55,831 nucleotides of DNA, taken from assembly GCA_001657315.1 (NCBI GenBank), contig LYSV01000113.1, forward strand, positions 1-55,831. Reading direction: 5' to 3'. Positions within the stretch are counted from its first letter, which is position 1. Every line of letters begins with the position of its first letter. The position numbers and the translations under genes were made by a program. Shown one piece after another: positions 1-55,831 of this stretch. Origin of the DNA: Flammeovirgaceae bacterium BBD 1991-12. GTDB taxonomy: Bacteria > Bacteroidota > Bacteroidia > Cytophagales > Cyclobacteriaceae. Under the pieces are notes generated by a model that worked only from the letters and a program-made list of their open reading frames with translations, did no database searches and was not told where the DNA came from.

Positions 1-143
1 TGGCCAGTTTTGGTCAGTACAGTACCCTTGCTTACTGCCAAAGGACGCCAGTAGGAAGCAAAGTCTCTCCATTCATCCTCTGAAAATACGGTTAATTGAG
101 AAATATGATCTCTGAAATCTTCGTATATATCCGTTTCCGGCAT
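1..143 (-). CDS. Crp/Fnr-family transcriptional regulator, N-terminal part only (runs off window)
   Basis: On the minus strand an ATG at 143 opens a frame that stays open to the window edge (47 codons). It begins MPETDIYEDFRDHISQLTVF and continues with WRDFASYWRPLAVSKGTVL. This fits the start of the cyclic-nucleotide-binding sensor domain of Bacteroidota Crp/Fnr proteins, where an EEW-like helix is followed by a 'KKGxxLxxxG' beta strand. The cNMP-binding roll and the helix-turn-helix would lie outside the window, so neither ligand nor targets can be inferred. The call rests on a short N-terminal pattern. Confidence 0.55.
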   Translation of the reverse strand, partial: MPETDIYEDFRDHISQLTVFSEDEWRDFASYWRPLAVSKGTVLTKTG

Positions 144-267
144 TCAGATCAGTATTTATAGTGTAATGTGTCTGTATTTCAAAAATAATATTTTCTGATT
201 CTCCCTACTCCTACCTGGAAAATCAATTTAAATGTAATTTAGAGTACCCGGAAATTGACTCGACGGT

Positions 268-456
268 ATGCAACTTCTTTCTGACCTGACAGCGGCCGTG
301 TCCATGTTAAGCTTTGTATTCATGGCCATTGGCCTGTATAAACCATGGTTGATGCTATGGTGGGAAGACACCCAGAACAGAAGGAAGATCATCAGGGTTT
401 ATGGCACTTCTGCGTTGTTTTTTCTGTTGATCCACCTGGTGCTGGAATGGGTGTAG
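268..456 (+). CDS. Small hypothetical membrane protein (62 aa)
   Basis: The 62-residue product has two hydrophobic stretches (about residues 7-24 and 46-60) separated by a basic and tryptophan-rich linker (LWWEDTQNRRK), suggesting two membrane spans with a positively charged cytoplasmic loop. I do not recognise a family. It stands alone between the divergent Crp/Fnr-like gene and the zinc-ribbon gene. Membrane-like composition and a clean ATG support it, but at this length chance cannot be excluded. Confidence 0.45.
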   Translation: MQLLSDLTAAVSMLSFVFMAIGLYKPWLMLWWEDTQNRRKIIRVYGTSALFFLLIHLVLEWV

Positions 457-543
457 TGAAATGGTTAAGTCATTCAGAACAGACCTGCTCCCGGGATAAT
501 CTATTGCACTAATTATAAACAGTACAAACAATAGCTTGTAGAA

Positions 544-918
544 ATGTCTCTGACAGAATGTTCCCATTGTATAACAAAAATTGTGTTCCCTGATAGTGGA
601 ATTTGTCCGGCATGTGGCAAAAGCAAATTTGAGTTACCCGGAAAATCCCGTGAAGAAATTCTTGTTGAGCAGGAAAAAGATGAGTTGGAGCGACATATCA
701 GCTACTATAAAAGGAGAGGTCCTCAGATTTTAATTTCAGGTATTTTAATTACAACAGCGGCTATTGCGTTGATCATCCTAACCATTATATCAGGAGTATT
801 TATCATCTGGTGGTATGGAGGAGTACTCGCGGGAGCAGCTCTTATAGGTAAAGGTTACTCGCAGATCAGAAATGCACGTGAGCTCCAATTTATGTATGAC
901 AAAAAATTCAGAAAGTGA
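544..918 (+). CDS. Zinc-ribbon membrane protein (hypothetical)
   Basis: The N-terminus carries a zinc-ribbon signature, CSHC at residues 6-9 and CPAC at 21-24. A charged helical stretch follows (EEILVEQEKDELERH), then two membrane segments at about residues 60-82 and 86-102, and a basic tail. This architecture, a small zinc ribbon tethered to the membrane, is common in Bacteroidota proteins of unknown function. The ribbon may bind a partner or nucleic acid at the cytoplasmic face; that is inference. Confidence 0.7.
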   Translation: MSLTECSHCITKIVFPDSGICPACGKSKFELPGKSREEILVEQEKDELERHISYYKRRGPQILISGILITTAAIALIILTIISGVFIIWWYGGVLAGAALIGKGYSQIRNARELQFMYDKKFRK

Positions 919-1024
919 ATGAGTAACACAAATCCATACTGTTTAAGTAGTACAGCTAAATTCTGGCAACCCGGAATTTTTTTGTTGTCTAATATGATCG
1001 AATCTACCACATTATTGAATAGTC

Positions 1025-1360
1025 ATGAAACCCCTTGAACTTGCTCTCAAATACATGAGTATCTTTTTCTCAGGCAGTAACCTGGAAGAAATGAGATCAA
1101 TACTTCATACCGATCTCCAATTCCATGGCCCTCTTTTCCGGTTTGACAATGCCAATGATTATATTAATTCCCTGCTGGACGATCCACCAAAAGAATGTGT
1201 CTATCGAATCCTGCAGACATACGAACGGGATTCATCAGCTTGCCTCATTTATGAGTTTTCAAAACCGGGCATCGCTACCCTCATGGCTCAGACCTTTGAA
1301 ATTGAAAGGGAAAGGATAAAAAAGATCATATTGATTTTCGACAGGAGCATCTTCCGTTGA
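1025..1360 (+). CDS. Hypothetical protein, NTF2/SnoaL-like fold
   Basis: A 111-residue soluble protein. It opens with a helix typical of NTF2-like proteins (LELALKYMSIFFSGSNLEEM), followed by a 'LHTDLQFHGPLFRFDNANDYINSLL' type segment and alternating strands ending in IERERIKKIILIFD. That order of helix, 'dl.f.gp' strand, short helix and terminal strands matches the SnoaL-like cone fold used by small enzymes and stress proteins. No catalytic residues can be assigned. No operon partner lies close. Confidence 0.55.
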   Translation: MKPLELALKYMSIFFSGSNLEEMRSILHTDLQFHGPLFRFDNANDYINSLLDDPPKECVYRILQTYERDSSACLIYEFSKPGIATLMAQTFEIERERIKKIILIFDRSIFR

Positions 1361-1542
1361 GGTATCAGTAGTTATCATACGTCTTGCCCGGGCCTTCTGC
1401 CCAACTGTTTTTTACTCTCCCTGGAACAGTAACAGAGCTATATCTGAGTAAAAAAACCTACCTGAATATACCATAATTATGGCATTGAATCTGAAGGATA
1501 ATTGAAAGAATTTTGTTTCTGTCAATTCAAAAATTTAAAACT

Positions 1543-2127
1543 ATGGCTCAGTTTATTGCTATTAATCCTGATGTGGAGGTTAGTGGAGATACGGTTCTGG
1601 CATTCATGAACTCAATGGAGCGTGGTAAGGAAACCCGCAGGGAAATACTCAAAAATCATGGCATTGAGCCAAATTCCAAGCTGTGGTACAGGCAGCAGGT
1701 CTGGCTGGACGCCTACAGGGAAGTATCCGATTCGTTGGGACAAATGAATTTGTTTTTGATCGGTAAGGCTGTGATCAAGAACGCCAGTTTCCCTCCTATG
1801 CGAAACCTGGAAGAAGCCCTGCACTCAATAAATATTGCTTACCACATGAATCACAGGTTAAATGGAAAAGTAATGTTTGATCCGGCCTCAGGTACTTTAA
1901 CCGATGGTATAGGTCATTACAATCTGGCTGAATATGACAGCAAGGAAAGAAAAGCGGTAATTGTATGTACCAGTCCGTATCCCAGCAAATTTGATGAGGG
2001 TATTATCACACAACTGATCAGAAAATTTAAACCAGCCGACTCCGTCAGCCAGCAGGTGGTACTGGATGAAGAAAAGGAAACAAGAACAAAAGGTGGTGAT
2101 AGCTGCACCTTTCTTATCCGCTGGTAG
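1543..2127 (+). CDS. V4R / heme-NO-binding-like small-molecule sensor domain protein
   Basis: I place the start at the ATG at 1543 (MAQFIAINPDVEVSGDTVLA) because an A/T-rich leader typical of this phylum precedes it; a TTG lies ten codons upstream. The 194-residue product is mostly helical and ends TRTKGGDSCTFLIRW. This resembles the C-terminal 'R.kGgdsC.y.I.w' signature of V4R/4-vinyl-reductase-like and HNOB-related domains, which bind small ligands and often sit beside signalling genes. A preceding 'CTSPYPSKFDEGIITQLIRKF' segment fits the same fold. No output domain is present, so it may act as a stand-alone sensor. The family call comes from motif memory and is moderate. Confidence 0.55.
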   Translation: MAQFIAINPDVEVSGDTVLAFMNSMERGKETRREILKNHGIEPNSKLWYRQQVWLDAYREVSDSLGQMNLFLIGKAVIKNASFPPMRNLEEALHSINIAYHMNHRLNGKVMFDPASGTLTDGIGHYNLAEYDSKERKAVIVCTSPYPSKFDEGIITQLIRKFKPADSVSQQVVLDEEKETRTKGGDSCTFLIRW

Positions 2128-2239
2128 TGACTGAATAAGAAACATAATTTCGTAAAGGCTATTTTTTAATTTCATTGGATCGGCGAATTGAAACGCTGTA
2201 ATGACTTTTTCAATTCTGGATTTTTTCATCCAATAGCGT

Positions 2240-2274
2240 GGGCCGGGACCTGTAAGAGGGACCGGCCCTTTTTT
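2240..2274 (+). terminator. Rho-independent terminator after the V4R-like gene
   Basis: A 7-bp GC stem (GGGCCGG at 2240-2246 pairing with CCGGCCC at 2262-2268) is followed directly by six T residues. It lies 113 bp past the stop of the upstream gene. A second, weaker nested hairpin (ATTGGAT...ATCCAAT, with AATTGAAA/TTTCAATT inside) occupies about 2174-2233. Confidence 0.75.
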
Positions 2275-2334
2275 ATACTGCGTTACACCAAATAGTAAAC
2301 CAAATGACATTAACTCTTATGGCGTAGCATACAC

Positions 2335-2365
2335 TTTGTGGTTAAAGGGGCTTTTGACATTTTTG
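2335..2365 (+). promoter_or_regulatory. Bacteroidota-type promoter of the AraC-family gene
   Basis: TTTG at 2335-2338 is followed after exactly 19 bp by CATTTTTG at 2358-2365, one mismatch from the phylum consensus TAnnTTTG. Transcription would start near 2371, giving a short leader before the ATG at 2385. Confidence 0.55.
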
Positions 2366-2384
2366 GGTCTGCAAAATACTTCGC

Positions 2385-3227
2385 ATGATCTACTCATTTC
2401 AAGGCAAAGAGTTTGGGTCATATTTCGGTATGACAGACCACTACCCGGTCGATCAGCATGAGTTCAATCAGCATGAGGGGCTGATCAATATTCTGTGGAA
2501 CAGATCAGAGGCTGATTATACGGTTTATATCGATGCTCTGCCGCATGTGCTGAAGCCCCATCAGATCACGACCAGCACCTACCTGCAAAAAGTAAGTTTC
2601 GACAAAGCGGCCGGACCTATAACAGCTTTTACTTTCAACCGGGCATTTTACTGCATACAGGATCATGATCATGAGGTATCGTGCAACGGGATCATTTTCT
2701 TTGGCACTCAGCAGACTCCTGTGATCACCCTGGATGAGGATGAGAAACGCAAATTTGATCTTTTGTATGAGGTTTTTGTTGATGAGTTCAAAACCCGGGA
2801 TAACATTCAGGGAGAGATGCTGCGAATGCTGCTGAAACGACTGATCATCAAAACTACACGACTGGCAAAAAAACAGCTGATACCTGAGGTGCTTGATGAC
2901 AAGCAGGTGGACATTATCCGAAAGTTCAACGTACTTGTAGATATGCATTACCGCGAAAAACGACAAGTGAGTGACTATGCAGAAATGCTCTTTAAATCCC
3001 CGAAGACCATCACCAACCTCTTTGCCAAATACAAGCAGAAATCCCCCTTGCAGATGATCCATGACAGGATCGTACTTGAAGCTAAGAGGCTTTTGATGTA
3101 TACCGATAAAACCGCGCGGGAAATAGCCTTTGAACTGGGCTTTGAAGAAGTTACTTCCTTTCACAAGCTTTTTAAAAAAGTAACGGCGCAGACTCCCCAG
3201 CAGTTCAAGCAGGAAATACGGGGATAG
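2385..3227 (+). CDS. AraC-family transcriptional regulator
   Basis: 280 residues. The C-terminal ~100 residues form the double helix-turn-helix of AraC proteins. The first HTH lies around VSDYAEMLFKSPKTITNLF. The second is TAREIAFELGFEEVTSFHKL, followed by FKKVTAQTPQQFKQE, the hallmark end of the family. The N-terminal ~180 residues look like a cupin-type sensor (HEGLINILWNRSEADYTVYI, then FNRAFYCIQDHDHEVSC). The ligand is unknown. The gene has its own promoter. The AhpD-like and cupredoxin genes downstream on the same strand are plausible targets, by position only. Confidence 0.9.
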   Translation: MIYSFQGKEFGSYFGMTDHYPVDQHEFNQHEGLINILWNRSEADYTVYIDALPHVLKPHQITTSTYLQKVSFDKAAGPITAFTFNRAFYCIQDHDHEVSCNGIIFFGTQQTPVITLDEDEKRKFDLLYEVFVDEFKTRDNIQGEMLRMLLKRLIIKTTRLAKKQLIPEVLDDKQVDIIRKFNVLVDMHYREKRQVSDYAEMLFKSPKTITNLFAKYKQKSPLQMIHDRIVLEAKRLLMYTDKTAREIAFELGFEEVTSFHKLFKKVTAQTPQQFKQEIRG

Positions 3228-3531
3228 TGAGACTCATGGGGTATGGTTACTGAAGCTATGGGTGCCTGACGTCTTTGAACATGGTCAGAGGGCAATTTAC
3301 CAATGAACAATAACAAGGTATTGTCTGGTCAAATCACCCATTGATTTTAAGCATACAGATCTACCCTGAAGTATACCGGCTTTCCCATCAACTACAGTAA
3401 AACAATCCGGAATTAGTGAACAAAAGGAAAAATCGACAACCCGAAGGGAAATACGGACCCTTACCTACCGGAGACAGGCCCGTAAAATTGTATTGTAATT
3501 GAAAACAGAAAACAAAAAAACAATACAGATT
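3228..3531. other. Intergenic region without a gene (304 bp)
   Basis: No open frame of coding character and no strong hairpin. TAAAATTG at about 3484-3491 is one base short of a TAnnTTTG -7 element and could serve the next gene, but I see no matching -33 element. Confidence 0.4.
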
Positions 3532-4080
3532 ATGGCAACTTTTAATGTCCCCACGAGAGAAGAAGTAAGCGAAAACAACCAGGTTATTTTTGACAACTTA
3601 CAAAAAGGATTAGGTTTTGTGCCCAACCTTTACGCTACCTATGCCTACAGTGAAACAGCGCTGGGTGATTACCTCGCATTGCAAAACAGAAAGAGCACGC
3701 TTAAGGCAAAGGAAAGAGAAGTTATTAATCTGGTGGTAAGCCAGGTTAATGAGTGTGCGTACTGTCTGGCTGCCCATACTGCCCTTGGTAAAATGAACGG
3801 TTTTACTGACGAGCAGATCCTGGAGATCCGTTCAGGGCAGGCTTCATTTGATGCCAAACTGGATGCTCTTGCAAAATTTGTGAAAGACATCACTATCAAC
3901 CGAAGTAAGCCCAGCCAGGAAGCCGTAGATAACTTCCTTGCCGCCGGATACGACAAGGCCAATCTGGTGGATACCATCATTGTTATCGGAGACAAGATCA
4001 TCAGTAACTTCATTCATGGCACTACGCAGGTCCCTGTTGACTTTCCCGCTGCCCCTGCTCTGGAAGAGGCTACGGCCTGA
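3532..4080 (+). CDS. Carboxymuconolactone decarboxylase / AhpD-like peroxidase-related enzyme
   Basis: The ATG at 3532 is preferred over the TTG at 3499 because the conserved part starts MATFNVPTREEVSENNQVIF and the TTG only adds a Lys/Thr-rich stretch. The CMD/AhpD redox motif ECAYCLAAH (CxxC followed by a His) lies at about residues 79-87, after the usual 'KAKEREVINLVVSQVN' helix. Proteins of this type are small helical alkylhydroperoxidase-like thiol enzymes, usually about 180 residues, as here. The substrate is unknown. A strong terminator follows, so it is probably a single-gene transcript. Confidence 0.85.
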   Translation: MATFNVPTREEVSENNQVIFDNLQKGLGFVPNLYATYAYSETALGDYLALQNRKSTLKAKEREVINLVVSQVNECAYCLAAHTALGKMNGFTDEQILEIRSGQASFDAKLDALAKFVKDITINRSKPSQEAVDNFLAAGYDKANLVDTIIVIGDKIISNFIHGTTQVPVDFPAAPALEEATA

Positions 4081-4096
4081 TCAATAAATTTTAATG

Positions 4097-4144
4097 CCTG
4101 ATACGATCGTGGATGACCTAAAAGATCGTATCAGGTGATCTTTT
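4097..4144 (+). terminator. Terminator after the AhpD-like gene
   Basis: A perfect 12-bp inverted repeat (CCTGATACGATC at 4097-4108, GATCGTATCAGG at 4124-4135) with a 15-nt loop is followed after five bases by TTTT. It begins 17 bp past the stop codon. Confidence 0.7.
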
Positions 4145-4175
4145 ATCCACAACAAAACTTAAAAAGAGAAAGATT

Positions 4176-4547
4176 ATGAAAAATTTAATTCCCGCGATTA
4201 TAGTAGGACTATTGCTGGCATCAAGCATAGCAGGCTTTGCTCAAAAAGCCAAAACCATTAAGTTGGAGCAGACGCCCGGTGAATTTGCCACTACGGAGCT
4301 AACATTGAAGTCAGGGACTCCCTATGTATTTGAAGTTAATAACAAAGGTGTCGATCATGCCGTAGGATTCGTGATCGCGCCTGAAGGAAAAACCGATCAG
4401 GAGCATCACATTCAAAGTGCTTACCTGTCAAAAACCATCAAGGACGGTGAGTCGGCAAAGTCGGGTGAAGTAACATTGGAGAAGGGTGAATATGTATACT
4501 TCTGCCCGCTTAATCCCACGCCACAGTATAAAATAACGGTGAAGTAG
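4176..4547 (+). CDS. Secreted cupredoxin (plastocyanin/azurin-like) protein
   Basis: 123 residues with a clear signal peptide (MKNLIPAIIVGLLLASSIAGFAQ, cleavage after about residue 22). The mature part is an all-beta domain containing a His in 'NKGVDHAVGFVIAPEG' and a Cys in 'YVYFCPLNPTPQYKITV'. These match the first His and the Cys of type-1 copper sites. The usual second His and Met after the Cys are not obvious (the residues there are PLNPTPQY), so the copper site may be incomplete or divergent. Probably periplasmic. It has its own terminator. The neighbouring thiol enzyme suggests an oxidative-stress or redox context, by inference only. Confidence 0.75.
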   Translation: MKNLIPAIIVGLLLASSIAGFAQKAKTIKLEQTPGEFATTELTLKSGTPYVFEVNNKGVDHAVGFVIAPEGKTDQEHHIQSAYLSKTIKDGESAKSGEVTLEKGEYVYFCPLNPTPQYKITVK

Positions 4548-4581
4548 CAAGCGAATTCAGTCAGAACATTTCCACTGAATG

Positions 4582-4610
4582 AAAACACGGCTCTCAAGGT
4601 CGTGTTTTTT
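4582..4610 (+). terminator. Rho-independent terminator after the cupredoxin gene
   Basis: A perfect 8-bp stem (AAAACACG at 4582-4589, CGTGTTTT at 4601-4608) around an 11-nt loop, merging into a run of six T residues. Confidence 0.8.
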
Positions 4611-4768
4611 CTGTTGTGAGTGAATACAGATGGCTCCAGCGCTCCACACGATGAAAAATGGATCATATATTTGGTTTTTACGCTTTCAAGCCATATACTC
4701 GTGATATGTGTACATACCCCCCAAGTCATTTTATTTTAGAGATGACGTGGGTATAAAGCTTAATTCCA

Positions 4769-7423
4769 ATGACCCCCAAAACAGAAACCCCCGTCCTGTC
4801 TCTCCTGTTGCCTGCCCTTTTAACTTTGATACTCTGGCACATTTCAGCCAAAACGACTCATGGTCAGATCATGGACGATTTTTCAGACGGAGACTTTATC
4901 GCCGGTCCGGCGTGGATAAGCTCCAATGAATCCGGGAACGGGAGCGACTTTCAGATTATCAACGAAGAGTTGAACAGCAATGGCCCCTCATCTTCGACCA
5001 CTTTGTGGATAAGTACGCCGGGAATGACTAATTACCAAACAGGGCAGACCATTTGGCAGTTCAGTTGCCGGTACCTTTCAGCACCCAGTGGTTCGAATAA
5101 CATTAGGGTGTACCTGCTGAGTAACGCTGCCGATCTCACGAACGCAACTGAGGGGTACTACATACGACTCGGAGAATCCGGATCCGCTGACGGCATTGAC
5201 CTGTACAGAGTTGGTTCATCCACCCCGGTAGTAGAAGATGCCAACCCCACTGTTTCATCTGAGATCGATGTTACCATCCGGGTTATACGTGATGGGGACG
5301 GGACATGGACCCTTGAGGCCGACCCGGGTAGTCAGGGGTCGTTTTTGCTGATAGGAACCGGTACAGATACCACACCTGTATCCGGAGATTATTTTGGGTT
5401 TCTGGTCAATCACACTACTACAAGGCGGCAGGGCTTTTTCTTTGATGATGTTTCGGTGACTTTTGTGGATAATCAGCCCCCGAAGTTGCTTCAGGCAGAG
5501 GTGATTGACGACATTACCCTGGACCTTGTTTTCTCAGAACCACCTGAAAGGTCCGTTGCCTCAGATGTTACCAATTACAATGTAAACAATGGCGTAGGCC
5601 ATCCGGTGACTGCAATAAGGGATACTACTGATCCGGCAAGGGTGCGGCTTATCTTTGAAACTCCGTTTGCTTCCGGGATCATCCATGAGCTAACGGTTGT
5701 CAATATGAAGGATGATGCAGGCAACATAGCCGGTGAGGAAAAAGCGGAATTCCTGTATTACAAAGAGGTCATAGCTGGATGGCGGGATGTGATCTTTACA
5801 GAGCTGATGGTTGATCCGACTCCTCCCAATGACCTGCCCGAATCAGAGTTCATTGAGCTATACAACAACAGTACTAAAGTTTTTAGATTAACAGACTGGA
5901 CCATAGAGGATCGGGTGAGAACAGGAGGGCTTGAGGAATGGTTCTTTTTCCCCGGTGAATACCTTATACTTTGCCCGTTGGCATTTGTGTCACAATTTTC
6001 AGATTTTGGCCAGACAATTGGTGTAGCCTCATTTCCCACCTTAAACGACTCCGGGGATGTACTTGTGCTCCGGGACAACCACGGAATGCTGCTGGATTCG
6101 ATCAGCTACGACAATTCCTGGTATCGGGGGTCCTCCCGAACGGAGGGCTGGACGCTGGAATTGATCGACCCGGCCAATCCATGCAGTGACAGTAACAACT
6201 GGGCTGTTTCAGAAGATGAGCGGGGAGGTACACCCGGGAGCCAGAACTCAATATTTGCTGAAAAACCGGATCTGTCAGGCCCCGAAGTGGTGGAGGTGCT
6301 GGCGGCCCATCCGGATACTATCACTGTCAGGTTGAATGAAAAAGTGGAACCAGAGTCTGTACCGGCTGCCAGCTTTCTCTTCAAACCGGAGGTCGGGATC
6401 AATGAAATTCTTTTAAGTAAAAACCGTACGGAGTTAACATTGACCATGTCAGAAGGACTTTTGTCAGGGGTCTTGTATGAACTTACCATCACCGGCCTGC
6501 TTGATTGTAGCGGGAATCAAAACCTGACTGAACCACAAGTGTTTGCACTGTTGGAGGAACCTGATAAAAATGATATTCTGATCAATGAGATACTATTCAA
6601 TCCTGTAGCGGGAGGACACGATTTTGTTGAGCTCTACAACAATTCAGACAAGTACATCAATCTTGGGAATATTAGCGTCGGCAATTTTGAAATTGATAGT
6701 GCCGGTAATCCAAAGATCATTAATTCGAGGTCTGTCACCGCCGAAAACAGGGCATTTCCGCCAAATTCCTACCTCGCTATAACTACTGACATAGAAAACA
6801 TAGCCAACCATTATCCACTATCCAGGGTTGATGACCTCCTTGAGGTATCACGATTGCCATCTTTTCCGGACAAGGATGGTTCCGTAGCCCTGTCGGATAC
6901 CCAACACATATTGATCGATTATTTTGAATACAGTGAAGACTTTCATTTTGAGCTCCTTGCCGATAAGGAAGGGATTTCGCTTGAGAGGGTATCTTTTGAT
7001 GTGGAAACGAATGAACAACACAACTGGAAATCAGCCGCTTCTACTGTCGGGTTTGCCACTCCGGGCTATCGCAACTCTCAGCTTGTAAGCCGCCATGCCG
7101 TGCCTTCCGGTGGTATTACGGTGGATCCGAAGGTGATCATACCTGACGGTTCAGGCCTGAATGATTTTACCACGATTGCATATCAGTTTGAAACCCCAGG
7201 AAACGTAGCTAACGTGCGTATTTTTGATCCACAGGGCCGTGAGATCGCCGTATTGGCCAACAATGACATCCTGGCAGCCGCCGGATTTTACACCTGGACA
7301 GGCACGAACGCTGAAGGAAGAAAAGTAAGAACTGGTTACTATCTGGTATACTTCGAAGTTTTTGATGCCCGGGGCAACGTTTCCAAACATACTGAAAAGG
7401 TGGTGGTGGGCAACAGGTTTTGA
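4769..7423 (+). CDS. Large secreted lamin-tail-domain (LTD) surface protein
   Basis: 884 residues. An N-terminal signal (to about residue 33, ending THGQ) is followed by a concanavalin-like beta region with a 'DDFSDGDF' start. Then come an Ig-like Big_5-type segment (about 240-330, PPKLLQAEVIDDITLDLVFS), a first LTD (about 340-490, VIFTELMVDPTPP...SEFIELYNNS), a second Ig-like segment, and a second LTD (about 600-760, ILINEILFNPVAGGHDFVELYNNS). The C-terminus is an FlgD-type Ig domain (VRIFDPQGREI...GRKVRTGYYLVYFEV). Such proteins are exported and surface-associated in Cytophagales. The C-terminal domain resembles those on proteins handled by T9SS, though it lacks the classic type A ending. 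No enzymatic domain is visible. Confidence 0.85.
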   Translation: MTPKTETPVLSLLLPALLTLILWHISAKTTHGQIMDDFSDGDFIAGPAWISSNESGNGSDFQIINEELNSNGPSSSTTLWISTPGMTNYQTGQTIWQFSCRYLSAPSGSNNIRVYLLSNAADLTNATEGYYIRLGESGSADGIDLYRVGSSTPVVEDANPTVSSEIDVTIRVIRDGDGTWTLEADPGSQGSFLLIGTGTDTTPVSGDYFGFLVNHTTTRRQGFFFDDVSVTFVDNQPPKLLQAEVIDDITLDLVFSEPPERSVASDVTNYNVNNGVGHPVTAIRDTTDPARVRLIFETPFASGIIHELTVVNMKDDAGNIAGEEKAEFLYYKEVIAGWRDVIFTELMVDPTPPNDLPESEFIELYNNSTKVFRLTDWTIEDRVRTGGLEEWFFFPGEYLILCPLAFVSQFSDFGQTIGVASFPTLNDSGDVLVLRDNHGMLLDSISYDNSWYRGSSRTEGWTLELIDPANPCSDSNNWAVSEDERGGTPGSQNSIFAEKPDLSGPEVVEVLAAHPDTITVRLNEKVEPESVPAASFLFKPEVGINEILLSKNRTELTLTMSEGLLSGVLYELTITGLLDCSGNQNLTEPQVFALLEEPDKNDILINEILFNPVAGGHDFVELYNNSDKYINLGNISVGNFEIDSAGNPKIINSRSVTAENRAFPPNSYLAITTDIENIANHYPLSRVDDLLEVSRLPSFPDKDGSVALSDTQHILIDYFEYSEDFHFELLADKEGISLERVSFDVETNEQHNWKSAASTVGFATPGYRNSQLVSRHAVPSGGITVDPKVIIPDGSGLNDFTTIAYQFETPGNVANVRIFDPQGREIAVLANNDILAAAGFYTWTGTNAEGRKVRTGYYLVYFEVFDARGNVSKHTEKVVVGNRF

Positions 7424-7652
7424 TTTGTAGTCGATGGTATTCGGTCAATGGCCTCAAAAGTTCCTGGTTATCGATAAAACAATGCGGTAACCATTCCTCT
7501 TGTCAGATTAAGAAACCGGAGTCAGACATTAAAAATCGGAAAATATCTACACGCGGCAAACCTGGCTTAGGGTTGAACCTGACTGATTAAACTATTCCAG
7601 GATTGACGGTTTGCAATATTTCCATTAATTCATTTCAAAGCTGATTTTTTGA

Positions 7653-8417
7653 CTAGTTGAACTCGTAGATTTTCCTGTCATTTAAAGGCTGTAGAGGCCT
7701 GTAGTTATTTTTGATGATTTCATGAAACTTACTTATTTGATCACTGGAAGTCTCTACTGGACTTTTCATGACAAACCACGTGACAATTTCTGAGCACGGC
7801 GGGGTAGTCAAAGAGCCGGTATAGGTATAATATGCGGTACTTTGGGGCAGCAGATCTTTGATATTTACCTTGCTCTGGGAGGTATAGTGAGCATCGTCAT
7901 CTTCGGGCAAATTATCTATAAAGTTTGCTAAAAAAGTATTTTCCTTACCCTCTTTAAAAAGTATCCCTACCACCACAAGGTTTCCTGTGATCTCATCTTT
8001 ATGAACCAGGTGTGTTTCCATCGGATATCGTTGCCCATCCCTGGTATGCTCTGAATCCGTATGAAAATGGAACTGTACCAGATCATAATCTCTTCCATTC
8101 AGTGTTAGTTTACTTCCTGCCTCATATTCAAATTCTATAGTATGGCCATTATTTACAAGGTCAATCGGTACAGACTCATATTGTGTCTCCAGTGCCACTA
8201 AACCTGGGCTCACAACCACACCTGTAATATCTACAGGAGATTGTAACTGTCCTGAACATTGCGCATAGCATGTGCCCCAGTTTGCAGTATTGGATTCTCC
8301 CTCATATTCCCATTCTCCCTCAATGCATGAGGATTCCATGACTTCATCGTCGTTTGAGCAGGAAGACCAAAAACCAGAAAAGAAAATAATAGACACTATC
8401 AGATACCTTTTATTCAT
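7653..8417 (-). CDS. Alpha-class carbonic anhydrase, lipoprotein
   Basis: 254 residues. The alpha-CA core is clear: QLQSPVDI at the substrate-pocket start, QFHFHTDSEHT giving zinc ligands H117 and H119, METHLVHKD giving the third ligand H136, and the conserved SLTTPPCSE motif. It would hydrate CO2 to bicarbonate in the periplasm or at the cell surface. The leader (MNKRYLIVSIIFFSGFW then SSC at 18-20) and the following SNDDE point to a lipoprotein with Cys20 lipidated. It lies downstream of a 44-aa ORF and of a repeat-controlled promoter, so expression is probably regulated. Identity is secure; the lipobox is slightly atypical. Confidence 0.93.
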   Translation of the reverse strand: MNKRYLIVSIIFFSGFWSSCSNDDEVMESSCIEGEWEYEGESNTANWGTCYAQCSGQLQSPVDITGVVVSPGLVALETQYESVPIDLVNNGHTIEFEYEAGSKLTLNGRDYDLVQFHFHTDSEHTRDGQRYPMETHLVHKDEITGNLVVVGILFKEGKENTFLANFIDNLPEDDDAHYTSQSKVNIKDLLPQSTAYYTYTGSLTTPPCSEIVTWFVMKSPVETSSDQISKFHEIIKNNYRPLQPLNDRKIYEFN

Positions 8418-8477
8418 AATTAAATCCTTTTTAAGTTAGGCCACTGTTTTTTGCGAGATCTCAGTGTGACTGTTATA

Positions 8478-8612
8478 TTAATTAGTGGAAAGGTTGGCTT
8501 CGATCAATTCGGTGATCTGCCAAACACGCAGGCTGTCTCTTTCAAGTTCTTGCTTAAGATTAATGGCATGTATGTGCAACCTGGACTCCAGGTCAGTGTC
8601 AAAAGCTTTCAT
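8478..8612 (-). CDS. Possible small protein (44 aa) upstream of the carbonic anhydrase
   Basis: On the minus strand, ATG 8612 to TAA 8478 encodes MKAFDTDLESRLHIHAINLK, then a Glu/Arg-rich helix (QELERDSLRVWQITELIEAN). It is predicted almost wholly helical and amphipathic. It sits 60 bp upstream of the carbonic anhydrase and downstream of the phased-repeat promoter, so it may be the first cistron of that transcript. No family is recognised. At 44 codons it could also be leader sequence. Confidence 0.35.
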   Translation of the reverse strand: MKAFDTDLESRLHIHAINLKQELERDSLRVWQITELIEANLSTN

Positions 8613-8771
8613 TATTGGCACTGATATACATTTAAAGAAAAGGCAGGCACATTTTTATTCCAGGTAGTGAAGGTATTGTCGTCTACTCTGCGGGAATTTA
8701 CTTTGAGAGATCCAAAGTCATTGTGTTCCGTTGTATTTTCCACGGTTAAAAATTTTTACTTGTCGTAAGGA

Positions 8772-8880
8772 CAAAGATAAGGGGGTTTGGCAAAAACATG
8801 CTTTCACCATTGTTTTTAACCTTTGGACTATTGTTTTATAGATTATACTATTGTTTAAAAACCATATACTATTGTTTTAA
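8772..8880 (-). promoter_or_regulatory. Promoter with four phased direct repeats (operator array) for the carbonic anhydrase unit
   Basis: Four copies of ACYATTGTTT start at 8806, 8827, 8847 and 8868, spaced 21, 20 and 21 bp, about two helical turns each. Reading leftward on the minus strand, the next element is TATCTTTG (8779-8772), a perfect TAnnTTTG -7 box. The first repeat lies about 27 bp beyond it, and no TTTG sits at the usual -33 distance, which suits activation by a bound regulator. The genes served would be the 44-aa ORF and the carbonic anhydrase. Repeats in helical phase are typical sites of OmpR- or LytTR-type response regulators. The cognate regulator is unknown. Confidence 0.6.
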
Positions 8881-9480
8881 AAAAGAAGATAACAATTTGA
8901 TAATGAGATTCTTATAAAAAACTCACGAAAGGATCTCCATTCATCTGCTTTAAAATATATTTTACCTGTAGCTGAATAATTTAAAATTTCACCAAAAAAA
9001 GCTCTGCTTTAAATTCAGGATGAATTTTTAGGTGGCTTCAAAACGCCCCTCCCTTTTTAGGTTAAGCAAAGGAAGTTGTACTATTTCCAGTTATCTTTTC
9101 ATGGGATCAAGGCGCTTTCCAGGATGTGGGTCAAGGACTAATAAGACTCCAGCCGCCGATATAGTCACCAGGGCTATAAACCAACGTCTATTTTGCGTTT
9201 TTTTACAGATTAAAAAACGCCCCATCATTTTATCCGGACACTGGTAATCTCAGATTTCTGCATTTTTCCTTGAGAATTGACAAATTGCATTTCTAAACAA
9301 AAACCCAATAAATCAAGACTATGACCATCGTCTACCAACCACCAACGAACAACAACCCTGGGTTTTAAACCAATTTCCAGAAAAAATTTAACCTTTCGGC
9401 TACAGGAGAAAATCAACCGGGAACTAAAACTAATCTCTCTCGTTTTTTGTTTATATTACTTACAGAAAAGTGCTGATGTA
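8881..9480. other. AT-rich intergenic region, no convincing gene
   Basis: About 600 bp without a convincing gene. A plus-strand open frame at 9032-9247 has no domain features and unnatural composition. One hairpin (9195-9220) is listed separately. Base composition is AT-richer than the surroundings. Confidence 0.5.
9195..9220. terminator. Bidirectional terminator-like hairpin
   Basis: GCGTTTTTT at 9195-9203 pairs perfectly with AAAAAACGC at 9212-9220 around an 8-nt loop, giving T-rich tails on both strands. No gene ends nearby, so it may mark an unseen small transcript or a lost gene. Confidence 0.35.
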
Positions 9481-9645
9481 ATGAACTGCTTAATTAATAA
9501 TTCGCTTTCCTACTCACTGAAAAAGGGAAAAAGGACTGAAGTTATCAGGCGCTATATCCGTATGAAATATCGCATAAATATGGACCTGCGATCACTCAAG
9601 GAACGGATCAAGCATCTGGCCAACAACCAGTTGGAACTAACCTGA
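9481..9645 (+). CDS. Possible small basic protein (54 aa)
   Basis: ATG 9481 to TGA 9645. The product starts MNCLINNSLSYSLKKGKRTE and continues with a strongly basic helix (VIRRYIRMKYRINMDLRSLK, then ERIKHLANNQLELT). The frame is open for roughly 50 further codons upstream, but without an ATG. Repeated Arg/Lys on one helical face suggests nucleic-acid or protein binding. No family is recognised. It is the most coding-like stretch in this 1.4-kb gap. Confidence 0.35.
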   Translation: MNCLINNSLSYSLKKGKRTEVIRRYIRMKYRINMDLRSLKERIKHLANNQLELT

Positions 9646-10063
9646 TGAAGCCAGACCTGTAAGCCGATGTCACAGATATGCTCCTGTCGGTATATCTGGC
9701 CCCTTTGATGCTGCTTATAACCTGAATTTCTGCTTATTTCCTGTTGCTCCCGGAAAGGGTGACACGGTCTTTATTTGTCCAGGTGACACGAGATCATGCC
9801 GTATGTTTTCTGAATTATGCTATCGTTGCAGCTTTACAAATATGATGTTCACATAACACAGTGGTTGTGATAGATTGAAGGACCGGATCGTACAATATCA
9901 GGTACAGTCTCCTTGGCTTTCATTGGCATACAATTATGTTTATCAATTTTTTTTAACCACATTTGTGCTCCAAAAACTGATTGGCACTTATCTCTGAATG
10001 AACTTTCTGAGTTTCAGTGGTCTGAAATTGTTTTTTTAAACCCTTCTAATTAAATGTAAGATT
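9646..10063. other. Intergenic region without a gene (418 bp)
   Basis: No coding frame, repeat or strong hairpin found. AT-rich, with T-runs close to the start of the DksA-like gene; I could not place a convincing promoter pair. Confidence 0.4.
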
Positions 10064-10450
10064 ATGAGTAACGAAGAGAAGAGCAGATATACAGATGAAG
10101 AATTAAAGGAGTTTGAAGAGCTCATTAACGAAAAACTGGAGAAGGCCAGGGGCGAGCTAAAAATATTGAAAGAGACACTTAACAAAAGCAATGACGAGGG
10201 AACAGACGCTACCTCAGGAAATACAAAGGTGCTGGAAGACGGCGCGGATACCGCTGAAAGGGAGAACCTGAGCCAGTTGGCAGCGCGTCAGCAGAAGTTT
10301 ATCATAAATCTGGAAAATGCCCTGGTACGAATAAAGAATGGTACCTATGGCATCTGTTCAGTTACCGGCAAGCTTATTTCAAAGGAGCGCCTGAGAGCTG
10401 TTCCACATACCACGCAATCCATTGAAGCCAAATTAAGTCAACAAAACTGA
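10064..10450 (+). CDS. TraR/DksA-family protein with a reduced zinc finger
   Basis: 128 residues. A long coiled-coil hairpin (about 10-50 and 65-95) carries the acidic 'DGADTAERENLSQLAARQQKFI' stretch typical of DksA-like proteins. The C-terminal globule is GTYGICSVTGKLISKERL. Canonical DksA has a four-Cys zinc site; here only the first Cys remains and the CxxC partner is Thr, a form common in Bacteroidota relatives. It probably binds RNA polymerase through the secondary channel and tunes transcription. The next gene, scpB, begins only 1 bp after this stop, so they are likely co-transcribed. Confidence 0.85.
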   Translation: MSNEEKSRYTDEELKEFEELINEKLEKARGELKILKETLNKSNDEGTDATSGNTKVLEDGADTAERENLSQLAARQQKFIINLENALVRIKNGTYGICSVTGKLISKERLRAVPHTTQSIEAKLSQQN

Positions 10451-10451
10451 G

Positions 10452-11018
10452 TTGGATTTTCTCCAGAATCATATTGAGGCGCTGATATTCTGCTCACCCG
10501 GCCCCATAAAAGCTGGAGAAATAAAGGCATGTCTGAGTGAGATGTTTGAAGCGGATGTGCCTGAAAAAGATGTAACGGATGCCATTCAGAGGCTTGCTGA
10601 TAAATATGAGGACGATCAATTTTCCTTTGGTTTGAGCCATACGGCAGGAGGTTTCCAGTTTTTAACCAAACCTGCCTACCAGACAAGCATAGGAATACTC
10701 CTTAAGCAACAATCCAAAAGAAGGCTTTCCACCTCAGCTATGGAAACCCTTTCGATCATCGCCTATAAGCAACCCATCACCAAGGGTGATATGGAAAGTA
10801 TAAGAGGGGTTAACTGCGACTATGTAGTTCAGAAACTACTGGAAAAGGGTCTGGTAGAGATCAAGGGAAAGTCGGACGGTATCGGCAGGCCCCTGCTCTA
10901 TGGTACCAGCGAAAAGTTCATGGAGTATTTTGGGATCAACGATCTCAATGAGCTCCCTACTCCCAAAGACTTCACCCAGGCTGATGAAAACGTGATAGGA
11001 GAGGAACAGGATCAGTAA
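10452..11018 (+). CDS. scpB: Segregation and condensation protein B
   Basis: 188 residues with the two winged-helix domains of ScpB: HIEALIFCSPGPIKAGEI at the start of the first and LSTSAMETLSIIAYKQPITK at the start of the second, then the conserved IRGVNCDYVVQKLLEKGLVEIKG. ScpB dimerises and joins ScpA and SMC in the condensin complex. The start is a TTG at 10452, as no ATG precedes the conserved region and the previous stop is 2 bases away. The Asp-rich C-terminal tail (about 160-188) is extra to the core. rluB follows 20 bp later, a frequent pairing. Confidence 0.93.
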   Translation: MDFLQNHIEALIFCSPGPIKAGEIKACLSEMFEADVPEKDVTDAIQRLADKYEDDQFSFGLSHTAGGFQFLTKPAYQTSIGILLKQQSKRRLSTSAMETLSIIAYKQPITKGDMESIRGVNCDYVVQKLLEKGLVEIKGKSDGIGRPLLYGTSEKFMEYFGINDLNELPTPKDFTQADENVIGEEQDQ

Positions 11019-11038
11019 GTTTACTTCAAACAAAGATT

Positions 11039-11800
11039 ATGAAACCCGGAAAAGGGCATTCAGGTCAAAAAAAGAGTAAGGCCCCGGCACCTCCATCTAT
11101 CAGACTGAATAAATACATTGCCAATGCCGGCATCTGCTCCCGGCGTGATGCTGATGAGCTTATTGCCTCAGGGCAGATAAAAGTGAATGGCAAGGTAGTT
11201 ACCGAGCTGGGTCTTAAAGTCAGTACCAATGACAAGGTGGTTTACAGGGGTAAGACACTGACCCTGGAAAAACCGGTTTATGTACTGCTCAACAAACCAA
11301 GGGATTTTATTACCACCACAGATGATCCGCAGGGCAGGAAAACGGTGATGGATCTGATAAAACAGGCCGGAAACGAAAGGCTTTTTCCGGTGGGAAGACT
11401 GGACAGGAACACCACCGGCTTATTACTGTTGACCAATGATGGTGAGCTTGCTGAAAAGCTGGCGCATCCTTCCCATAATGTGAAAAAGATCTACCGTGTG
11501 GAGCTGGATAAAAGGATAACAAAGGATGATATCCAAAAAATTGCCAATGGACTCATGCTTGAAGACGGTCCGGCCAATGTAGATCAGATAGCTATGCTCT
11601 CCACGGACAACAGAACACTGGGCATGGAAATACACATAGGAAAAAACAGAATCGTGCGCAGGATCTTTGAGCACCTGGGCTATGATGTGTTAAAGCTCGA
11701 CAGGGTGGTCTATGCGGGCCTTGATAAAAAAAACCTTCCCCGCGGAAAGTGGAGGTTTCTCAGTGAAAAAGAGATCATACGTCTGAAACACCTCGGGTAG
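11039..11800 (+). CDS. rluB: Ribosomal pseudouridine synthase, RsuA/RluB family
   Basis: 253 residues. A Lys-rich N-terminus is followed by an S4 RNA-binding domain (IRLNKYIANAGICSRRDADE, about 22-80). The catalytic domain carries the family motif PVGRLDRNTTGLLLLTNDGE with the catalytic Asp in 'GRLDR'. The C-terminal portion includes IHIGKNRIVRRIFEHLGYDV. These enzymes make a single pseudouridine in rRNA (RluB: 23S). RsuA, RluE and RluF share the fold; S4 domain plus scpB linkage favours RluB. Its stop codon directly abuts the stop of the convergent histidine kinase gene, with no intergenic base. Confidence 0.9.
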   Translation: MKPGKGHSGQKKSKAPAPPSIRLNKYIANAGICSRRDADELIASGQIKVNGKVVTELGLKVSTNDKVVYRGKTLTLEKPVYVLLNKPRDFITTTDDPQGRKTVMDLIKQAGNERLFPVGRLDRNTTGLLLLTNDGELAEKLAHPSHNVKKIYRVELDKRITKDDIQKIANGLMLEDGPANVDQIAMLSTDNRTLGMEIHIGKNRIVRRIFEHLGYDVLKLDRVVYAGLDKKNLPRGKWRFLSEKEIIRLKHLG

Positions 11801-13195
11801 TCAGCCGGATTCCCTGAATGTGAGTGTGAATGTACTCCCATTGCCGGGTTCTGACTGTACAGTTACTTCACCGTTTATTTTGGCAGCAGCTTCTTTCACT
11901 ATGAACAAGCCGAGGCCAGATCCCTCCGAATCAGTGGATGCCCGGTAAAACATATTAAAGATCTTGTCCAGGTGCTCTGTTTCAATACCTTTTCCGTTAT
12001 CCGAAACGGATATGGATACTTCCGGACCCTGTTTTGAAAACGTTACTTTAATGTAGGGATCATCCCTACTCAGGTCATGATACTTGATGGCGTTGGATAT
12101 AAGGTTGCTCAAAATGATTCTGAGCTGGCTGGCGTCCGTTTTTACAATATTCTTTTCACTGGCTTCATAGACAGGACGTATTTTGGTGGCGGTTTCACTG
12201 AATTTCACGTCTGATCTGATTTCTTCAAGGAGCTGATTGAAGTCTATCTCTTCCTTTTTTATTTCCAGTTTAGAGCTTTTGGAATAGTTAAGAATATCTC
12301 CGATGACCTCATCGAGCTTTTTTATCCGGGCTTCGATCATGCTGAAATACTGGATCATCGTTTTGTCCTTTGTTTCCATGCTGGCCAGATGGGTCAGTCC
12401 GAGTATCGAGGAAATAGGCGCTCTCAGATCATGGGATGTACTGTAGAAGAAGCTATCGAGGTCAGCATTCATTTTTTTAAGTTTCATACGTTCATCTTCA
12501 AGAAGCCACATTACCATGCCCAGCCCCATGATAGTGATGAAAAACAGGTCCAGGACACCGAAAAAGGAAAGTACCACGGAAAAATTATACCCCACTATGT
12601 TTGCCCATACTACTAAAAAATATACCAACAGCTCCAGACCGTACATAAAAAAGGCGATACCGAGAAGCTTTTTGCCAAAACCTGATGTGCCAAAATGAAG
12701 ATTGAGAAAGGCCATCGACCCACAGTAGATGAACACGATGCCTGTAATAAGGCACCGAAGGCCAATGCGGATGAAATATCGCTCATTGAAGTGGGATGGA
12801 TCGAACGCGTAAAGCAGAGTAAGACCTGTAGCAACTATAAGGGTAATAATGATGAGTAGAGAGACCGTACGTTTCCTGAGTTGTGTTTCCTTTATCAACT
12901 CATATGTCCCTATCAGCAGGAAGACGCTTTGCATAAAACCCCCGATCATATAAGTGGCTGAGCCTAAGAGACTGACCCATGTGGAATCCCATTTGAAGGC
13001 TGCGGGTAATGTGGAATAAACCATACCCAGACCCACGAAGAAGAACGCTACCCAGCTTACTGCCCATCGCGAAAGGAACGGACGTGCATACAATCTGCTG
13101 AAGTAGAAGAAACCGGAAGCAAAAATAAGGGCGAGAGCCATCTGAACGACATAAACAGATATCAGCCGTACTATCAATCCCTCCTCTGAATCCAT
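11801..13195 (-). CDS. Sensor histidine kinase with seven-helix membrane N-terminus
   Basis: 464 residues. Seven hydrophobic spans occupy about residues 8-230. The HisKA domain has STSHDLRAPISSILGLTHLA with the phospho-accepting His. The HATPase_c domain shows the N box (LSNLISNAIKYHD), the G1 box (VSDNGKGIETEHLD) and the G2 box (GSGLGLFIVKEA). No receiver domain is fused and no response regulator is adjacent, so this is an orphan kinase. The kinase half closely resembles that of the NMT1-fused kinase at 15796-17556. The membrane part probably senses a lipophilic or membrane-borne signal, as in 7TM-type sensors. Confidence 0.9.
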   Translation of the reverse strand: MDSEEGLIVRLISVYVVQMALALIFASGFFYFSRLYARPFLSRWAVSWVAFFFVGLGMVYSTLPAAFKWDSTWVSLLGSATYMIGGFMQSVFLLIGTYELIKETQLRKRTVSLLIIITLIVATGLTLLYAFDPSHFNERYFIRIGLRCLITGIVFIYCGSMAFLNLHFGTSGFGKKLLGIAFFMYGLELLVYFLVVWANIVGYNFSVVLSFFGVLDLFFITIMGLGMVMWLLEDERMKLKKMNADLDSFFYSTSHDLRAPISSILGLTHLASMETKDKTMIQYFSMIEARIKKLDEVIGDILNYSKSSKLEIKKEEIDFNQLLEEIRSDVKFSETATKIRPVYEASEKNIVKTDASQLRIILSNLISNAIKYHDLSRDDPYIKVTFSKQGPEVSISVSDNGKGIETEHLDKIFNMFYRASTDSEGSGLGLFIVKEAAAKINGEVTVQSEPGNGSTFTLTFRESG

Positions 13196-13293
13196 TCTTT
13201 TAAAATAGAATTTATTAATTAAGAATCATAACTTATTTTAGGGGTATTGACTTTGGCGCCATGAGCTTAGTTAAGAAAAATTATAAATAAAAG

Positions 13294-13319
13294 AAAATAG
13301 TATGCTTGCATACTATTTT
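13294..13319. promoter_or_regulatory. 26-bp near-perfect palindrome upstream of the 7TM kinase
   Basis: AAAATAGTATGC (13294-13305) pairs with GCATACTATTTT (13308-13319) around two bases. It could be a terminator stem (T-run on both strands) or a symmetric operator. It lies between the tRNA-Phe terminator and the kinase start, about 100 bp upstream of the kinase. Confidence 0.4.
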
Positions 13320-13373
13320 TTATAGATAACCATTACTTTTGACGCTATGCCAACGTTTGCAGTATGGGCATAA

Positions 13374-13410
13374 AAAAATCCCAGATGAATTGTTGTCTTC
13401 TGGGATTTTT
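13374..13410 (-). terminator. Terminator of the tRNA-Phe gene
   Basis: A perfect 12-bp stem (AAAAATCCCAGA at 13374-13385, TCTGGGATTTTT at 13399-13410) with a 13-nt loop. On the minus strand it ends in a seven-T run and begins 4 bp past the tRNA. Confidence 0.85.
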
Positions 13411-13414
13411 CGGG

Positions 13415-13487
13415 TGGTGCTGAGTGGACTCGAACCACCGACTCACGGATTTTCAGTCCGATGCTCTACCAACTGAGCTACAGCACC
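13415..13487 (-). tRNA. tRNA-Phe (anticodon GAA)
   Basis: The minus strand folds as a full cloverleaf of 73 nt. The acceptor stem is GGTGCTG/CAGCACC, the D arm GCTCAGTTGGTAGAGC, the anticodon stem-loop TCGGA-CTGAAAA-TCCGT with anticodon GAA, the variable loop GAGTC, and the T arm GGTGG-TTCGAGT-CCACT. The discriminator is A (13415). The next genomic bases are CCC, so the terminal CCA is not fully encoded. A promoter and terminator flank it closely, so it is a single-gene unit. Confidence 0.97.
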
Positions 13488-13501
13488 TTCAAAAGTGGAT
13501 G

Positions 13502-13532
13502 CAAAACTATGTAATTTTATATATGGTGCAAA
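13502..13532 (-). promoter_or_regulatory. Promoter of tRNA-Phe (TTTG, 19 bp, TAGTTTTG)
   Basis: On the minus strand TTTG (13532-13529) is followed after exactly 19 bp by TAGTTTTG (13509-13502), a perfect match to the Bacteroidota consensus TAnnTTTG. The -7 element ends 15 bp before the mature tRNA, so transcription should start about 8 bp upstream of it. Confidence 0.75.
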
Positions 13533-13570
13533 TAAAAGTTTAAAATTATAACGACCAAGAACAGACACTG

Positions 13571-14905
13571 ATGGCCTATATTCAACAAGTTTTATTTGTT
13601 TTAACCTTGATCGCCGCCGCCTATATTTTGACGAAACGGATCAGGGGGATCAAAAGAAATATTCAGCTTGGCAAGCCTGTGGATCCCGGTGATCCGTCAT
13701 CTTCCGAACGTCTCAAAAACATGCTTCTGGTGGCCTTTGGGCAGCAGAAAATGTTCAAAAAAATGATTCCGGCCTTTCTCCATCTTTTGATCTATGTCGG
13801 ATTCCTGGTGATCAATATAGAGGTGCTGGAGTTCATTCTCGATGGTATATTGGGTACTCACCGTCTTTTTGCCCCATGGCTGGGTGGGTTTTATAATGTT
13901 TTGATGAATGTTTTTGAATTTCTGGCTATTGGTGTTCTCTTCTCATGTGTGGTATTTCTGATCAGAAGAAATGTTCTTTCCATAAAGAGATTCCGATCTG
14001 CGGAAATGACGTCCTGGCCAAAGCTTGATGCAAACCTTATTCTCATCATTGAGATCATTCTGATGGTAGCCATCCTTACCATGAACGCCTCAGACCGGGT
14101 GCTGCAGGCCAGGGATGAACACTATGTGGCTACGGGGCCTCTTGTATTCAGCGGTCTTATGATCCCTTTATTCGAAAACATGAGTACGGGCACTTTGATC
14201 GTGATTGAACGGTTTGCATGGTGGTTCCATATCGTAGGTATTCTGGCCTTTGCTATATACGTTACTTACTCCAAGCATTTGCATATTTTTATGGCCTTTC
14301 CCAATACCTACTATGCCAGTCTGAAGCCTAAGGGAGAGATGAACAATATGGAGTCAGTCACCAATGAGGTGAATATCATGCTGGGAATACAGACTGACCC
14401 GGGTACTGCACCTCCCGCGGAGATCGGTCGCTTCGGAACAAAAGATGTGAACGACCTGACATGGCTGAATATCATGAATGCCTACGCCTGTACCGAATGT
14501 GGCCGGTGCACGGCGGAATGCCCGGCCAATCAGACCGGGAAAAAGCTGTCTCCCAGAAAGATCATGATGGACACCCGTGACCGGGCGGAAGAGATGGGGA
14601 GTAATATGACCAAAGGTGGCAACGGTGCGGATGACGGCAAATCTTTATTGGGAGACTACATCACCAAAGAAGAGATCAATGCCTGCACAAGTTGCAATGC
14701 CTGTGTAGAAGCATGTCCCGTGAACATTAACCCACTGGAGATCATTCTGGAGCTGCGCCGGTATGTGGCTATGGAAGAGTCGGGCTCGCCGGCTTCGTGG
14801 AACAGCATGTTCCAGAATATCGAGACAAATTTTGCGCCATGGAAATTTGCCCCTACCGACCGGTTTAACTGGTCGCAGGAATTAAAGGAGGGACCGAATT
14901 CATAA
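13571..14905 (+). CDS. Membrane-bound Fe-S oxidoreductase subunit (HdrDE/GlcF-like)
   Basis: 444 residues. The N-terminal half has about five membrane spans with a nitrate-reductase-gamma/HdrE-like layout (first span at residues 3-22; later ones near 70-90, 110-130, 160-175 and 215-240). The C-terminal half carries two 4Fe-4S motifs, CTECGRCTAECP and CTSCNACVEACPVN, about 70 residues apart. Such proteins pass electrons between a membrane quinone or heme b and a soluble partner. The next gene encodes a CCG-domain protein, so together they look like a split Hdr/Glc-type oxidoreductase. The electron donor is not apparent locally; ETF- or lactate-linked roles are possible. Confidence 0.87.
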   Translation: MAYIQQVLFVLTLIAAAYILTKRIRGIKRNIQLGKPVDPGDPSSSERLKNMLLVAFGQQKMFKKMIPAFLHLLIYVGFLVINIEVLEFILDGILGTHRLFAPWLGGFYNVLMNVFEFLAIGVLFSCVVFLIRRNVLSIKRFRSAEMTSWPKLDANLILIIEIILMVAILTMNASDRVLQARDEHYVATGPLVFSGLMIPLFENMSTGTLIVIERFAWWFHIVGILAFAIYVTYSKHLHIFMAFPNTYYASLKPKGEMNNMESVTNEVNIMLGIQTDPGTAPPAEIGRFGTKDVNDLTWLNIMNAYACTECGRCTAECPANQTGKKLSPRKIMMDTRDRAEEMGSNMTKGGNGADDGKSLLGDYITKEEINACTSCNACVEACPVNINPLEIILELRRYVAMEESGSPASWNSMFQNIETNFAPWKFAPTDRFNWSQELKEGPNS

Positions 14906-14940
14906 ACCTGTATATTCCAGAAACCGAGACCGAACGATAT

Positions 14941-15732
14941 ATGACTGAAATAAAAATACCGACAATGGCTGAGATGGCCGCCGAAGGGAAGGAGCCTGAA
15001 ATACTGTTTTGGGTAGGCTGTGCCGGATCATTTGATGACCGGTACAGAAATGTAACCAAAGCTTTTGTTAAAATTCTCAATAAGGTAGGCGTGTCATTTG
15101 CCGTACTGGGCCCGGAGGAAACATGTACCGGTGATCCGGCCAGAAGAGCGGGTAATGAATTCCTTTTTCAAATGCAGGCTATCGCCAATATTCAGGTAAT
15201 GAACGGGTACGGAATAAAAAAGGTAGTAACAGCCTGTCCACATTGTTTTAATACCATTAAAAACGAGTATCCGGCCCTGGGCGGAAGCTATGAAGTTGTT
15301 CATCACTCCACCTTCCTTCAGCAGCTGATCAATGAAGGAAAGGTGTCCCTGAAAGGTGGAGGTGAATTCAAGGGAAGAAAGATCACCTATCATGATTCAT
15401 GTTATCTCGGCCGGGCCAACAATATCTATGAGGCTCCCCGGGAGGTGCTGGAGGCTCTTGACGCAGAGCTGGTAGAAATGAAACGCTGTAAGACAAAAGG
15501 TTTCTGCTGTGGCGCGGGAGGAGCACAGATGTTCAAGGATGCCGAGGCTGGTGACAAGGAGGTGAATATTGAACGCACGGAAGAGGCACTGGAGACCGGT
15601 GCAGACACCATTGCCGTAGCGTGCCCGTTCTGTATGACCATGATGAGCGACGGAGTAAAAAACAAGGAAAAGGAATCCTCTGTTAAGGTCAGGGATCTGG
15701 CAGAACTGATTGCCGAGGCCGAAAAACTGTAG
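14941..15732 (+). CDS. CCG-domain (HdrB-like) Fe-S oxidoreductase
   Basis: 263 residues with two cysteine-rich CCG domains. The first ends around 'EETCTGDPARRAGNE...VTACPHCFNT'. The second has 'YHDSCYLGR', 'KGFCCGAGGAQMF' and 'VACPFCMTMMSDG'. CCG domains in HdrB bind a non-cubane Fe-S cluster and handle disulfides or two-electron substrates. The gene starts 35 bp after the membrane Fe-S subunit and almost certainly forms a complex with it: the pair splits what is one polypeptide in HdrD or GlcF. No FAD-linked dehydrogenase subunit follows, so the substrate is unknown. Confidence 0.9.
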   Translation: MTEIKIPTMAEMAAEGKEPEILFWVGCAGSFDDRYRNVTKAFVKILNKVGVSFAVLGPEETCTGDPARRAGNEFLFQMQAIANIQVMNGYGIKKVVTACPHCFNTIKNEYPALGGSYEVVHHSTFLQQLINEGKVSLKGGGEFKGRKITYHDSCYLGRANNIYEAPREVLEALDAELVEMKRCKTKGFCCGAGGAQMFKDAEAGDKEVNIERTEEALETGADTIAVACPFCMTMMSDGVKNKEKESSVKVRDLAELIAEAEKL

Positions 15733-15795
15733 GATAAATTCACGAATTTACCCTATAGTTTTTCCTGGTTGTGAGCGTTTAACGCTCTCCGTATA

Positions 15796-17556
15796 TTACT
15801 CACCTTCAGGGTAATTGGGCAATATTACTGTAAACTCCGTTCCAACATTCTCCTCCGACTTTACCGATATAAAACCTTTCATTCCCTCAACGGTTTCCTT
15901 TACGATATAAAGCCCAAGGCCAGATCCGTTTTCGGCATCATTGGCCCGGTAAAACATGTTGTATACCTTGTCCAGATGAGGAGCCGGGATCCCCTGACCA
16001 TTGTCAGCTACCTTTAGCAGCAACTCATTGCGTGTGGCGCTGAACATGACTTTTACAAAAGGATCTTCAGCCTCTTCATTGTGGTATCGTATGGAATTTG
16101 AGATAAAATTCCGAAGCAGAACGATCATACGCCGCCGGTCCATCATCACGGGAACATCAACGTTTATTTCCTTTATAAGTCTTACCCTTTCGGCGCCCTT
16201 CTGATATCTCAGCTCTTCATATACCTGCTCCAACAGCAGATCCATGTCTACCTCTGCCAGTTCGATACCCATTCTTATGTTTTTCGAGTGGTCAACGATC
16301 TCTCTCAGGAACTGGTCCAGCCGTTTAACACTGTTTTCGATGCGGTCGATACATTCACCTCTTTCCTGTGGGTCTACGCGGTAGAGATTGATCAGTCCCT
16401 GAATGGAAGCCAGTGGCGACCTTATATCATGAGACAGGCTGTACACCAGATTGTCCAGCTCATGATTGATCTTTTTAAGGCTGTTGGTCTGCCCGGCAAC
16501 CGCCCTGCGAAGCTTGAAATTGAACAGCAGAAGTGTGCCAGAGCCCAGAAGCACTACACCAAGGCCTCCGAGAATAAACCAGAACCATTGCTCCAGCCAA
16601 TGAGGACTGCCTCTTTCGTAGATCAAACCCTCAATGCTGAAGTCATTATCCAGCAGACCCAGTCCTATCAGCACATTGGACATCATGGTCCATCTTTCAG
16701 TATTCATACTGCCAATCTCAAAAAGGTCCGGCATGATCAGGTTTTTTTGAATCCTGTGCTGAAAGAGCAGGTCATCGGTTGACAGCTTTGAGTTGTACTT
16801 GTTTACAATAATGTCCACCGCCTCCCGTGGGTGATCCATAGCATACTTCCAGCCTTTTATGGAAGCCGCCAGCACCTTTTCCACTCTCCCGGGGTTATTT
16901 TCCGTTTCTCTTCGGCTGGTAATAAGGCATTCTCCGTAGAAGCCTATGGCATAGTCCTCAGGTCTGAATATCTTGTAGGAGATACCCATTTTATCGAGTT
17001 TTCGGGGCTGGTCGGCAATGTGGGCACCAATGGCATCAAACTCACCGCTGAGAAGACTTTCAAGGCCAGTAAATCCTTTGTGGAAATCCACCTGATCAAG
17101 CAGTCCTGCGCTTTTTAGCATGGCCTGCACCTCTGTATGCCCCATAACTCTTTTCCCCGCCAGATCCTTTAGTGATTCAACAGCCGGATCGATAGTCAGT
17201 AAAATAACAGGAGAGCGCCTGTATACTGCACCCAATACTGATAATTCAGAACTATAAGGATCGCTCAGTACCAATCCTGCCAGCTCGCTTCCATACTGGA
17301 CCATACCTTTGGCCACTGCCCTTCGCACATTATTATCATTGTCAAACTCTTTTATCCTTACCTTCAGTCCTTGTTCCGCATAGTACCCCTTTTCCAGCGC
17401 CATATAATAACCCGCAAACTGAAACTGATGCGTCCATCGTAAATAAAGTGTGATACTATCACCTGAGACAGGGGATTGCCCAGGTACTGCCGACATTGAA
17501 AGCGTAGTAAGAAGGCAGATCAGCGCAAGGTTGGTTATCAGCGTTTTGGAGGACAC
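15796..17556 (-). CDS. NMT1/THI5-like substrate-binding domain fused to a histidine kinase
   Basis: 586 residues. Signal peptide (to about 26), then an NMT1/SsuA-type periplasmic binding domain (about 35-300: LYLRWTHQFQFAGYYMALEKG, GYYAEQGLKVRI). A single membrane span follows at about 330-352 (WFWFILGGLGVVLLGSGTLLL), then HisKA (YSLSHDIRSPLASIQGLINL) and HATPase_c (LLRNFISNSIRYHN, VADNGQGIP, GSGLGLYIVKE). NMT1 domains bind pyrimidine or thiamine precursors and related small molecules for ABC transport; here one serves as the sensor of a kinase. No transporter or response regulator lies next to it. The kinase core is paralogous to that of the gene at 11801-13195. Confidence 0.9.
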   Translation of the reverse strand: MSSKTLITNLALICLLTTLSMSAVPGQSPVSGDSITLYLRWTHQFQFAGYYMALEKGYYAEQGLKVRIKEFDNDNNVRRAVAKGMVQYGSELAGLVLSDPYSSELSVLGAVYRRSPVILLTIDPAVESLKDLAGKRVMGHTEVQAMLKSAGLLDQVDFHKGFTGLESLLSGEFDAIGAHIADQPRKLDKMGISYKIFRPEDYAIGFYGECLITSRRETENNPGRVEKVLAASIKGWKYAMDHPREAVDIIVNKYNSKLSTDDLLFQHRIQKNLIMPDLFEIGSMNTERWTMMSNVLIGLGLLDNDFSIEGLIYERGSPHWLEQWFWFILGGLGVVLLGSGTLLLFNFKLRRAVAGQTNSLKKINHELDNLVYSLSHDIRSPLASIQGLINLYRVDPQERGECIDRIENSVKRLDQFLREIVDHSKNIRMGIELAEVDMDLLLEQVYEELRYQKGAERVRLIKEINVDVPVMMDRRRMIVLLRNFISNSIRYHNEEAEDPFVKVMFSATRNELLLKVADNGQGIPAPHLDKVYNMFYRANDAENGSGLGLYIVKETVEGMKGFISVKSEENVGTEFTVILPNYPEGE

Positions 17557-17792
17557 AGGATGTTAATTAAAACCGTTTTGCAACTTAAATCCTCGCCCGG
17601 TTAAAGTGGAAATATATCCACGCAATTCCCGGATCATGGATAACTTTAATATGATTCAGACAATTAAGGTAAGCAAATGATCCGTTAATTGTCAATTGAG
17701 CGGATATACAGGATATCCAAAAGCGAAATGAAATTCAACGGTTTTCTGGAAATGGTGACGGGTTGTTACCTGAGTCGTAGGATGTTAACAAA

Positions 17793-17823
17793 GAGGCCCG
17801 AACGTTGAAAACGCCCGGGCCTC
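17793..17823 (-). terminator. Terminator after the spondin lipoprotein gene
   Basis: GAGGCCCG at 17793-17800 pairs perfectly with CGGGCCTC at 17816-17823 around a 15-nt loop. On the minus strand a TTTG-rich tail follows. It lies 25 bp past the stop codon. Confidence 0.7.
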
Positions 17824-17847
17824 ACACCATGCAATAGTTATTTATGG

Positions 17848-19182
17848 TTATTGCGGAGTGATCGTCACACGAATTACATCCGAAACATCAGGATAATCAA
17901 AGCTGTCATTGACCAACCCTACATTCTCACTTTCCTCCATGCCCGTGTCCGGACCGCTTTGACGTACTGCCTGATTTAAACCTGCTCCGGGAAATTCGTT
18001 CACCTCTGTACCGGAATCCCACAATTCTACTTCACTGGTCACGTCACCACTAATGGGATCTCCGTCATCATCCCACAACGCAATGCCCACGTCATCAAAC
18101 GCGAAGAAAAGATCGTTTGACTGTATGTACATGGTGGCAAAGTTGAAATACTCACCTGGTGTTGCCATAATCGTGAATTCATAGCGGGCGCCTGGGCCAA
18201 TAGGTCCGGGAGCGGCCGCACCTGCCGGTGTGTTAAACACAGCACTGGAGGAAACATCAGCATTGGCAGATAGTGATGCAGCCAACGGTGCAGGGTCACC
18301 ATCTTCGGCAATTCCTTCCATACCTTCCGTATCCGGGGCGCCATCCGTGAACAAGGGACGGGCACCATCCGCATGTACTGCCCATGCTCCTGGAGAAAGG
18401 GGTATGGTAAAACCTGACCTGTCACCAAGGAACATCTCCAGTTCACCTGGACTGCCATCTTCAGCAATAGCCTCAAGACCGTAGTCAAAATCCGGTGACC
18501 TGGCAGCGAACAGAGGCTGATCAGCGGTGTGTACTACCCACACGCCAGGAGAATGGGGACCCGGCAGCGAAGAGCCTTCAGATACATTGGTTATGGTTAC
18601 CTTAAATTTGGATGGCTCCGGATTAGCTATGGTCACCTGTATCAGGTCGCTCACATTGGGATAAGTGAACCCCTCGGCGTCTGCCATGCCATCGACGATC
18701 CTTGTTACATTTCCTCCTTCGTCCATTCCCTGAGTGCCGCCATTAAGTGGCTGGTTGGGTCCTGTTCCGGGCTCTTCATTCACTTCAGTACCAGCGTCCC
18801 AGAGGTATATCTTGTTGGTGATGTCACCTTCGAGCGCATTGCCGTCTTCATCATACAGGTCTATGCCCTGCCCGGAAGGAGCGAAGAACAGATCATTCGA
18901 TTTAATGAGCATAGTTGCGAAAGACAATCTGGTATCTGTACCGGGGGTTACACTGGGCCCTGCATAGAATGTGAAGGAGTAGGAATCACCTTCCATGATA
19001 GGTCCGGGGCCGGCTGCGCCGTCGGGTACGGAAAATGCTCCACTTGCTGTGTAGGTATAGGCTGTACTTACGTTTTCAATACTTACCGTGAATGATGTCG
19101 GTGTTGCGGGGGTACCACCATCGTCATCATCACTGCAACTGGTGATCAACGCCACTAAAGACAGAAATAATAACTTTTTCAT
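17848..19182 (-). CDS. Spondin-domain lipoprotein with two spondin_N units
   Basis: 444 residues. The leader MKKLLFLSLVALITSC gives a lipobox with Cys16, followed by SDDDDGG. Two spondin_N-like units (about 32-150 and 190-440) share the block 'FATM.I.SNDLFFA', a 'GI.L.D.DG' stretch and 'LWD.GTEVNE.PG'. The second unit contains an inserted tandem duplication of about 43 residues (SPGVWVVHTADQPLFAARSP against SPGAWAVHADGARPLFTDGA, each followed by GIAEDG or AIAEDG). Spondin_N folds are C2-like beta sandwiches, metal-binding and adhesive in animals; bacterial members are secreted and little studied. It has its own promoter carrying the same tandem motif as the response-regulator gene upstream. 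Confidence 0.87.
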   Translation of the reverse strand: MKKLLFLSLVALITSCSDDDDGGTPATPTSFTVSIENVSTAYTYTASGAFSVPDGAAGPGPIMEGDSYSFTFYAGPSVTPGTDTRLSFATMLIKSNDLFFAPSGQGIDLYDEDGNALEGDITNKIYLWDAGTEVNEEPGTGPNQPLNGGTQGMDEGGNVTRIVDGMADAEGFTYPNVSDLIQVTIANPEPSKFKVTITNVSEGSSLPGPHSPGVWVVHTADQPLFAARSPDFDYGLEAIAEDGSPGELEMFLGDRSGFTIPLSPGAWAVHADGARPLFTDGAPDTEGMEGIAEDGDPAPLAASLSANADVSSSAVFNTPAGAAAPGPIGPGARYEFTIMATPGEYFNFATMYIQSNDLFFAFDDVGIALWDDDGDPISGDVTSEVELWDSGTEVNEFPGAGLNQAVRQSGPDTGMEESENVGLVNDSFDYPDVSDVIRVTITPQ

Positions 19183-19214
19183 AACTATTGTCAGATTTAG
19201 ATTTGATTGTCTGA

Positions 19215-19248
19215 CAAAAGTCCTGATCAGATATCACGGAAGTATCAC
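19215..19248 (-). promoter_or_regulatory. Response-regulator-type operator and promoter of the spondin gene
   Basis: On the minus strand GTGATA-N5-GTGATA (19248-19232, 11-bp period) is followed after 9 bp by GACTTTTG (19222-19215), one mismatch from TAnnTTTG. The same arrangement with the same 9-bp gap lies before the response-regulator gene (23308-23275). An 11-bp direct-repeat period is characteristic of OmpR-family sites. A separate inverted repeat, TTGTCAGA/TCTGACAA (19188-19195/19210-19217), overlaps the -7 end. Confidence 0.72.
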
Positions 19249-19265
19249 AGAAGTCTAACGTATTG

Positions 19266-20129
19266 TTAAAGTTTAAGGAACAGTCCGAGACTGTAATTCG
19301 GTGCAGCCAGAATATTACTGCCGGATGCGGCAAATCCGGCCGATGTGACTACCCCCAGCTTTTCGTTCAGATTATAGCTGACTTCGGGACTTATGGCCAG
19401 GAATTCCACGTTGTTGCCAAAGATACCATTGCCGGCCCCGCCTCCGGGGTCCCCGTTACGAAGTGACTCCACTCCATTGATCTTCAGGGCCAGGTTAAAT
19501 CTCTTGAGACCGGTGTATCCCAATTCAAAGGAATACCGGAATTCGTCGGAAAAATCATTCGTACGGTTGTTAAAACCTGCACCCACGGAAGCATAGAATG
19601 GAGCCGGGTAAAACGATGTGCTGGCCTCAAGGGTAAGCAGCTGATTGAACTCACCATCACCCGTCTGTAGAATTCTTGGCTCACCGGCATCGGAAAACCC
19701 TTCAGCTATTTTACCAAAAGGCAAGCCAAAAGTGAGCGTAGCGGCCACAGCTATCTTCCGGTCTTTTATCAGCACATATTTCAATCCTATGTCAGTATCA
19801 CCAAAGGAATTAACTGCATCTCCGGGCTCTATGGTACCGGACTGCCTTCTTTCTACCTCATTCAGGGTACTTCTCACAAAGAAAGGCATGTAGAGAATAC
19901 CTGTGAGCCGGTCCGTAAAGCCATATTCCCCATAGATACTTGTGGTGTACAGGCTGATAGTGGTCAGATCAATAAGTTCACCATCCAGATCGTAAAACTG
20001 ATCTGAAATAATAGCTGACTGACCCAGCTTGAAATACCCCTTCTTTTTGGGCTGAGGCCATCCACCTCCGGCCCTGACTACCGGACTGAAAAATGTAACG
20101 AGAAGTATAAGGATGATAATTCTTTTCAT
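19266..20129 (-). CDS. Outer-membrane beta-barrel protein
   Basis: I place the start at the ATG at 20129 (MKRIIILILLVTFFSPVVRA), which gives a clean signal peptide; an ATG 20 codons upstream would overlap the previous gene. The mature part, about 265 residues, is a series of alternating amphipathic strands with aromatic ends (GYFKLGQSAIISDQFYD, SIYGEYGFTDRLTGILYMPF, FGDTDIGLKYVLI) and terminates in YSLGLFLKL, a C-terminal barrel signal. It resembles the 'transporter/phenol_MetA_deg-like' barrel class. It is the fourth gene of the RR-HK-DM13-barrel operon, 4 bp after the DM13 gene. Confidence 0.78.
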   Translation of the reverse strand: MKRIIILILLVTFFSPVVRAGGGWPQPKKKGYFKLGQSAIISDQFYDLDGELIDLTTISLYTTSIYGEYGFTDRLTGILYMPFFVRSTLNEVERRQSGTIEPGDAVNSFGDTDIGLKYVLIKDRKIAVAATLTFGLPFGKIAEGFSDAGEPRILQTGDGEFNQLLTLEASTSFYPAPFYASVGAGFNNRTNDFSDEFRYSFELGYTGLKRFNLALKINGVESLRNGDPGGGAGNGIFGNNVEFLAISPEVSYNLNEKLGVVTSAGFAASGSNILAAPNYSLGLFLKL

Positions 20130-20133
20130 TTTT

Positions 20134-21090
20134 TTAAGGATTAAAGTCAGCAACCCCAAAAGTGATAGAGGCAGGTTTACATAATACAATCACATAGCGG
20201 TAGGTGTCAAGTCCTGCGTTTGGATCGATCTCACTTACATTGAACAGTGCTCCGCCATCACCACTTATTTCGGCCACCTCCAGTCCGGCAGAACGTGTGG
20301 CTGACCCCGATGTACTGTTGGATAAATAAATAAAAGTGCCCAGTGCAAAGTCTGTATCGAAATCGTCACTTAACTCCAGGTTCAGATCCCCGTTGTCCGC
20401 AATGAATAGTGTGGCCGTTCCGCTGGCCTTGTAACCGCTTCGTCCGGAGAAAGTAGCTGTTAGACTACTGCCTCCTACCTGTACAGCAAAAGGTTCGCTG
20501 GCTACATTGTCAATGGTGGCCGTGATCAATACTTCACCATTGGCTAAAGCGGTAAGCGTACCTGCCTGGCTGACCTCAGCAATGTTGGTGTCATTAACCT
20601 CCCATGTGGCCTGCTTACCTTCGATCAGCATACTCTCCACATTCCATGCCGTGGCTGTGAGCTGGACCATTTCACCTACCTGGATCACTTCTTTAGGCGA
20701 TTCGACCAGTACCTTGTTCACATCATTGGAGGTTTCACTTACATTAATGGGAACCGACTCACTCTCAACTCCCCCTACCATGGCCGTGACGGTGGTCTGC
20801 CCTTTACCTATCGCCAGGACAGTCCCGTCAATAGAAACGGTAGCGACAGCCATATCTCCAACCCTCCATACCGGGGTAACGTCCTCGGCAACACCGAACT
20901 CATTAAGGTAAACGAACTCCAGCTTGCGGTTCTCGCCTATGAGCAGGGCAATTGCGTCATCCCCCTGCAGGTCAATTTCCAGTACTTCAGGCCTGATCTC
21001 ATCATCAAGAATATCCGTGCCGATACAGCCTGTGAGGGTCATTACGGTCAGCAGGATAAATGTATCCGGTTTTAATCTAAGCATTTTCAT
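20134..21090 (-). CDS. Big_2-DM13 redox lipoprotein
   Basis: The start is taken at the ATG at 21090 (MKMLRLKPDTFILLTVMTLTGC), giving a lipoprotein signal with Cys22; this overlaps the kinase stop by 14 bp. Two bacterial Ig-like Big_2 domains follow (about 35-125 and 125-210, with 'ATVSIDGTVLAIGKGQTTVTA' and 'AEVSQAGTLTALANGEVLITA'). The C-terminal ~105 residues match the DM13 domain: 'YKASGTATLFIADNGDLNLEL', 'GTFIYLSNS' and the terminal 'YRYVIVLCKPASITFGVADF' with the near-invariant Cys. DM13 is a predicted redox domain linked to DOMON and cytochrome b561 proteins in animals. Bound to a two-component pair, it may form a surface redox sensor or effector. Confidence 0.83.
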   Translation of the reverse strand: MKMLRLKPDTFILLTVMTLTGCIGTDILDDEIRPEVLEIDLQGDDAIALLIGENRKLEFVYLNEFGVAEDVTPVWRVGDMAVATVSIDGTVLAIGKGQTTVTAMVGGVESESVPINVSETSNDVNKVLVESPKEVIQVGEMVQLTATAWNVESMLIEGKQATWEVNDTNIAEVSQAGTLTALANGEVLITATIDNVASEPFAVQVGGSSLTATFSGRSGYKASGTATLFIADNGDLNLELSDDFDTDFALGTFIYLSNSTSGSATRSAGLEVAEISGDGGALFNVSEIDPNAGLDTYRYVIVLCKPASITFGVADFNP

Positions 21091-22555
21091 ATTGTGGTAG
21101 TTGAAAGGAAAAAGTAGTTCCCTGATTGAGCTTGCTTGAGAGCTCAATGGTAGCATTATGGATTTCCAGTATTTTTTTCACAATGGCCAGCCCAAGCCCG
21201 GTATTGTTGTTATCAAGGCTAATACGCTTGTCACCTATGTGGTATCGGTCAAAAATAAAAGGGATCTGGTCCTTTGGGATACCCGGACCGTTATCGGAAA
21301 CCTTGATTTCCACATACTGATCTGTATTGTCTATTTCCACGATGATCTGTCCGTTTTCCGGCGTGAACTTGAGTGCATTATCCACCAGATTCTGAAGTAC
21401 CCGTTCTATCAGTGATACATCAGCATATACCAGTGATTTATTGGGCGTTGTAGCACTCTTTAACGTGATGTTCTTTTGCCTGGCCAGTAGCTCAAACTTC
21501 TGACACATGTCGCTGATAAGCTCCTGAATAAAAAAGGGTTCCTTTTTCGGCTTTACCTGCCGGGCCTCCAGCTTGGACAGCTCGAACAACTCCTCCACCA
21601 GCTTTTTTAATTTCTGAGTGCTTTCCAATGTGATCTTCAGGTACTTTTCTCTTTCAACCTCGGATAGCTGATGATGTTTCATCATCAGTGTTTCAATATA
21701 ACCCTGAATAACAGCCAGCGGGGTGCGGAGGTCATGGGAGACGTTGCCCACCAGCTCCCGTCTCAGGTTTTCCATGGATTTCAGGTTTTCGATATTCCCT
21801 ACAATGGTGTCGGCCATTTCATTAAAGGCCAGGGCCAGATCATTGATGCCGCCGCCTTCCTTCACAGGTATCCGTGTGCTCATCTCACCATTTTGGAAAC
21901 GCTTTACTGTGGCTATGATTCGGTTAAGGTTTCTGGTGATCAGCCAGATAGCCAGTATGCCCAGCGCCAGTGCGGAAAGCAGAGCGATCAGCATAGCCCT
22001 GCCACCCAGTTTGAAAATGTAGCTGTTCAGTACACTTTCCGATGCGGACTCGTATTCTTCACTGGCAAGGATAACGTAGATATAGGCTATGGTCTGTCCC
22101 TCTTCAACTATACTGCCGGCCGAAAAGACCTTTTTCTTTCCGGGGTTACGGGGGTCGTCCCCCACTACGTATTGCTGTCCTTTGGAAGCTATAAATTCCC
22201 TGACGGGCGCGAGGTCCACCTCTTCCAGTTTCACTTTTTTGTAGGGAGCCACGTAGTTCAGTATTTTTCCGGCTGCGTCCAGTATGTACACCTCAATACT
22301 GGGATTAATGGCCATCATGTGATGCATGATCTCATCGGTAGCTGTTGTGTCCAGCTTACCTCCCACATACGGTTTTACTTCACTGATGATATGCTCGGCG
22401 ATGTCAGCATTCAGTCTTTGATTACGCTCCTGAACATACATTTCGGCAAGATTAACAGTGATGAACACGTAGGCAAAACCGACTACTACCAGCAGTCCGG
22501 TGAGTGTGATCACTATTTTCCAGAAAAATCCGCTGTATGAGTATTTATTGCTCAT
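21077..22555 (-). CDS. Sensor histidine kinase (EnvZ/PhoR type, HAMP)
   Basis: 492 residues. Membrane spans at about 10-32 and 183-205 enclose a periplasmic sensor of ~150 residues (PAS/CACHE-like: IEVYILDAAGKILNYV). A HAMP domain follows (NLNRIIATVKRFQNGEMSTR), then HisKA (GNVSHDLRTPLAVIQGYIET) and HATPase_c (LQNLVDNALKFTPENG, VSDNGPGIP, NTGLGLAIVKKI). Its ATG overlaps the response-regulator stop by 11 bp, so the two are translationally coupled. The periplasmic domain would detect the signal and the neighbouring regulator would respond. Confidence 0.93.
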   Translation of the reverse strand: MSNKYSYSGFFWKIVITLTGLLVVVGFAYVFITVNLAEMYVQERNQRLNADIAEHIISEVKPYVGGKLDTTATDEIMHHMMAINPSIEVYILDAAGKILNYVAPYKKVKLEEVDLAPVREFIASKGQQYVVGDDPRNPGKKKVFSAGSIVEEGQTIAYIYVILASEEYESASESVLNSYIFKLGGRAMLIALLSALALGILAIWLITRNLNRIIATVKRFQNGEMSTRIPVKEGGGINDLALAFNEMADTIVGNIENLKSMENLRRELVGNVSHDLRTPLAVIQGYIETLMMKHHQLSEVEREKYLKITLESTQKLKKLVEELFELSKLEARQVKPKKEPFFIQELISDMCQKFELLARQKNITLKSATTPNKSLVYADVSLIERVLQNLVDNALKFTPENGQIIVEIDNTDQYVEIKVSDNGPGIPKDQIPFIFDRYHIGDKRISLDNNNTGLGLAIVKKILEIHNATIELSSKLNQGTTFSFQLPQYENA

Positions 22556-23267
22556 TGGATATATTGTTTATTGGGAAATCGTCATTAAACCGGTAGCCCA
22601 CCCCCCATGTAGTGAGAATGTAGGTAGGATTGGACAGATCCTGCTCCACCTTTGCACGCAACCGGTTGATATGCGAGTTGACCGTATGCTCGTAGCCCTC
22701 AAATTCGTAACCCCAAACCAGAGACAGCAGCTTGTCCCGTGAATAGTTCTTGCCCGGATTGGAAGCCAGAAGGTACAGCAGGTCAAACTCTTTTGGCGTC
22801 AGGTCAATCCGCCGTTCACCGATCATCACCTTTCTTTTTCCCTGATCGATCTGAAGGTTTCCATGTCTAAGGATCTGGGTGGAGGGCTCTTGATTTCTCA
22901 GCATGTCCACCCTTCTGAAAATTGCTTTCACGCGGGCAATGAATTCCCGTACGCTGAAAGGCTTGGTGAGGTAGTCATCAGCCCCGGTCTCCAGTCCCAT
23001 TATCTTGTCTATCTCTTCGCTTCGTGCTGTGAGCATCAGAATAGGGGTTTTGATCTTGTTGGCCCTCAGGTCACGGCATATCTCCAGCCCATCCTTTTCC
23101 GGTAGCATGATGTCCAGAATGATAAGATCAAAATGCTCTGAAAGGGCCGTATTGTACCCTGCCTGTCCATTGGAAAAGGACATCAACTGACATTCCAGAT
23201 CCTTAAGATGGAGCTCCAGCAACTCTTTGATATGAATATCGTCCTCGATCAGAAGAATCTTCTTCAT
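22545..23267 (-). CDS. OmpR-family response regulator
   Basis: 240 residues. The receiver domain has acidic residues D9/D10, phospho-acceptor D52 (LIILDIMLPEKDG), T in 'MLTARS' and K in 'YLTKPF'. The C-terminal winged helix shows IDLTPKEFDLLYLLASNPG and YEHTVNSHINRLRAKVE, typical of OmpR/PhoB. It is the first gene of an operon with its kinase, the DM13 lipoprotein and the barrel protein. The promoter carries a tandem GTGATA site, so autoregulation is likely. The same site lies before the spondin gene. Confidence 0.95.
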   Translation of the reverse strand: MKKILLIEDDIHIKELLELHLKDLECQLMSFSNGQAGYNTALSEHFDLIILDIMLPEKDGLEICRDLRANKIKTPILMLTARSEEIDKIMGLETGADDYLTKPFSVREFIARVKAIFRRVDMLRNQEPSTQILRHGNLQIDQGKRKVMIGERRIDLTPKEFDLLYLLASNPGKNYSRDKLLSLVWGYEFEGYEHTVNSHINRLRAKVEQDLSNPTYILTTWGVGYRFNDDFPINNISNEQ

Positions 23268-23274
23268 AATTTAA

Positions 23275-23308
23275 CAAATGTAAATACTAAGTATCACGAA
23301 AATATCAC
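23275..23308 (-). promoter_or_regulatory. Autoregulatory operator and promoter of the response-regulator operon
   Basis: On the minus strand GTGATA-N5-GTGATA (23308-23292) is followed after 9 bp by TACATTTG (23282-23275), a perfect TAnnTTTG -7 element. The ATG lies 8 bp further on, so the mRNA would be nearly leaderless. The tandem site occupies the place of the -33 element, as at an activator-dependent promoter. Matching architecture at the spondin gene supports it. Confidence 0.75.
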
Positions 23309-23390
23309 AAGAGGTAGCAATACAAAGTCAGTTTCATGACTTTCGCACTGCTTCAGTATCGTAAATAAGCATTATCTGCCAAAAACCAGG

Positions 23391-23494
23391 AGTCGTGGCA
23401 CCACTTGGATCTGCTTTTATTCTTTCATTTTGAAGTGAGGGCAGCACTTTAAATCTTTTTACCTCATAACCAGAGCACCAGTGGTGCCACGACT
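23391..23494. repeat. Inverted repeat pair (15-bp arms) in an intergenic region
   Basis: AGTCGTGGCACCACT (23391-23405) and its exact reverse complement (23480-23494) enclose 74 bp. A related copy, AGTGGTGTCACGACT, is at 41283-41297. No gene lies within. This could be a REP-like or MITE-like unit. The surrounding stretch from 23309 to 23587 contains nothing else that I recognise. Confidence 0.6.
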
Positions 23495-23587
23495 GTACTC
23501 ATCAGTTCTTGGAACTCATGAATGACAGCTGCTGATCTGAAAGAACTAATTTTATTCATTTTTAGTTTATTCCTTAAATTTGGTAAT

Positions 23588-24073
23588 ATGTTCGTAGCGT
23601 TTGAAAATATGCCGGAGAGCGCCAGGGTCTGGATCTACCAGGCAAACAGAAAGCTTACCGGTCAGGAGGAAGAGTCTCTGCAGCAAATGACCCTCGAATT
23701 TATCAATTCCTGGGCTGCTCACGGGGCTTCACTTCAGGCCTCTTTTAAAGTCCTGCACCAGCAGTTTCTTGTTATCCTTGTCGATGAGGGGTACAATGCC
23801 GCGAGCGGATGCTCCATAGACGCTTCAGTCCACTTTGTTCAACACATGGAAAAAGAACTCGGTGTAAATTTCTTTGACCGGACCAAAGTGGCCTTCATTC
23901 TTAATGATGAGGTCTTTCTTGAATCTGTCAGCAGCCTGAAAAACAAAGTAGCGGAAGGTGCCATACATAAAAATACACTGACCTTTAACAACCTTATCCA
24001 GAGTAAAAAAGAGCTGGAAGAGGCATGGCTTGTCCCTGCGGAGCAGACATGGCTGGGCCGTTATTTTAAGTAG
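23588..24073 (+). CDS. Conserved Bacteroidota protein of unknown function (often labelled 'ABC transporter ATPase')
   Basis: I choose the ATG at 23588 (MFVAFENMPESARVWIYQAN) because the 22 codons before it are a hydrophobic extension absent from the conserved part, and TAAATTTG at 23575-23582 could be a -7 element. The ~161-residue soluble protein has the conserved pattern 'WIYQANRKLTGQEE', 'FINSWAAHGASLQASFKVLH' and 'GCSIDASVHFVQHMEKELGV'. It has no Walker A or B motif, so the common database name is unsupported. Function unknown. It ends 65 bp before the PorE-like gene. Confidence 0.8.
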   Translation: MFVAFENMPESARVWIYQANRKLTGQEEESLQQMTLEFINSWAAHGASLQASFKVLHQQFLVILVDEGYNAASGCSIDASVHFVQHMEKELGVNFFDRTKVAFILNDEVFLESVSSLKNKVAEGAIHKNTLTFNNLIQSKKELEEAWLVPAEQTWLGRYFK

Positions 24074-24138
24074 CGCACAACATTTAAAAATGGGCCTTCG
24101 TTATTTGTTTCGGGTTAATTCTTCATAAATTTAACCAA

Positions 24139-26154
24139 ATGAACACCATGAAAACCATCAGTAAATACGGCCCTTTATTCCTGATCATTCTGCTGGTGTC
24201 CTGCAGCGTGGAAAAGAAGGCCTCCAAATCATTCGACCTTGCTCAGTATCAGTACACGATCGATGTTTACAACAAGGTGTTGAAAAAGGATCCGGAAAAT
24301 GCCGAGGCCAACTACTTCATTGCCGAATCCTACAGGCTTTCCAACCGCCTGCATAAAGCGCTTCCTTATTACGAAAAAGCTATGACAAATGGTATCAGCA
24401 ATGATTCTGTCGGGCTTTTTTATGCTTTTGCACTAAAGGTTCAGGGCAAGTACGATGAAGCCGGTGATCAGCTTGACAAATTCCTCAGGGAATCGGAAAA
24501 TGAGAAGTATGTAAAACGGGCTGAGGAAGAGTTTAACAACCTGGATAACCTTGAAAAGATCCAGACCAAAAAGAACTATTACCGGGTCAAAAACCTGGAG
24601 GCAGTCAATACTTCCTTCGCTGAATACGCACCTGTATACAATGATGGTAAACTGTACTTCTCCTCTTCCCGTGGAGATAATAAGATCTACCTGGGTACGG
24701 GTACCCCTTTCACCAATATTTATTCTGCCGATACCAAAGGCGCCAGAGTAAAAACGGAAAGTGTTAAAGCGCTTAACGACATCATCAACAGTCCCATTAC
24801 CAATGAAGGTTCGGTTACATTCAGTCCGGATGGTAAAACGATGATCTTTGCCAAGGGCAATTCCGGGAAAAGAAAAGGTACGGCCGATGTAAACCTCTAT
24901 ATTACAAGGAACAGGAATGGTGTGTGGACAGAACCCCGAATGCTCAGGATCAACAATCCGGGTTATTGGGATTCAACACCAGCTTTCAGTCGCAATGGCA
25001 AAACACTCTACTTCTCTTCCAACCGGCCCGGAGGATATGGAGGTACGGATATTTACTCGGCAAGACAAAATGCCAGAGGCAGGTTTTTCAAGGTAAAGAA
25101 TCTGGGACCGGAGATCAATACCTCAGGCAATGAAATGTTCCCTTACATTTCGGATGATGGTCACATGTATTTTTCCAGTGACGGGCACCCCGGATTTGGG
25201 GCACTGGACCTTTTTGTGGCCCAAAGGGTTAACGGACAGATTGAGCTGGAAAACCTGGGAAAACCCGTTAACTCCAATGCTGACGATTTTGGCATACACC
25301 TTTTCAGGGCCGACCGTGGATTTTTTACTTCCAACCGTGATGGAGGTAAGGGCGATGACGACGTCTACACCTTTGTCAATGAAGACCCTGAGCTCAGGGT
25401 CGTAAACTATTTCCTGGAAGGGGTTACCATGACACACGATGGCAATGACCAATTGGTGATACTACCCAATGTAAAAGTTGAGTTACGTGACTACAAGGGA
25501 GAGGTGCTGGATGAAACTACCACACGTGATGATGGTAAATTTCTGTTCAGGGTATACGAGCATGAGCACTATAATCTGATAGGTGATAAGATAGGAGGCA
25601 CTGAACAGTATCTTGTGACGAGGGAGCAGTTTACCACAGTAGGTAAGGCAGTGGACCGTACCACACTGAAAAAACTGGTGACTGACATTAAATTTGATAC
25701 TCTTTTGGTTCTGGAGAAAATACAAAAGGACAAAAGGTTTGTTTTGGAAAACGTTTATTACGATTTGGATAAATGGGACATCAGGGAAGACGCCGCCATT
25801 GAGTTGGACAAGCTGGTGACCTTACTGACTGACAATCCGGAACTGAAGATAGAGCTCAGTTCGCACACAGATGACCGCCAAACAGACGCATACAACCTGA
25901 GATTGTCAGAAAGAAGAGCGCAGTCTGCTGTGAATTACATTATTTCCCAGGGGATTACCGGCGACAGGCTGGTAGCCAGGGGGTATGGTGAATCAAGGCT
26001 GATCATTCCCAATGCCAAGACCGAGGAAGAACACCAGATCAACCGGCGAACGGAGTTTAAGATCCTTGAGATAGGCCAGAAAAAACCGGTGAACCCTGAA
26101 GAATTCGATGAAGACCGGTATTTTGATGATGAGGAGGACAGTGGGGAAAACTGA
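24139..26154 (+). CDS. PorE-like T9SS-associated OmpA lipoprotein (TPR, beta-propeller, CRD, OmpA_C)
   Basis: 671 residues. The signal MKTISKYGPLFLIILLVSC is a lipoprotein leader (an upstream ATG adds three residues). In order: TPR repeats (about 35-125, AEANYFIAESYRLSNRLHKA), a PD40/WD40-like propeller (about 150-425, with 'VTFSPDGKTMIFAKG', 'GKTLYFSSNRPGGYGGTDIY' and 'DDGHMYFSSDGHPGFGALDL'), a carboxypeptidase-regulatory-like fold (about 435-505), and an OmpA-type peptidoglycan-binding domain (about 535-650, 'ELSSHTDDRQTDAYNLRLSE'). This is the architecture of PorE, which anchors the type IX secretion machinery to peptidoglycan. Paralogues exist in Cytophagales, so the exact orthology is open. 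A terminator follows. Confidence 0.88.
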   Translation: MNTMKTISKYGPLFLIILLVSCSVEKKASKSFDLAQYQYTIDVYNKVLKKDPENAEANYFIAESYRLSNRLHKALPYYEKAMTNGISNDSVGLFYAFALKVQGKYDEAGDQLDKFLRESENEKYVKRAEEEFNNLDNLEKIQTKKNYYRVKNLEAVNTSFAEYAPVYNDGKLYFSSSRGDNKIYLGTGTPFTNIYSADTKGARVKTESVKALNDIINSPITNEGSVTFSPDGKTMIFAKGNSGKRKGTADVNLYITRNRNGVWTEPRMLRINNPGYWDSTPAFSRNGKTLYFSSNRPGGYGGTDIYSARQNARGRFFKVKNLGPEINTSGNEMFPYISDDGHMYFSSDGHPGFGALDLFVAQRVNGQIELENLGKPVNSNADDFGIHLFRADRGFFTSNRDGGKGDDDVYTFVNEDPELRVVNYFLEGVTMTHDGNDQLVILPNVKVELRDYKGEVLDETTTRDDGKFLFRVYEHEHYNLIGDKIGGTEQYLVTREQFTTVGKAVDRTTLKKLVTDIKFDTLLVLEKIQKDKRFVLENVYYDLDKWDIREDAAIELDKLVTLLTDNPELKIELSSHTDDRQTDAYNLRLSERRAQSAVNYIISQGITGDRLVARGYGESRLIIPNAKTEEEHQINRRTEFKILEIGQKKPVNPEEFDEDRYFDDEEDSGEN

Positions 26155-26182
26155 CCGTTAAAATAAAATTCTGCAAAGAAAG

Positions 26183-26215
26183 GTCGCACGCTGTCACCGG
26201 CGTGCGACTTTTCTT
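26183..26215 (+). terminator. Terminator after the PorE-like gene
   Basis: A perfect 9-bp stem (GTCGCACGC at 26183-26191, GCGTGCGAC at 26200-26208) with an 8-nt loop and a TTTT tail, 28 bp past the stop codon. Confidence 0.85.
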
Positions 26216-26242
26216 ATTTTTGAACCTCTTCTTTTGCAGCTC

Positions 26243-27409
26243 ATGAACGAAAGATATGCCGCCAGAGGCGTTTCAGCCTCCAAAGAGGATGTGCACAATG
26301 CCATCCGAAATGTTGACAAGGGACTCTACCCCAAGGCTTTCTGTAAGATCGTAGAGGACTATCTGGGTGGCGACCCTGAGTGGTGCAACATCATGCATGC
26401 TGACGGAGCGGGCACCAAGTCCTCTCTCGCCTATATCTACTGGAAAGAAACCGGTGATATGTCCGTCTGGAAAGGCATAGCCCAGGACGCAGTGATCATG
26501 AATATCGATGACCTGATCTGCGTAGGTGCAGTAGATAATATCCTGCTTTCCTCTACCATAGGCAGGAACAAATCGCTCATTCCAGGCGAGGTGATCGCTG
26601 CTTTGATCAACGGCACTGAGGAAGTACTTCAAATGCTGCGGGAAAACGGGGTCAATATTCTGAGTACCGGTGGTGAAACGGCGGACCTGGGTGATCTGGT
26701 GCGCACGGTAGTGGTGGACAGTACGGTGACCGGTCGTATGCAGAGAGAGGCCGTTATAGATAACAGCAACATTAGTGCCGGGAATGTGATCGTGGGCATG
26801 GCATCCTGTGGCAAAGCCCATTACGAAGAGGAATACAACGGAGGTATGGGCAGCAATGGCCTTACCTCTGCCCGTCATGACGTTTTTCATAGGGAATATG
26901 CGGATAAGTACCCTGAAACGTTTGATCCATCAGTACCCCATGATCTGGTTTATTCCGGAAAGTACAGGGTCACAGACAAGATAGAAGATGTACCGGTAGA
27001 CATGGGCAAGCTGGTACTGTCACCTACCCGTACCTATGCTCCCGTGATCACGGAGGCTCTGAAACAGCTGAGACCTCATATTAGTGGTATGGTCCACTGC
27101 AGCGGAGGAGCTCAGACCAAGGTGCTGCATTTCATCGATGACCTCCATGTGGTGAAGGACAATCTCTTTGAGATCCCACCGCTTTTCAGGATCATCCAGG
27201 AGGAAAGCGGTACGGACTGGAAGGAAATGTACAAGGTATTTAATATGGGCCATCGCCTGGAGGTGTATCTGGATGAAGATCATGCTCAGGAGATCATCGA
27301 CATTTCCCAAAGCTTTGGAGTAGAAGCACAGGTGATCGGTCATGTGGAGGCTGCAGATCGAAAACAGGTGACGATACGAAGTGAAAAAGGAGAATTTATA
27401 TACCCCTAA
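26243..27409 (+). CDS. purM: Phosphoribosylformylglycinamidine cyclo-ligase (AIR synthase)
   Basis: The ATG at 26243 (MNERYAARGVSASKEDVHNA) is preferred to a TTG three codons upstream. The ~388-residue protein shows the PurM fold: 'HADGAGTKSSLAYIYWKETG', 'IAQDAVIMNIDDLICVGA', 'NILSTGGETADLGDLVRTVV' and the C-terminal ATP-grasp-like AIRS_C segment with 'HCSGGAQTKVLHFIDDLHVV'. It converts FGAM to AIR with ATP in purine synthesis. It belongs to the longer Bacteroidota variant rather than the E. coli type (345 residues). The next gene starts 12 bp later but is unrelated, so co-transcription is uncertain. Confidence 0.88.
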   Translation: MNERYAARGVSASKEDVHNAIRNVDKGLYPKAFCKIVEDYLGGDPEWCNIMHADGAGTKSSLAYIYWKETGDMSVWKGIAQDAVIMNIDDLICVGAVDNILLSSTIGRNKSLIPGEVIAALINGTEEVLQMLRENGVNILSTGGETADLGDLVRTVVVDSTVTGRMQREAVIDNSNISAGNVIVGMASCGKAHYEEEYNGGMGSNGLTSARHDVFHREYADKYPETFDPSVPHDLVYSGKYRVTDKIEDVPVDMGKLVLSPTRTYAPVITEALKQLRPHISGMVHCSGGAQTKVLHFIDDLHVVKDNLFEIPPLFRIIQEESGTDWKEMYKVFNMGHRLEVYLDEDHAQEIIDISQSFGVEAQVIGHVEAADRKQVTIRSEKGEFIYP

Positions 27410-27421
27410 TACCATTACAAT

Positions 27422-30121
27422 ATGAGATCCTATGGCTTTTCTTTTCTGTTCTTTCTGACATTTTACTTTCAGTGTTTCAGCCAACTGAAATTGGAATTAC
27501 CGACTTACATTCCCACAGGTAACCAACCTGTTTATCATGAATTGCAGGATATCAATAGAGATAACATTCCTGATCTTGTCCTTTTAAATGAGGGAGATAA
27601 TTCACTTTCCGTAAAATTGGGTAATGCCGATGGGTCATTTGGAGAACCTAAGAACTATGCGGTTTCTGCCAGCCCCAGGCAGTTTGTGCTGTTTGATTTC
27701 AATGGAGATAGTTTGATTGATGTTGCATCTACAGGTTTTGATCAGGACCTGATTACGATACTTTTTGGTAATACTGCAGGGGAATTTTCCAACAGGATGG
27801 ATATAGCAAGTGGTAGCCGTCCGTACGGAATTGTAGCAGGCGAAGTTAACAATGATGAATTTCAGGACTTAATAGTGACATTCTCTGGTACGGATTCTAT
27901 TGGGGTTTATGTTGGAGAAGCGGAGGGTTCTTTTCAGAGTAGGGAGTCTTTTTTTTCAGGACCCGGACCTTCATATATCAGTCTGAATCACATGAATGGT
28001 GATAATTTTCCAGATATAATAGTTGCTAATGATGGCGCCAGCAAAATAACCATTCTTTCGGGTGATGGAAGTGGTAAATTCTCATTAGCGAGTGAGATCA
28101 GTAATATTGATGTCTCTACGTTCTGCATTGAAGATTTTGATAATGATGATATCAATGATATTTTGGTCGCTGATAGAGCACCGTCCGCATTGATCTTTTT
28201 CAAAGGAAATGGAGACATGAGTTTTTCAGAAGTTACCCGGTATTCCAGCGAAAACATTTCAGGTATAAAAGAATTGGATTTTGATAATGACGACGACTTT
28301 GATTTTTGTTTTATTGAAAACAAAGGATACTTGGTAGTTTATGAGAATGATGAGGGTTTGTTCTCTAAAAAACTTATTTTGGCCACAGGTGAAAATCCAA
28401 GATCAATTGAAATAAAGGATTATAATGGTGATAGCCTTGTCGACATTTCTGTTTCTAATTATGACGACAACTCCGTTGTCATTTTTAATAATATAACAGG
28501 TGAATCATTCAGTGGTATAGAAGTACTACCCTATGAAACAGCCGGGCCTGTCATTAAAGTTGATTTGAATGGAGATGGTAAACCTGACATTGCCTACCCA
28601 AAGGCCTCGGGAGCCATAGGAGTGGTTTACGGCTATGATGAAGGTTTTAGCGACGAATTTACATTTTCCGTTGATAGCGGTCCTGTCCAGGTCATTGCTA
28701 CTGATGCCAACAATGATTCTATTCCAGATCTCGTTTCTGTCAATCTGTTATCAAACAGTATTTCTATTCTGCTTAATAATGGTGATAACACATTTAAAAA
28801 CAGGATCAATTACTCTACTGGTCTTTCACCAGGTGCAGCAGTGGCAGGTGATTTCAATTCAGATGGTTTGAATGATATCATAGTGGCCAATACATCAGAC
28901 AACACAATTTCTGTCTTTGTGAATCAGGGAAATGGGTCTTTCCTTATTGATGAAAATATCGATGTCATACTTCCTGATGAATTGATAGTCGATGATTTAA
29001 ATAATGACGAGCGTTTGGATCTGATCGTTGGTCGGGATACTTATGAACCTGTGGTTCTATATGGTGCGTCGTCCAACTTCTTTGAAGAAACTGACAGCAT
29101 TTTTTGCAAGGAAATATTGGGATCAATTCAGCTTTTAGATGTAGATCAGGATCTCGATCAGGATTTGCTGGTTTTTGTAAATGGAGGAATTACTGTGATC
29201 AGTGGCAGTGAAAGCGGGATCACAGATGAATGCAAAAACACGAGATATTTGGGCGTTTTCGAATTTTCCGGACAAATTGATGTCAACAATGATGGGAACA
29301 TGGACATAGTCACTTTTGACAGGCATAAGATCTCGTTTCTTGTCTCACGTGGGGATGGAAGCTTTACAGAACCGGTACTCTTTAATATTAATCGTCAGAC
29401 AGGCTTTTTAACGGCCTTTGATCTGGACCAGAATTCAGTTGATGATTTACTTATAGTAAATGGATTAGAGATTCTGTTGATCAGAAATATTTCTGATAAA
29501 GCTCCTGAACTTGAGGTATTTGATGGAAATGCCAGAATCCGCAATAATGACCTTCACCTTGAGGCAAATGATAATAACCTGGTGGGTATTGTTCAGGCAG
29601 GATCTTCAATCTTCAAAACTTACCGGGTGTCCAATACCGGTAACGATACCTTGAGGATATCTATTTCTGGCACGCCATTCTTCATTGATTCATATCCTTT
29701 AAAGCTCAATCCTCAGTCAGATTTTAAATTGAATATTGAGTTCAAACCTGAGGAGAAAGGTGAACATGCCGGCGAAATAATAATTTTTAGCAACGACCAG
29801 AATGAGAGTGAGTTTCGTTTTTCAATATATGGAATTGCAGAAAGCCAGCTTCCCAATGTGACTTCGCTGATGTATACAGAAGGTCGGGATATAAAGATCT
29901 ATCCTAACCCATCCATGGGAGTCATTAATATTGATGGTATTCAGCCCGAAGAAGGCAGGAAATTAGTTGTAAATAACCTTCAGGGCCAGGTTTTGCTTGA
30001 ATTTAACCAGTGGACAAACAGACTCGATCTAACTGCACTGGAAAAAGGGTTGTATATACTTAAAATTCATACTGTTTCGGGAATCATAAGTAGCAGACTT
30101 TTGAAACTATCTGAAAAATGA
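27422..30121 (+). CDS. FG-GAP/VCBS repeat surface protein with T9SS type A sorting domain
   Basis: 899 residues. Signal peptide (MRSYGFSFLFFLTFYFQCFS), then about ten FG-GAP/VCBS repeats carrying Asp-rich calcium-loop patterns ('DINRDNIPDLVLLNEGDNSL', 'DFNGDSLIDVAS', 'DLNGDGKPDIAY', 'DLNNDERLDLIVG'), forming probably two beta-propellers to about residue 690. An ASPM/choice-of-anchor-D-like domain follows (about 720-805, 'YRVSNTGNDTLRISI', 'FSNDQNESEFRFSIYG'). The T9SS type A C-terminal sorting domain starts 'IKIYPNPSMGVINID' and ends 'GLYILKIHTVSGIISSRLLK'. It is exported through T9SS and anchored or released at the surface. It is noticeably AT-richer than its neighbours. Its stop overlaps the next start (ATGA). 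Confidence 0.9.
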   Translation: MRSYGFSFLFFLTFYFQCFSQLKLELPTYIPTGNQPVYHELQDINRDNIPDLVLLNEGDNSLSVKLGNADGSFGEPKNYAVSASPRQFVLFDFNGDSLIDVASTGFDQDLITILFGNTAGEFSNRMDIASGSRPYGIVAGEVNNDEFQDLIVTFSGTDSIGVYVGEAEGSFQSRESFFSGPGPSYISLNHMNGDNFPDIIVANDGASKITILSGDGSGKFSLASEISNIDVSTFCIEDFDNDDINDILVADRAPSALIFFKGNGDMSFSEVTRYSSENISGIKELDFDNDDDFDFCFIENKGYLVVYENDEGLFSKKLILATGENPRSIEIKDYNGDSLVDISVSNYDDNSVVIFNNITGESFSGIEVLPYETAGPVIKVDLNGDGKPDIAYPKASGAIGVVYGYDEGFSDEFTFSVDSGPVQVIATDANNDSIPDLVSVNLLSNSISILLNNGDNTFKNRINYSTGLSPGAAVAGDFNSDGLNDIIVANTSDNTISVFVNQGNGSFLIDENIDVILPDELIVDDLNNDERLDLIVGRDTYEPVVLYGASSNFFEETDSIFCKEILGSIQLLDVDQDLDQDLLVFVNGGITVISGSESGITDECKNTRYLGVFEFSGQIDVNNDGNMDIVTFDRHKISFLVSRGDGSFTEPVLFNINRQTGFLTAFDLDQNSVDDLLIVNGLEILLIRNISDKAPELEVFDGNARIRNNDLHLEANDNNLVGIVQAGSSIFKTYRVSNTGNDTLRISISGTPFFIDSYPLKLNPQSDFKLNIEFKPEEKGEHAGEIIIFSNDQNESEFRFSIYGIAESQLPNVTSLMYTEGRDIKIYPNPSMGVINIDGIQPEEGRKLVVNNLQGQVLLEFNQWTNRLDLTALEKGLYILKIHTVSGIISSRLLKLSEK

Positions 30122-31986
30122 GAACATATTTGTTTTGGTTAAGTCTGATTTCTACTCTGGCTTGTCAGACAGCCAAACAGGAAGATTCTACTTCTGAAAA
30201 AAAAGAAATGACCTTTACCGACCCACATACCTACGCCCGACCTGATGAGTCGGTAGTCACTCACCTGGACTGGAAGGCTGAAGTAGATTTTGGATCGAAG
30301 ACCATAACAGCCCAGGCCACACTGACACTTAAAAACAGCAGTAATGCTCAGAAGTTACGATTGGATACAAAGGCACTCAACATCACGGATGTACTGGTGG
30401 ATGGGGACTCTGCAACCTATACGTTGGGCGGCCCGGATGAGCACATGGGCAGCGCTCTTGACGTTACAATCGTACCCAATGCGAAAAAGGTGGATGTTTA
30501 TTATACCACCTCACCAGGCGCTGAAGCGCTCCAGTGGCTTGCCCCTCAGCAGACCGCTGACAAACAGCATCCATTCCTGTTCACACAGTCCCAGGCCATA
30601 CTGGCACGAAGCTGGGTACCCATTCAGGATTCTCCCGGGGTACGCTTCACTTATAATGCAGAAGTAAAAGTACCCAAGGGCTTGTTGGCGCTGATGAGTG
30701 CGGAAAATCCTATGGAGGTGAGCGAAGACGGTATCTACCGTTTTCAAATGGCGCAACCTGTTCCCGCCTATCTGCTGGCGCTGGCCGTAGGTGACCTGAA
30801 ATTTCAGTCACTGGGCACAAGAAGCGGCGTTTATGCAGAGCCTTCCGTTATTGAGAAGGCAACATCTGAATTTGAAGACCTGGAATCCATGATCAGTGCG
30901 GCAGAAGAGCTGTACGGCCCCTACCAATGGGACCGGTACGATCTGCTGGTGCTTCCTCCGAGCTTTCCTTTCGGTGGTATGGAAAATCCCAGGCTGACTT
31001 TCGCAACGCCAACTATCCTCGCGGGAGACAAATCACTTGTTTCTCTGGTGGCTCATGAGCTGGCTCACTCTTGGTCCGGTAATCTGGTGACCAATGCCAC
31101 GTGGGATGATTTCTGGCTGAATGAGGGCTTTACTGTATACTTCGAACAGCGCATCATGGAGCGGCTCTACGGCCGGGAATATAGTGAGATGCTGGCCTCC
31201 CTCGCGGCGCAGGACCTGCTTGAAGAGATCGAAAGTATGACCAAAAGAGGTAACGGTAATGATACCAAACTCAAACTCGATCTCGCCGGCAGAAATCCCG
31301 ATGATGGCGTGACGACCATTGCCTACGATAAAGGGTACTTACTGCTGAGAACCCTTGAAGAAACTCTGGGCAGAGAAAAATTTGATGCGTTTCTCAAGAG
31401 CTATTTTGAAAAAAATGCATTCAGCGTTATGACTACCGAGGAATTTATCAGGCAGTTTGAACAATTCACAGCTGACGGGGAGTCACAGCCAGACCTGAAA
31501 GCATGGATCTACCAGCCCGGACTGCCGGCTAATGTCCGGTTGCCCACTTCTGGTAAATTCATGACTGTGGATCAGGAACTGGAAAAATACAGGCAGGGAA
31601 GTACGGCGGCTCAACTGAATACCGGAGACTGGACCTCCCATGAGTGGCTGCATTTTGTACGATCTGTGCCAGAGGATATTACCTCCGGGCAGCTTTCCGA
31701 GCTGGACAATACCTTTGGGTTTACCACTTCCGGAAATTCAGAGGTTTTAACAGCATGGCTGGTACAGGCGATCCGGCATAATTATACTCCGGCCTTTGAC
31801 CGACTGGAAAGATTCCTGATCAGTACGGGTAGGAGGAAGTTTTTGAGTCCCATTTATAAGGAATTGCTGAATATGGACGGTGGTAGGGAGATGGCTCTCC
31901 GGATCTATGAAAAGGCCCGGCCAAACTACCATTTTGTGGCAACCAATACGCTGGACGAAATGTTAGGTATAGAACTAAATAACTAA
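30118..31986 (+). CDS. M1-family zinc aminopeptidase, lipoprotein
   Basis: 622 residues. The leader MRTYLFWLSLISTLAC gives a lipobox. The catalytic centre is HELAHSWSGN (H313, E314, H317) with the third ligand E in 'LNEGFTVYFEQRI', and the substrate-gating 'FGGMENPRL' is present. The C-terminal helical domain resembles that of leukotriene A4 hydrolase. It cleaves N-terminal residues from peptides, here outside the cytoplasm. Its ATG overlaps the stop of the FG-GAP gene, so the two are translationally coupled even though they differ in base composition. tpx follows 12 bp later. Confidence 0.93.
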   Translation: MRTYLFWLSLISTLACQTAKQEDSTSEKKEMTFTDPHTYARPDESVVTHLDWKAEVDFGSKTITAQATLTLKNSSNAQKLRLDTKALNITDVLVDGDSATYTLGGPDEHMGSALDVTIVPNAKKVDVYYTTSPGAEALQWLAPQQTADKQHPFLFTQSQAILARSWVPIQDSPGVRFTYNAEVKVPKGLLALMSAENPMEVSEDGIYRFQMAQPVPAYLLALAVGDLKFQSLGTRSGVYAEPSVIEKATSEFEDLESMISAAEELYGPYQWDRYDLLVLPPSFPFGGMENPRLTFATPTILAGDKSLVSLVAHELAHSWSGNLVTNATWDDFWLNEGFTVYFEQRIMERLYGREYSEMLASLAAQDLLEEIESMTKRGNGNDTKLKLDLAGRNPDDGVTTIAYDKGYLLLRTLEETLGREKFDAFLKSYFEKNAFSVMTTEEFIRQFEQFTADGESQPDLKAWIYQPGLPANVRLPTSGKFMTVDQELEKYRQGSTAAQLNTGDWTSHEWLHFVRSVPEDITSGQLSELDNTFGFTTSGNSEVLTAWLVQAIRHNYTPAFDRLERFLISTGRRKFLSPIYKELLNMDGGREMALRIYEKARPNYHFVATNTLDEMLGIELNN

Positions 31987-31998
31987 CCAATAAACATA

Positions 31999-32493
31999 AT
32001 GGCACAAGTAACATTAAAGGGCACGCCGGCTCATACCAATGGCGAACTGCCGTCAGCGGGTACTTCGGTTGACTTTACACTCACAAAATCCGATCTGTCC
32101 GAAGTCAGTGCTTCCGACTTCAGAGGCAAAAAAGTAATTCTTAACATTTTCCCCAGCATAGATACATCTACATGCGCTACCTCCGTGAGGACGTTCAATC
32201 AAAAAGCGGCCTCGCTGGACAATACAGTAGTGTTATGTATTTCCAAAGATCTGCCCTTTGCACAGGCCAGATTTTGCGGGGCTGAAGGTATTGAGAATGT
32301 AGTAACACTATCAGATTTCAGACATCCTGAATTTGCGGAGAAAATGGGGATCAGGCTGGACGATGGCCCCCTGGCCGGACTGGATGCCAGATCTGTCGTA
32401 GTACTCGATGAAGACGGAAAGGTGGTTTACACTCAATTGGTGAGCGAAATTGTGGACGAACCGGACTATGACGCTACGTTGAAAAGCCTTTGA
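31999..32493 (+). CDS. tpx: Thiol peroxidase
   Basis: 164 residues, the usual Tpx length. The peroxidatic Cys is in 'PSIDTSTCATSVRTFN' (C59), and the resolving Cys is in 'FAQARFCGAEGIENV', the 36-residue spacing expected of atypical 2-Cys Tpx. It reduces hydrogen peroxide and alkyl hydroperoxides using thioredoxin. It is cytoplasmic (no signal). The gene begins 12 bp after the M1 peptidase and is followed by a long inverted repeat before oadG. Confidence 0.95.
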   Translation: MAQVTLKGTPAHTNGELPSAGTSVDFTLTKSDLSEVSASDFRGKKVILNIFPSIDTSTCATSVRTFNQKAASLDNTVVLCISKDLPFAQARFCGAEGIENVVTLSDFRHPEFAEKMGIRLDDGPLAGLDARSVVVLDEDGKVVYTQLVSEIVDEPDYDATLKSL

Positions 32494-32495
32494 CA

Positions 32496-32568
32496 GTTCA
32501 ACATTATATGTTCGAAGTTCAAAGTTCCACGTTACCCAACTTTGAACTTCGAACGTTGAACATATAAC
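32496..32568. repeat. Long inverted repeat between tpx and oadG (GTTCAA-word family)
   Basis: A perfect 16-bp arm (TTCGAAGTTCAAAGTT at 32511-32526) pairs with 32538-32553. An alternative outer pairing TATATGTTC/GAACATATA extends the structure. It is built from the hexamer-like words GTTCAA and AAGTTC, as are the elements at 36069-36126 and 38011-38085. Confidence 0.75.
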
Positions 32569-32577
32569 CAAACACCT

Positions 32578-32853
32578 ATGTCAGATCCATTAAATACTGC
32601 GCTTACACTTCTCGGTGTAGGAATGATCACGGTTTTTGTCGTACTCCTTTTTGTCGTGTTGTCAGGAAATGTATTGATCTGGTTGGTGAACCGATCTGTT
32701 CCGGAAGGGCATGAGGTATTGTCCTCTGGCAATGACGGAACAGACCCGAGAAAAATTGCAGCGATCACCGCAGCAGTAGAAGCGATCACCAAAGGCAAGG
32801 GTTCAGTAAAAAAAATTGAAAAGATAGACTCCCTACCAGGTGAACCAAGGTAG
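32578..32853 (+). CDS. oadG: Na+-pumping oxaloacetate decarboxylase, gamma subunit
   Basis: 91 residues. One membrane span near the N-terminus (TALTLLGVGMITVFVVLLFVVLSGNVLIWLVNR), then a charged hydrophilic tail ('DPRKIAAITAAVEAITKGKG') of the OadG pattern. The gamma subunit holds alpha and beta together and supports zinc and Na+ handling. It is the first gene of oadG-oadA-oadB, but 128 bp and a weak hairpin separate it from oadA. Confidence 0.87.
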   Translation: MSDPLNTALTLLGVGMITVFVVLLFVVLSGNVLIWLVNRSVPEGHEVLSSGNDGTDPRKIAAITAAVEAITKGKGSVKKIEKIDSLPGEPR

Positions 32854-32858
32854 GTTCA

Positions 32859-32915
32859 TGGGTTATTGGTTATTGAGCTATCAGGCTTACAGAACGCCCT
32901 GGTAACTTAATAACC
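32859..32915. repeat. Imperfect hairpin between oadG and oadA
   Basis: GGGTTATT...GAGCTATCAGG (32859-32885, with a 7-nt tandem duplication GGTTATT inside) pairs with CCTGGTAACTTAATAACCC (32898-32915) at about 16 of 19 positions. A small CCTACC/GGTAGG stem precedes it at about 32832-32853. It may tune oadG/oadA ratios. Confidence 0.4.
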
Positions 32916-32981
32916 CGTTAGCTCAGTAACTAAATAAGTATCCAGCCAAAATTTGATATAAATGATAAAGTACTAAATACC

Positions 32982-34859
32982 ATGGGAAAAGACATCGGTT
33001 TGTGCCTCGTATACCGGGATATGTGGCAATCTTCCGGTAAATACATGCCACGTGTAGATCAGTTGGTAAGAGTGGCAGGACCCATTGTAGATATGGGATG
33101 TTTCCGTCGGGTAGAGACCAACGGCGGTGGATTCGAACAGATCAATCTGCTTTATGGTGAAAACCCAAACCATTCCGTAAGGCAGTGGACCCAGCCTTTT
33201 AACCACGCGGGTATCCAGACACAAATGCTCGAGCGTGGCCTGAATGCACTAAGGATGTACCCGGTTCCCGGGGACGTGCGCAGGCTTATGTTCAAGGTAA
33301 AGAAGATACAGGGAACGGATATTTCACGGTCGTTTGACGGGCTGAACGACACAAGAAATCTCAAACTTTCCATCGATTATGCCAAAGAGGGCGGTATGAT
33401 CTCGCAGGCAGCCCTTTGCATCACTTATTCCAGGGTTCACACTGTCGATTACTTCGTCAATATGGCTGGTGAGCTGATCGATATGGGAGCTGAAGAGATC
33501 GCCATTAAGGACATGGCAGGGATCGGACGTCCGGTTTCCATTGGAAAAATTGTGGAGGGGGTAAAATCAATAAAGAAGGACATTCTGGTGCAATACCACG
33601 GGCATTCAGGACCGGGATTTTCAATTGCCTCTTCTCTGGAGGCTGCCAGGGCGGGTGCTGAGATCATTGACGTAGCTATGGAACCCCTGTCCTATGGCAC
33701 AGCTCATGGCGATCTCCTTACAGTGCATGCCATGCTAAAGGATGCTGGTTTTTCCATTCCTGATATCAATATGAAGGCCTACATGCAGGCCCGTTCCCTT
33801 ACTCAGGAATTCATCGACGATTTCCTTGGGCTGTACATTAACCCGTACAACCGCCTGATGAATGCCCTGCTAATAGGCCCGGGATTGCCAGGGGGCATGA
33901 TGGGAAGCCTGATGGCCGACCTCGAGAACAATCTTAAAAGCCTGAACAAATGGATGGAGAAACATGATCGGCCTGCTGTTACTCAGGATGAGCTAATGAT
34001 CAGGCTGTTTGAGGAAGTAGAGCAGATATGGCCGATGATGGGATATCCGCCTTTGGTAACGCCCTTTAGTCAGTACGTAAAGAATGCAGCGCTGATCAAC
34101 GTAATGCAAATGATGAAAGGCAAGGAGCGGTGGTCCTTGCTTGATGACAATACATGGGACATGATGCTGGGTAAATCAGGCAGGCTGCCCGCGCCCATTG
34201 CAAATGAACTGCGGGAATTGGCAGTAGCTCAGAGCAGGGAGTTTTTTGAAGAGGACCCACAGGATCTCTACCCGGACGCTCTGGATGAGGTGCGTAAGGA
34301 AATGAATGAGAAGGGGTGGGACCATGGTGAAGATGACGAAGAGCTGCTGGAATACGCCATGCATCCCCAGCAATATGAGGATTACAAGTCAGGCAAGGCG
34401 AAAAAAGCTTTCGAAGCTGATGTGACCAACCGCAGGAAAAACAAGGTTGCCACCCCGGAAGCTATAAGCCCTGCACCTGTTGCCGACACTATGCCCAAAG
34501 CACTTGATATTTCCGTGAATGGGGAGAAATTTAAAGTGGAGATCGCTTATGGGAACAGGACAGGACAGAAAGCAGCAGAGAAAACACCGTCAGTTTCTGA
34601 ACCAGTACCTTCTTCCAATGGCATATATCAGGAAATTTTAGCGCCGCTGGAGGGGAAGTTTTATGGAAGTAAGGATTCCGGAGAGAAGGCGTTACATGTT
34701 GGCGACAGTGTGCAAGAAGGGGACGTGGTATGCTACATAGAGTCCATGAAGGTCAGTAATGCTGTGAAGGCGGACAAAAGCGGGACCGTAGTGGATATTT
34801 ATTTCAAAGACGGTGATGAAGTGATGGATGATGATGTACTTTTCAAGCTGAAACCGTAA
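32982..34859 (+). CDS. oadA: Oxaloacetate decarboxylase alpha subunit with biotin carrier domain
   Basis: 625 residues. The TIM-barrel carboxyltransferase begins 'LCLVYRDMWQSSGKYMPRVD', in which RDxxQS matches the catalytic RDAHQS of OadA/PycB. It includes 'EIAIKDMAGIGRP', with the carbamylated-Lys region, and 'QYHGHSGPG', with metal-binding His residues. A linker rich in Pro/Ala (about 490-540) leads to the biotinyl domain with 'ESMKVSNAVKAD', whose Lys is biotinylated. It transfers the carboxyl group to biotin for decarboxylation by OadB. The N-terminus differs from the proteobacterial DTTLRD form but fits Bacteroidota homologues. The actual substrate may be oxaloacetate, methylmalonyl-CoA or a related acid. 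Confidence 0.88.
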   Translation: MGKDIGLCLVYRDMWQSSGKYMPRVDQLVRVAGPIVDMGCFRRVETNGGGFEQINLLYGENPNHSVRQWTQPFNHAGIQTQMLERGLNALRMYPVPGDVRRLMFKVKKIQGTDISRSFDGLNDTRNLKLSIDYAKEGGMISQAALCITYSRVHTVDYFVNMAGELIDMGAEEIAIKDMAGIGRPVSIGKIVEGVKSIKKDILVQYHGHSGPGFSIASSLEAARAGAEIIDVAMEPLSYGTAHGDLLTVHAMLKDAGFSIPDINMKAYMQARSLTQEFIDDFLGLYINPYNRLMNALLIGPGLPGGMMGSLMADLENNLKSLNKWMEKHDRPAVTQDELMIRLFEEVEQIWPMMGYPPLVTPFSQYVKNAALINVMQMMKGKERWSLLDDNTWDMMLGKSGRLPAPIANELRELAVAQSREFFEEDPQDLYPDALDEVRKEMNEKGWDHGEDDEELLEYAMHPQQYEDYKSGKAKKAFEADVTNRRKNKVATPEAISPAPVADTMPKALDISVNGEKFKVEIAYGNRTGQKAAEKTPSVSEPVPSSNGIYQEILAPLEGKFYGSKDSGEKALHVGDSVQEGDVVCYIESMKVSNAVKADKSGTVVDIYFKDGDEVMDDDVLFKLKP

Positions 34860-34875
34860 GTCTGTCGGCCAGGTT

Positions 34876-36066
34876 ATGGGTTTATTTGAAAAGCTATTTG
34901 AAATGACCGCCTTCAGCCGCCTGGCTGAGGAGCCGGCCGGTCTGCTGATGATCCTGATCAGCTTTTTGCTGCTCTACCTCGGCATAAAGAAAAAGTATGA
35001 ACCCTTGCTCCTGGTACCTATTGGCTTTGGTATGCTTATGGCCAACTTTCCGGGTTCCAACCTTGGCATAGTCAAGATCAGGGATCACATGACCCTGCTG
35101 GACATTGCTTCCGAGCATGGCATCATGAACTTCGTTTACTATTCGTTGATCAAAACGGGTTTTCTGCCACCAATAATCTTCCTGGGTGTTGGTGCCCTTA
35201 CCGATTTTGGACCTATGCTTCGTAACCTGAGGCTGGCCTTTTTTGGTGCCGTAGCACAGATTGGCATTTTCACAGTTATGATCTCTGCCGTGGCCATAGG
35301 GTTCACGCTGAAAGAAGCAGCATCTCTCGGTATCATAGGAGGTGCGGACGGGCCTACCGCCATTTATACTACGATAATTCTGGCCCCTCATCTGCTGGGG
35401 CCCATCGCCATTGCTGCCTACTCGTATATGGCGCTGGTACCGGTTATTATTCCGCTGGTGGTGCGGTTCACCGTGTCAAAAAAAGAATTGCAGATCAACA
35501 TGAAGGAGCAGGACCGATTGTACCCTTCCAGACGACCGATAAAAAACATGGCAGCAGTAAAGGTGCTTTTCCCGATCATGGTGGGGGCCGTAGTGGCCTT
35601 TATGGTACCTTCCGCCATACCGCTGATAGGATTGCTCATGTTCGGTAACCTGGTAAAAGAAGCAGGCTCCATCACCGGCAGACTTTATGAAGCTGCCTCA
35701 GGGGCCATCCTGAACACCGCCACGATATTCCTTGGGCTGGCGATAGGTGCTACCATGACGTCCAGCGCATTTCTCAACGTACAGACCATAATGATCATAG
35801 TCGGTGGATTTGTGGCTTTTGCCATATCCATAGCCGGGGGCATATTTGCTGTAAAAGCCTACAACCTTTTTTCCAGAAAAAAGATAAACCCGCTGATAGG
35901 AGCCACCGGCCTGAGCGCAGTACCTATGGCCTCCAGGGTGGCTAATGAGCTGGCGCTGAAGCATGATCCAGGAAATCACTTGTTGCAGTACGCCATGGCA
36001 AGTAACATCTCCGGGGTGATCGGCTCAGCGGTGGCGGCCGGGGTTCTGATTACTTTTTTGAGCTAA
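34876..36066 (+). CDS. oadB: Na+-translocating decarboxylase beta subunit
   Basis: 396 residues, about nine membrane segments. The conserved 'GIIGGADGPTAIYTT' with the functional Asp and 'LGIVKIRDHMTLLDIASEHG' are typical of OadB/MmdB/GcdB. It catalyses decarboxylation of carboxybiotin in the membrane and couples it to Na+ export. It starts 16 bp after oadA. The set points to a sodium-motive-force economy, as in many marine Bacteroidota. Confidence 0.93.
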   Translation: MGLFEKLFEMTAFSRLAEEPAGLLMILISFLLLYLGIKKKYEPLLLVPIGFGMLMANFPGSNLGIVKIRDHMTLLDIASEHGIMNFVYYSLIKTGFLPPIIFLGVGALTDFGPMLRNLRLAFFGAVAQIGIFTVMISAVAIGFTLKEAASLGIIGGADGPTAIYTTIILAPHLLGPIAIAAYSYMALVPVIIPLVVRFTVSKKELQINMKEQDRLYPSRRPIKNMAAVKVLFPIMVGAVVAFMVPSAIPLIGLLMFGNLVKEAGSITGRLYEAASGAILNTATIFLGLAIGATMTSSAFLNVQTIMIIVGGFVAFAISIAGGIFAVKAYNLFSRKKINPLIGATGLSAVPMASRVANELALKHDPGNHLLQYAMASNISGVIGSAVAAGVLITFLS

Positions 36067-36068
36067 GA

Positions 36069-36126
36069 GGTCAAAGTTCAATGTTCAAAGTTCCATGTTT
36101 GAACTTTCAACTTTGAACATGGAACG
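36069..36126. repeat. Inverted repeat after oadB (GTTCAA-word family)
   Basis: GTTCCATGTT (36090-36099) pairs with AACATGGAAC (36116-36125). Overlapping copies of CAAAGTTC and TTTGAAC allow alternative pairings. It has the same word composition as the repeats after tpx and at 38011-38085. It begins 3 bp past the stop codon and may act as the operon terminator. Confidence 0.65.
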
Positions 36127-36187
36127 ATTGTATCACAACGTTTATTAATGTAGATTTAGCTGTATTTTGTGTCTATAGCTTTAACCG

Positions 36188-37336
36188 TTGATCAAGCCCT
36201 CAGCCCTCTTACTTCTTTTCGCTACGCTCATTGGAACTTCTCAGGGTCAGGATAGTGGCTATGGGGTTACAGCATCCTATGGTTCCGGAATGTCAGGCCC
36301 GCTTGCTTTTTATCAGAAGTACATATCTCCGGTGAAGGGGCGGCATTTGTGTTCCATGTACCCTTCATGCTCGCAGTATGCCAAACAAGCCTTTGCCAAC
36401 ACGGGAGCATTCAACGCGTGGTTTGGAACAGTGGACCGCCTGTTGCGCTGTGGTCAGGATACGCACCATTACAGCCTGAAGCTGGTGAACGGAAGGTATT
36501 TATATTATGATCCCTTACCTGCTGTTACCGATATGGATACGCTTATACTGAAGGTCAATGATCAGGTTACAGATCAAAGCTTTGCGGATCGGCTTTACCA
36601 TTCGGGCCAGTTTGACCTGGCCTTGCTGGAATACCAAAGACAGCTTTTTCATGAAGAGCGACTGCACATTGCTCAGCCACTTCGATATAAAATGGCGTTA
36701 TGTCACTACCAAAATGAGGCATATGACAAGGTTCGCGAAGTATACGATACGCTGATGACAGAAGGGGTAGACAGTGACTCTCTGTTTTACCGGGTCTCTG
36801 TCCTGCAGGTAAAGGCATTCGTAGCTCAAAAAGACCACAAAAATGCCAACGCCATATTGATGACATTGGTTAACGACAGCAGAGAAGAATCGAAGTTGCT
36901 ACATGGACTCGTTCAGCTGGCAGACAGCAGATTCGGCGAAGCTTCCATCACTTTTGGCTCAGTGCCCGGTGTTAAACAGAACCCTTTAACTTTTGAGGCT
37001 TTGACATCATTGGAGCAGGACTATGAAAACCTGAACCGGAAAAGTATCTGGACAGCGGCACTTTCCAGCGCTGTACTGCCCGGAGCCGGATATGCCTATG
37101 CAGGCAGGAAAGGTACAGCGCTCATGGCACTGCTGATCAACGGGCTGTTTATCTGGACGTCTGTGGAGGCCTTTAACGCCGGGAGATATGCGCTTTTTAC
37201 CACCACCGGCATCCTCGGGCTCGGATGGTATATTGGTACAATAAGAGGCAGTGCTGAAGCTGCCCTCAACTACAACAGAAAAAAGAAAGAGGAATTTATC
37301 CAATCCCGTATCCATTTAATCAATACCCTGTTATGA
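36188..37336 (+). CDS. YidD-domain protein with signal peptide, TPR-like region and C-terminal membrane domain
   Basis: 382 residues from a TTG start; the TTG is required to keep the signal peptide (MIKPSALLLLFATLIGTSQG), and no ATG precedes it. The YidD/Haemolytic domain (about 38-105) is clear: 'FYQKYISPVKGRHLCSMYPSCSQYAKQAF...DRLLRCG'. A helical TPR-like region follows (about 125-270), then a DUF5683-like C-terminus (about 283-380: 'SAVLPGAGYAYAGRKGTALMALLINGLFIW' with two spans). YidD is normally a 70-90 residue cytoplasmic helper of YidC-dependent insertion. Here the domain would be exported and tethered. Its stop overlaps the next ATG. Confidence 0.8.
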   Translation: MIKPSALLLLFATLIGTSQGQDSGYGVTASYGSGMSGPLAFYQKYISPVKGRHLCSMYPSCSQYAKQAFANTGAFNAWFGTVDRLLRCGQDTHHYSLKLVNGRYLYYDPLPAVTDMDTLILKVNDQVTDQSFADRLYHSGQFDLALLEYQRQLFHEERLHIAQPLRYKMALCHYQNEAYDKVREVYDTLMTEGVDSDSLFYRVSVLQVKAFVAQKDHKNANAILMTLVNDSREESKLLHGLVQLADSRFGEASITFGSVPGVKQNPLTFEALTSLEQDYENLNRKSIWTAALSSAVLPGAGYAYAGRKGTALMALLINGLFIWTSVEAFNAGRYALFTTTGILGLGWYIGTIRGSAEAALNYNRKKKEEFIQSRIHLINTLL

Positions 37337-38004
37337 AAATGATCAGAATTTTTGCATCACTACCGTTGTTCTTCCTTGCACTTTCCGGCGGTTTTGTACA
37401 TGCTGCTGATAAAGCTCCAAATTTGAAAATTGTAAAGGCAGTAAACCCGGATAATCCCAGGGAATCCTATCTGATCATTGAGTCATCAGACCCAAAATTA
37501 AAGGCCGAGCTCAGCGAGGTGCTGGAGGGCTTCCCTACGCTTATCAAATTTGAAGAGCCTGACGAGAATTCTGCTCTGAGGTCATTGCTGGTGGTAGCGC
37601 GCAAAAATGAATTTATTCAAAAAAGACATGCCACCCGGGACTGTCTGATCGGTGTAGGAGCGTGTGTTTTGGGTATAGGTATAGTGCAGGGTGGTGATGA
37701 CTATGATGAAAATAATCCTCCCTCAGGTTTCCATGCCTTTGTCGGCGATAAGGTAGTGACCGGAGGGACAGCCTGCCTGGTGGGAGCCCTCTGGGTCACC
37801 GGGATAGTATTTGGAATAAAGGGTATCATAGAGATATTTTCAAAGGACGACACCCTTGGAATGCTGAACGATGAATGGGATGCAGACGATATCATCAAAC
37901 AGACCTCACTGAAAAAGAAAAGCGAAAAGGAGTTTACAATCGATCGATCCGTATTGATCCAGAAGAAGGTACTGCCGTACATACTGGTGAATACATGGAC
38001 ATAG
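37333..38004 (+). CDS. Hypothetical secreted or membrane protein coupled to the YidD-fusion gene
   Basis: 223 residues with a signal peptide (MKMIRIFASLPLFFLALSGGFVHA). The middle has two glycine-rich hydrophobic stretches (about 105-120 'CLIGVGACVLGIGIVQGG' and 138-165 'GGTACLVGALWVTGIVFGIKGIIEIF') that could form a membrane hairpin. The C-terminus is charged (SLKKKSEKEFTIDRS). I do not recognise a family. The ATGA overlap with the YidD fusion gene indicates translational coupling, so they probably work together. Confidence 0.7.
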   Translation: MKMIRIFASLPLFFLALSGGFVHAADKAPNLKIVKAVNPDNPRESYLIIESSDPKLKAELSEVLEGFPTLIKFEEPDENSALRSLLVVARKNEFIQKRHATRDCLIGVGACVLGIGIVQGGDDYDENNPPSGFHAFVGDKVVTGGTACLVGALWVTGIVFGIKGIIEIFSKDDTLGMLNDEWDADDIIKQTSLKKKSEKEFTIDRSVLIQKKVLPYILVNTWT

Positions 38005-38010
38005 GGAATA

Positions 38011-38085
38011 GTTCTACGTTCAATGTTCTGCGTTCAAGGCAAGGCAACGTAGAACATTGAACGTAGAACGTAGAACATTGAACCA
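38011..38085. repeat. Inverted repeat with 19-bp perfect arms (GTTCAA-word family)
   Basis: GTTCTACGTTCAATGTTCT (38011-38029) pairs exactly with 38051-38069, followed by a further partial copy (GTAGAACATTGAAC). It lies between convergent genes and may serve both as a bidirectional terminator. Confidence 0.8.
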
Positions 38086-38086
38086 T

Positions 38087-40603
38087 CTAGTTCCCTACAA
38101 GAAACACCGCATTGCTGAAAAGCAGCTTGCCGTTTTCCCAAAAGCCCCGAAAGAGGGGATTGTCTACCATATAAACGATCTGGCCGCTACCCTTTTGTTC
38201 TACACCAAAGACAAGGCTGTTCTCCAGCTTATCGACAGCCTTGAATCCTGCAAAACCGCTGACAGGTGTAGATTTTTTCTTTAATACCCCTACGTTCTGG
38301 CCGGTTTCCAGATAGGCAAATCGCAGGTTGTTGGTCTTTAAGGAAAAGTATTCATTGTCATAGCCATAGGCCAGAGGGTTAGAGTTGTCCAGTGAAACCC
38401 TGAATATGGCTCCGAAGATCGAGCTGGACAGGCCGTCGCGTTCATAAGCCTCAAAGGGTTTTAACTGATCTTCGATACTTGGTGTGTCTTTTTTATTGGC
38501 ATCCTTCTCCTTTTTTGTAAACTCCTTCAGCAAAAATCCATTCTTGTCCTTGAAGGCATTCAGCGCTGCGCCGATGGCTATAACCTTTCCTCCACTTTTT
38601 ACCCAATCTGAAAGTTCATTCAATACACTTTCAGAAAACAATCGGTAGCGACCATTGGGAATGATCAGCACATCATAGTTGTCCAGATCAACACGACCAA
38701 AATAATCCGTTCGTATGGCTGTGATCGGGTAATCCAGTTGCTGTTCAAAAAAGTGCCATATTTCACCAAAACTCAGGGAAGAGGTCTGCTCCCCGGAAAG
38801 CACGGCAATTTTCGGTATCTCGATCCTGGCGATCTCGCCGGAACCCAGGTCCACTCCGGAATCAACAAAACCGGTATGAGCCGGGATCAGTGACCGTTCA
38901 TATTTTTTGGCGGCGTCCAGGAGTATCCGGTCGAAGCTGTCACCGAATTTCTCATTGGTCCGTCGTGTTATTACAATCGTTCCCTTTTGATAGGAATTAC
39001 CCTCAAGCCTGAAGGGCCGGTGTGCCACCCGGGTGTTAATACCCTGTTTCAACACAGCTCCCAACCATTTCACGTCCTGAAGGCTCCCGTATTTCAGGAG
39101 GTATGCATACGGTTTCCTGTCCGTGTTCACCGTAGCGCTTTCCGGTAGCACATACTGCCCCGATACATTTACCTTTTCCGGTAGAGCGTAGGCCTCCAGT
39201 CCGTAGGCATAGGGCAGCGACCACGCTGTGATGTCATAGGTGAGGGTGTCGGAAAGTTTGGCTACCGGCTCAAACAATGCGGTTACCAGCCTTGACTTGG
39301 GTTGATAGGTACTGATCACCAGATCATTGCTGGCTATGGATACTGATGAAGCCGTGTTTTTCCGGTAGCTGAATCCGTTAAGTACCTTTCCTGCACCGGC
39401 CCGGCCATAACGGATCTTTTGCCTGTCAAGAAAATTGATGATCATCTCAATTTTATCGTGGCCGTTGGAACCCTTGACGACATAGGTTTTGTATCTTCCG
39501 GAAGGATTGGTCACATTTTGTCTGAAATAGCTGGCAAATTCCGAGGTGAGCCGGTCTGCATTAAGCGCCGATATTTCTACTGTGGATATGCCCGTGGTAA
39601 AATGATGGTCGATGCGATCCTTCAGGGTAAGTGTATCCTTATACTCGGTTATGATACCCAGGCCAGCAAAGCCATGGCCTGCCTGCTCGTAGGTCATTCC
39701 AATGGCGCCATTATAGGTAGGATAGGTGTCTCCATAGCTAGGATACAGCAGATCGAATCTTTCTTTGGTAAAGTAAAGCCAGTTTTCCCTGTCAAAGTAT
39801 TTCGCATGATTTTTACCAATAGTAGTCTGAAACTCCCTTTGCCACGGGGTGATCACTTCATGGAAAGGTTCAGCTGCAGGAGCAAAGTAGTAGGGGCTGT
39901 TGTAACCCTGTTCATGAAAATCTACATGAATATGAGGCAGGATCTCGTTGTAAAGACGCATTCTTTGTAAGGACTCCTGCTGCGTCTGCCACGCCCAGTC
40001 GCGGTTGAGATCGAACAGATAATGGTTTGGCCGGCCTCCTGGCCATGTTTCACGATGCTCCATAGCATCACCATTGGGATTAAAACGCTGATTGGCAAAT
40101 TGATTATAGAAATTGGCATAGCGGTCCCTGCCATCGGGATTGATGCACGGGTCTATGACCACCACGGTATTTTTCAGCCACGCCTGAGCTCTGTCACTCA
40201 CCACCAATTCATGAATGGTTTTCATGGAGGCTTCTATGGAAGAAGCCTCGTTGCCATGGATATTATAGCTAAGCCAGACTATGGCAATATCATCGTCAGT
40301 TGCGTTACCATCAAGCATTCTTGCGCGCCTAAGATTGTTTTCCCTGATCTCATTCCACCGGTCTATGTTTTCCTGTGCCGAGACCATGACTGTGATCAGC
40401 GGACGGTGCTCATAGGTCTCGCCGTACTGATGCAATTTCACATTGGGTGTGGTCTCAGCTATATGCTGAAAGTATTCCACCACTTTATGATGACGTGTAA
40501 ATCTCTCGCCAAGTTTATAGCCTAAAAATTCATCAGGGGATTTAAGCTGGGCGTGAACAGCACCAGCAAACATAAAAAGGAGAACAAAAAGCTTTTTTTT
40601 CAT
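38087..40603 (-). CDS. M14-family zinc carboxypeptidase, secreted
   Basis: 838 residues with signal peptide MKKKLFVLLFMFAGAVHAQ. The zinc site is HxxE in 'WLSYNIHGNEASSIEASMKT' with the third His in 'HVDFHEQGYNSPYYFAPA'. The substrate-binding 'DPCINPDGRDRY' and 'HRETWPGGRPNHYLFDLNRDW' follow the M14 pattern. The C-terminal ~330 residues include a glutamine-amidotransferase-like fold (about 615-760, 'YDVLIIPNGRYRLFSESVLNELSDWVKSGGKVIAIG') common to this Bacteroidota subfamily. It would trim peptides in the periplasm or outside. Its stop lies 2 bp from the inverted repeat at 38011-38085. Confidence 0.92.
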   Translation of the reverse strand: MKKKLFVLLFMFAGAVHAQLKSPDEFLGYKLGERFTRHHKVVEYFQHIAETTPNVKLHQYGETYEHRPLITVMVSAQENIDRWNEIRENNLRRARMLDGNATDDDIAIVWLSYNIHGNEASSIEASMKTIHELVVSDRAQAWLKNTVVVIDPCINPDGRDRYANFYNQFANQRFNPNGDAMEHRETWPGGRPNHYLFDLNRDWAWQTQQESLQRMRLYNEILPHIHVDFHEQGYNSPYYFAPAAEPFHEVITPWQREFQTTIGKNHAKYFDRENWLYFTKERFDLLYPSYGDTYPTYNGAIGMTYEQAGHGFAGLGIITEYKDTLTLKDRIDHHFTTGISTVEISALNADRLTSEFASYFRQNVTNPSGRYKTYVVKGSNGHDKIEMIINFLDRQKIRYGRAGAGKVLNGFSYRKNTASSVSIASNDLVISTYQPKSRLVTALFEPVAKLSDTLTYDITAWSLPYAYGLEAYALPEKVNVSGQYVLPESATVNTDRKPYAYLLKYGSLQDVKWLGAVLKQGINTRVAHRPFRLEGNSYQKGTIVITRRTNEKFGDSFDRILLDAAKKYERSLIPAHTGFVDSGVDLGSGEIARIEIPKIAVLSGEQTSSLSFGEIWHFFEQQLDYPITAIRTDYFGRVDLDNYDVLIIPNGRYRLFSESVLNELSDWVKSGGKVIAIGAALNAFKDKNGFLLKEFTKKEKDANKKDTPSIEDQLKPFEAYERDGLSSSIFGAIFRVSLDNSNPLAYGYDNEYFSLKTNNLRFAYLETGQNVGVLKKKSTPVSGFAGFKAVDKLENSLVFGVEQKGSGQIVYMVDNPLFRGFWENGKLLFSNAVFLVGN

Positions 40604-40704
40604 ATGTAAAGATCAGTTTTCATGGTTGATGAAACTTTTGTGTAGTAACTTATCCATTTTCATCATAATAGGATAAGTCAAAGTTTCAGTAAATGTTACA
40701 ACTT

Positions 40705-40740
40705 AAGATACCAGACGGATCCGTAACTGCCGGTATCTTT
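40705..40740. terminator. Stem-loop near the stop of the small anchored protein
   Basis: AAGATACC (40705-40712) pairs with GGTATCTT (40732-40739); the T-run is on the plus strand. The flanking genes are on the minus strand, so termination there would be weak. Role uncertain. Confidence 0.35.
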
Positions 40741-40741
40741 T

Positions 40742-41077
40742 TCACAGGGATCTTTTCAGGGTGTAAGAATAAAACAGGTATCCATTCATGGCGGCTACTG
40801 AGCTGTTGACCAATGAATAACCCTCACGGTTAAGATCTTGCAACGCTTTTGCTACGCCACTGTAGTCTTCTTTCTTTAGTACTTTCAGAATACTCATTTC
40901 CATTTCCGAACCGTCTCTGCTGACAGATAGTGTCTTTTGCCGGCCTCTGTCTTCCACATACACCAAGGCATATTCTTCTGATTGTTGCTGACGGGTCATA
41001 CTCTTAAATGAAAAAATTATTCCTGATAGTAGAAATAATAGAATAATGAAGAGGGTTTGGAAATTAGGTTTTTTCAT
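40742..41077 (-). CDS. Small membrane-anchored protein, DUF4177-like C-terminus
   Basis: 111 residues. An N-terminal anchor or signal (NFQTLFIILLFLLSGIIFSF) is followed by 'EYALVYVEDRGRQKTLSVSRDG' and 'ALQDLNREGYSLVNSSVAAMNGYLFYSYTLKR'. The latter resembles DUF4177-type small domains where an 'LN..G..lv' helix precedes a terminal strand. Function unknown. It stands alone between the M14 peptidase and a non-coding stretch. Confidence 0.65.
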   Translation of the reverse strand: MKKPNFQTLFIILLFLLSGIIFSFKSMTRQQQSEEYALVYVEDRGRQKTLSVSRDGSEMEMSILKVLKKEDYSGVAKALQDLNREGYSLVNSSVAAMNGYLFYSYTLKRSL

Positions 41078-41401
41078 ATTTCGTGGTTTGGTCTGATTCC
41101 ATAAAGCCTATGAATATACCCAATATGCTCCTTGGATCAATAGCCCCGGGATCATTATTACCCGATTTTTTACAGATGGCAAAGAATGAAACTTTAGTGG
41201 CGCTAAAGCTCCGGTTTTTGTTCTGCTTTTTACTTCAACGGGTACTATTTGGCAATCTTTACCCTTTTATTTACTTCTTGCAAGTGGTGTCACGACTATC
41301 CGGGTCAGGGAGCATAAGCACAGTATCGAATGTTGCCATGATTTTCATAGTAGGTCTTTTCAGAAACCTTGTTAACTTGTGTGCCGGTAATGTAGAGGGT
41401 T
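41078..41401. other. Intergenic region without a convincing gene (324 bp)
   Basis: A plus-strand frame at 41083-41409 has no family features and overlaps the next start, so I treat it as chance. The region holds one divergent copy of the AGTGGTGYCACGACT repeat (41283-41297) and the sequence AGTGGCGCTAAAGC around 41200. Confidence 0.5.
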
Positions 41402-42292
41402 ATGAGTAAGTCAGTGGCACTGGTACTGTCCAGCGGAGGCGCCCGTGGGGTAGCGCATATGGGGGTAATAGAGGCCCTGCTGGAACAAGGTTATACCATA
41501 ACGTCCATAGCGGGGAGTTCTATGGGTGCTGTGGTGGGGGGCGTGTATGCTGCCGGCAAGTTGGAGGAATACAAGGAGTGGATATGTAATCTTGATAAAC
41601 TGGATGTCTTTAAGCTGCTGGATTTCACCCTGAGTACGCAGGGATTCGTGCGCGGGGAGCGCGTATTCAATGAGATGAAGAAATTCATTCAGGACCGTGA
41701 CATTGAAGATCTCGACATCCCGTTTTCCGCAGTAGCCACGGATATTGTAAACAAAAAGGAGGTAGTCTTCAGCTCCGGGAGTCTGTATTCCGCATTAAGG
41801 GCTTCGGCAGCGATCCCCTCCGTTTTGAAGCCCAGCATTATAGATGATGTGGAGCTGGTAGATGGTGGCGTTCTGAATCCCATACCCATCCATCATGTAA
41901 AGCGTATGCCGGAAGATGTGCTGGTGGTGTCTGACGTAAATGCTGATGTACCTGATCATATGGCAAAAAGCAAAAAAGAAGACAAAAACCGATTTGCTCC
42001 CCTGCTTGAAAAATGGAGTAGTATTTTCCCGGGTATTGGCAATAGCAACAAAACCAAACGACTGGGCATATTTGAGGTCTTCGCCCGCTCTATAGATCTG
42101 ATGCAGGACAGAATATCCGATTATATCATTGACCAGAACAATCCGCACCTTGTCATTAAAATGTCCAGGGAGATGTGCTCTACTTTTGAATTCTATCGCT
42201 CTGCGGAGCTGATCGAATATGGCAGGGAAGTGACCAGAAAGGCTATAAAAAATGAACTTCAGAGATCTGAACAGGGCCATAGGCAATCTTGA
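41402..42292 (+). CDS. Patatin-like phospholipase (RssA type)
   Basis: 296 residues. The oxyanion hole 'SSGGARGVAHMG', nucleophile elbow 'GSSMGAVVGGVYA' (catalytic Ser) and 'VDGGVLNPIP' (catalytic Asp) identify the patatin fold Ser-Asp dyad. It is cytoplasmic (no signal). It hydrolyses acyl chains from lipids; physiological substrates of bacterial RssA-type enzymes are poorly known. The last 41 bp overlap the methyltransferase gene, so the pair is coupled. Confidence 0.92.
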   Translation: MSKSVALVLSSGGARGVAHMGVIEALLEQGYTITSIAGSSMGAVVGGVYAAGKLEEYKEWICNLDKLDVFKLLDFTLSTQGFVRGERVFNEMKKFIQDRDIEDLDIPFSAVATDIVNKKEVVFSSGSLYSALRASAAIPSVLKPSIIDDVELVDGGVLNPIPIHHVKRMPEDVLVVSDVNADVPDHMAKSKKEDKNRFAPLLEKWSSIFPGIGNSNKTKRLGIFEVFARSIDLMQDRISDYIIDQNNPHLVIKMSREMCSTFEFYRSAELIEYGREVTRKAIKNELQRSEQGHRQS

Positions 42293-42824
42293 TCTTTACC
42301 TTCTGGACCAGATATTGAAAGGAAGGTTCGAAGGACGGACGAAGATCCTGGATGCCGGGTGTGGTGAAGGTAGAAACCTGCCTTATTTTGTGAATAACGG
42401 CTATGAAGTCCATGGCGTGGACCTTGATCCCAAAGCGGTGGTGATGGCCATGATGAGCTACAGGTCGGTACCGAAAGGAAACTGGTCTGCCGGTGATATT
42501 GAAAGCCTGCCTTGGTCCAACGACTTTTTTGATGCTGTTATATGCAGTGCGGTACTCCACTTTGCCAGGGATTATGATCATTTCCACAGCATGATGACCG
42601 AACTGATCAGGTTATTGAAACCGGGCGGGCTGCTGTTCATAAGGATGGCCACCACTATAGGTCTCTCACGCGAGGAACCGGACTCCGGCTTTACGTATCT
42701 GCTTGAACCTGAGCAGCTCTACAATATCGATAAGCTTTATCCTCTCAATTTTATGGAATTGCCAAAATCCATAGTGGTGAATGATCAACGTTCCATGGGA
42801 GTGCTTGTAATGGAAAAGAAATGA
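42252..42824 (+). CDS. SAM-dependent class I methyltransferase
   Basis: 190 residues. SAM-binding motif I is 'KILDAGCGEGRNLPYFVNNG', motif II is 'EVHGVDLDPKAV', and 'DFFDAVICSAVLHFARD' and 'LLKPGGLLFIRMA' give the later Methyltransf_11 motifs. The substrate is unknown. The ATG at 42252 lies inside the patatin gene (41-bp overlap in another frame), and the conserved core begins about 30 residues in, so this start is plausible though an internal one cannot be excluded. Related enzymes act on small molecules or on tellurite. Confidence 0.88.
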   Translation: MNFRDLNRAIGNLDLYLLDQILKGRFEGRTKILDAGCGEGRNLPYFVNNGYEVHGVDLDPKAVVMAMMSYRSVPKGNWSAGDIESLPWSNDFFDAVICSAVLHFARDYDHFHSMMTELIRLLKPGGLLFIRMATTIGLSREEPDSGFTYLLEPEQLYNIDKLYPLNFMELPKSIVVNDQRSMGVLVMEKK

Positions 42825-42886
42825 CGTTTTGAACATTTCCAATAAATTAATACATTACACATTCAACCAAAAAATCAAAATCAACT

Positions 42887-43405
42887 ATGGAAACAGTTTC
42901 TACCACCGCAGGAACGGCGGAAGTCAGGGAGTATGCCGGCTTTTGGCTGCGTTTCGTGGCTTACATTATTGACTATGTCATCCTCCAGTTGCTCAGTTCA
43001 TTCATTATCATCCCTATTCTCGGGGCTTTAGGCTTTGGCTTTTTTGCAGCCACAGAGGGTATGCAGGCCGGTGATATCGGAGAAGAAGAAGCGCTGGCCA
43101 TGATGGTTACACTCTTTTCCACGTTGAGCTCGGCAGCGTTGCTGACCTTCATTCTGCAGATACTGTATTTTGCGATTTTACAATCCGGCAGCCGGCAGGC
43201 CACACTGGGTAAAATGGCCCTGGGGCTAAAAGTCACAGACATGAATGGTGAAAAAATAGACTTTGGCAAGGCAGTGATCAGAGAGCTTTCCAAACTTATT
43301 AGCTACGCCATATTGCTGATCGGTTATATTATGGCTGGCTTTACTGAGAAAAAACAGGCATTACATGACATAATCCCTGGCACGCTGGTGGTAAAAGCCA
43401 AATAA
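42887..43405 (+). CDS. RDD-family membrane protein
   Basis: 172 residues. The family's Arg near the start of the first span is in 'YAGFWLRFVAYIIDYVILQL', with the conserved Asp in 'IIDYV'. Further spans lie at about 40-60, 80-105 and 125-145. 'GSRQATLGKMALGLKVTDMNG' and 'LHDIIPGTLVV' are characteristic RDD loops. RDD proteins are small inner-membrane proteins, some acting as ion or proton antiporters. The gene is followed by the left copy of the 130-bp direct repeat. Confidence 0.9.
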   Translation: METVSTTAGTAEVREYAGFWLRFVAYIIDYVILQLLSSFIIIPILGALGFGFFAATEGMQAGDIGEEEALAMMVTLFSTLSSAALLTFILQILYFAILQSGSRQATLGKMALGLKVTDMNGEKIDFGKAVIRELSKLISYAILLIGYIMAGFTEKKQALHDIIPGTLVVKAK

Positions 43406-43420
43406 CTGACTCTTTCCCAA

Positions 43421-43548
43421 AACCTTACTAAGCCTCTGAGGCTTAGTAAGGTTGAACAGTAAGACAGAATTGAAGAATTCCTGTTGTTACTTTTATTCGC
43501 CTTTCGGAAGTCTACTGCCATGCGGTAAGTATGGCTCTATAAGTACAA
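43421..43548. repeat. Left direct repeat of the cassette, with 33-nt palindrome
   Basis: Starts with a near-perfect palindrome: AACCTTACTAAGCCTC (43421-43436), T, then its reverse complement (43438-43453). The following ~95 bp align, with small indels, to 44882-44986. They include a degenerate copy of the 3' end of the DUF1761 gene (CTACTGCCATGCGGTAAGTA at about 43513-43532), one base shorter than the intact end. Confidence 0.85.
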
Positions 43549-43795
43549 AACCTATTATATGCTGGTGCTTAATTTTTTTCACCTGTGTAAACAAATTACG
43601 AAATAGATAATAAGGTATCCCAAGCCATGAAGATTCATGTGTTAAATAAAACATGGGTTATCCAGAATTTACGAAAAACAAACTATCAATTAGTGATCTA
43701 CGTTCTGCAGAAGCAGATACCAAAGGATAAGTATGTTTAGTTAATGTTGCTATTGATTAAAGTAATGATCATCTTTACTTAAAGAAGAAGTAGTT

Positions 43796-44037
43796 ATGTC
43801 TCTTTTTGGTAGAAGTAAAAAAGATATAAGTCGTAGACATTACAGCAATTGGCTAAGTACAGATTTACCTCTTTTTAGTGAAAGAGTTCGGATAATTCTT
43901 AGGGAGCAGAAGCTATATCTGATGCTGTTGCTAAATACAGGAAAGGTAAAGATGCTCTTCTTGAAATAGATGAGTCTACAATTGATGCACTTAGGCATGC
44001 AGGAGAAGAATTAGAAAAAGCTGAGATGGAGGAGTAA
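43796..44037 (+). pseudogene. Small gene broken by a frameshift (about 80 codons)
   Basis: ATG 43796 starts MSLFGRSKKDISRRHYSNWL and reads well to about 43900 (ends SERVRIIL), then goes out of frame and stops at 43967-43969. Another frame immediately after 43903 reads GAEAISDAVAKYRKGKDALL then EIDESTIDALRHAGEELEKA and stops at 44035-44037, 15 bp before the next gene. The two halves join into one helical, charged protein if one frame change occurs near 43898-43905. No family is recognised. It may be a sequencing error, a real mutation, or programmed frameshifting, though no obvious slippery run is present. Confidence 0.6.
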
Positions 44038-44052
44038 GAGCGAACTGTTTTA

Positions 44053-44817
44053 ATGAATATCGCTTTATCTACCCTCGTAATTCTCATTTTTTTGTTGCCC
44101 GGTATCATCTTCAGAAGATTCTATTACACGGAAGAATTCTCCAAGCAATACTTTACCGCAAATCTGTTTGACACATTCACAACTTCGTTTGTTCCAAGTG
44201 TTTTATTACAAACAGGATGGTACTATTTAGTCGAATATACAAACTATCCTGTAGACCTAGGTGTAATTGGAGAACTCTTAACAGCTAGGGGCTACCCCGA
44301 AAAAGCCGTATTAAATATTGAGCGAAATATAACGCCTATATTCTGGTATAATGCTTCAATAATTGTGATGTCTGGGGTGTTAGGATATGGTTTCAAAAAA
44401 ATAATCCGAAAAAACAAGCTTGACAGAAAGTTTAAGCTTTTCAGGTTCCAAAATTCTTGGCATTATCTTATCAAAGGTGAAATATTTGATTTTCCAAGAT
44501 TCCCATCCTTGAAAAAGGATACAGTGGAGAAAATAGAATTTGTTTTCGTAGATGCCCTCGTAGAAACGGATTCAGGCTCAATGTTATACCAAGGCTCCTT
44601 GGCAGATTATGAACTTTCAAAAAACCAAGAACTGGAACATATAGCTTTAATTGGTACAAAGCGCAAATTTATGAATGGCACAGATGATACACATCTACAT
44701 ACCATAAAAGGTAATTTGGTCGTCTTACCTTACTGCCACATTAAAAATCTCAACTTTACTTATTTTAAATGGATTCAGCAAGAAGACGGCAGACTTCATT
44801 TAAAAGAAGTCTCATAA
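44053..44817 (+). CDS. Membrane protein of unknown function in repeat-flanked cassette
   Basis: 254 residues. N-terminal span at 3-22 (ALSTLVILIFLLPGIIFRRFYY), a second hydrophobic stretch at about 40-60, a third near 100-118 (NASIIVMSGVLGYGFKKII), then a soluble domain: 'FRFQNSWHYLIKGEIFDFPR', 'FVFVDALVETDSGSMLYQGS', 'LADYELSKNQELEHIALIGT', ending 'LVVLPYCHIKNLNFTYFKW'. This looks like an uncharacterised recurrent family with a membrane anchor and a beta-rich cytoplasmic domain, but I cannot name it with confidence. AT-rich compared with neighbours. It lies 15 bp after the frameshifted small gene, and both sit between direct repeats. Confidence 0.75.
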   Translation: MNIALSTLVILIFLLPGIIFRRFYYTEEFSKQYFTANLFDTFTTSFVPSVLLQTGWYYLVEYTNYPVDLGVIGELLTARGYPEKAVLNIERNITPIFWYNASIIVMSGVLGYGFKKIIRKNKLDRKFKLFRFQNSWHYLIKGEIFDFPRFPSLKKDTVEKIEFVFVDALVETDSGSMLYQGSLADYELSKNQELEHIALIGTKRKFMNGTDDTHLHTIKGNLVVLPYCHIKNLNFTYFKWIQQEDGRLHLKEVS

Positions 44818-44848
44818 CCAATGTATCTCGTCCATTCAGCCTAAAATG

Positions 44849-44986
44849 AACCTTACTAAGCCTCTGAGGCTTAGTAAGGTTGAACAGTAAGACAGCGTTG
44901 AAGAATTCCTCTTACTTTTTTCGCCTTTTAGAAGAAGGTTATCATTCTACTGCCATGCGGTAAGTATAACCCCCATGAGTACAAAG
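44849..44986. repeat. Right direct repeat of the cassette, with identical palindrome
   Basis: The palindrome at 44849-44881 is identical to the left copy. The rest matches 43454-43548 with a few substitutions and indels. This copy runs into the intact 3' end of the DUF1761 gene (stop at 44947), so it is likely the original location. Confidence 0.85.
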
Positions 44987-45345
44987 CTCACCACGAAGTA
45001 AAAAGAATCAATAAACCACAGCTTCACGGAGTTTCTGGAAAACAGATAATTCACGCCCATGGCCATAGCTATCCATCCGAAGCCGGTAAGGAAACCGTAG
45101 AATACACCTTCTCCTATGCTCACCCCGTTGAGAAAAAAGGCAAGGTTGATGGCCATGATCAATTCCAGCACAAAGGCAGTTCCATAGATCTTGCCCATAT
45201 TGGCATTTTTCAGGTCTTCCTCGGAAAAGCCGTTTTCCTGCATCCATACTTTTCCGAATACCGGGCCGTACCAAATGGCCCCGATCACGAAGGTGGATAG
45301 TGTGGCGACAATGATCGCCAACCAGTTTAAAGATGAAGCGTCCAT
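44947..45345 (-). CDS. DUF1761 membrane protein
   Basis: 132 residues with four spans. The start 'LNWLAIIVATLSTFVIGAIW' with 'YGPVFGKVWMQENG' and 'GKIYGTAFVLELIMA' match DUF1761. Function unknown; these are small inner-membrane proteins, often near stress or glyoxalase-like genes, as here. It is the last gene of a five-gene minus-strand operon. A truncated copy of its 3' end lies at the far side of the adjacent cassette. Confidence 0.87.
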   Translation of the reverse strand: MDASSLNWLAIIVATLSTFVIGAIWYGPVFGKVWMQENGFSEEDLKNANMGKIYGTAFVLELIMAINLAFFLNGVSIGEGVFYGFLTGFGWIAMAMGVNYLFSRNSVKLWFIDSFYFVVSFVLMGVILTAWQ

Positions 45346-45363
45346 AATATTATCAGGTTTTGG

Positions 45364-45930
45364 TTATTCATTTACAATTTGATGGGCCTTTAACACATAC
45401 CCTTTGAGGCGGTCATTCACCTCACTTTCATTATATAACTGTACCATATGTGATATTCTGGGCATAGTGCCCAAGGACCGGGCCTTTTCCACATAGTCGT
45501 CGAATTCCATCGCACCCAAGTCCATGCCTACACGGATCTCTTTTTTGTTGATACGGGCTATGGCAAATTCCTTAGGGTCCCGAAAAGAAATATAACCCTT
45601 GGTCGGAACGATCTGTACGCCAGGAAAACTGTTGCGGATAACATTTTCCAGTTTGTCATAAACCGGCCTCTTATCCCCCCGGTCACTGAAATGTGCTTCA
45701 AAAAGTGAGGCACTGTCATGAACAGGTTTGCCATCATTGAGGAATATTCCGGCGATAAAAGTGGCGTACATATGACTCACACCTCTTTCAGTTTTAATAA
45801 AATCCACGGTCTCCTTCATTTTGGTCAAAGAAGTTGTTTCCAGATCATCTATCCATTCCTGCACGGATTTTCCCGTTTTCTCTCTGGCCAGTTCGATAAA
45901 TTCCTTTTCGAGTTCCTCAGCTGTTTTCAT
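45364..45930 (-). CDS. DUF4287 and DUF5655 domain protein
   Basis: 188 residues. The N-terminal part (about 1-65) has the DUF4287 pattern 'AREKTGKSVQEWIDDLETTS' with 'KMKETVDFIKTERGVSHMYATFI'. The C-terminal part (about 85-185) has the DUF5655 pattern 'VYDKLENVIRNSFPGVQIVP', 'TKGYISFRDPKEFAIARI', 'NKKEIRVGMDLG'. Both are uncharacterised; DUF5655 occurs in nucleic-acid-related contexts. The ATG overlaps the upstream stop by 14 bp. Confidence 0.85.
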   Translation of the reverse strand: MKTAEELEKEFIELAREKTGKSVQEWIDDLETTSLTKMKETVDFIKTERGVSHMYATFIAGIFLNDGKPVHDSASLFEAHFSDRGDKRPVYDKLENVIRNSFPGVQIVPTKGYISFRDPKEFAIARINKKEIRVGMDLGAMEFDDYVEKARSLGTMPRISHMVQLYNESEVNDRLKGYVLKAHQIVNE

Positions 45931-46357
45931 GTTCTTCAGTTTTGTACTTCTTCCATACTCCCAGTATCACACCTGCTATCTCATACTTTATCAATACCAC
46001 GGACTGATCGATCACTGTGAGTTCGAAGGCTCTCAGGCTAAACATGTTCTGTGTGGTCATTTCAAGAAATATGAAACCAATCCAAAACAGCAGGGCGTAT
46101 TGCAATCCTTTCACCCCCGTATTCACATTAAGCCTTGAAAAAAGGAACGCCATGGTATAGGCAGCGGTAAGGCAGGCTATCAGACTAATGAAAAGGCCCA
46201 GTATTATATTGTAGTTTTCAAAATCCGCGACAGTCAGTTCGTTCAGTTCAGACCAGCGTATCCCAAAGAAAACGGTATCATACCATACAGGTGGAACAAA
46301 CTGGCCAACCAAAGCGGCTACCCATACTGCGGCATGATTAATTTTCAATGTTTTCAT
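45917..46357 (-). CDS. DUF1761-like membrane protein
   Basis: The start is placed at the ATG at 46357 (MKTLKINHAAVWVAALVGQF), 12 codons inside the longer frame, because it matches the family's beginning. 146 residues with four spans: about 8-25, 48-68, 80-100, 115-135. 'HAAVWVAALVGQFVPPVWYD' resembles the 'N...a.iaa.v....gaiWYg' start of DUF1761. It probably has the same kind of role as the gene at 44947-45345. It overlaps both neighbours. Confidence 0.75.
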   Translation of the reverse strand: MKTLKINHAAVWVAALVGQFVPPVWYDTVFFGIRWSELNELTVADFENYNIILGLFISLIACLTAAYTMAFLFSRLNVNTGVKGLQYALLFWIGFIFLEMTTQNMFSLRAFELTVIDQSVVLIKYEIAGVILGVWKKYKTEEHENS

Positions 46358-46757
46358 ATAGTTCAGATTGTTTTTGCTCACTTGTGAATGCACCCTTGCC
46401 GGTATACCAGGCCCTGATTTTAGTGAACAGTCGTCCCGCGCTCACGGCAGGATCCCTGCCTGCTAGGTCTTCGGCAGCTTCCCTTGTTGGTACATTCAGA
46501 ACGAAAATACCCCCACCGCCTTCAAAGGGTCCGGCCAGCATGAGCTGACCTTTTTCAGCCATCCTTGCCATATAGGCCATGTGGGCCCTTTGAATACTGT
46601 CCACCTGATCTTTGGGTAGCTCCGGCCGGTCCGCATTGGTGATAAGCTCCACAAAATAATATTTTACTATTTCTTCCGGAGGATTACCATCCTTGTCCTG
46701 TGCCGAAAGCACCATGGAAAATGTGAGGAATGTTGTTATCAGACTTAATACTTTCAT
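46338..46757 (-). CDS. Secreted YciI-like domain protein
   Basis: 139 residues with a signal peptide (MKVLSLITTFLTFSMVLSAQ). The core is YciI-like: 'KYYFVELITNADRPELPKDQ', 'AHMAYMARMAEKGQLMLAGP', 'GGGGIFVLNVPTREAAEDLA', 'DPAVSAGRLFTKIRAW'. YCII domains are small ferredoxin-like folds with His/Asp pairs, in some cases dehydrochlorinase-like; an exported form is less usual. Overlaps the DUF1761 gene by 20 bp. Confidence 0.85.
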   Translation of the reverse strand: MKVLSLITTFLTFSMVLSAQDKDGNPPEEIVKYYFVELITNADRPELPKDQVDSIQRAHMAYMARMAEKGQLMLAGPFEGGGGIFVLNVPTREAAEDLAGRDPAVSAGRLFTKIRAWYTGKGAFTSEQKQSELYENIEN

Positions 46758-46762
46758 AATTT

Positions 46763-47155
46763 TTATGAGTTTTTGCTTTCAATAATTACCATAGAATTGC
46801 CGTCAGGATCATAGATGCCGACAGTTTTACCATTGCCGGTCTCTGAAACCTCGCCCATCTGCTGTGCCCCGTGAGACAGGGCCAGCCGGAGAAATTCATT
46901 CACATCGTTGACCAGTAAATCAAACTGATGCCTGTTTTGAACCGCGGTATTTCCCGCTACCGTAGCCGGACAGAACAGTATGTCCATGCCTCCCCAGGTT
47001 CCGGAATACAGGGTAGAGCTATACTGGTCCAATGCCTTGAATTCCGTACCAAAGACACTGCTATAGAAATTCAGCATGGCCTCCATGTTGGTAATAGCCA
47101 CGGTTATTCCTTTGATTTTAAACGGGATATGCTTTTTTTGAACCATGGTAGTCAC
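46763..47155 (-). CDS. VOC-family (glyoxalase-like) protein
   Basis: 130 residues. A bleomycin-resistance/glyoxalase fold of two beta-alpha-beta-beta-beta modules: 'IKGITVAITNMEAMLNFYSS', 'MDILFCPATVAG', 'RHQFDLLVNDVNEFLRLALS', ending with 'GIYDPDGNSMVIIE'. It is the first gene of the minus-strand operon and carries a 15-bp perfect palindrome 7 bp upstream of its ATG, suggesting regulation. Substrate unknown. Confidence 0.9.
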   Translation of the reverse strand: MTTMVQKKHIPFKIKGITVAITNMEAMLNFYSSVFGTEFKALDQYSSTLYSGTWGGMDILFCPATVAGNTAVQNRHQFDLLVNDVNEFLRLALSHGAQQMGEVSETGNGKTVGIYDPDGNSMVIIESKNS

Positions 47156-47161
47156 TTTTAT

Positions 47162-47176
47162 ACTCTATGATAGAGT
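47162..47176 (-). promoter_or_regulatory. Palindromic operator candidate before the VOC operon
   Basis: ACTCTATGATAGAGT is a perfect 7-1-7 palindrome ending 7 bp before the ATG of the VOC gene. Such dyads suit dimeric repressors (ArsR, TetR, MarR types), but none is encoded nearby. Confidence 0.45.
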
Positions 47177-47240
47177 GCCCGTCAGGGATGCCTTTGGGTA
47201 CGGGCCGTGTTCATAATTATCAGTTAATTTAGTATTTTCA

Positions 47241-48341
47241 GTGATACCGGCTAAATTCGAATTGCCCAACCGGAAAAAAGAGGTGCTCAACAAGAAAGAT
47301 CACGATCTGAAGGATAAAATAGACATGAACGACAAGCTCGTAAGAATCATCGGGATCCAGTTTTTTGGATTCGTGATCCCCAATGCTACGGGCCTGGTAG
47401 ATCATGATGATCGTTCCATTCTGTACCTGGTAGCGGCATACAGCTACTTTATGCTTATCGCATTCTTCATATGGCAGGGTAACCGGTTCTTGCTTTTCAG
47501 ATTGGAGGCGAGATACAACTGGTTTATCAATCCGGCTCAGAAGGTGATCATGATCCTCGGTGCCAATGTATTTTACACAGCCCCGTTGGTCGTTGTTATG
47601 CTGTTGGGATGGTACTCGCTCTCCGATGCCCCGGTAAACTGGGAGGTGATCCGGTTAACAGCGATTGTATGCGTGGTGTGCGTTATTTTTATCACGCACA
47701 TTTATGAAACCGTTTTCCTGATCAAGCAGCAGGAGTCTGACAGGATCAAAAGTGAAAAGCTGGAACGGGCCCGGGTACAGGCAGAACTGGAGGCACTGAA
47801 AAATCAGATCGACCCGCACTTTATGTTCAATTCACTAAATAATCTGGCCCATCTGATTGACGAAGATACCACCCGTGCCAAACTCTTTACGGAAAATCTG
47901 GCGGAAGTATACCGGTATATTTTATCCAACAAAGATCAAAAACTGGTAATGCTGGAAGACGAGCTTCTCTTCCTGAACAAATACATTTCACTGCTTCAGC
48001 TACGCTTTGATACTACCCTGCAGGTGAGGTTTGACCTGACGGAAGGAGACAAGCTGAGGTATCTTATCCCGCCTATTTCCGTCTTTTTTGCGTTGGAAAA
48101 TATTGTAAAACACAATGAGATCTCCCGGAGGAACCCCATGGCAGTAGAGATATGGAAGAATGAAAATGACCTGTGGATATCCAATCCGATAAGGGCCAAA
48201 AGGTCACTGGAACATTCCTCTAAAATTGGATTGAACAACCTGGATGAGCGGTTTAGGATCATCGTTGGAAAAGGGATCGGTACTATGGCTGATGAACGGT
48301 TCTTTAAACTACAACTGCCTATGCTTCCTCTGGCCAGCTAA
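47241..48341 (+). CDS. LytS-type sensor histidine kinase (His_kinase domain)
   Basis: 366 residues from a GTG start; an internal ATG at 47325 (MNDKLVRIIGIQFFGFVIPN) is equally possible and gives a more compact N-terminus. Four membrane spans lie at about 35-160. A coiled segment follows, then the PF06580 His_kinase box 'LKNQIDPHFMFNSLNNLAHL', where the His accepts phosphate, and an ATPase part with 'FFALENIVKHNE'. The G box is short ('IGLNNLDERFRII'), as usual in this class. It is paired with the LytTR regulator 4 bp downstream. Confidence 0.9.
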   Translation: MIPAKFELPNRKKEVLNKKDHDLKDKIDMNDKLVRIIGIQFFGFVIPNATGLVDHDDRSILYLVAAYSYFMLIAFFIWQGNRFLLFRLEARYNWFINPAQKVIMILGANVFYTAPLVVVMLLGWYSLSDAPVNWEVIRLTAIVCVVCVIFITHIYETVFLIKQQESDRIKSEKLERARVQAELEALKNQIDPHFMFNSLNNLAHLIDEDTTRAKLFTENLAEVYRYILSNKDQKLVMLEDELLFLNKYISLLQLRFDTTLQVRFDLTEGDKLRYLIPPISVFFALENIVKHNEISRRNPMAVEIWKNENDLWISNPIRAKRSLEHSSKIGLNNLDERFRIIVGKGIGTMADERFFKLQLPMLPLAS

Positions 48342-48345
48342 GAAA

Positions 48346-49092
48346 ATGAAGGTATTGATCATAGAGGACGAGCAGGCGGCTGCTGACCGGCTGGTCAACA
48401 TGCTGAAAAAATGTGAGCCTGCTATTGAAATTGTTGCCATACTCCAGAGTGTAGCGGAGGCAGTACCGTGGATAAGTCAGAACCCTGCACCTGATCTGGG
48501 CTTTTTTGATATTCAATTGGCTGACGATGCTTCCTTTGAAATTTTTGCTGCCGTGGATATCGCATTTCCGGTAATATTCACTACTGCCTATGATCAGTAT
48601 ATTTTACCAGCGCTGGAGCTGAATTCCATAGACTATCTGCTTAAGCCTGTTTCTGAAGAGCGCCTGAGTCTGGCCCTTGAAAAAGTAAAAAAGCTACAAT
48701 CACATTTTGTTCACCGGAACATGAGCCAGTTGTTTGACCTTACCAGAGGCAAGACTAAAAAGAGATTTGTGGTCAAAAAGGGAATAGACTATGTTTCAAT
48801 AGCCGTCAGGAATATCCGCTACTTTTTTACTGAGCATAAGCTTGTATTTCTAAGGGATGAGCAGGGCAATACCTACATCATCGATAAGTCACTCAGTGAT
48901 CTATCGGAAGAGCTCGATGGTCAGTATTTTTTCCGGGCCAACAGAAAATATCTGATCAATATAGAGTCTATAGCCCGGTTTAAGTCAGCCAATGGAAAGA
49001 TCATTCTCCTCCTGTCCCCTGAAACTTCGGAAGAGGTAGTGGTAAGCAAGGAAAATGCACCCAACTTCAGAAAGTGGATTGAAAGCCAGTAA
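48346..49092 (+). CDS. LytTR-family response regulator
   Basis: The start is the ATG at 48346 (MKVLIIEDEQAAADRLVNML), not the in-frame upstream extension that lies inside the kinase gene. ~248 residues: the receiver has D8/E9, phospho-acceptor Asp in 'LGFFDIQLADD', T in 'FTTAYD' and K in 'YLLKPV'. The LytTR DNA-binding domain has 'FVVKKGIDYVSIAVRNIRYF' and 'YFFRANRKYLINIESIARF'. LytTR regulators bind pairs of direct repeats about two helical turns apart. The phased repeats at 8806-8880 have that geometry, though nothing links them to this gene. Confidence 0.93.
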   Translation: MKVLIIEDEQAAADRLVNMLKKCEPAIEIVAILQSVAEAVPWISQNPAPDLGFFDIQLADDASFEIFAAVDIAFPVIFTTAYDQYILPALELNSIDYLLKPVSEERLSLALEKVKKLQSHFVHRNMSQLFDLTRGKTKKRFVVKKGIDYVSIAVRNIRYFFTEHKLVFLRDEQGNTYIIDKSLSDLSEELDGQYFFRANRKYLINIESIARFKSANGKIILLLSPETSEEVVVSKENAPNFRKWIESQ

Positions 49093-49140
49093 ATGATCAG
49101 AGTTAACGATTTTTAGATTGACGATTTGATAAATCAGGAT

Positions 49141-49179
49141 AAATGACGGCCGATGATCTGTCATTACCTGCCGTCATTT
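49141..49179. terminator. Hairpin between convergent genes
   Basis: A perfect 10-bp stem (AAATGACGGC at 49141-49150, GCCGTCATTT at 49170-49179) between the convergent LytTR and MATE genes. It is symmetrical with A/T-rich flanks, so it could terminate transcription from either side. Confidence 0.55.
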
Positions 49180-49197
49180 ACCTGTTGACCGCCATGA

Positions 49198-50589
49198 TCA
49201 TACCTGGACGGTTTTCCAGCGGCCCTGCCTGAATATAAGTATACTCACTACGGCATAGAGCGCTACAGCCACAGCTATGGCCAGAAATATTCCGAGAGGG
49301 CCAAAGTCAAAAGTTCTTGACAATACCCACGCCAGCGGCACCTCGAACATCCAGAAACAGAAGAAATTGATGATCGTGGGCGTACGTGTATCACCTGCTC
49401 CGTTAAAGGACTGGCCGATTACCATGCCATAAGCGAAAAAGACATAACCGCAGCAAATAATACGTAGTGCCAGTGAGCCATACTTTACCACCTCGGTTTC
49501 TGAAGAGAACATCCTCACGAACTCCTCGGCCCAAACACCAAACACAAAGGATATGGCCGCAAGGAAGATCATGTTGTAAAAGGCACACTTCCACACCGAT
49601 TGTTCTGCTCTGAGCGGTTGCTGAGCGCCCAGGTTTTGCCCTACCAGTGTGGCGGCGGCGTTTGCAAGACCCCATGATGGTAAAATGGTGAACATAATGA
49701 TCCTGAAGGCGATGGCATAGCCTGCCAGCACCTCACTGCCGAAGACAGCGCTTATACGTACGAGAAATAACCAGCTCAGGGTACCGATCATGTATTGCCC
49801 TATACCGCCCAGTGATATTCGCACCAGATTGCGGATGACTTCCCATTGCACCTTTACATGATGCCATGCCAGCCGTATGACTGACCTGGCACTGGTCAGC
49901 GTCAGGATCTGGATGACCACGCCGATCCCACGACCAGTATTGGTGGCAATAGCTGCACCGTCCACACCAAAGGCCGGGATCGGTCCAAGACCAAAAATGA
50001 AAATAGGGTCAAGAATAATATTCAGGCCATTGGCTATCCAGAGTACACGCATGGCGATGGACGCATCCCCTGCGCCACGGAATATAGCGTTGATAAGGAA
50101 CAACAGCATAACGGTTATATTACCTCCCAGCATGATTTTGGTATAGCCGTAACCTTCCTCAATAAGTGAAGGCTCTCCGCCCATAAGCCGGAGTATATCC
50201 TTTGCGAAAAGGATCCCTGCTATACTAAAGAATACAGAGACGAATACTGCAATAAATATAGCCTGCATACCTGCCTCGGCTGCTTTATCGGTTTGTTTTT
50301 CGCCTACACGGCGTGCCACTACGGCTGTGGCCGACATACTCAGTCCTATAGCTATGGCGTAGATGATCATGATCACGGATTCAGTGAGTGCCACGGTGGC
50401 GACTGCATTGACACTCACTTTGCCCACAAAAAAGATATCTACTATAGCAAACAATGATTCCATGACCATTTCCAGGATCATGGGTATGGAAAGCATGAAA
50501 ATAGCGCGGTTGATACTACCATTGATGAAGTTTTTTTCTTCACCTCTGACAGCCTTAATAAGATTTTTGAAAAATGTTTTGAAACGCAT
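49198..50589 (-). CDS. MATE-family efflux transporter
   Basis: 463 residues, about twelve membrane spans. The MATE pattern starts 'INGSINRAIFMLSIPMILEM', with 'DIFFVGKVSVNAVATVALTE' and 'GAGDASIAMRVLWIANGLNI', and a second half beginning 'GQYMIGTLSWLFLVRISAVF' and 'NGAGDTRTPTIINFFCFW'. It exports cationic drugs or metabolites in exchange for Na+ or H+; which ion cannot be read here, though the window's sodium pump makes Na+ plausible. It is divergent from the TPR-SpoIIE gene. Confidence 0.95.
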   Translation of the reverse strand: MRFKTFFKNLIKAVRGEEKNFINGSINRAIFMLSIPMILEMVMESLFAIVDIFFVGKVSVNAVATVALTESVIMIIYAIAIGLSMSATAVVARRVGEKQTDKAAEAGMQAIFIAVFVSVFFSIAGILFAKDILRLMGGEPSLIEEGYGYTKIMLGGNITVMLLFLINAIFRGAGDASIAMRVLWIANGLNIILDPIFIFGLGPIPAFGVDGAAIATNTGRGIGVVIQILTLTSARSVIRLAWHHVKVQWEVIRNLVRISLGGIGQYMIGTLSWLFLVRISAVFGSEVLAGYAIAFRIIMFTILPSWGLANAAATLVGQNLGAQQPLRAEQSVWKCAFYNMIFLAAISFVFGVWAEEFVRMFSSETEVVKYGSLALRIICCGYVFFAYGMVIGQSFNGAGDTRTPTIINFFCFWMFEVPLAWVLSRTFDFGPLGIFLAIAVAVALYAVVSILIFRQGRWKTVQV

Positions 50590-50771
50590 CGCTTCGGTTT
50601 TAAAAGTGGAAAAAGATTAGATCTGAAATGAGAAGCTAACCTTCTTAAGGCCAACTTCTTAAAGAAAAACCGACTTAGTGCTCATATGCGATGCCTTATG
50701 ATTCCGATGAATCCGATTTTTAGATTATTTTAGCACAAATAACAAAAATATATTCTTACCAACCAAATAGA

Positions 50772-51590
50772 ATGCAGCTCCTGGCAAGAAAAAGTTGGCT
50801 TACTGGTGCGATGAGCTTGTGGTTCCTTTGTCTGGTTCAGGTATCAGACTCTTACGGACAAGACACCAAACAGGATAGCGTGCTGAGGGTTCTCCAGGCT
50901 ACCTCTTCTGATTCGCTGAAAATAGAGGCTTTGTACGAACTCACACGTCTGTACCGGCATTCTGATGTAGCAAAGGCCATTGATTATGCCAATCAGGGGA
51001 TAGAGCTTGCGAGGAAGACCGGTTATGAGAAACTGGAAGCCGAAACAGCCAACTACCTTGGTATTTTGTACGCTGAGATCGGCGATCTGGAACAGACCCT
51101 TAATTATTTCTATCAGGTACAGGCCTTTTATGAAAAAAGACAGGACTCCCTAAGCCTGTCAAGGGTATACAATAACGTGGGGCTTATTTTAAAGGATCTC
51201 AATAGAGAAAATGAAGCGATCCGTTATTTCAAACGGTCCATAAGGCTAAAAGAGAAGCTGGGAGGTGATACTACGGCGCTGGCCGCTACCTTCAGCAATG
51301 TGGGCCTGCTCTATCATGAACAATTCAAAGACTATAAACAGGCCCACATGTATTACCTGAGGGCGCTCGAAATCGACAGGAAATTCAACAATACACTGGG
51401 CATCTTTATTTCCATGTGCAACATAGGAGAAAACTATTACATGCAGGGAAAGTACGACTCCTCAAAGTATTACTATGAGCAGGCCGCCAACTATCTGAAT
51501 AAAATTGACAATAACTATCTCACAAGGCACATTTCCTCGGAGATTTTGCGCGACTTAATGCCGCGGAGGGCCAGTATGAAAGAGCCATAG
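50772..51590 (+). CDS. TPR sensor half of a split TPR-SpoIIE phosphatase
   Basis: 272 residues. Signal peptide MQLLARKSWLTGAMSLWFLC...SYGQ, then several TPR repeats ('AKAIDYANQGIELARKTGYE', 'LSRVYNNVGLILKDLNRENE', 'AHMYYLRALEIDRKFNNTLG'). The frame loses sense near 51535-51545 (…NYLTRHISSEIL, then DLMPRRASMKEP) and stops. The plus-two frame continues immediately with GDFARLNAAEGQYERAIEKY, another TPR, and leads into the SpoIIE part. A single missing base near 51535-51545 would restore one ~665-residue protein, the usual architecture of Bacteroidota TPR-TM-SpoIIE regulators. Confidence 0.8.
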   Translation: MQLLARKSWLTGAMSLWFLCLVQVSDSYGQDTKQDSVLRVLQATSSDSLKIEALYELTRLYRHSDVAKAIDYANQGIELARKTGYEKLEAETANYLGILYAEIGDLEQTLNYFYQVQAFYEKRQDSLSLSRVYNNVGLILKDLNRENEAIRYFKRSIRLKEKLGGDTTALAATFSNVGLLYHEQFKDYKQAHMYYLRALEIDRKFNNTLGIFISMCNIGENYYMQGKYDSSKYYYEQAANYLNKIDNNYLTRHISSEILRDLMPRRASMKEP

Positions 51591-51640
51591 AAAAGTACAA
51601 TTCGAGCATTGAAAAGGCGAAGCTGAGTGATGCCAGGGTT

Positions 51641-52771
51641 TTGCTCAAGAATAATTACAGGGGTTTGGCTACTGTTTACCGCACATTGGGAGATTTCAAA
51701 AGATCACTGGAATACTATGAGCAGTTTGCTGCTATGCAGGAAGAGATTTACGATACTGAGAAGGCCGAAAAAATGGCAGCCATAGAAAAAAGCCATCAGA
51801 TACATACCAAACAAAATGAAATAGAACTGCTAAGAAAAGAATCTGAAATACTGGACCTCAGGCTGTCAAAGAACAGACTGGTGATCTACTGGCTGGGAGG
51901 TATACTTCTTTTGGTAGGGGCTATCGTAATGCTGCAGTACAGAAAAAACCTTTACAAAAGCCGCACCAATGAGATCCTGCGTGAGCAGAATAACGAGATC
52001 ATTCAGAAAAACAGGGATATTATGGATAGTATCTCATATGCAAGGAATATTCAGAAGGCCATACTCCCGGAGAACGGCAAGCTGAAAAGCATCTTTCGTG
52101 ACGCTTTTGTGTTCATGCAGGCCCGGGATGTGGTAAACGGAGATTTTTACTGGTTTGCGGAAAACGGAGATCAGGTGATCATAGCGGCTGTGGACTGTAC
52201 AGGACACGGTGTTCCTGCAGCTTTTCTGAATGTAATGGGCAACTCACTGCTGAACCAGATCATTCATGAAATGGAAATAACCGGCCCCGGAGAGATCCTG
52301 AAAGAACTGAACAAACGGGTCCTGGCCAGTGTCAGAAACACGGACCTCACCTCAAAATCTGACTCAGGGATGGATGTGGCTGTCTGTTTATATGACAGAA
52401 AGACCCGGAAGCTGACTTTTTCCGGAGCAAAAAGGCCGCTTTATTATTTCTCCGGTGAAAAGCTTCACATTCTGAAAGGCGATTACTATCCTGTAGGGGG
52501 AGGGCTTTATGAAGAAAAAAGGGAATATACGGAGCACGAGGTAACGCTTCAGTCCAACGATGTTCTGTATCTGTTCACCGATGGTATTGTAGATCAGTTT
52601 GGTGGTGAAAAAGACAAAAAATTCATGTACTTCCGGCTCAGGGAATTACTTCATTCACTCGTCGACAGCCCCATGGACAAACAACTTGCACAAATAAAGG
52701 AAAACCTCGAAACCTGGAAGGGCAGAAACGAGCAAACCGACGATATATTAATTATTGGTATCAGGATCTGA
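51641..52771 (+). CDS. SpoIIE-type PP2C phosphatase half of the split protein
   Basis: 376 residues from the first usable start (TTG), but the frame is open back to 51515 and carries TPR sequence there, so the true protein begins at 50772. After a last TPR and a coiled coil come a membrane span (LVIYWLGGILLLVGAIVMLQ), a linker and the SpoIIE/PP2C domain. Its motifs are 'VFMQARDVVNGDFYWFAENG', 'IAAVDCTGHGVPAAFLNVMG', 'SGMDVAVCLYDRKTRKLTFS', 'LYLFTDGIVDQFGG' and 'TDDILIIGIRI', with the metal-binding Asp residues kept. Such phosphatases control anti-sigma-antagonist switches. It overlaps the convergent PAP2 gene by 24 bp. Confidence 0.85.
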   Translation: MLKNNYRGLATVYRTLGDFKRSLEYYEQFAAMQEEIYDTEKAEKMAAIEKSHQIHTKQNEIELLRKESEILDLRLSKNRLVIYWLGGILLLVGAIVMLQYRKNLYKSRTNEILREQNNEIIQKNRDIMDSISYARNIQKAILPENGKLKSIFRDAFVFMQARDVVNGDFYWFAENGDQVIIAAVDCTGHGVPAAFLNVMGNSLLNQIIHEMEITGPGEILKELNKRVLASVRNTDLTSKSDSGMDVAVCLYDRKTRKLTFSGAKRPLYYFSGEKLHILKGDYYPVGGGLYEEKREYTEHEVTLQSNDVLYLFTDGIVDQFGGEKDKKFMYFRLRELLHSLVDSPMDKQLAQIKENLETWKGRNEQTDDILIIGIRI

Positions 52772-53497
52772 CGGTTTTTTCCTTTTACGGTAAAATTCAA
52801 TGGATCTTATGGCTATAATGCAGATCATAAGCCAGAACAGGCCTACTACAAATCCGGCCATTACGTCCGTGGCGTAATGCACTCCCAGATAGACCCGGCT
52901 GATCCCAATAGCCGCAGTAAGACCGGACAACACCCCGGTAAGGATCCATTTCCATCGTTTACTGTTGATATACCTGAAAACAAGGTAGATCAAAAATCCA
53001 TAGAAGGCTACAGCGCTCATAGTATGTCCGCTGGGGAAGCTGTAGGAATAAACCTCTACCAGTCTCTGACCTGCCAGTGGCCTCGGCCTTGCAATAAAAT
53101 ACTTAAGCCCGATATTCAACAGGAAGGCCGTGAGCAGAATAATGGTGGATTGTACCGGGATCTTCCAGTTATGTCCCCTGTAGTACAGCCAAAGTCCTAT
53201 GAACGGTATAAGAATAAAATAGGCAGGAGCGCCACCCATATGTGTGATGAAAGTGACCACCTGGTTGAGTTCCTGCGATCTAAGACTATAGATCACTTCA
53301 AAGGCTGATTCATCGAATTGTCGCAAACCCTGTCCATACAGGTCTTCAAGAATTTTCAGGAAAAATCCCAGCGCTACTGTGCCGATGGCTCCAGCCACCA
53401 CCAGAGACACTATAAACAGAAAGTATTCCCGTTGGTTATTATAAAGCTCCGCCATGAGTCTGGGGAGCGATGGCAGTTTCTTAAGAATGGCTCGCAT
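52748..53497 (-). CDS. PAP2-family membrane phosphatase
   Basis: 249 residues with about six spans. The acid-phosphatase signature is complete: 'KYFIARPRP' (KxxxxxxRP), 'YSFPSGHTM' (PSGH) and 'SRVYLGVHYATDV' (SRxxxxxHxxxD). It dephosphorylates lipid phosphates such as undecaprenyl pyrophosphate or phosphatidate at the outer face of the inner membrane; which substrate cannot be told. ispH follows 59 bp downstream in terms of position but upstream in transcription, both on the minus strand. Confidence 0.93.
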   Translation of the reverse strand: MRAILKKLPSLPRLMAELYNNQREYFLFIVSLVVAGAIGTVALGFFLKILEDLYGQGLRQFDESAFEVIYSLRSQELNQVVTFITHMGGAPAYFILIPFIGLWLYYRGHNWKIPVQSTIILLTAFLLNIGLKYFIARPRPLAGQRLVEVYSYSFPSGHTMSAVAFYGFLIYLVFRYINSKRWKWILTGVLSGLTAAIGISRVYLGVHYATDVMAGFVVGLFWLMICIIAIRSIEFYRKRKKPSDPDTNN

Positions 53498-53556
53498 CCA
53501 GCCTGCAATCTACGGATTTTTTGCGGGCGAAGGAAGATGAAAGAAAGGGGTCATCG

Positions 53557-54783
53557 TCATACCTGAATATCCATTTGATCGAAGAGCTCTTCTACGCTGA
53601 TGGCAGCGGGGAAGTACTCCAGGATCTTCAGCATTACCTCGTCTACCAATGTATCGGGGCATGAGGCTCCGCTGGTCAAAACGATCTTCACTTCTTCTGA
53701 ATCCGGCAGCCAGCCGGAAGACCGGACACTTTCCCCCGATTCATAGTTAAAATGGCGGATCTCCTGCGGTGACAGGATTTCCCTGGCGGAGTTTATAAAA
53801 TATGTGGTGAATTTTTGTTCACATAATTCTACTATGTGAGAGGTGTTGGAGCTGTTGTATCCTCCTACCACTATAGCAAGGTCTGCCTCTTCCTTCAGCA
53901 GCCCGTAGGTGGCGTCCTGATTATCGTTGGTAGCGTAGCACAGGGTGTCCCGGGTGTCAGCAAAATGACCCCTGTAATCCTCCCCATGGATATCCACCAT
54001 CACCTGTTTAATGTGATCTGCGATTTCCTGGGTTTCCGTGGCCAGCATGGTGGTTTGGTTAACCACCCCTACCTTGTTGAGGTGCAGGTCCGGGTCAAAG
54101 CCCTCAGAATATTTACCTTCGAAAATGCGGTAAAACTCCTCTTTAGGCAGCTCCCTGCGGATCACCCGACCCAGCAAATGGGCTTCATCCATATTTTTAA
54201 TGATCAGACTGGGCGCTGCGCTGGCGCTATGTGAAAAAGTAGCCCTCGTCTCTTCATGATTATGCTTGCCATGAATGATGATGGTATGATCCTCCTGGCC
54301 AAGCTTTGCGCTGCGTTTCCACACTTTCTCCACGAAAGGGCAGGTGGTATCATACTGCTGTACCTCTATACCCAGATTTTTCAGTCTATGCTCAATCTCA
54401 AGGGTAGTGCCAAACGCAGGAATGATGACAATATCATCAGGCCGCAGTTCTTCCCAGGGTACAAACTGTGTGCCATCGGTATCCATGATAAACCGGATAC
54501 CCCGGTCCTGAAGATCTTTGTTCACTTCCTGATTGTGGATCATCTGGCTGAGGAGAAATACCCGTTTGTCCGGATTCTCCTCCAGAGCCTTGTAGCTGAT
54601 CTCTATGGCATTTTCCACGCCATAGCAAAAGCCAAAATGTCGGGCTATGTAAAACTTTACCGGCCCGAAATCCAGCTCCGTAGGTGAAAAATCCTTTTTC
54701 CTGGGGTCAAGGATCTTACGTGCTTCTTTAATTCTGCCGGTGATGGAAGACCGGTAGTACTCAGGAATGTCGAACTTTTTGAT
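53557..54783 (-). CDS. ispH: 4-Hydroxy-3-methylbut-2-enyl diphosphate reductase (start codon unclear)
   Basis: The last step of the MEP isoprenoid pathway: reductive conversion of HMBPP to IPP and DMAPP with a [4Fe-4S] cluster. Cluster Cys are in 'ARHFGFCYGVENA', 'YDTTCPFVEK' and 'TSGASCPDTLVDE'. 'IHGKHNHEETRATFSHS' is also conserved. The first ATG/GTG downstream of the in-frame TGA is the GTG at 54618, which would delete the first cluster Cys and about 55 conserved residues (KKFDIPEYYRSSITGRIKEA onward). The upstream frame from ATG 54819 reads MRSFAQNQI, then TGA at 54792-54790, then QIIKKFDIP. I set the start at the ATC at 54783, by analogy with family N-termini; a base error is equally likely. 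Confidence 0.85.
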   Translation of the reverse strand: MKKFDIPEYYRSSITGRIKEARKILDPRKKDFSPTELDFGPVKFYIARHFGFCYGVENAIEISYKALEENPDKRVFLLSQMIHNQEVNKDLQDRGIRFIMDTDGTQFVPWEELRPDDIVIIPAFGTTLEIEHRLKNLGIEVQQYDTTCPFVEKVWKRSAKLGQEDHTIIIHGKHNHEETRATFSHSASAAPSLIIKNMDEAHLLGRVIRRELPKEEFYRIFEGKYSEGFDPDLHLNKVGVVNQTTMLATETQEIADHIKQVMVDIHGEDYRGHFADTRDTLCYATNDNQDATYGLLKEEADLAIVVGGYNSSNTSHIVELCEQKFTTYFINSAREILSPQEIRHFNYESGESVRSSGWLPDSEEVKIVLTSGASCPDTLVDEVMLKILEYFPAAISVEELFDQMDIQV

Positions 54784-54819
54784 GATCTGTCAGATTTGGT
54801 TCTGTGCAAAACTACGCAT

Positions 54820-55548
54820 TCAGTCAATAAACAAATTGTAGTGGTTGTTGGTTTTGTTTATTTTTTGGCCGCGGACAGATCTTTATTTTTTTGATTGGCG
54901 AGATACATTTTCTTCGCATGATATCAAACAAAAATGGGGACTTTTCCTGGTAGAGAAAAATCCCCATTTCATAGGGAATAGCCGAAACTACTCTCTATGT
55001 CAAGTTACAGTTCTCGCAACTTCATCCGATGATCCGTACCGAAATACGGGTTCGGAATCTGAAGCTTCGTGAAAAAGCCTCAAACAACTTTTGCTGACTT
55101 GCGCCAGATTCAAGCTCCCGTAAGCCACCTTCTGCGACTTTAGCCGTTTCAGGTTGTGAACCGAAGCCCCAACCCCTTTAGTAAGCCTCGTGGAATCTCA
55201 CTTAAAAGCAACGAATTGTTCTTAAGTAAGACTGTCTTCCAAGACCCAAATGACCGTGACTCTAGTCATTTCAAGCTATCAGCCTTTCGACCTTAACTCT
55301 TGCATTCGAACCTCACGAATTTTCCAGTACACTTCTGACACTCTTTTGTATCTGTTGCGATTATCTCTCGCTTGATGAATCTAAGATCGGAATAATATCT
55401 TTGTATGCAAACTTTTCGAAGCCCTTGTTTCCCACAACTTTTACACACAAGGAAACTACTGTAAGCAGGTAGTTATAAACACTTTTTTAAAGATAATCAC
55501 AGAGTTATCAACACTCTGGCATCGACTTGTTCAATCATGTATTTAAAA
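54820..55548. other. Hairpin-rich non-coding region
   Basis: About 730 bp with no convincing gene on either strand. Stem-loops include AAATGGGGA/TCCCCATTT (54932-54940/54961-54969), CCGTA/TACGG near 55035, ACTTAA/TTAAGT near 55205, AAATGAC/GTCATTT near 55250, AACTAC/GTAGTT near 55455 and CAGAGT/ACTCTG (55500-55518). It could be a structured RNA, a decayed mobile element or an attachment region. No known RNA family was recognised. Confidence 0.4.
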
Positions 55549-55728
55549 TAACGTGAATTCGGGATAAGGAACATTTAAAAACCCCTCAAAACCATCAAAA
55601 TACGCCTTTGCGAGGCTTTTGGGTAGGTTTAGGGGAAGGAAGCCACGCCTTTTCCAACGTACTGGCTTGCAAAAAAGGTAGTGACGATGGGAGTCTTTTT
55701 CATGGATTGTTATCTCGAATTCACGTTA
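55549..55728. repeat. MITE-like element with 19-bp terminal inverted repeats
   Basis: TAACGTGAATTCGGGATAA (55549-55567) and, inverted, TAACGTGAATTCGAGATAA (55728-55710) match at 18 of 19 positions and face inward. The 142 bp between them code for nothing visible. This size and form fit a miniature inverted-repeat transposable element or a deletion derivative of an insertion sequence. I see no clear target-site duplication. Confidence 0.6.
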
Positions 55729-55831
55729 AAATAAAAAACTGCTATAAAATCCTTGATAGCTATCGGAACGGGGTTGTGCCTAAAATCTGGCTGTTCATAT
55801 TTGCTATTCAAAACGCTGTTTGGCACAGCAT

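Follow-up and report, generated by a model that had tools for sequence, protein, structure and literature searches.

A tandem GTGATA operator joined to a -7 box marks a probable OmpR/PhoB-type regulon of surface lipoproteins in Bacteroidota

Two promoters in a 55,831-nucleotide stretch of the genome of Flammeovirgaceae bacterium BBD 1991-12 (contig LYSV01000113.1, positions 1 to 55,831; hereafter the window) carry the same 34-bp arrangement. One stands before the gene of an OmpR/PhoB-type response regulator (RR) and the other before the gene of a spondin-domain lipoprotein. Judging from sequence comparison, this element very probably combines operator and core promoter for a small regulon under the control of the adjacent RR. 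The motif, its spacing, its conservation and its target classes can be read in the sequences compared. In the mechanism that we propose, a dimer of the phosphorylated RR would bind two head-to-tail half-sites, YGTGATAnTTY, with a period of 11 bp. The bound operator would cover about -38 to -22, sitting where the -33 TTTG would be and replacing it, and the RR would help the housekeeping RNA polymerase to use a TAnnTTTG box 9 bp downstream. The RR would control its own row (RR, kinase, Big_2/DM13-like lipoprotein and outer-membrane protein) and the adjacent spondin lipoprotein, the operon extents being putative. In the source genome, its control would also extend to a second spondin gene and a lipoprotein-DUF547-OMP-GDSL row, with a 432-aa lipoprotein as a probable addition.

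Genes and promoter elements of the window

Table 1. Genes and promoter elements of the putative regulon on contig LYSV01000113.1
Feature	Position	Strand	Details
OmpR/PhoB-type RR, 240 aa	22545..23267	-	Response_reg + Trans_reg_C; recognition helix EHTVNSHINRLR
Sensor histidine kinase, 492 aa	21077..22555	-	HAMP, HisKA, HATPase_c; overlaps RR gene
Big_2 lipoprotein, third gene of row	20134..21090	-	weak C-terminal DM13 resemblance, under Pfam cut-off
Outer-membrane protein, PF13557 type, fourth gene of row	19266..20129	-	
Spondin-domain lipoprotein, 444 aa	17848..19182	-	NF038123
RR promoter, 34-bp element	23308-23275	-	GTGATATTTTCGTGATACTTAGTATTTACATTTG; read in sequence
RR operator, upstream half-site GTGATA	23303..23308	-	
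RR operator, downstream half-site GTGATA	23292..23297	-	11 bp from first
RR -7 box TACATTTG	23275..23282	-	9 bp past second half-site; RR start codon 7 nt on
Spondin promoter, 34-bp element	19248-19215	-	GTGATACTTCCGTGATATCTGATCAGGACTTTTG; read in sequence
Spondin operator, weak third half-site GTTAGA	19254..19259	-	
Spondin operator, half-site GTGATA	19243..19248	-	
Spondin operator, half-site GTGATA	19232..19237	-	
Spondin -7 box GACTTTTG	19215..19222	-	9 bp past last half-site; start codon 32 nt on

A preliminary description of this DNA had reported GTGATA-N5-GTGATA, followed after 9 bp by a -7-like box, before both the RR and the spondin genes. Both elements are found where it had placed them (Table 1), the 9-bp gap is the same in each, and the 17-bp tandem sites are identical at 15 of 17 positions. 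The match of the -7 boxes to TAnnTTTG, the consensus given in the portion of PMC7366714 consulted, is complete for TACATTTG and extends to 5 of the 6 fixed bases for GACTTTTG. The extra, weaker half-site GTTAGA, 11 bp upstream in the spondin site, had been missed.

The two elements are 4 kb from each other in a single gene row, and they could be alike through local copying of a promoter segment that has no regulatory meaning. However, when the two promoters of the window are compared, they are unlike each other beyond the operator and the -7 box, and the same arrangement occurs at unlinked genes and in other genera. Local copying is refuted by this cross-genus conservation, and we give it next to no weight.

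The RR scores 92.9 bits against PF00072 and 94.1 bits against PF00486 and falls under the equivalog cut-offs of PhoB, OmpR, MtrA and YycF. A PhoB/phosphate identity was rejected (TIGR02154, 204.5 against a cut-off of 296.2; NF053854, 177.1 against 270). The spondin lipoprotein reaches 243.6 bits against NF038123 (curated cut-off 40) in three stretches and has no Pfam match at E 0.001.

Conservation and geometry of response regulator promoters

The motif is kept at orthologous promoters among relatives of the source genome, as the preliminary description would have it. The operator lies within 6 mismatches before the RR gene in 83 of 95 genomes examined. Within 4 mismatches, it was found in 82 of 117 rows from these 95 genomes (the window's own left out); 200 letter-permuted patterns averaged 0.015 and never gave more than 1. 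The named records have 76 evaluable RR promoters, of which 63 carry it within 6 mismatches, reaching Bacteroidales and Ignavibacteria, and 60 within 5 (null mean 0.13, maximum 2 in 100). No motif within 6 mismatches precedes the RR gene in 12 of the 95 genomes and 13 of the 76 named records; at some motif-less RR promoters, the operator stands before a neighbouring target instead.

The geometry is equally specific. GTGA pairs occur at period 11 in 82 of 95 promoters and in 56 of 76 named records, with at most one at any other period from 6 to 15 in either set. Such an 11-bp tandem direct repeat before the regulator's own gene is what an OmpR/PhoB-type regulator would call for. When only the half-sites were used to anchor the search, the -7 box stood at spacing 9 in 47 of 86 promoters (two or fewer at any other spacing from 3 to 17) and in 46 of 66 named records (three or fewer at others). 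A single fixed distance between operator and -7 box is the mark of a class II-like activator, one whose site overlaps the -35/-33 region, and we infer activation by the RR because this spacing is fixed. The RR could also bind these sites as a repressor that blocks RNA polymerase at -33/-7 until the signal relieves it, since the sites overlap the region that the polymerase occupies. Yet a repressor does not need the single 9-bp spacing seen in both sets, and the operator stands in for the -33 TTTG on which a promoter without help would rely. We therefore regard repression as unlikely and activation as the preferred reading.

Target genes across the family

A search of 295 family genomes with the 34-bp consensus, in which no more than 2 of 21 bases were allowed to differ, yielded 58 sites, 8 of which had been used to write the consensus; the reversed pattern gave none. 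Fifty-one of the 58 precede genes for the RR (19, the commonest target), spondin (12), DM13-type (11) or RskA_C-like (7) proteins, or lipoprotein-DUF547 genes (2); four precede other genes and three have no clear gene. The lipoprotein classes were sorted with the first 28 residues removed; iterated profiles of full-length lipoproteins merged families, probably because of shared signal peptides. A chance origin of the motif is rejected by the reversed-pattern and permuted-pattern controls, and the abundance at random positions that the preliminary description had held out as evidence against a regulon is not seen once the -7 box is included. With 3 mismatches, the pattern matched 51 places against 14 for controls in 98 genomes, and lone 3-mismatch sites are therefore little proof. 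Those in G015 (contig C77), G042, G052, G055 (contig C34) and G097, with no target-class gene downstream, were taken as chance.

The RR is present in 35 of 36 motif genomes versus 107 of 295 overall (Fisher p 1.5e-16, phylogeny not corrected), and in 35 of 37 spondin genomes (p 2e-15). Spondin genes chosen by protein alone gave 30 evaluable promoters. The operator was found within 5 mismatches in 23 of them, all 23 in RR genomes, and in 17 of 24 when the training sites were removed. It was missing at this threshold from 5 of 28 spondin genes of RR genomes and was found at 0 of 2 in RR-less genomes. The earlier inference of a regulon is upheld by the conservation of the motif, its rarity with the -7 box and its near confinement to RR genomes. 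The RR operon and the spondin gene would belong to it as proposed, and its target set is wider than these two.

Individual sites vary. A third, degenerate half-site upstream is a tendency of target promoters, and some sites elsewhere have four half-sites and no fixed -7 box. The target in G017 resembles the Big_2/DM13-like protein more than it does the plain DM13 proteins. In G002, the site is retained before a short RskA_C-like frame of 91 aa, yet the RR and kinase are absent from that locus.

In the 8.59-Mb source genome, the 34-bp pattern with at most 3 mismatches occurs at five sites, against none for the reversed control. Two are in the window; the others precede the second spondin gene (C4) and the lipoprotein-DUF547 row (C230) or lie on C256, where the geometry differs from that of the other sites. 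The 17-bp core has five exact copies in the genome, and those at C24 and C127 have no correctly placed -7 box. With 2 mismatches, it matches 7 times in the window (4.05 expected) and 741 times in the genome (563 for controls); the short core by itself is a weak signal.

Recognition helix and choice of regulator

The recognition helix of the RR is almost invariant across relatives. Of 119 rows, only those of G107 and G167 have another residue in place of histidine 194, and there the spondin operator reads GTAATA twice. This covariation was seen within a single genus, and exact GTAATA is also present once in G226, which has a normal helix. Together with the co-occurrence of motif and RR, this covariation suggests that the RR binds the operator, and the paired change may represent a naturally occurring switch of specificity in an OmpR-type helix. 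Ser198 was rejected as a specificity residue: Ala198 is found in 18 other rows, several with GTGATA operators.

Another regulator might read the element, for instance an OmpR-type paralogue of the RR or an alternative sigma factor, and the adjacent RR would then be just one target. The source genome holds 95 first-look candidates for RR-like genes, and cross-talk is possible. However, the RR gene is the commonest target, the sites are almost confined to genomes with the adjacent-type RR, and the operator differs where the helix differs; we consider another regulator very improbable. A sigma factor in particular was rejected, because neither the tandem repeats nor the sites with four half-sites and no fixed -7 box suit one.

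Candidate signals

The kinase is predicted to have a PAS/Cache-like extracytoplasmic domain. The model of this domain (mean pLDDT 81, pTM 0.61) has two structure matches with E < 0.001, both long chemoreceptor models with an rmsd of 18. The next matches are PAS/Cache-type sensor domains, several of them unrelated and all weak (E 0.0025 and above), and the matches gave no clue to a ligand.

Judging from the genes under the operator, our best guess at the signal is damage done to envelope proteins by metals or oxidants: some genomes have MsrA/MsrB, an MsrP-like enzyme or a BufB-containing row behind it. In Ferruginibacter, it stands before MsrB-MsrA-DUF1223-cytochrome b-MsrP-like genes (assigned by Pfam in L311 and by likeness in L312). 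In L333, it precedes a DUF7482 lipoprotein followed by MsrA/MsrB, in L173 likewise on weaker evidence, and in L334 a BufB gene row. These loci count against a regulon that is real but answers to a different signal, such as osmotic, phosphate-related or surface-attachment control of lipoproteins. We nevertheless put the chance of a different signal at about even. In the window, the targets belong to the surface lipoproteins and bear spondin, Big_2 and DM13-like domains. A pattern scan for MsrA, MsrB and BufB-type motifs turned up none, either in the window or next to the genome's own sites, and the sensor model weakly resembles several unrelated PAS/Cache sensors.

A broader reading, which we offer tentatively as a possible but not a probable one, is an ancient envelope-repair regulon that crosses phyla, from Bacteroidota to Ignavibacteria. 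In it, the recognition helix of the two-component system would have stayed almost frozen, and one geometry of operator and promoter would have been kept while the lipoproteins under it were swapped. Spondin, DM13, RskA_C-like, DUF7482, P460-like and DUF547 proteins would be the interchangeable, unrelated lipoproteins, with Msr and bufferin-type genes alongside in some lineages. If so, the regulon would parallel the sigma-F-type BufB/MsrP response with a two-component system in charge, and the spondin and DM13 lipoproteins of bacteria would take part in protection against metals or oxidants.

Relation to known systems

To our knowledge, bacterial spondin, DM13 or RskA_C-like lipoproteins and DUF547 proteins have no established role, and none was found among the matches listed for open PubMed Central papers. 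Nor was a bacterial spondin/DM13 regulon described among those matches. The type of regulator is already known; the regulon itself was not found in the open PubMed Central papers searched and may handle cell-surface damage. What the analysis offers is an operator defined to the base and a list of targets for a widespread two-component system of which no study was found. With these proteins under one operator and, in other genomes, neighbours of methionine sulfoxide reductases and of a bufferin maturase, their function can be put to a direct test.

The PhoB operator lies over the -35/-33 region, as the operator proposed here would. The direct repeats bound by ArcA have their centres 11 bp apart and often number three to five (PMC3798270, in the part consulted). 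The present system resembles the PhoB pho box and the ArcA box in its receiver and winged-helix domains and in two direct repeats of period 11 with occasional extra repeats. It differs in its half-site, YGTGATAnTTY, in the Bacteroidota -7 box instead of a -10, and in its target set.

In E. coli, the two-component system HprSR drives an extracytoplasmic methionine sulfoxide reductase, MsrPQ, with a regulator and operator unlike those described here; Msr targets occur here in some genomes only. The heavy-metal regulon of the Caulobacter ECF sigma factor sigma-F and its regulator NrsF, as set out in the portion of PMC3511200 consulted, is induced by chromium and cadmium independently of oxidative stress. 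It shares with some genomes here a YedY/MsrP-like molybdo-enzyme, DUF692 (BufB-type) and DUF2063, but an ECF sigma factor and its regulator are in charge there and a two-component system here. The portion of its gene table consulted lists no spondin, DM13 or RskA_C-like proteins, and its msrA homologs are unresponsive, whereas MsrA/MsrB are among the targets here in some genomes.

The gene row and its two operators

The preliminary description proposed that a tandem operator, GTGATA-N5-GTGATA, stands with an identical 9-bp gap to a -7 box before both the response regulator (RR) gene and the spondin gene, and that these genes form a regulon. The layout is found at both genes, and the regulon is real by sequence evidence and well conserved. 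By its domain content and the geometry of its putative operator, the RR is a regular OmpR/PhoB-type regulator, and it scores under the equivalog cut-offs for PhoB, OmpR, MtrA, and YycF. The regulon is judged to be a new one of a known kind; no account of it was found in the open-access papers searched. Fulvivirga species (F. kasyanovii at locus L278) are the nearest named relatives having this gene row, and genome G001 belongs to the same genus as the window.

Features of the gene row and its operators in the window
Feature	Position	Strand	Remark
Operator before RR gene	23308-23275	minus	GTGATA-N5-GTGATA-N9-(-7 box)
RR gene	22545-23267	minus	first of row
Histidine kinase	21077-22555	minus	second of row
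Big_2 lipoprotein	20134-21090	minus	third of row
PF13557-type outer-membrane protein	19266-20129	minus	fourth of row; second operator follows
Operator before spondin gene	19248-19215	minus	GTGATA-N5-GTGATA-N9-(-7 box)
Spondin lipoprotein, 444 aa	17848-19182	minus	label from NCBIfam NF038123; no Pfam match at E 0.001
NMT1/THI5-like binding domain fused to histidine kinase	15796-17556		adjoins the regulon

Conservation of the operator

The bare 17-bp core, with two mismatches allowed, matches the window seven times against 4.05 expected and is therefore too common to judge by alone. With the -7 box, the motif is not abundant at random: the 34-bp pattern (at most three mismatches) occurs five times in the whole genome of the window and its reversed control not at all. 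The consensus for the family scan, GTGATANTTNCGTGATANNTGN9TTTG, was built from eight known sites (both window sites, those at C230 and C4, and four others), which therefore count as training data. It matched 51 places versus 14 controls in 98 genomes at up to three mismatches, and 58 places in 36 of the 295 family genomes at up to two, with the reversed control giving 0 in every row.

Three tests chose places by protein instead of by motif, using RR orthologs, spondin genes, and named loci found through the kinase. RR orthologs were found in 107 of 295 genomes; absences are soft, because only nine candidates per genome were scored. The promoter was examined in 95 of the 107 (the 12 left out include the window's own), and the consensus is present within six mismatches in 83. 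Among 117 promoter rows, some genomes being represented twice, 82 lie within four mismatches; 200 permuted patterns averaged 0.015 such rows, with never more than 1. When sites were set by the half-sites only, the spacing to the -7 box was 9 in 47/86 RR promoters and each other value from 3 to 17 in at most two. The GTGA pair has a period of 11 in 82/95, each other period occurring at most once.

Spondin genes were found at 39 places in 37 genomes. Of 31 loci looked at, one had no upstream DNA; 23 of the 30 evaluable loci carry the operator within five mismatches (17/24 without the six training sites). Three others score 6-7 mismatches and four at least 8 (L013, L265, L260, L014), and no RR was found for L013 and L265. 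The named loci were the best 80 of 346, with 76 evaluable RR promoters; some are the same contigs as family genomes, so this test overlaps that of the RR orthologs. The motif lies within six mismatches in 63/76 and within five in 60/76 (100 permutations: mean 0.13, maximum 2), and the spacing is 9 in 46/66, each other value occurring at most three times. Records with the motif include Bacteroidales (L309, L331), Chitinophagales (L346), Algoriphagus (L337), and Ignavibacteriales (L310); other Chitinophagales and Ignavibacteria records among these best 80 have no motif before the RR.

Regulator specificity and promoter architecture

The RR is present in 35/36 motif genomes (Fisher p 1.5e-16) and in 35/37 spondin genomes (p 2e-15) versus 107/295 overall, both values being uncorrected for phylogeny. 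The exception, G002 (L120), keeps the target operator at a locus that has neither RR nor kinase but is conserved in other respects. The recognition helix is nearly frozen, with His at residue 194 in 117/119 rows. The two others are G107, which has Asn, and G167, which has Gly; they are the only two genomes of their genus in the set, and their spondin operators read GTAATA-N5-GTAATA with unchanged geometry. This exact form occurs in 3/295 genomes, the third being G226, whose helix is normal. Since the paired change is probably one evolutionary event, the covariation is suggestive, not decisive.

In Flavobacterium psychrophilum, TAnnTTTG is reported to span -12 to -5 (PMC9723704). If this applies here, the half-sites would occupy -38 to -33 and -27 to -22, the region expected to hold the -33 TTTG promoter element (PMC7366714). 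That the gap to the -7 box is fixed speaks for the RR touching RNA polymerase, and hence for activation; that the RR instead represses at these sites is improbable. A third, degenerate half-site is clearer at target promoters (2.88 of 6 matches; 1.60 when shuffled) than at RR promoters (2.13; 1.63 when shuffled), with a Mann-Whitney p of 0.02 for the difference. Additional repeats at 11 bp are known for ArcA (PMC3798270).

The median distance from -7 box to start codon is 16 nt for RR genes vs 26.5 nt for genes behind 46 other sites (p 5e-10). With the start codon this near (at most 9 nt away in 21/83 RR promoters), many RR mRNAs may have little or no leader. In the window the distance is 7 nt (23275-23267).

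Genes behind the sites

The 58 family sites precede 19 RR genes, 12 spondin genes (11 NF038123-type, one PF06468), 11 DM13-type and 7 RskA_C-like lipoprotein genes, 2 lipoprotein-DUF547-OMP rows, and 4 other genes, with no clear gene behind 3; a few members of these classes have a Pfam or NCBIfam match and the remainder were assigned by likeness to those. Forty further sites within three mismatches in the 80 named loci precede 14 RskA_C-like, 10 spondin, 4 DM13, and 12 other genes. The slot 3' of the outer-membrane protein, behind the same operator, holds spondin in G004, a DM13 lipoprotein in G001, G009, G011, and G014, and an RskA_C-like lipoprotein in G013.

Besides the RR and two spondin genes, the predicted regulon of the window's own genome includes the C230 row, which consists of a lipoprotein, DUF547 (84 bits, cut-off 27), and a beta-barrel protein (under its cut-off), and ends, after a gap of ~360 bp, with a GDSL hydrolase. 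The C256 site (G000:C256:28093-28126; L025/L124) differs in carrying four half-sites, one every 11 bp, in front of a 432-aa lipoprotein. Four half-sites with this step also precede a 430-aa lipoprotein in G023 (L096), which belongs to another genus; the two proteins are 87% identical, high enough between genera that recent transfer may be suspected.

Matching operator-like sites also lie 3' of a spondin gene at L142 and L181:8195 (G328, G324), and neither is followed by an evident gene. At L176 (G162:C133), a strong match, with one mismatch, precedes a gene for a protein that looks Crp/Fnr-type by eye, a possible regulatory link.

A possible signal

The kinase sensor is predicted to be PAS/Cache-like (structure model, mean pLDDT 81, weak matches), which points to no ligand. 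Methionine sulfoxide reductase (Msr) and BufB genes under the operator in other genomes, together with a Caulobacter parallel, favour envelope damage by metal or oxidant as the signal, a tentative reading put at slightly under an even chance. The window's spondin and DM13-like lipoproteins would then, on the favoured view, be parts of this response. A pattern scan for MsrA, MsrB, and BufB-type motifs found none in the window and none in stretches L080, L081, and L124 of its genome.

Co-transcription past the first gene is assumed for these rows. Behind the operator in Ferruginibacter (L311) stand MsrB, MsrA, DUF1223, cytochrome b561, and an MsrP-like molybdo-enzyme, for which MsrP is the best of four models (88 bits, under its 207 cut-off); L312 has a similar row, judged by eye. 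At L333 (Melioribacteraceae), a DUF7482 lipoprotein follows the operator, and then an MsrA-MsrB fusion. The operator at L173 (G137), in the window's own family, is followed by a lipoprotein of similar kind, whose DUF7482 score is under the cut-off, and by a gene bearing the MsrA GCFW motif. The L334 row comprises a P460-like lipoprotein (just under cut-off), a Cys-rich small protein, a BufB maturase (341 bits, cut-off 310), an unknown protein, and a DUF2063 protein. DUF2063 genes also belong to the Caulobacter sigma-F regulon, with YedY, DUF692, and DUF2282 genes; according to PMC3511200, this regulon responds to chromium and cadmium, independently of oxidative stress and without the msrA homologs of Caulobacter.
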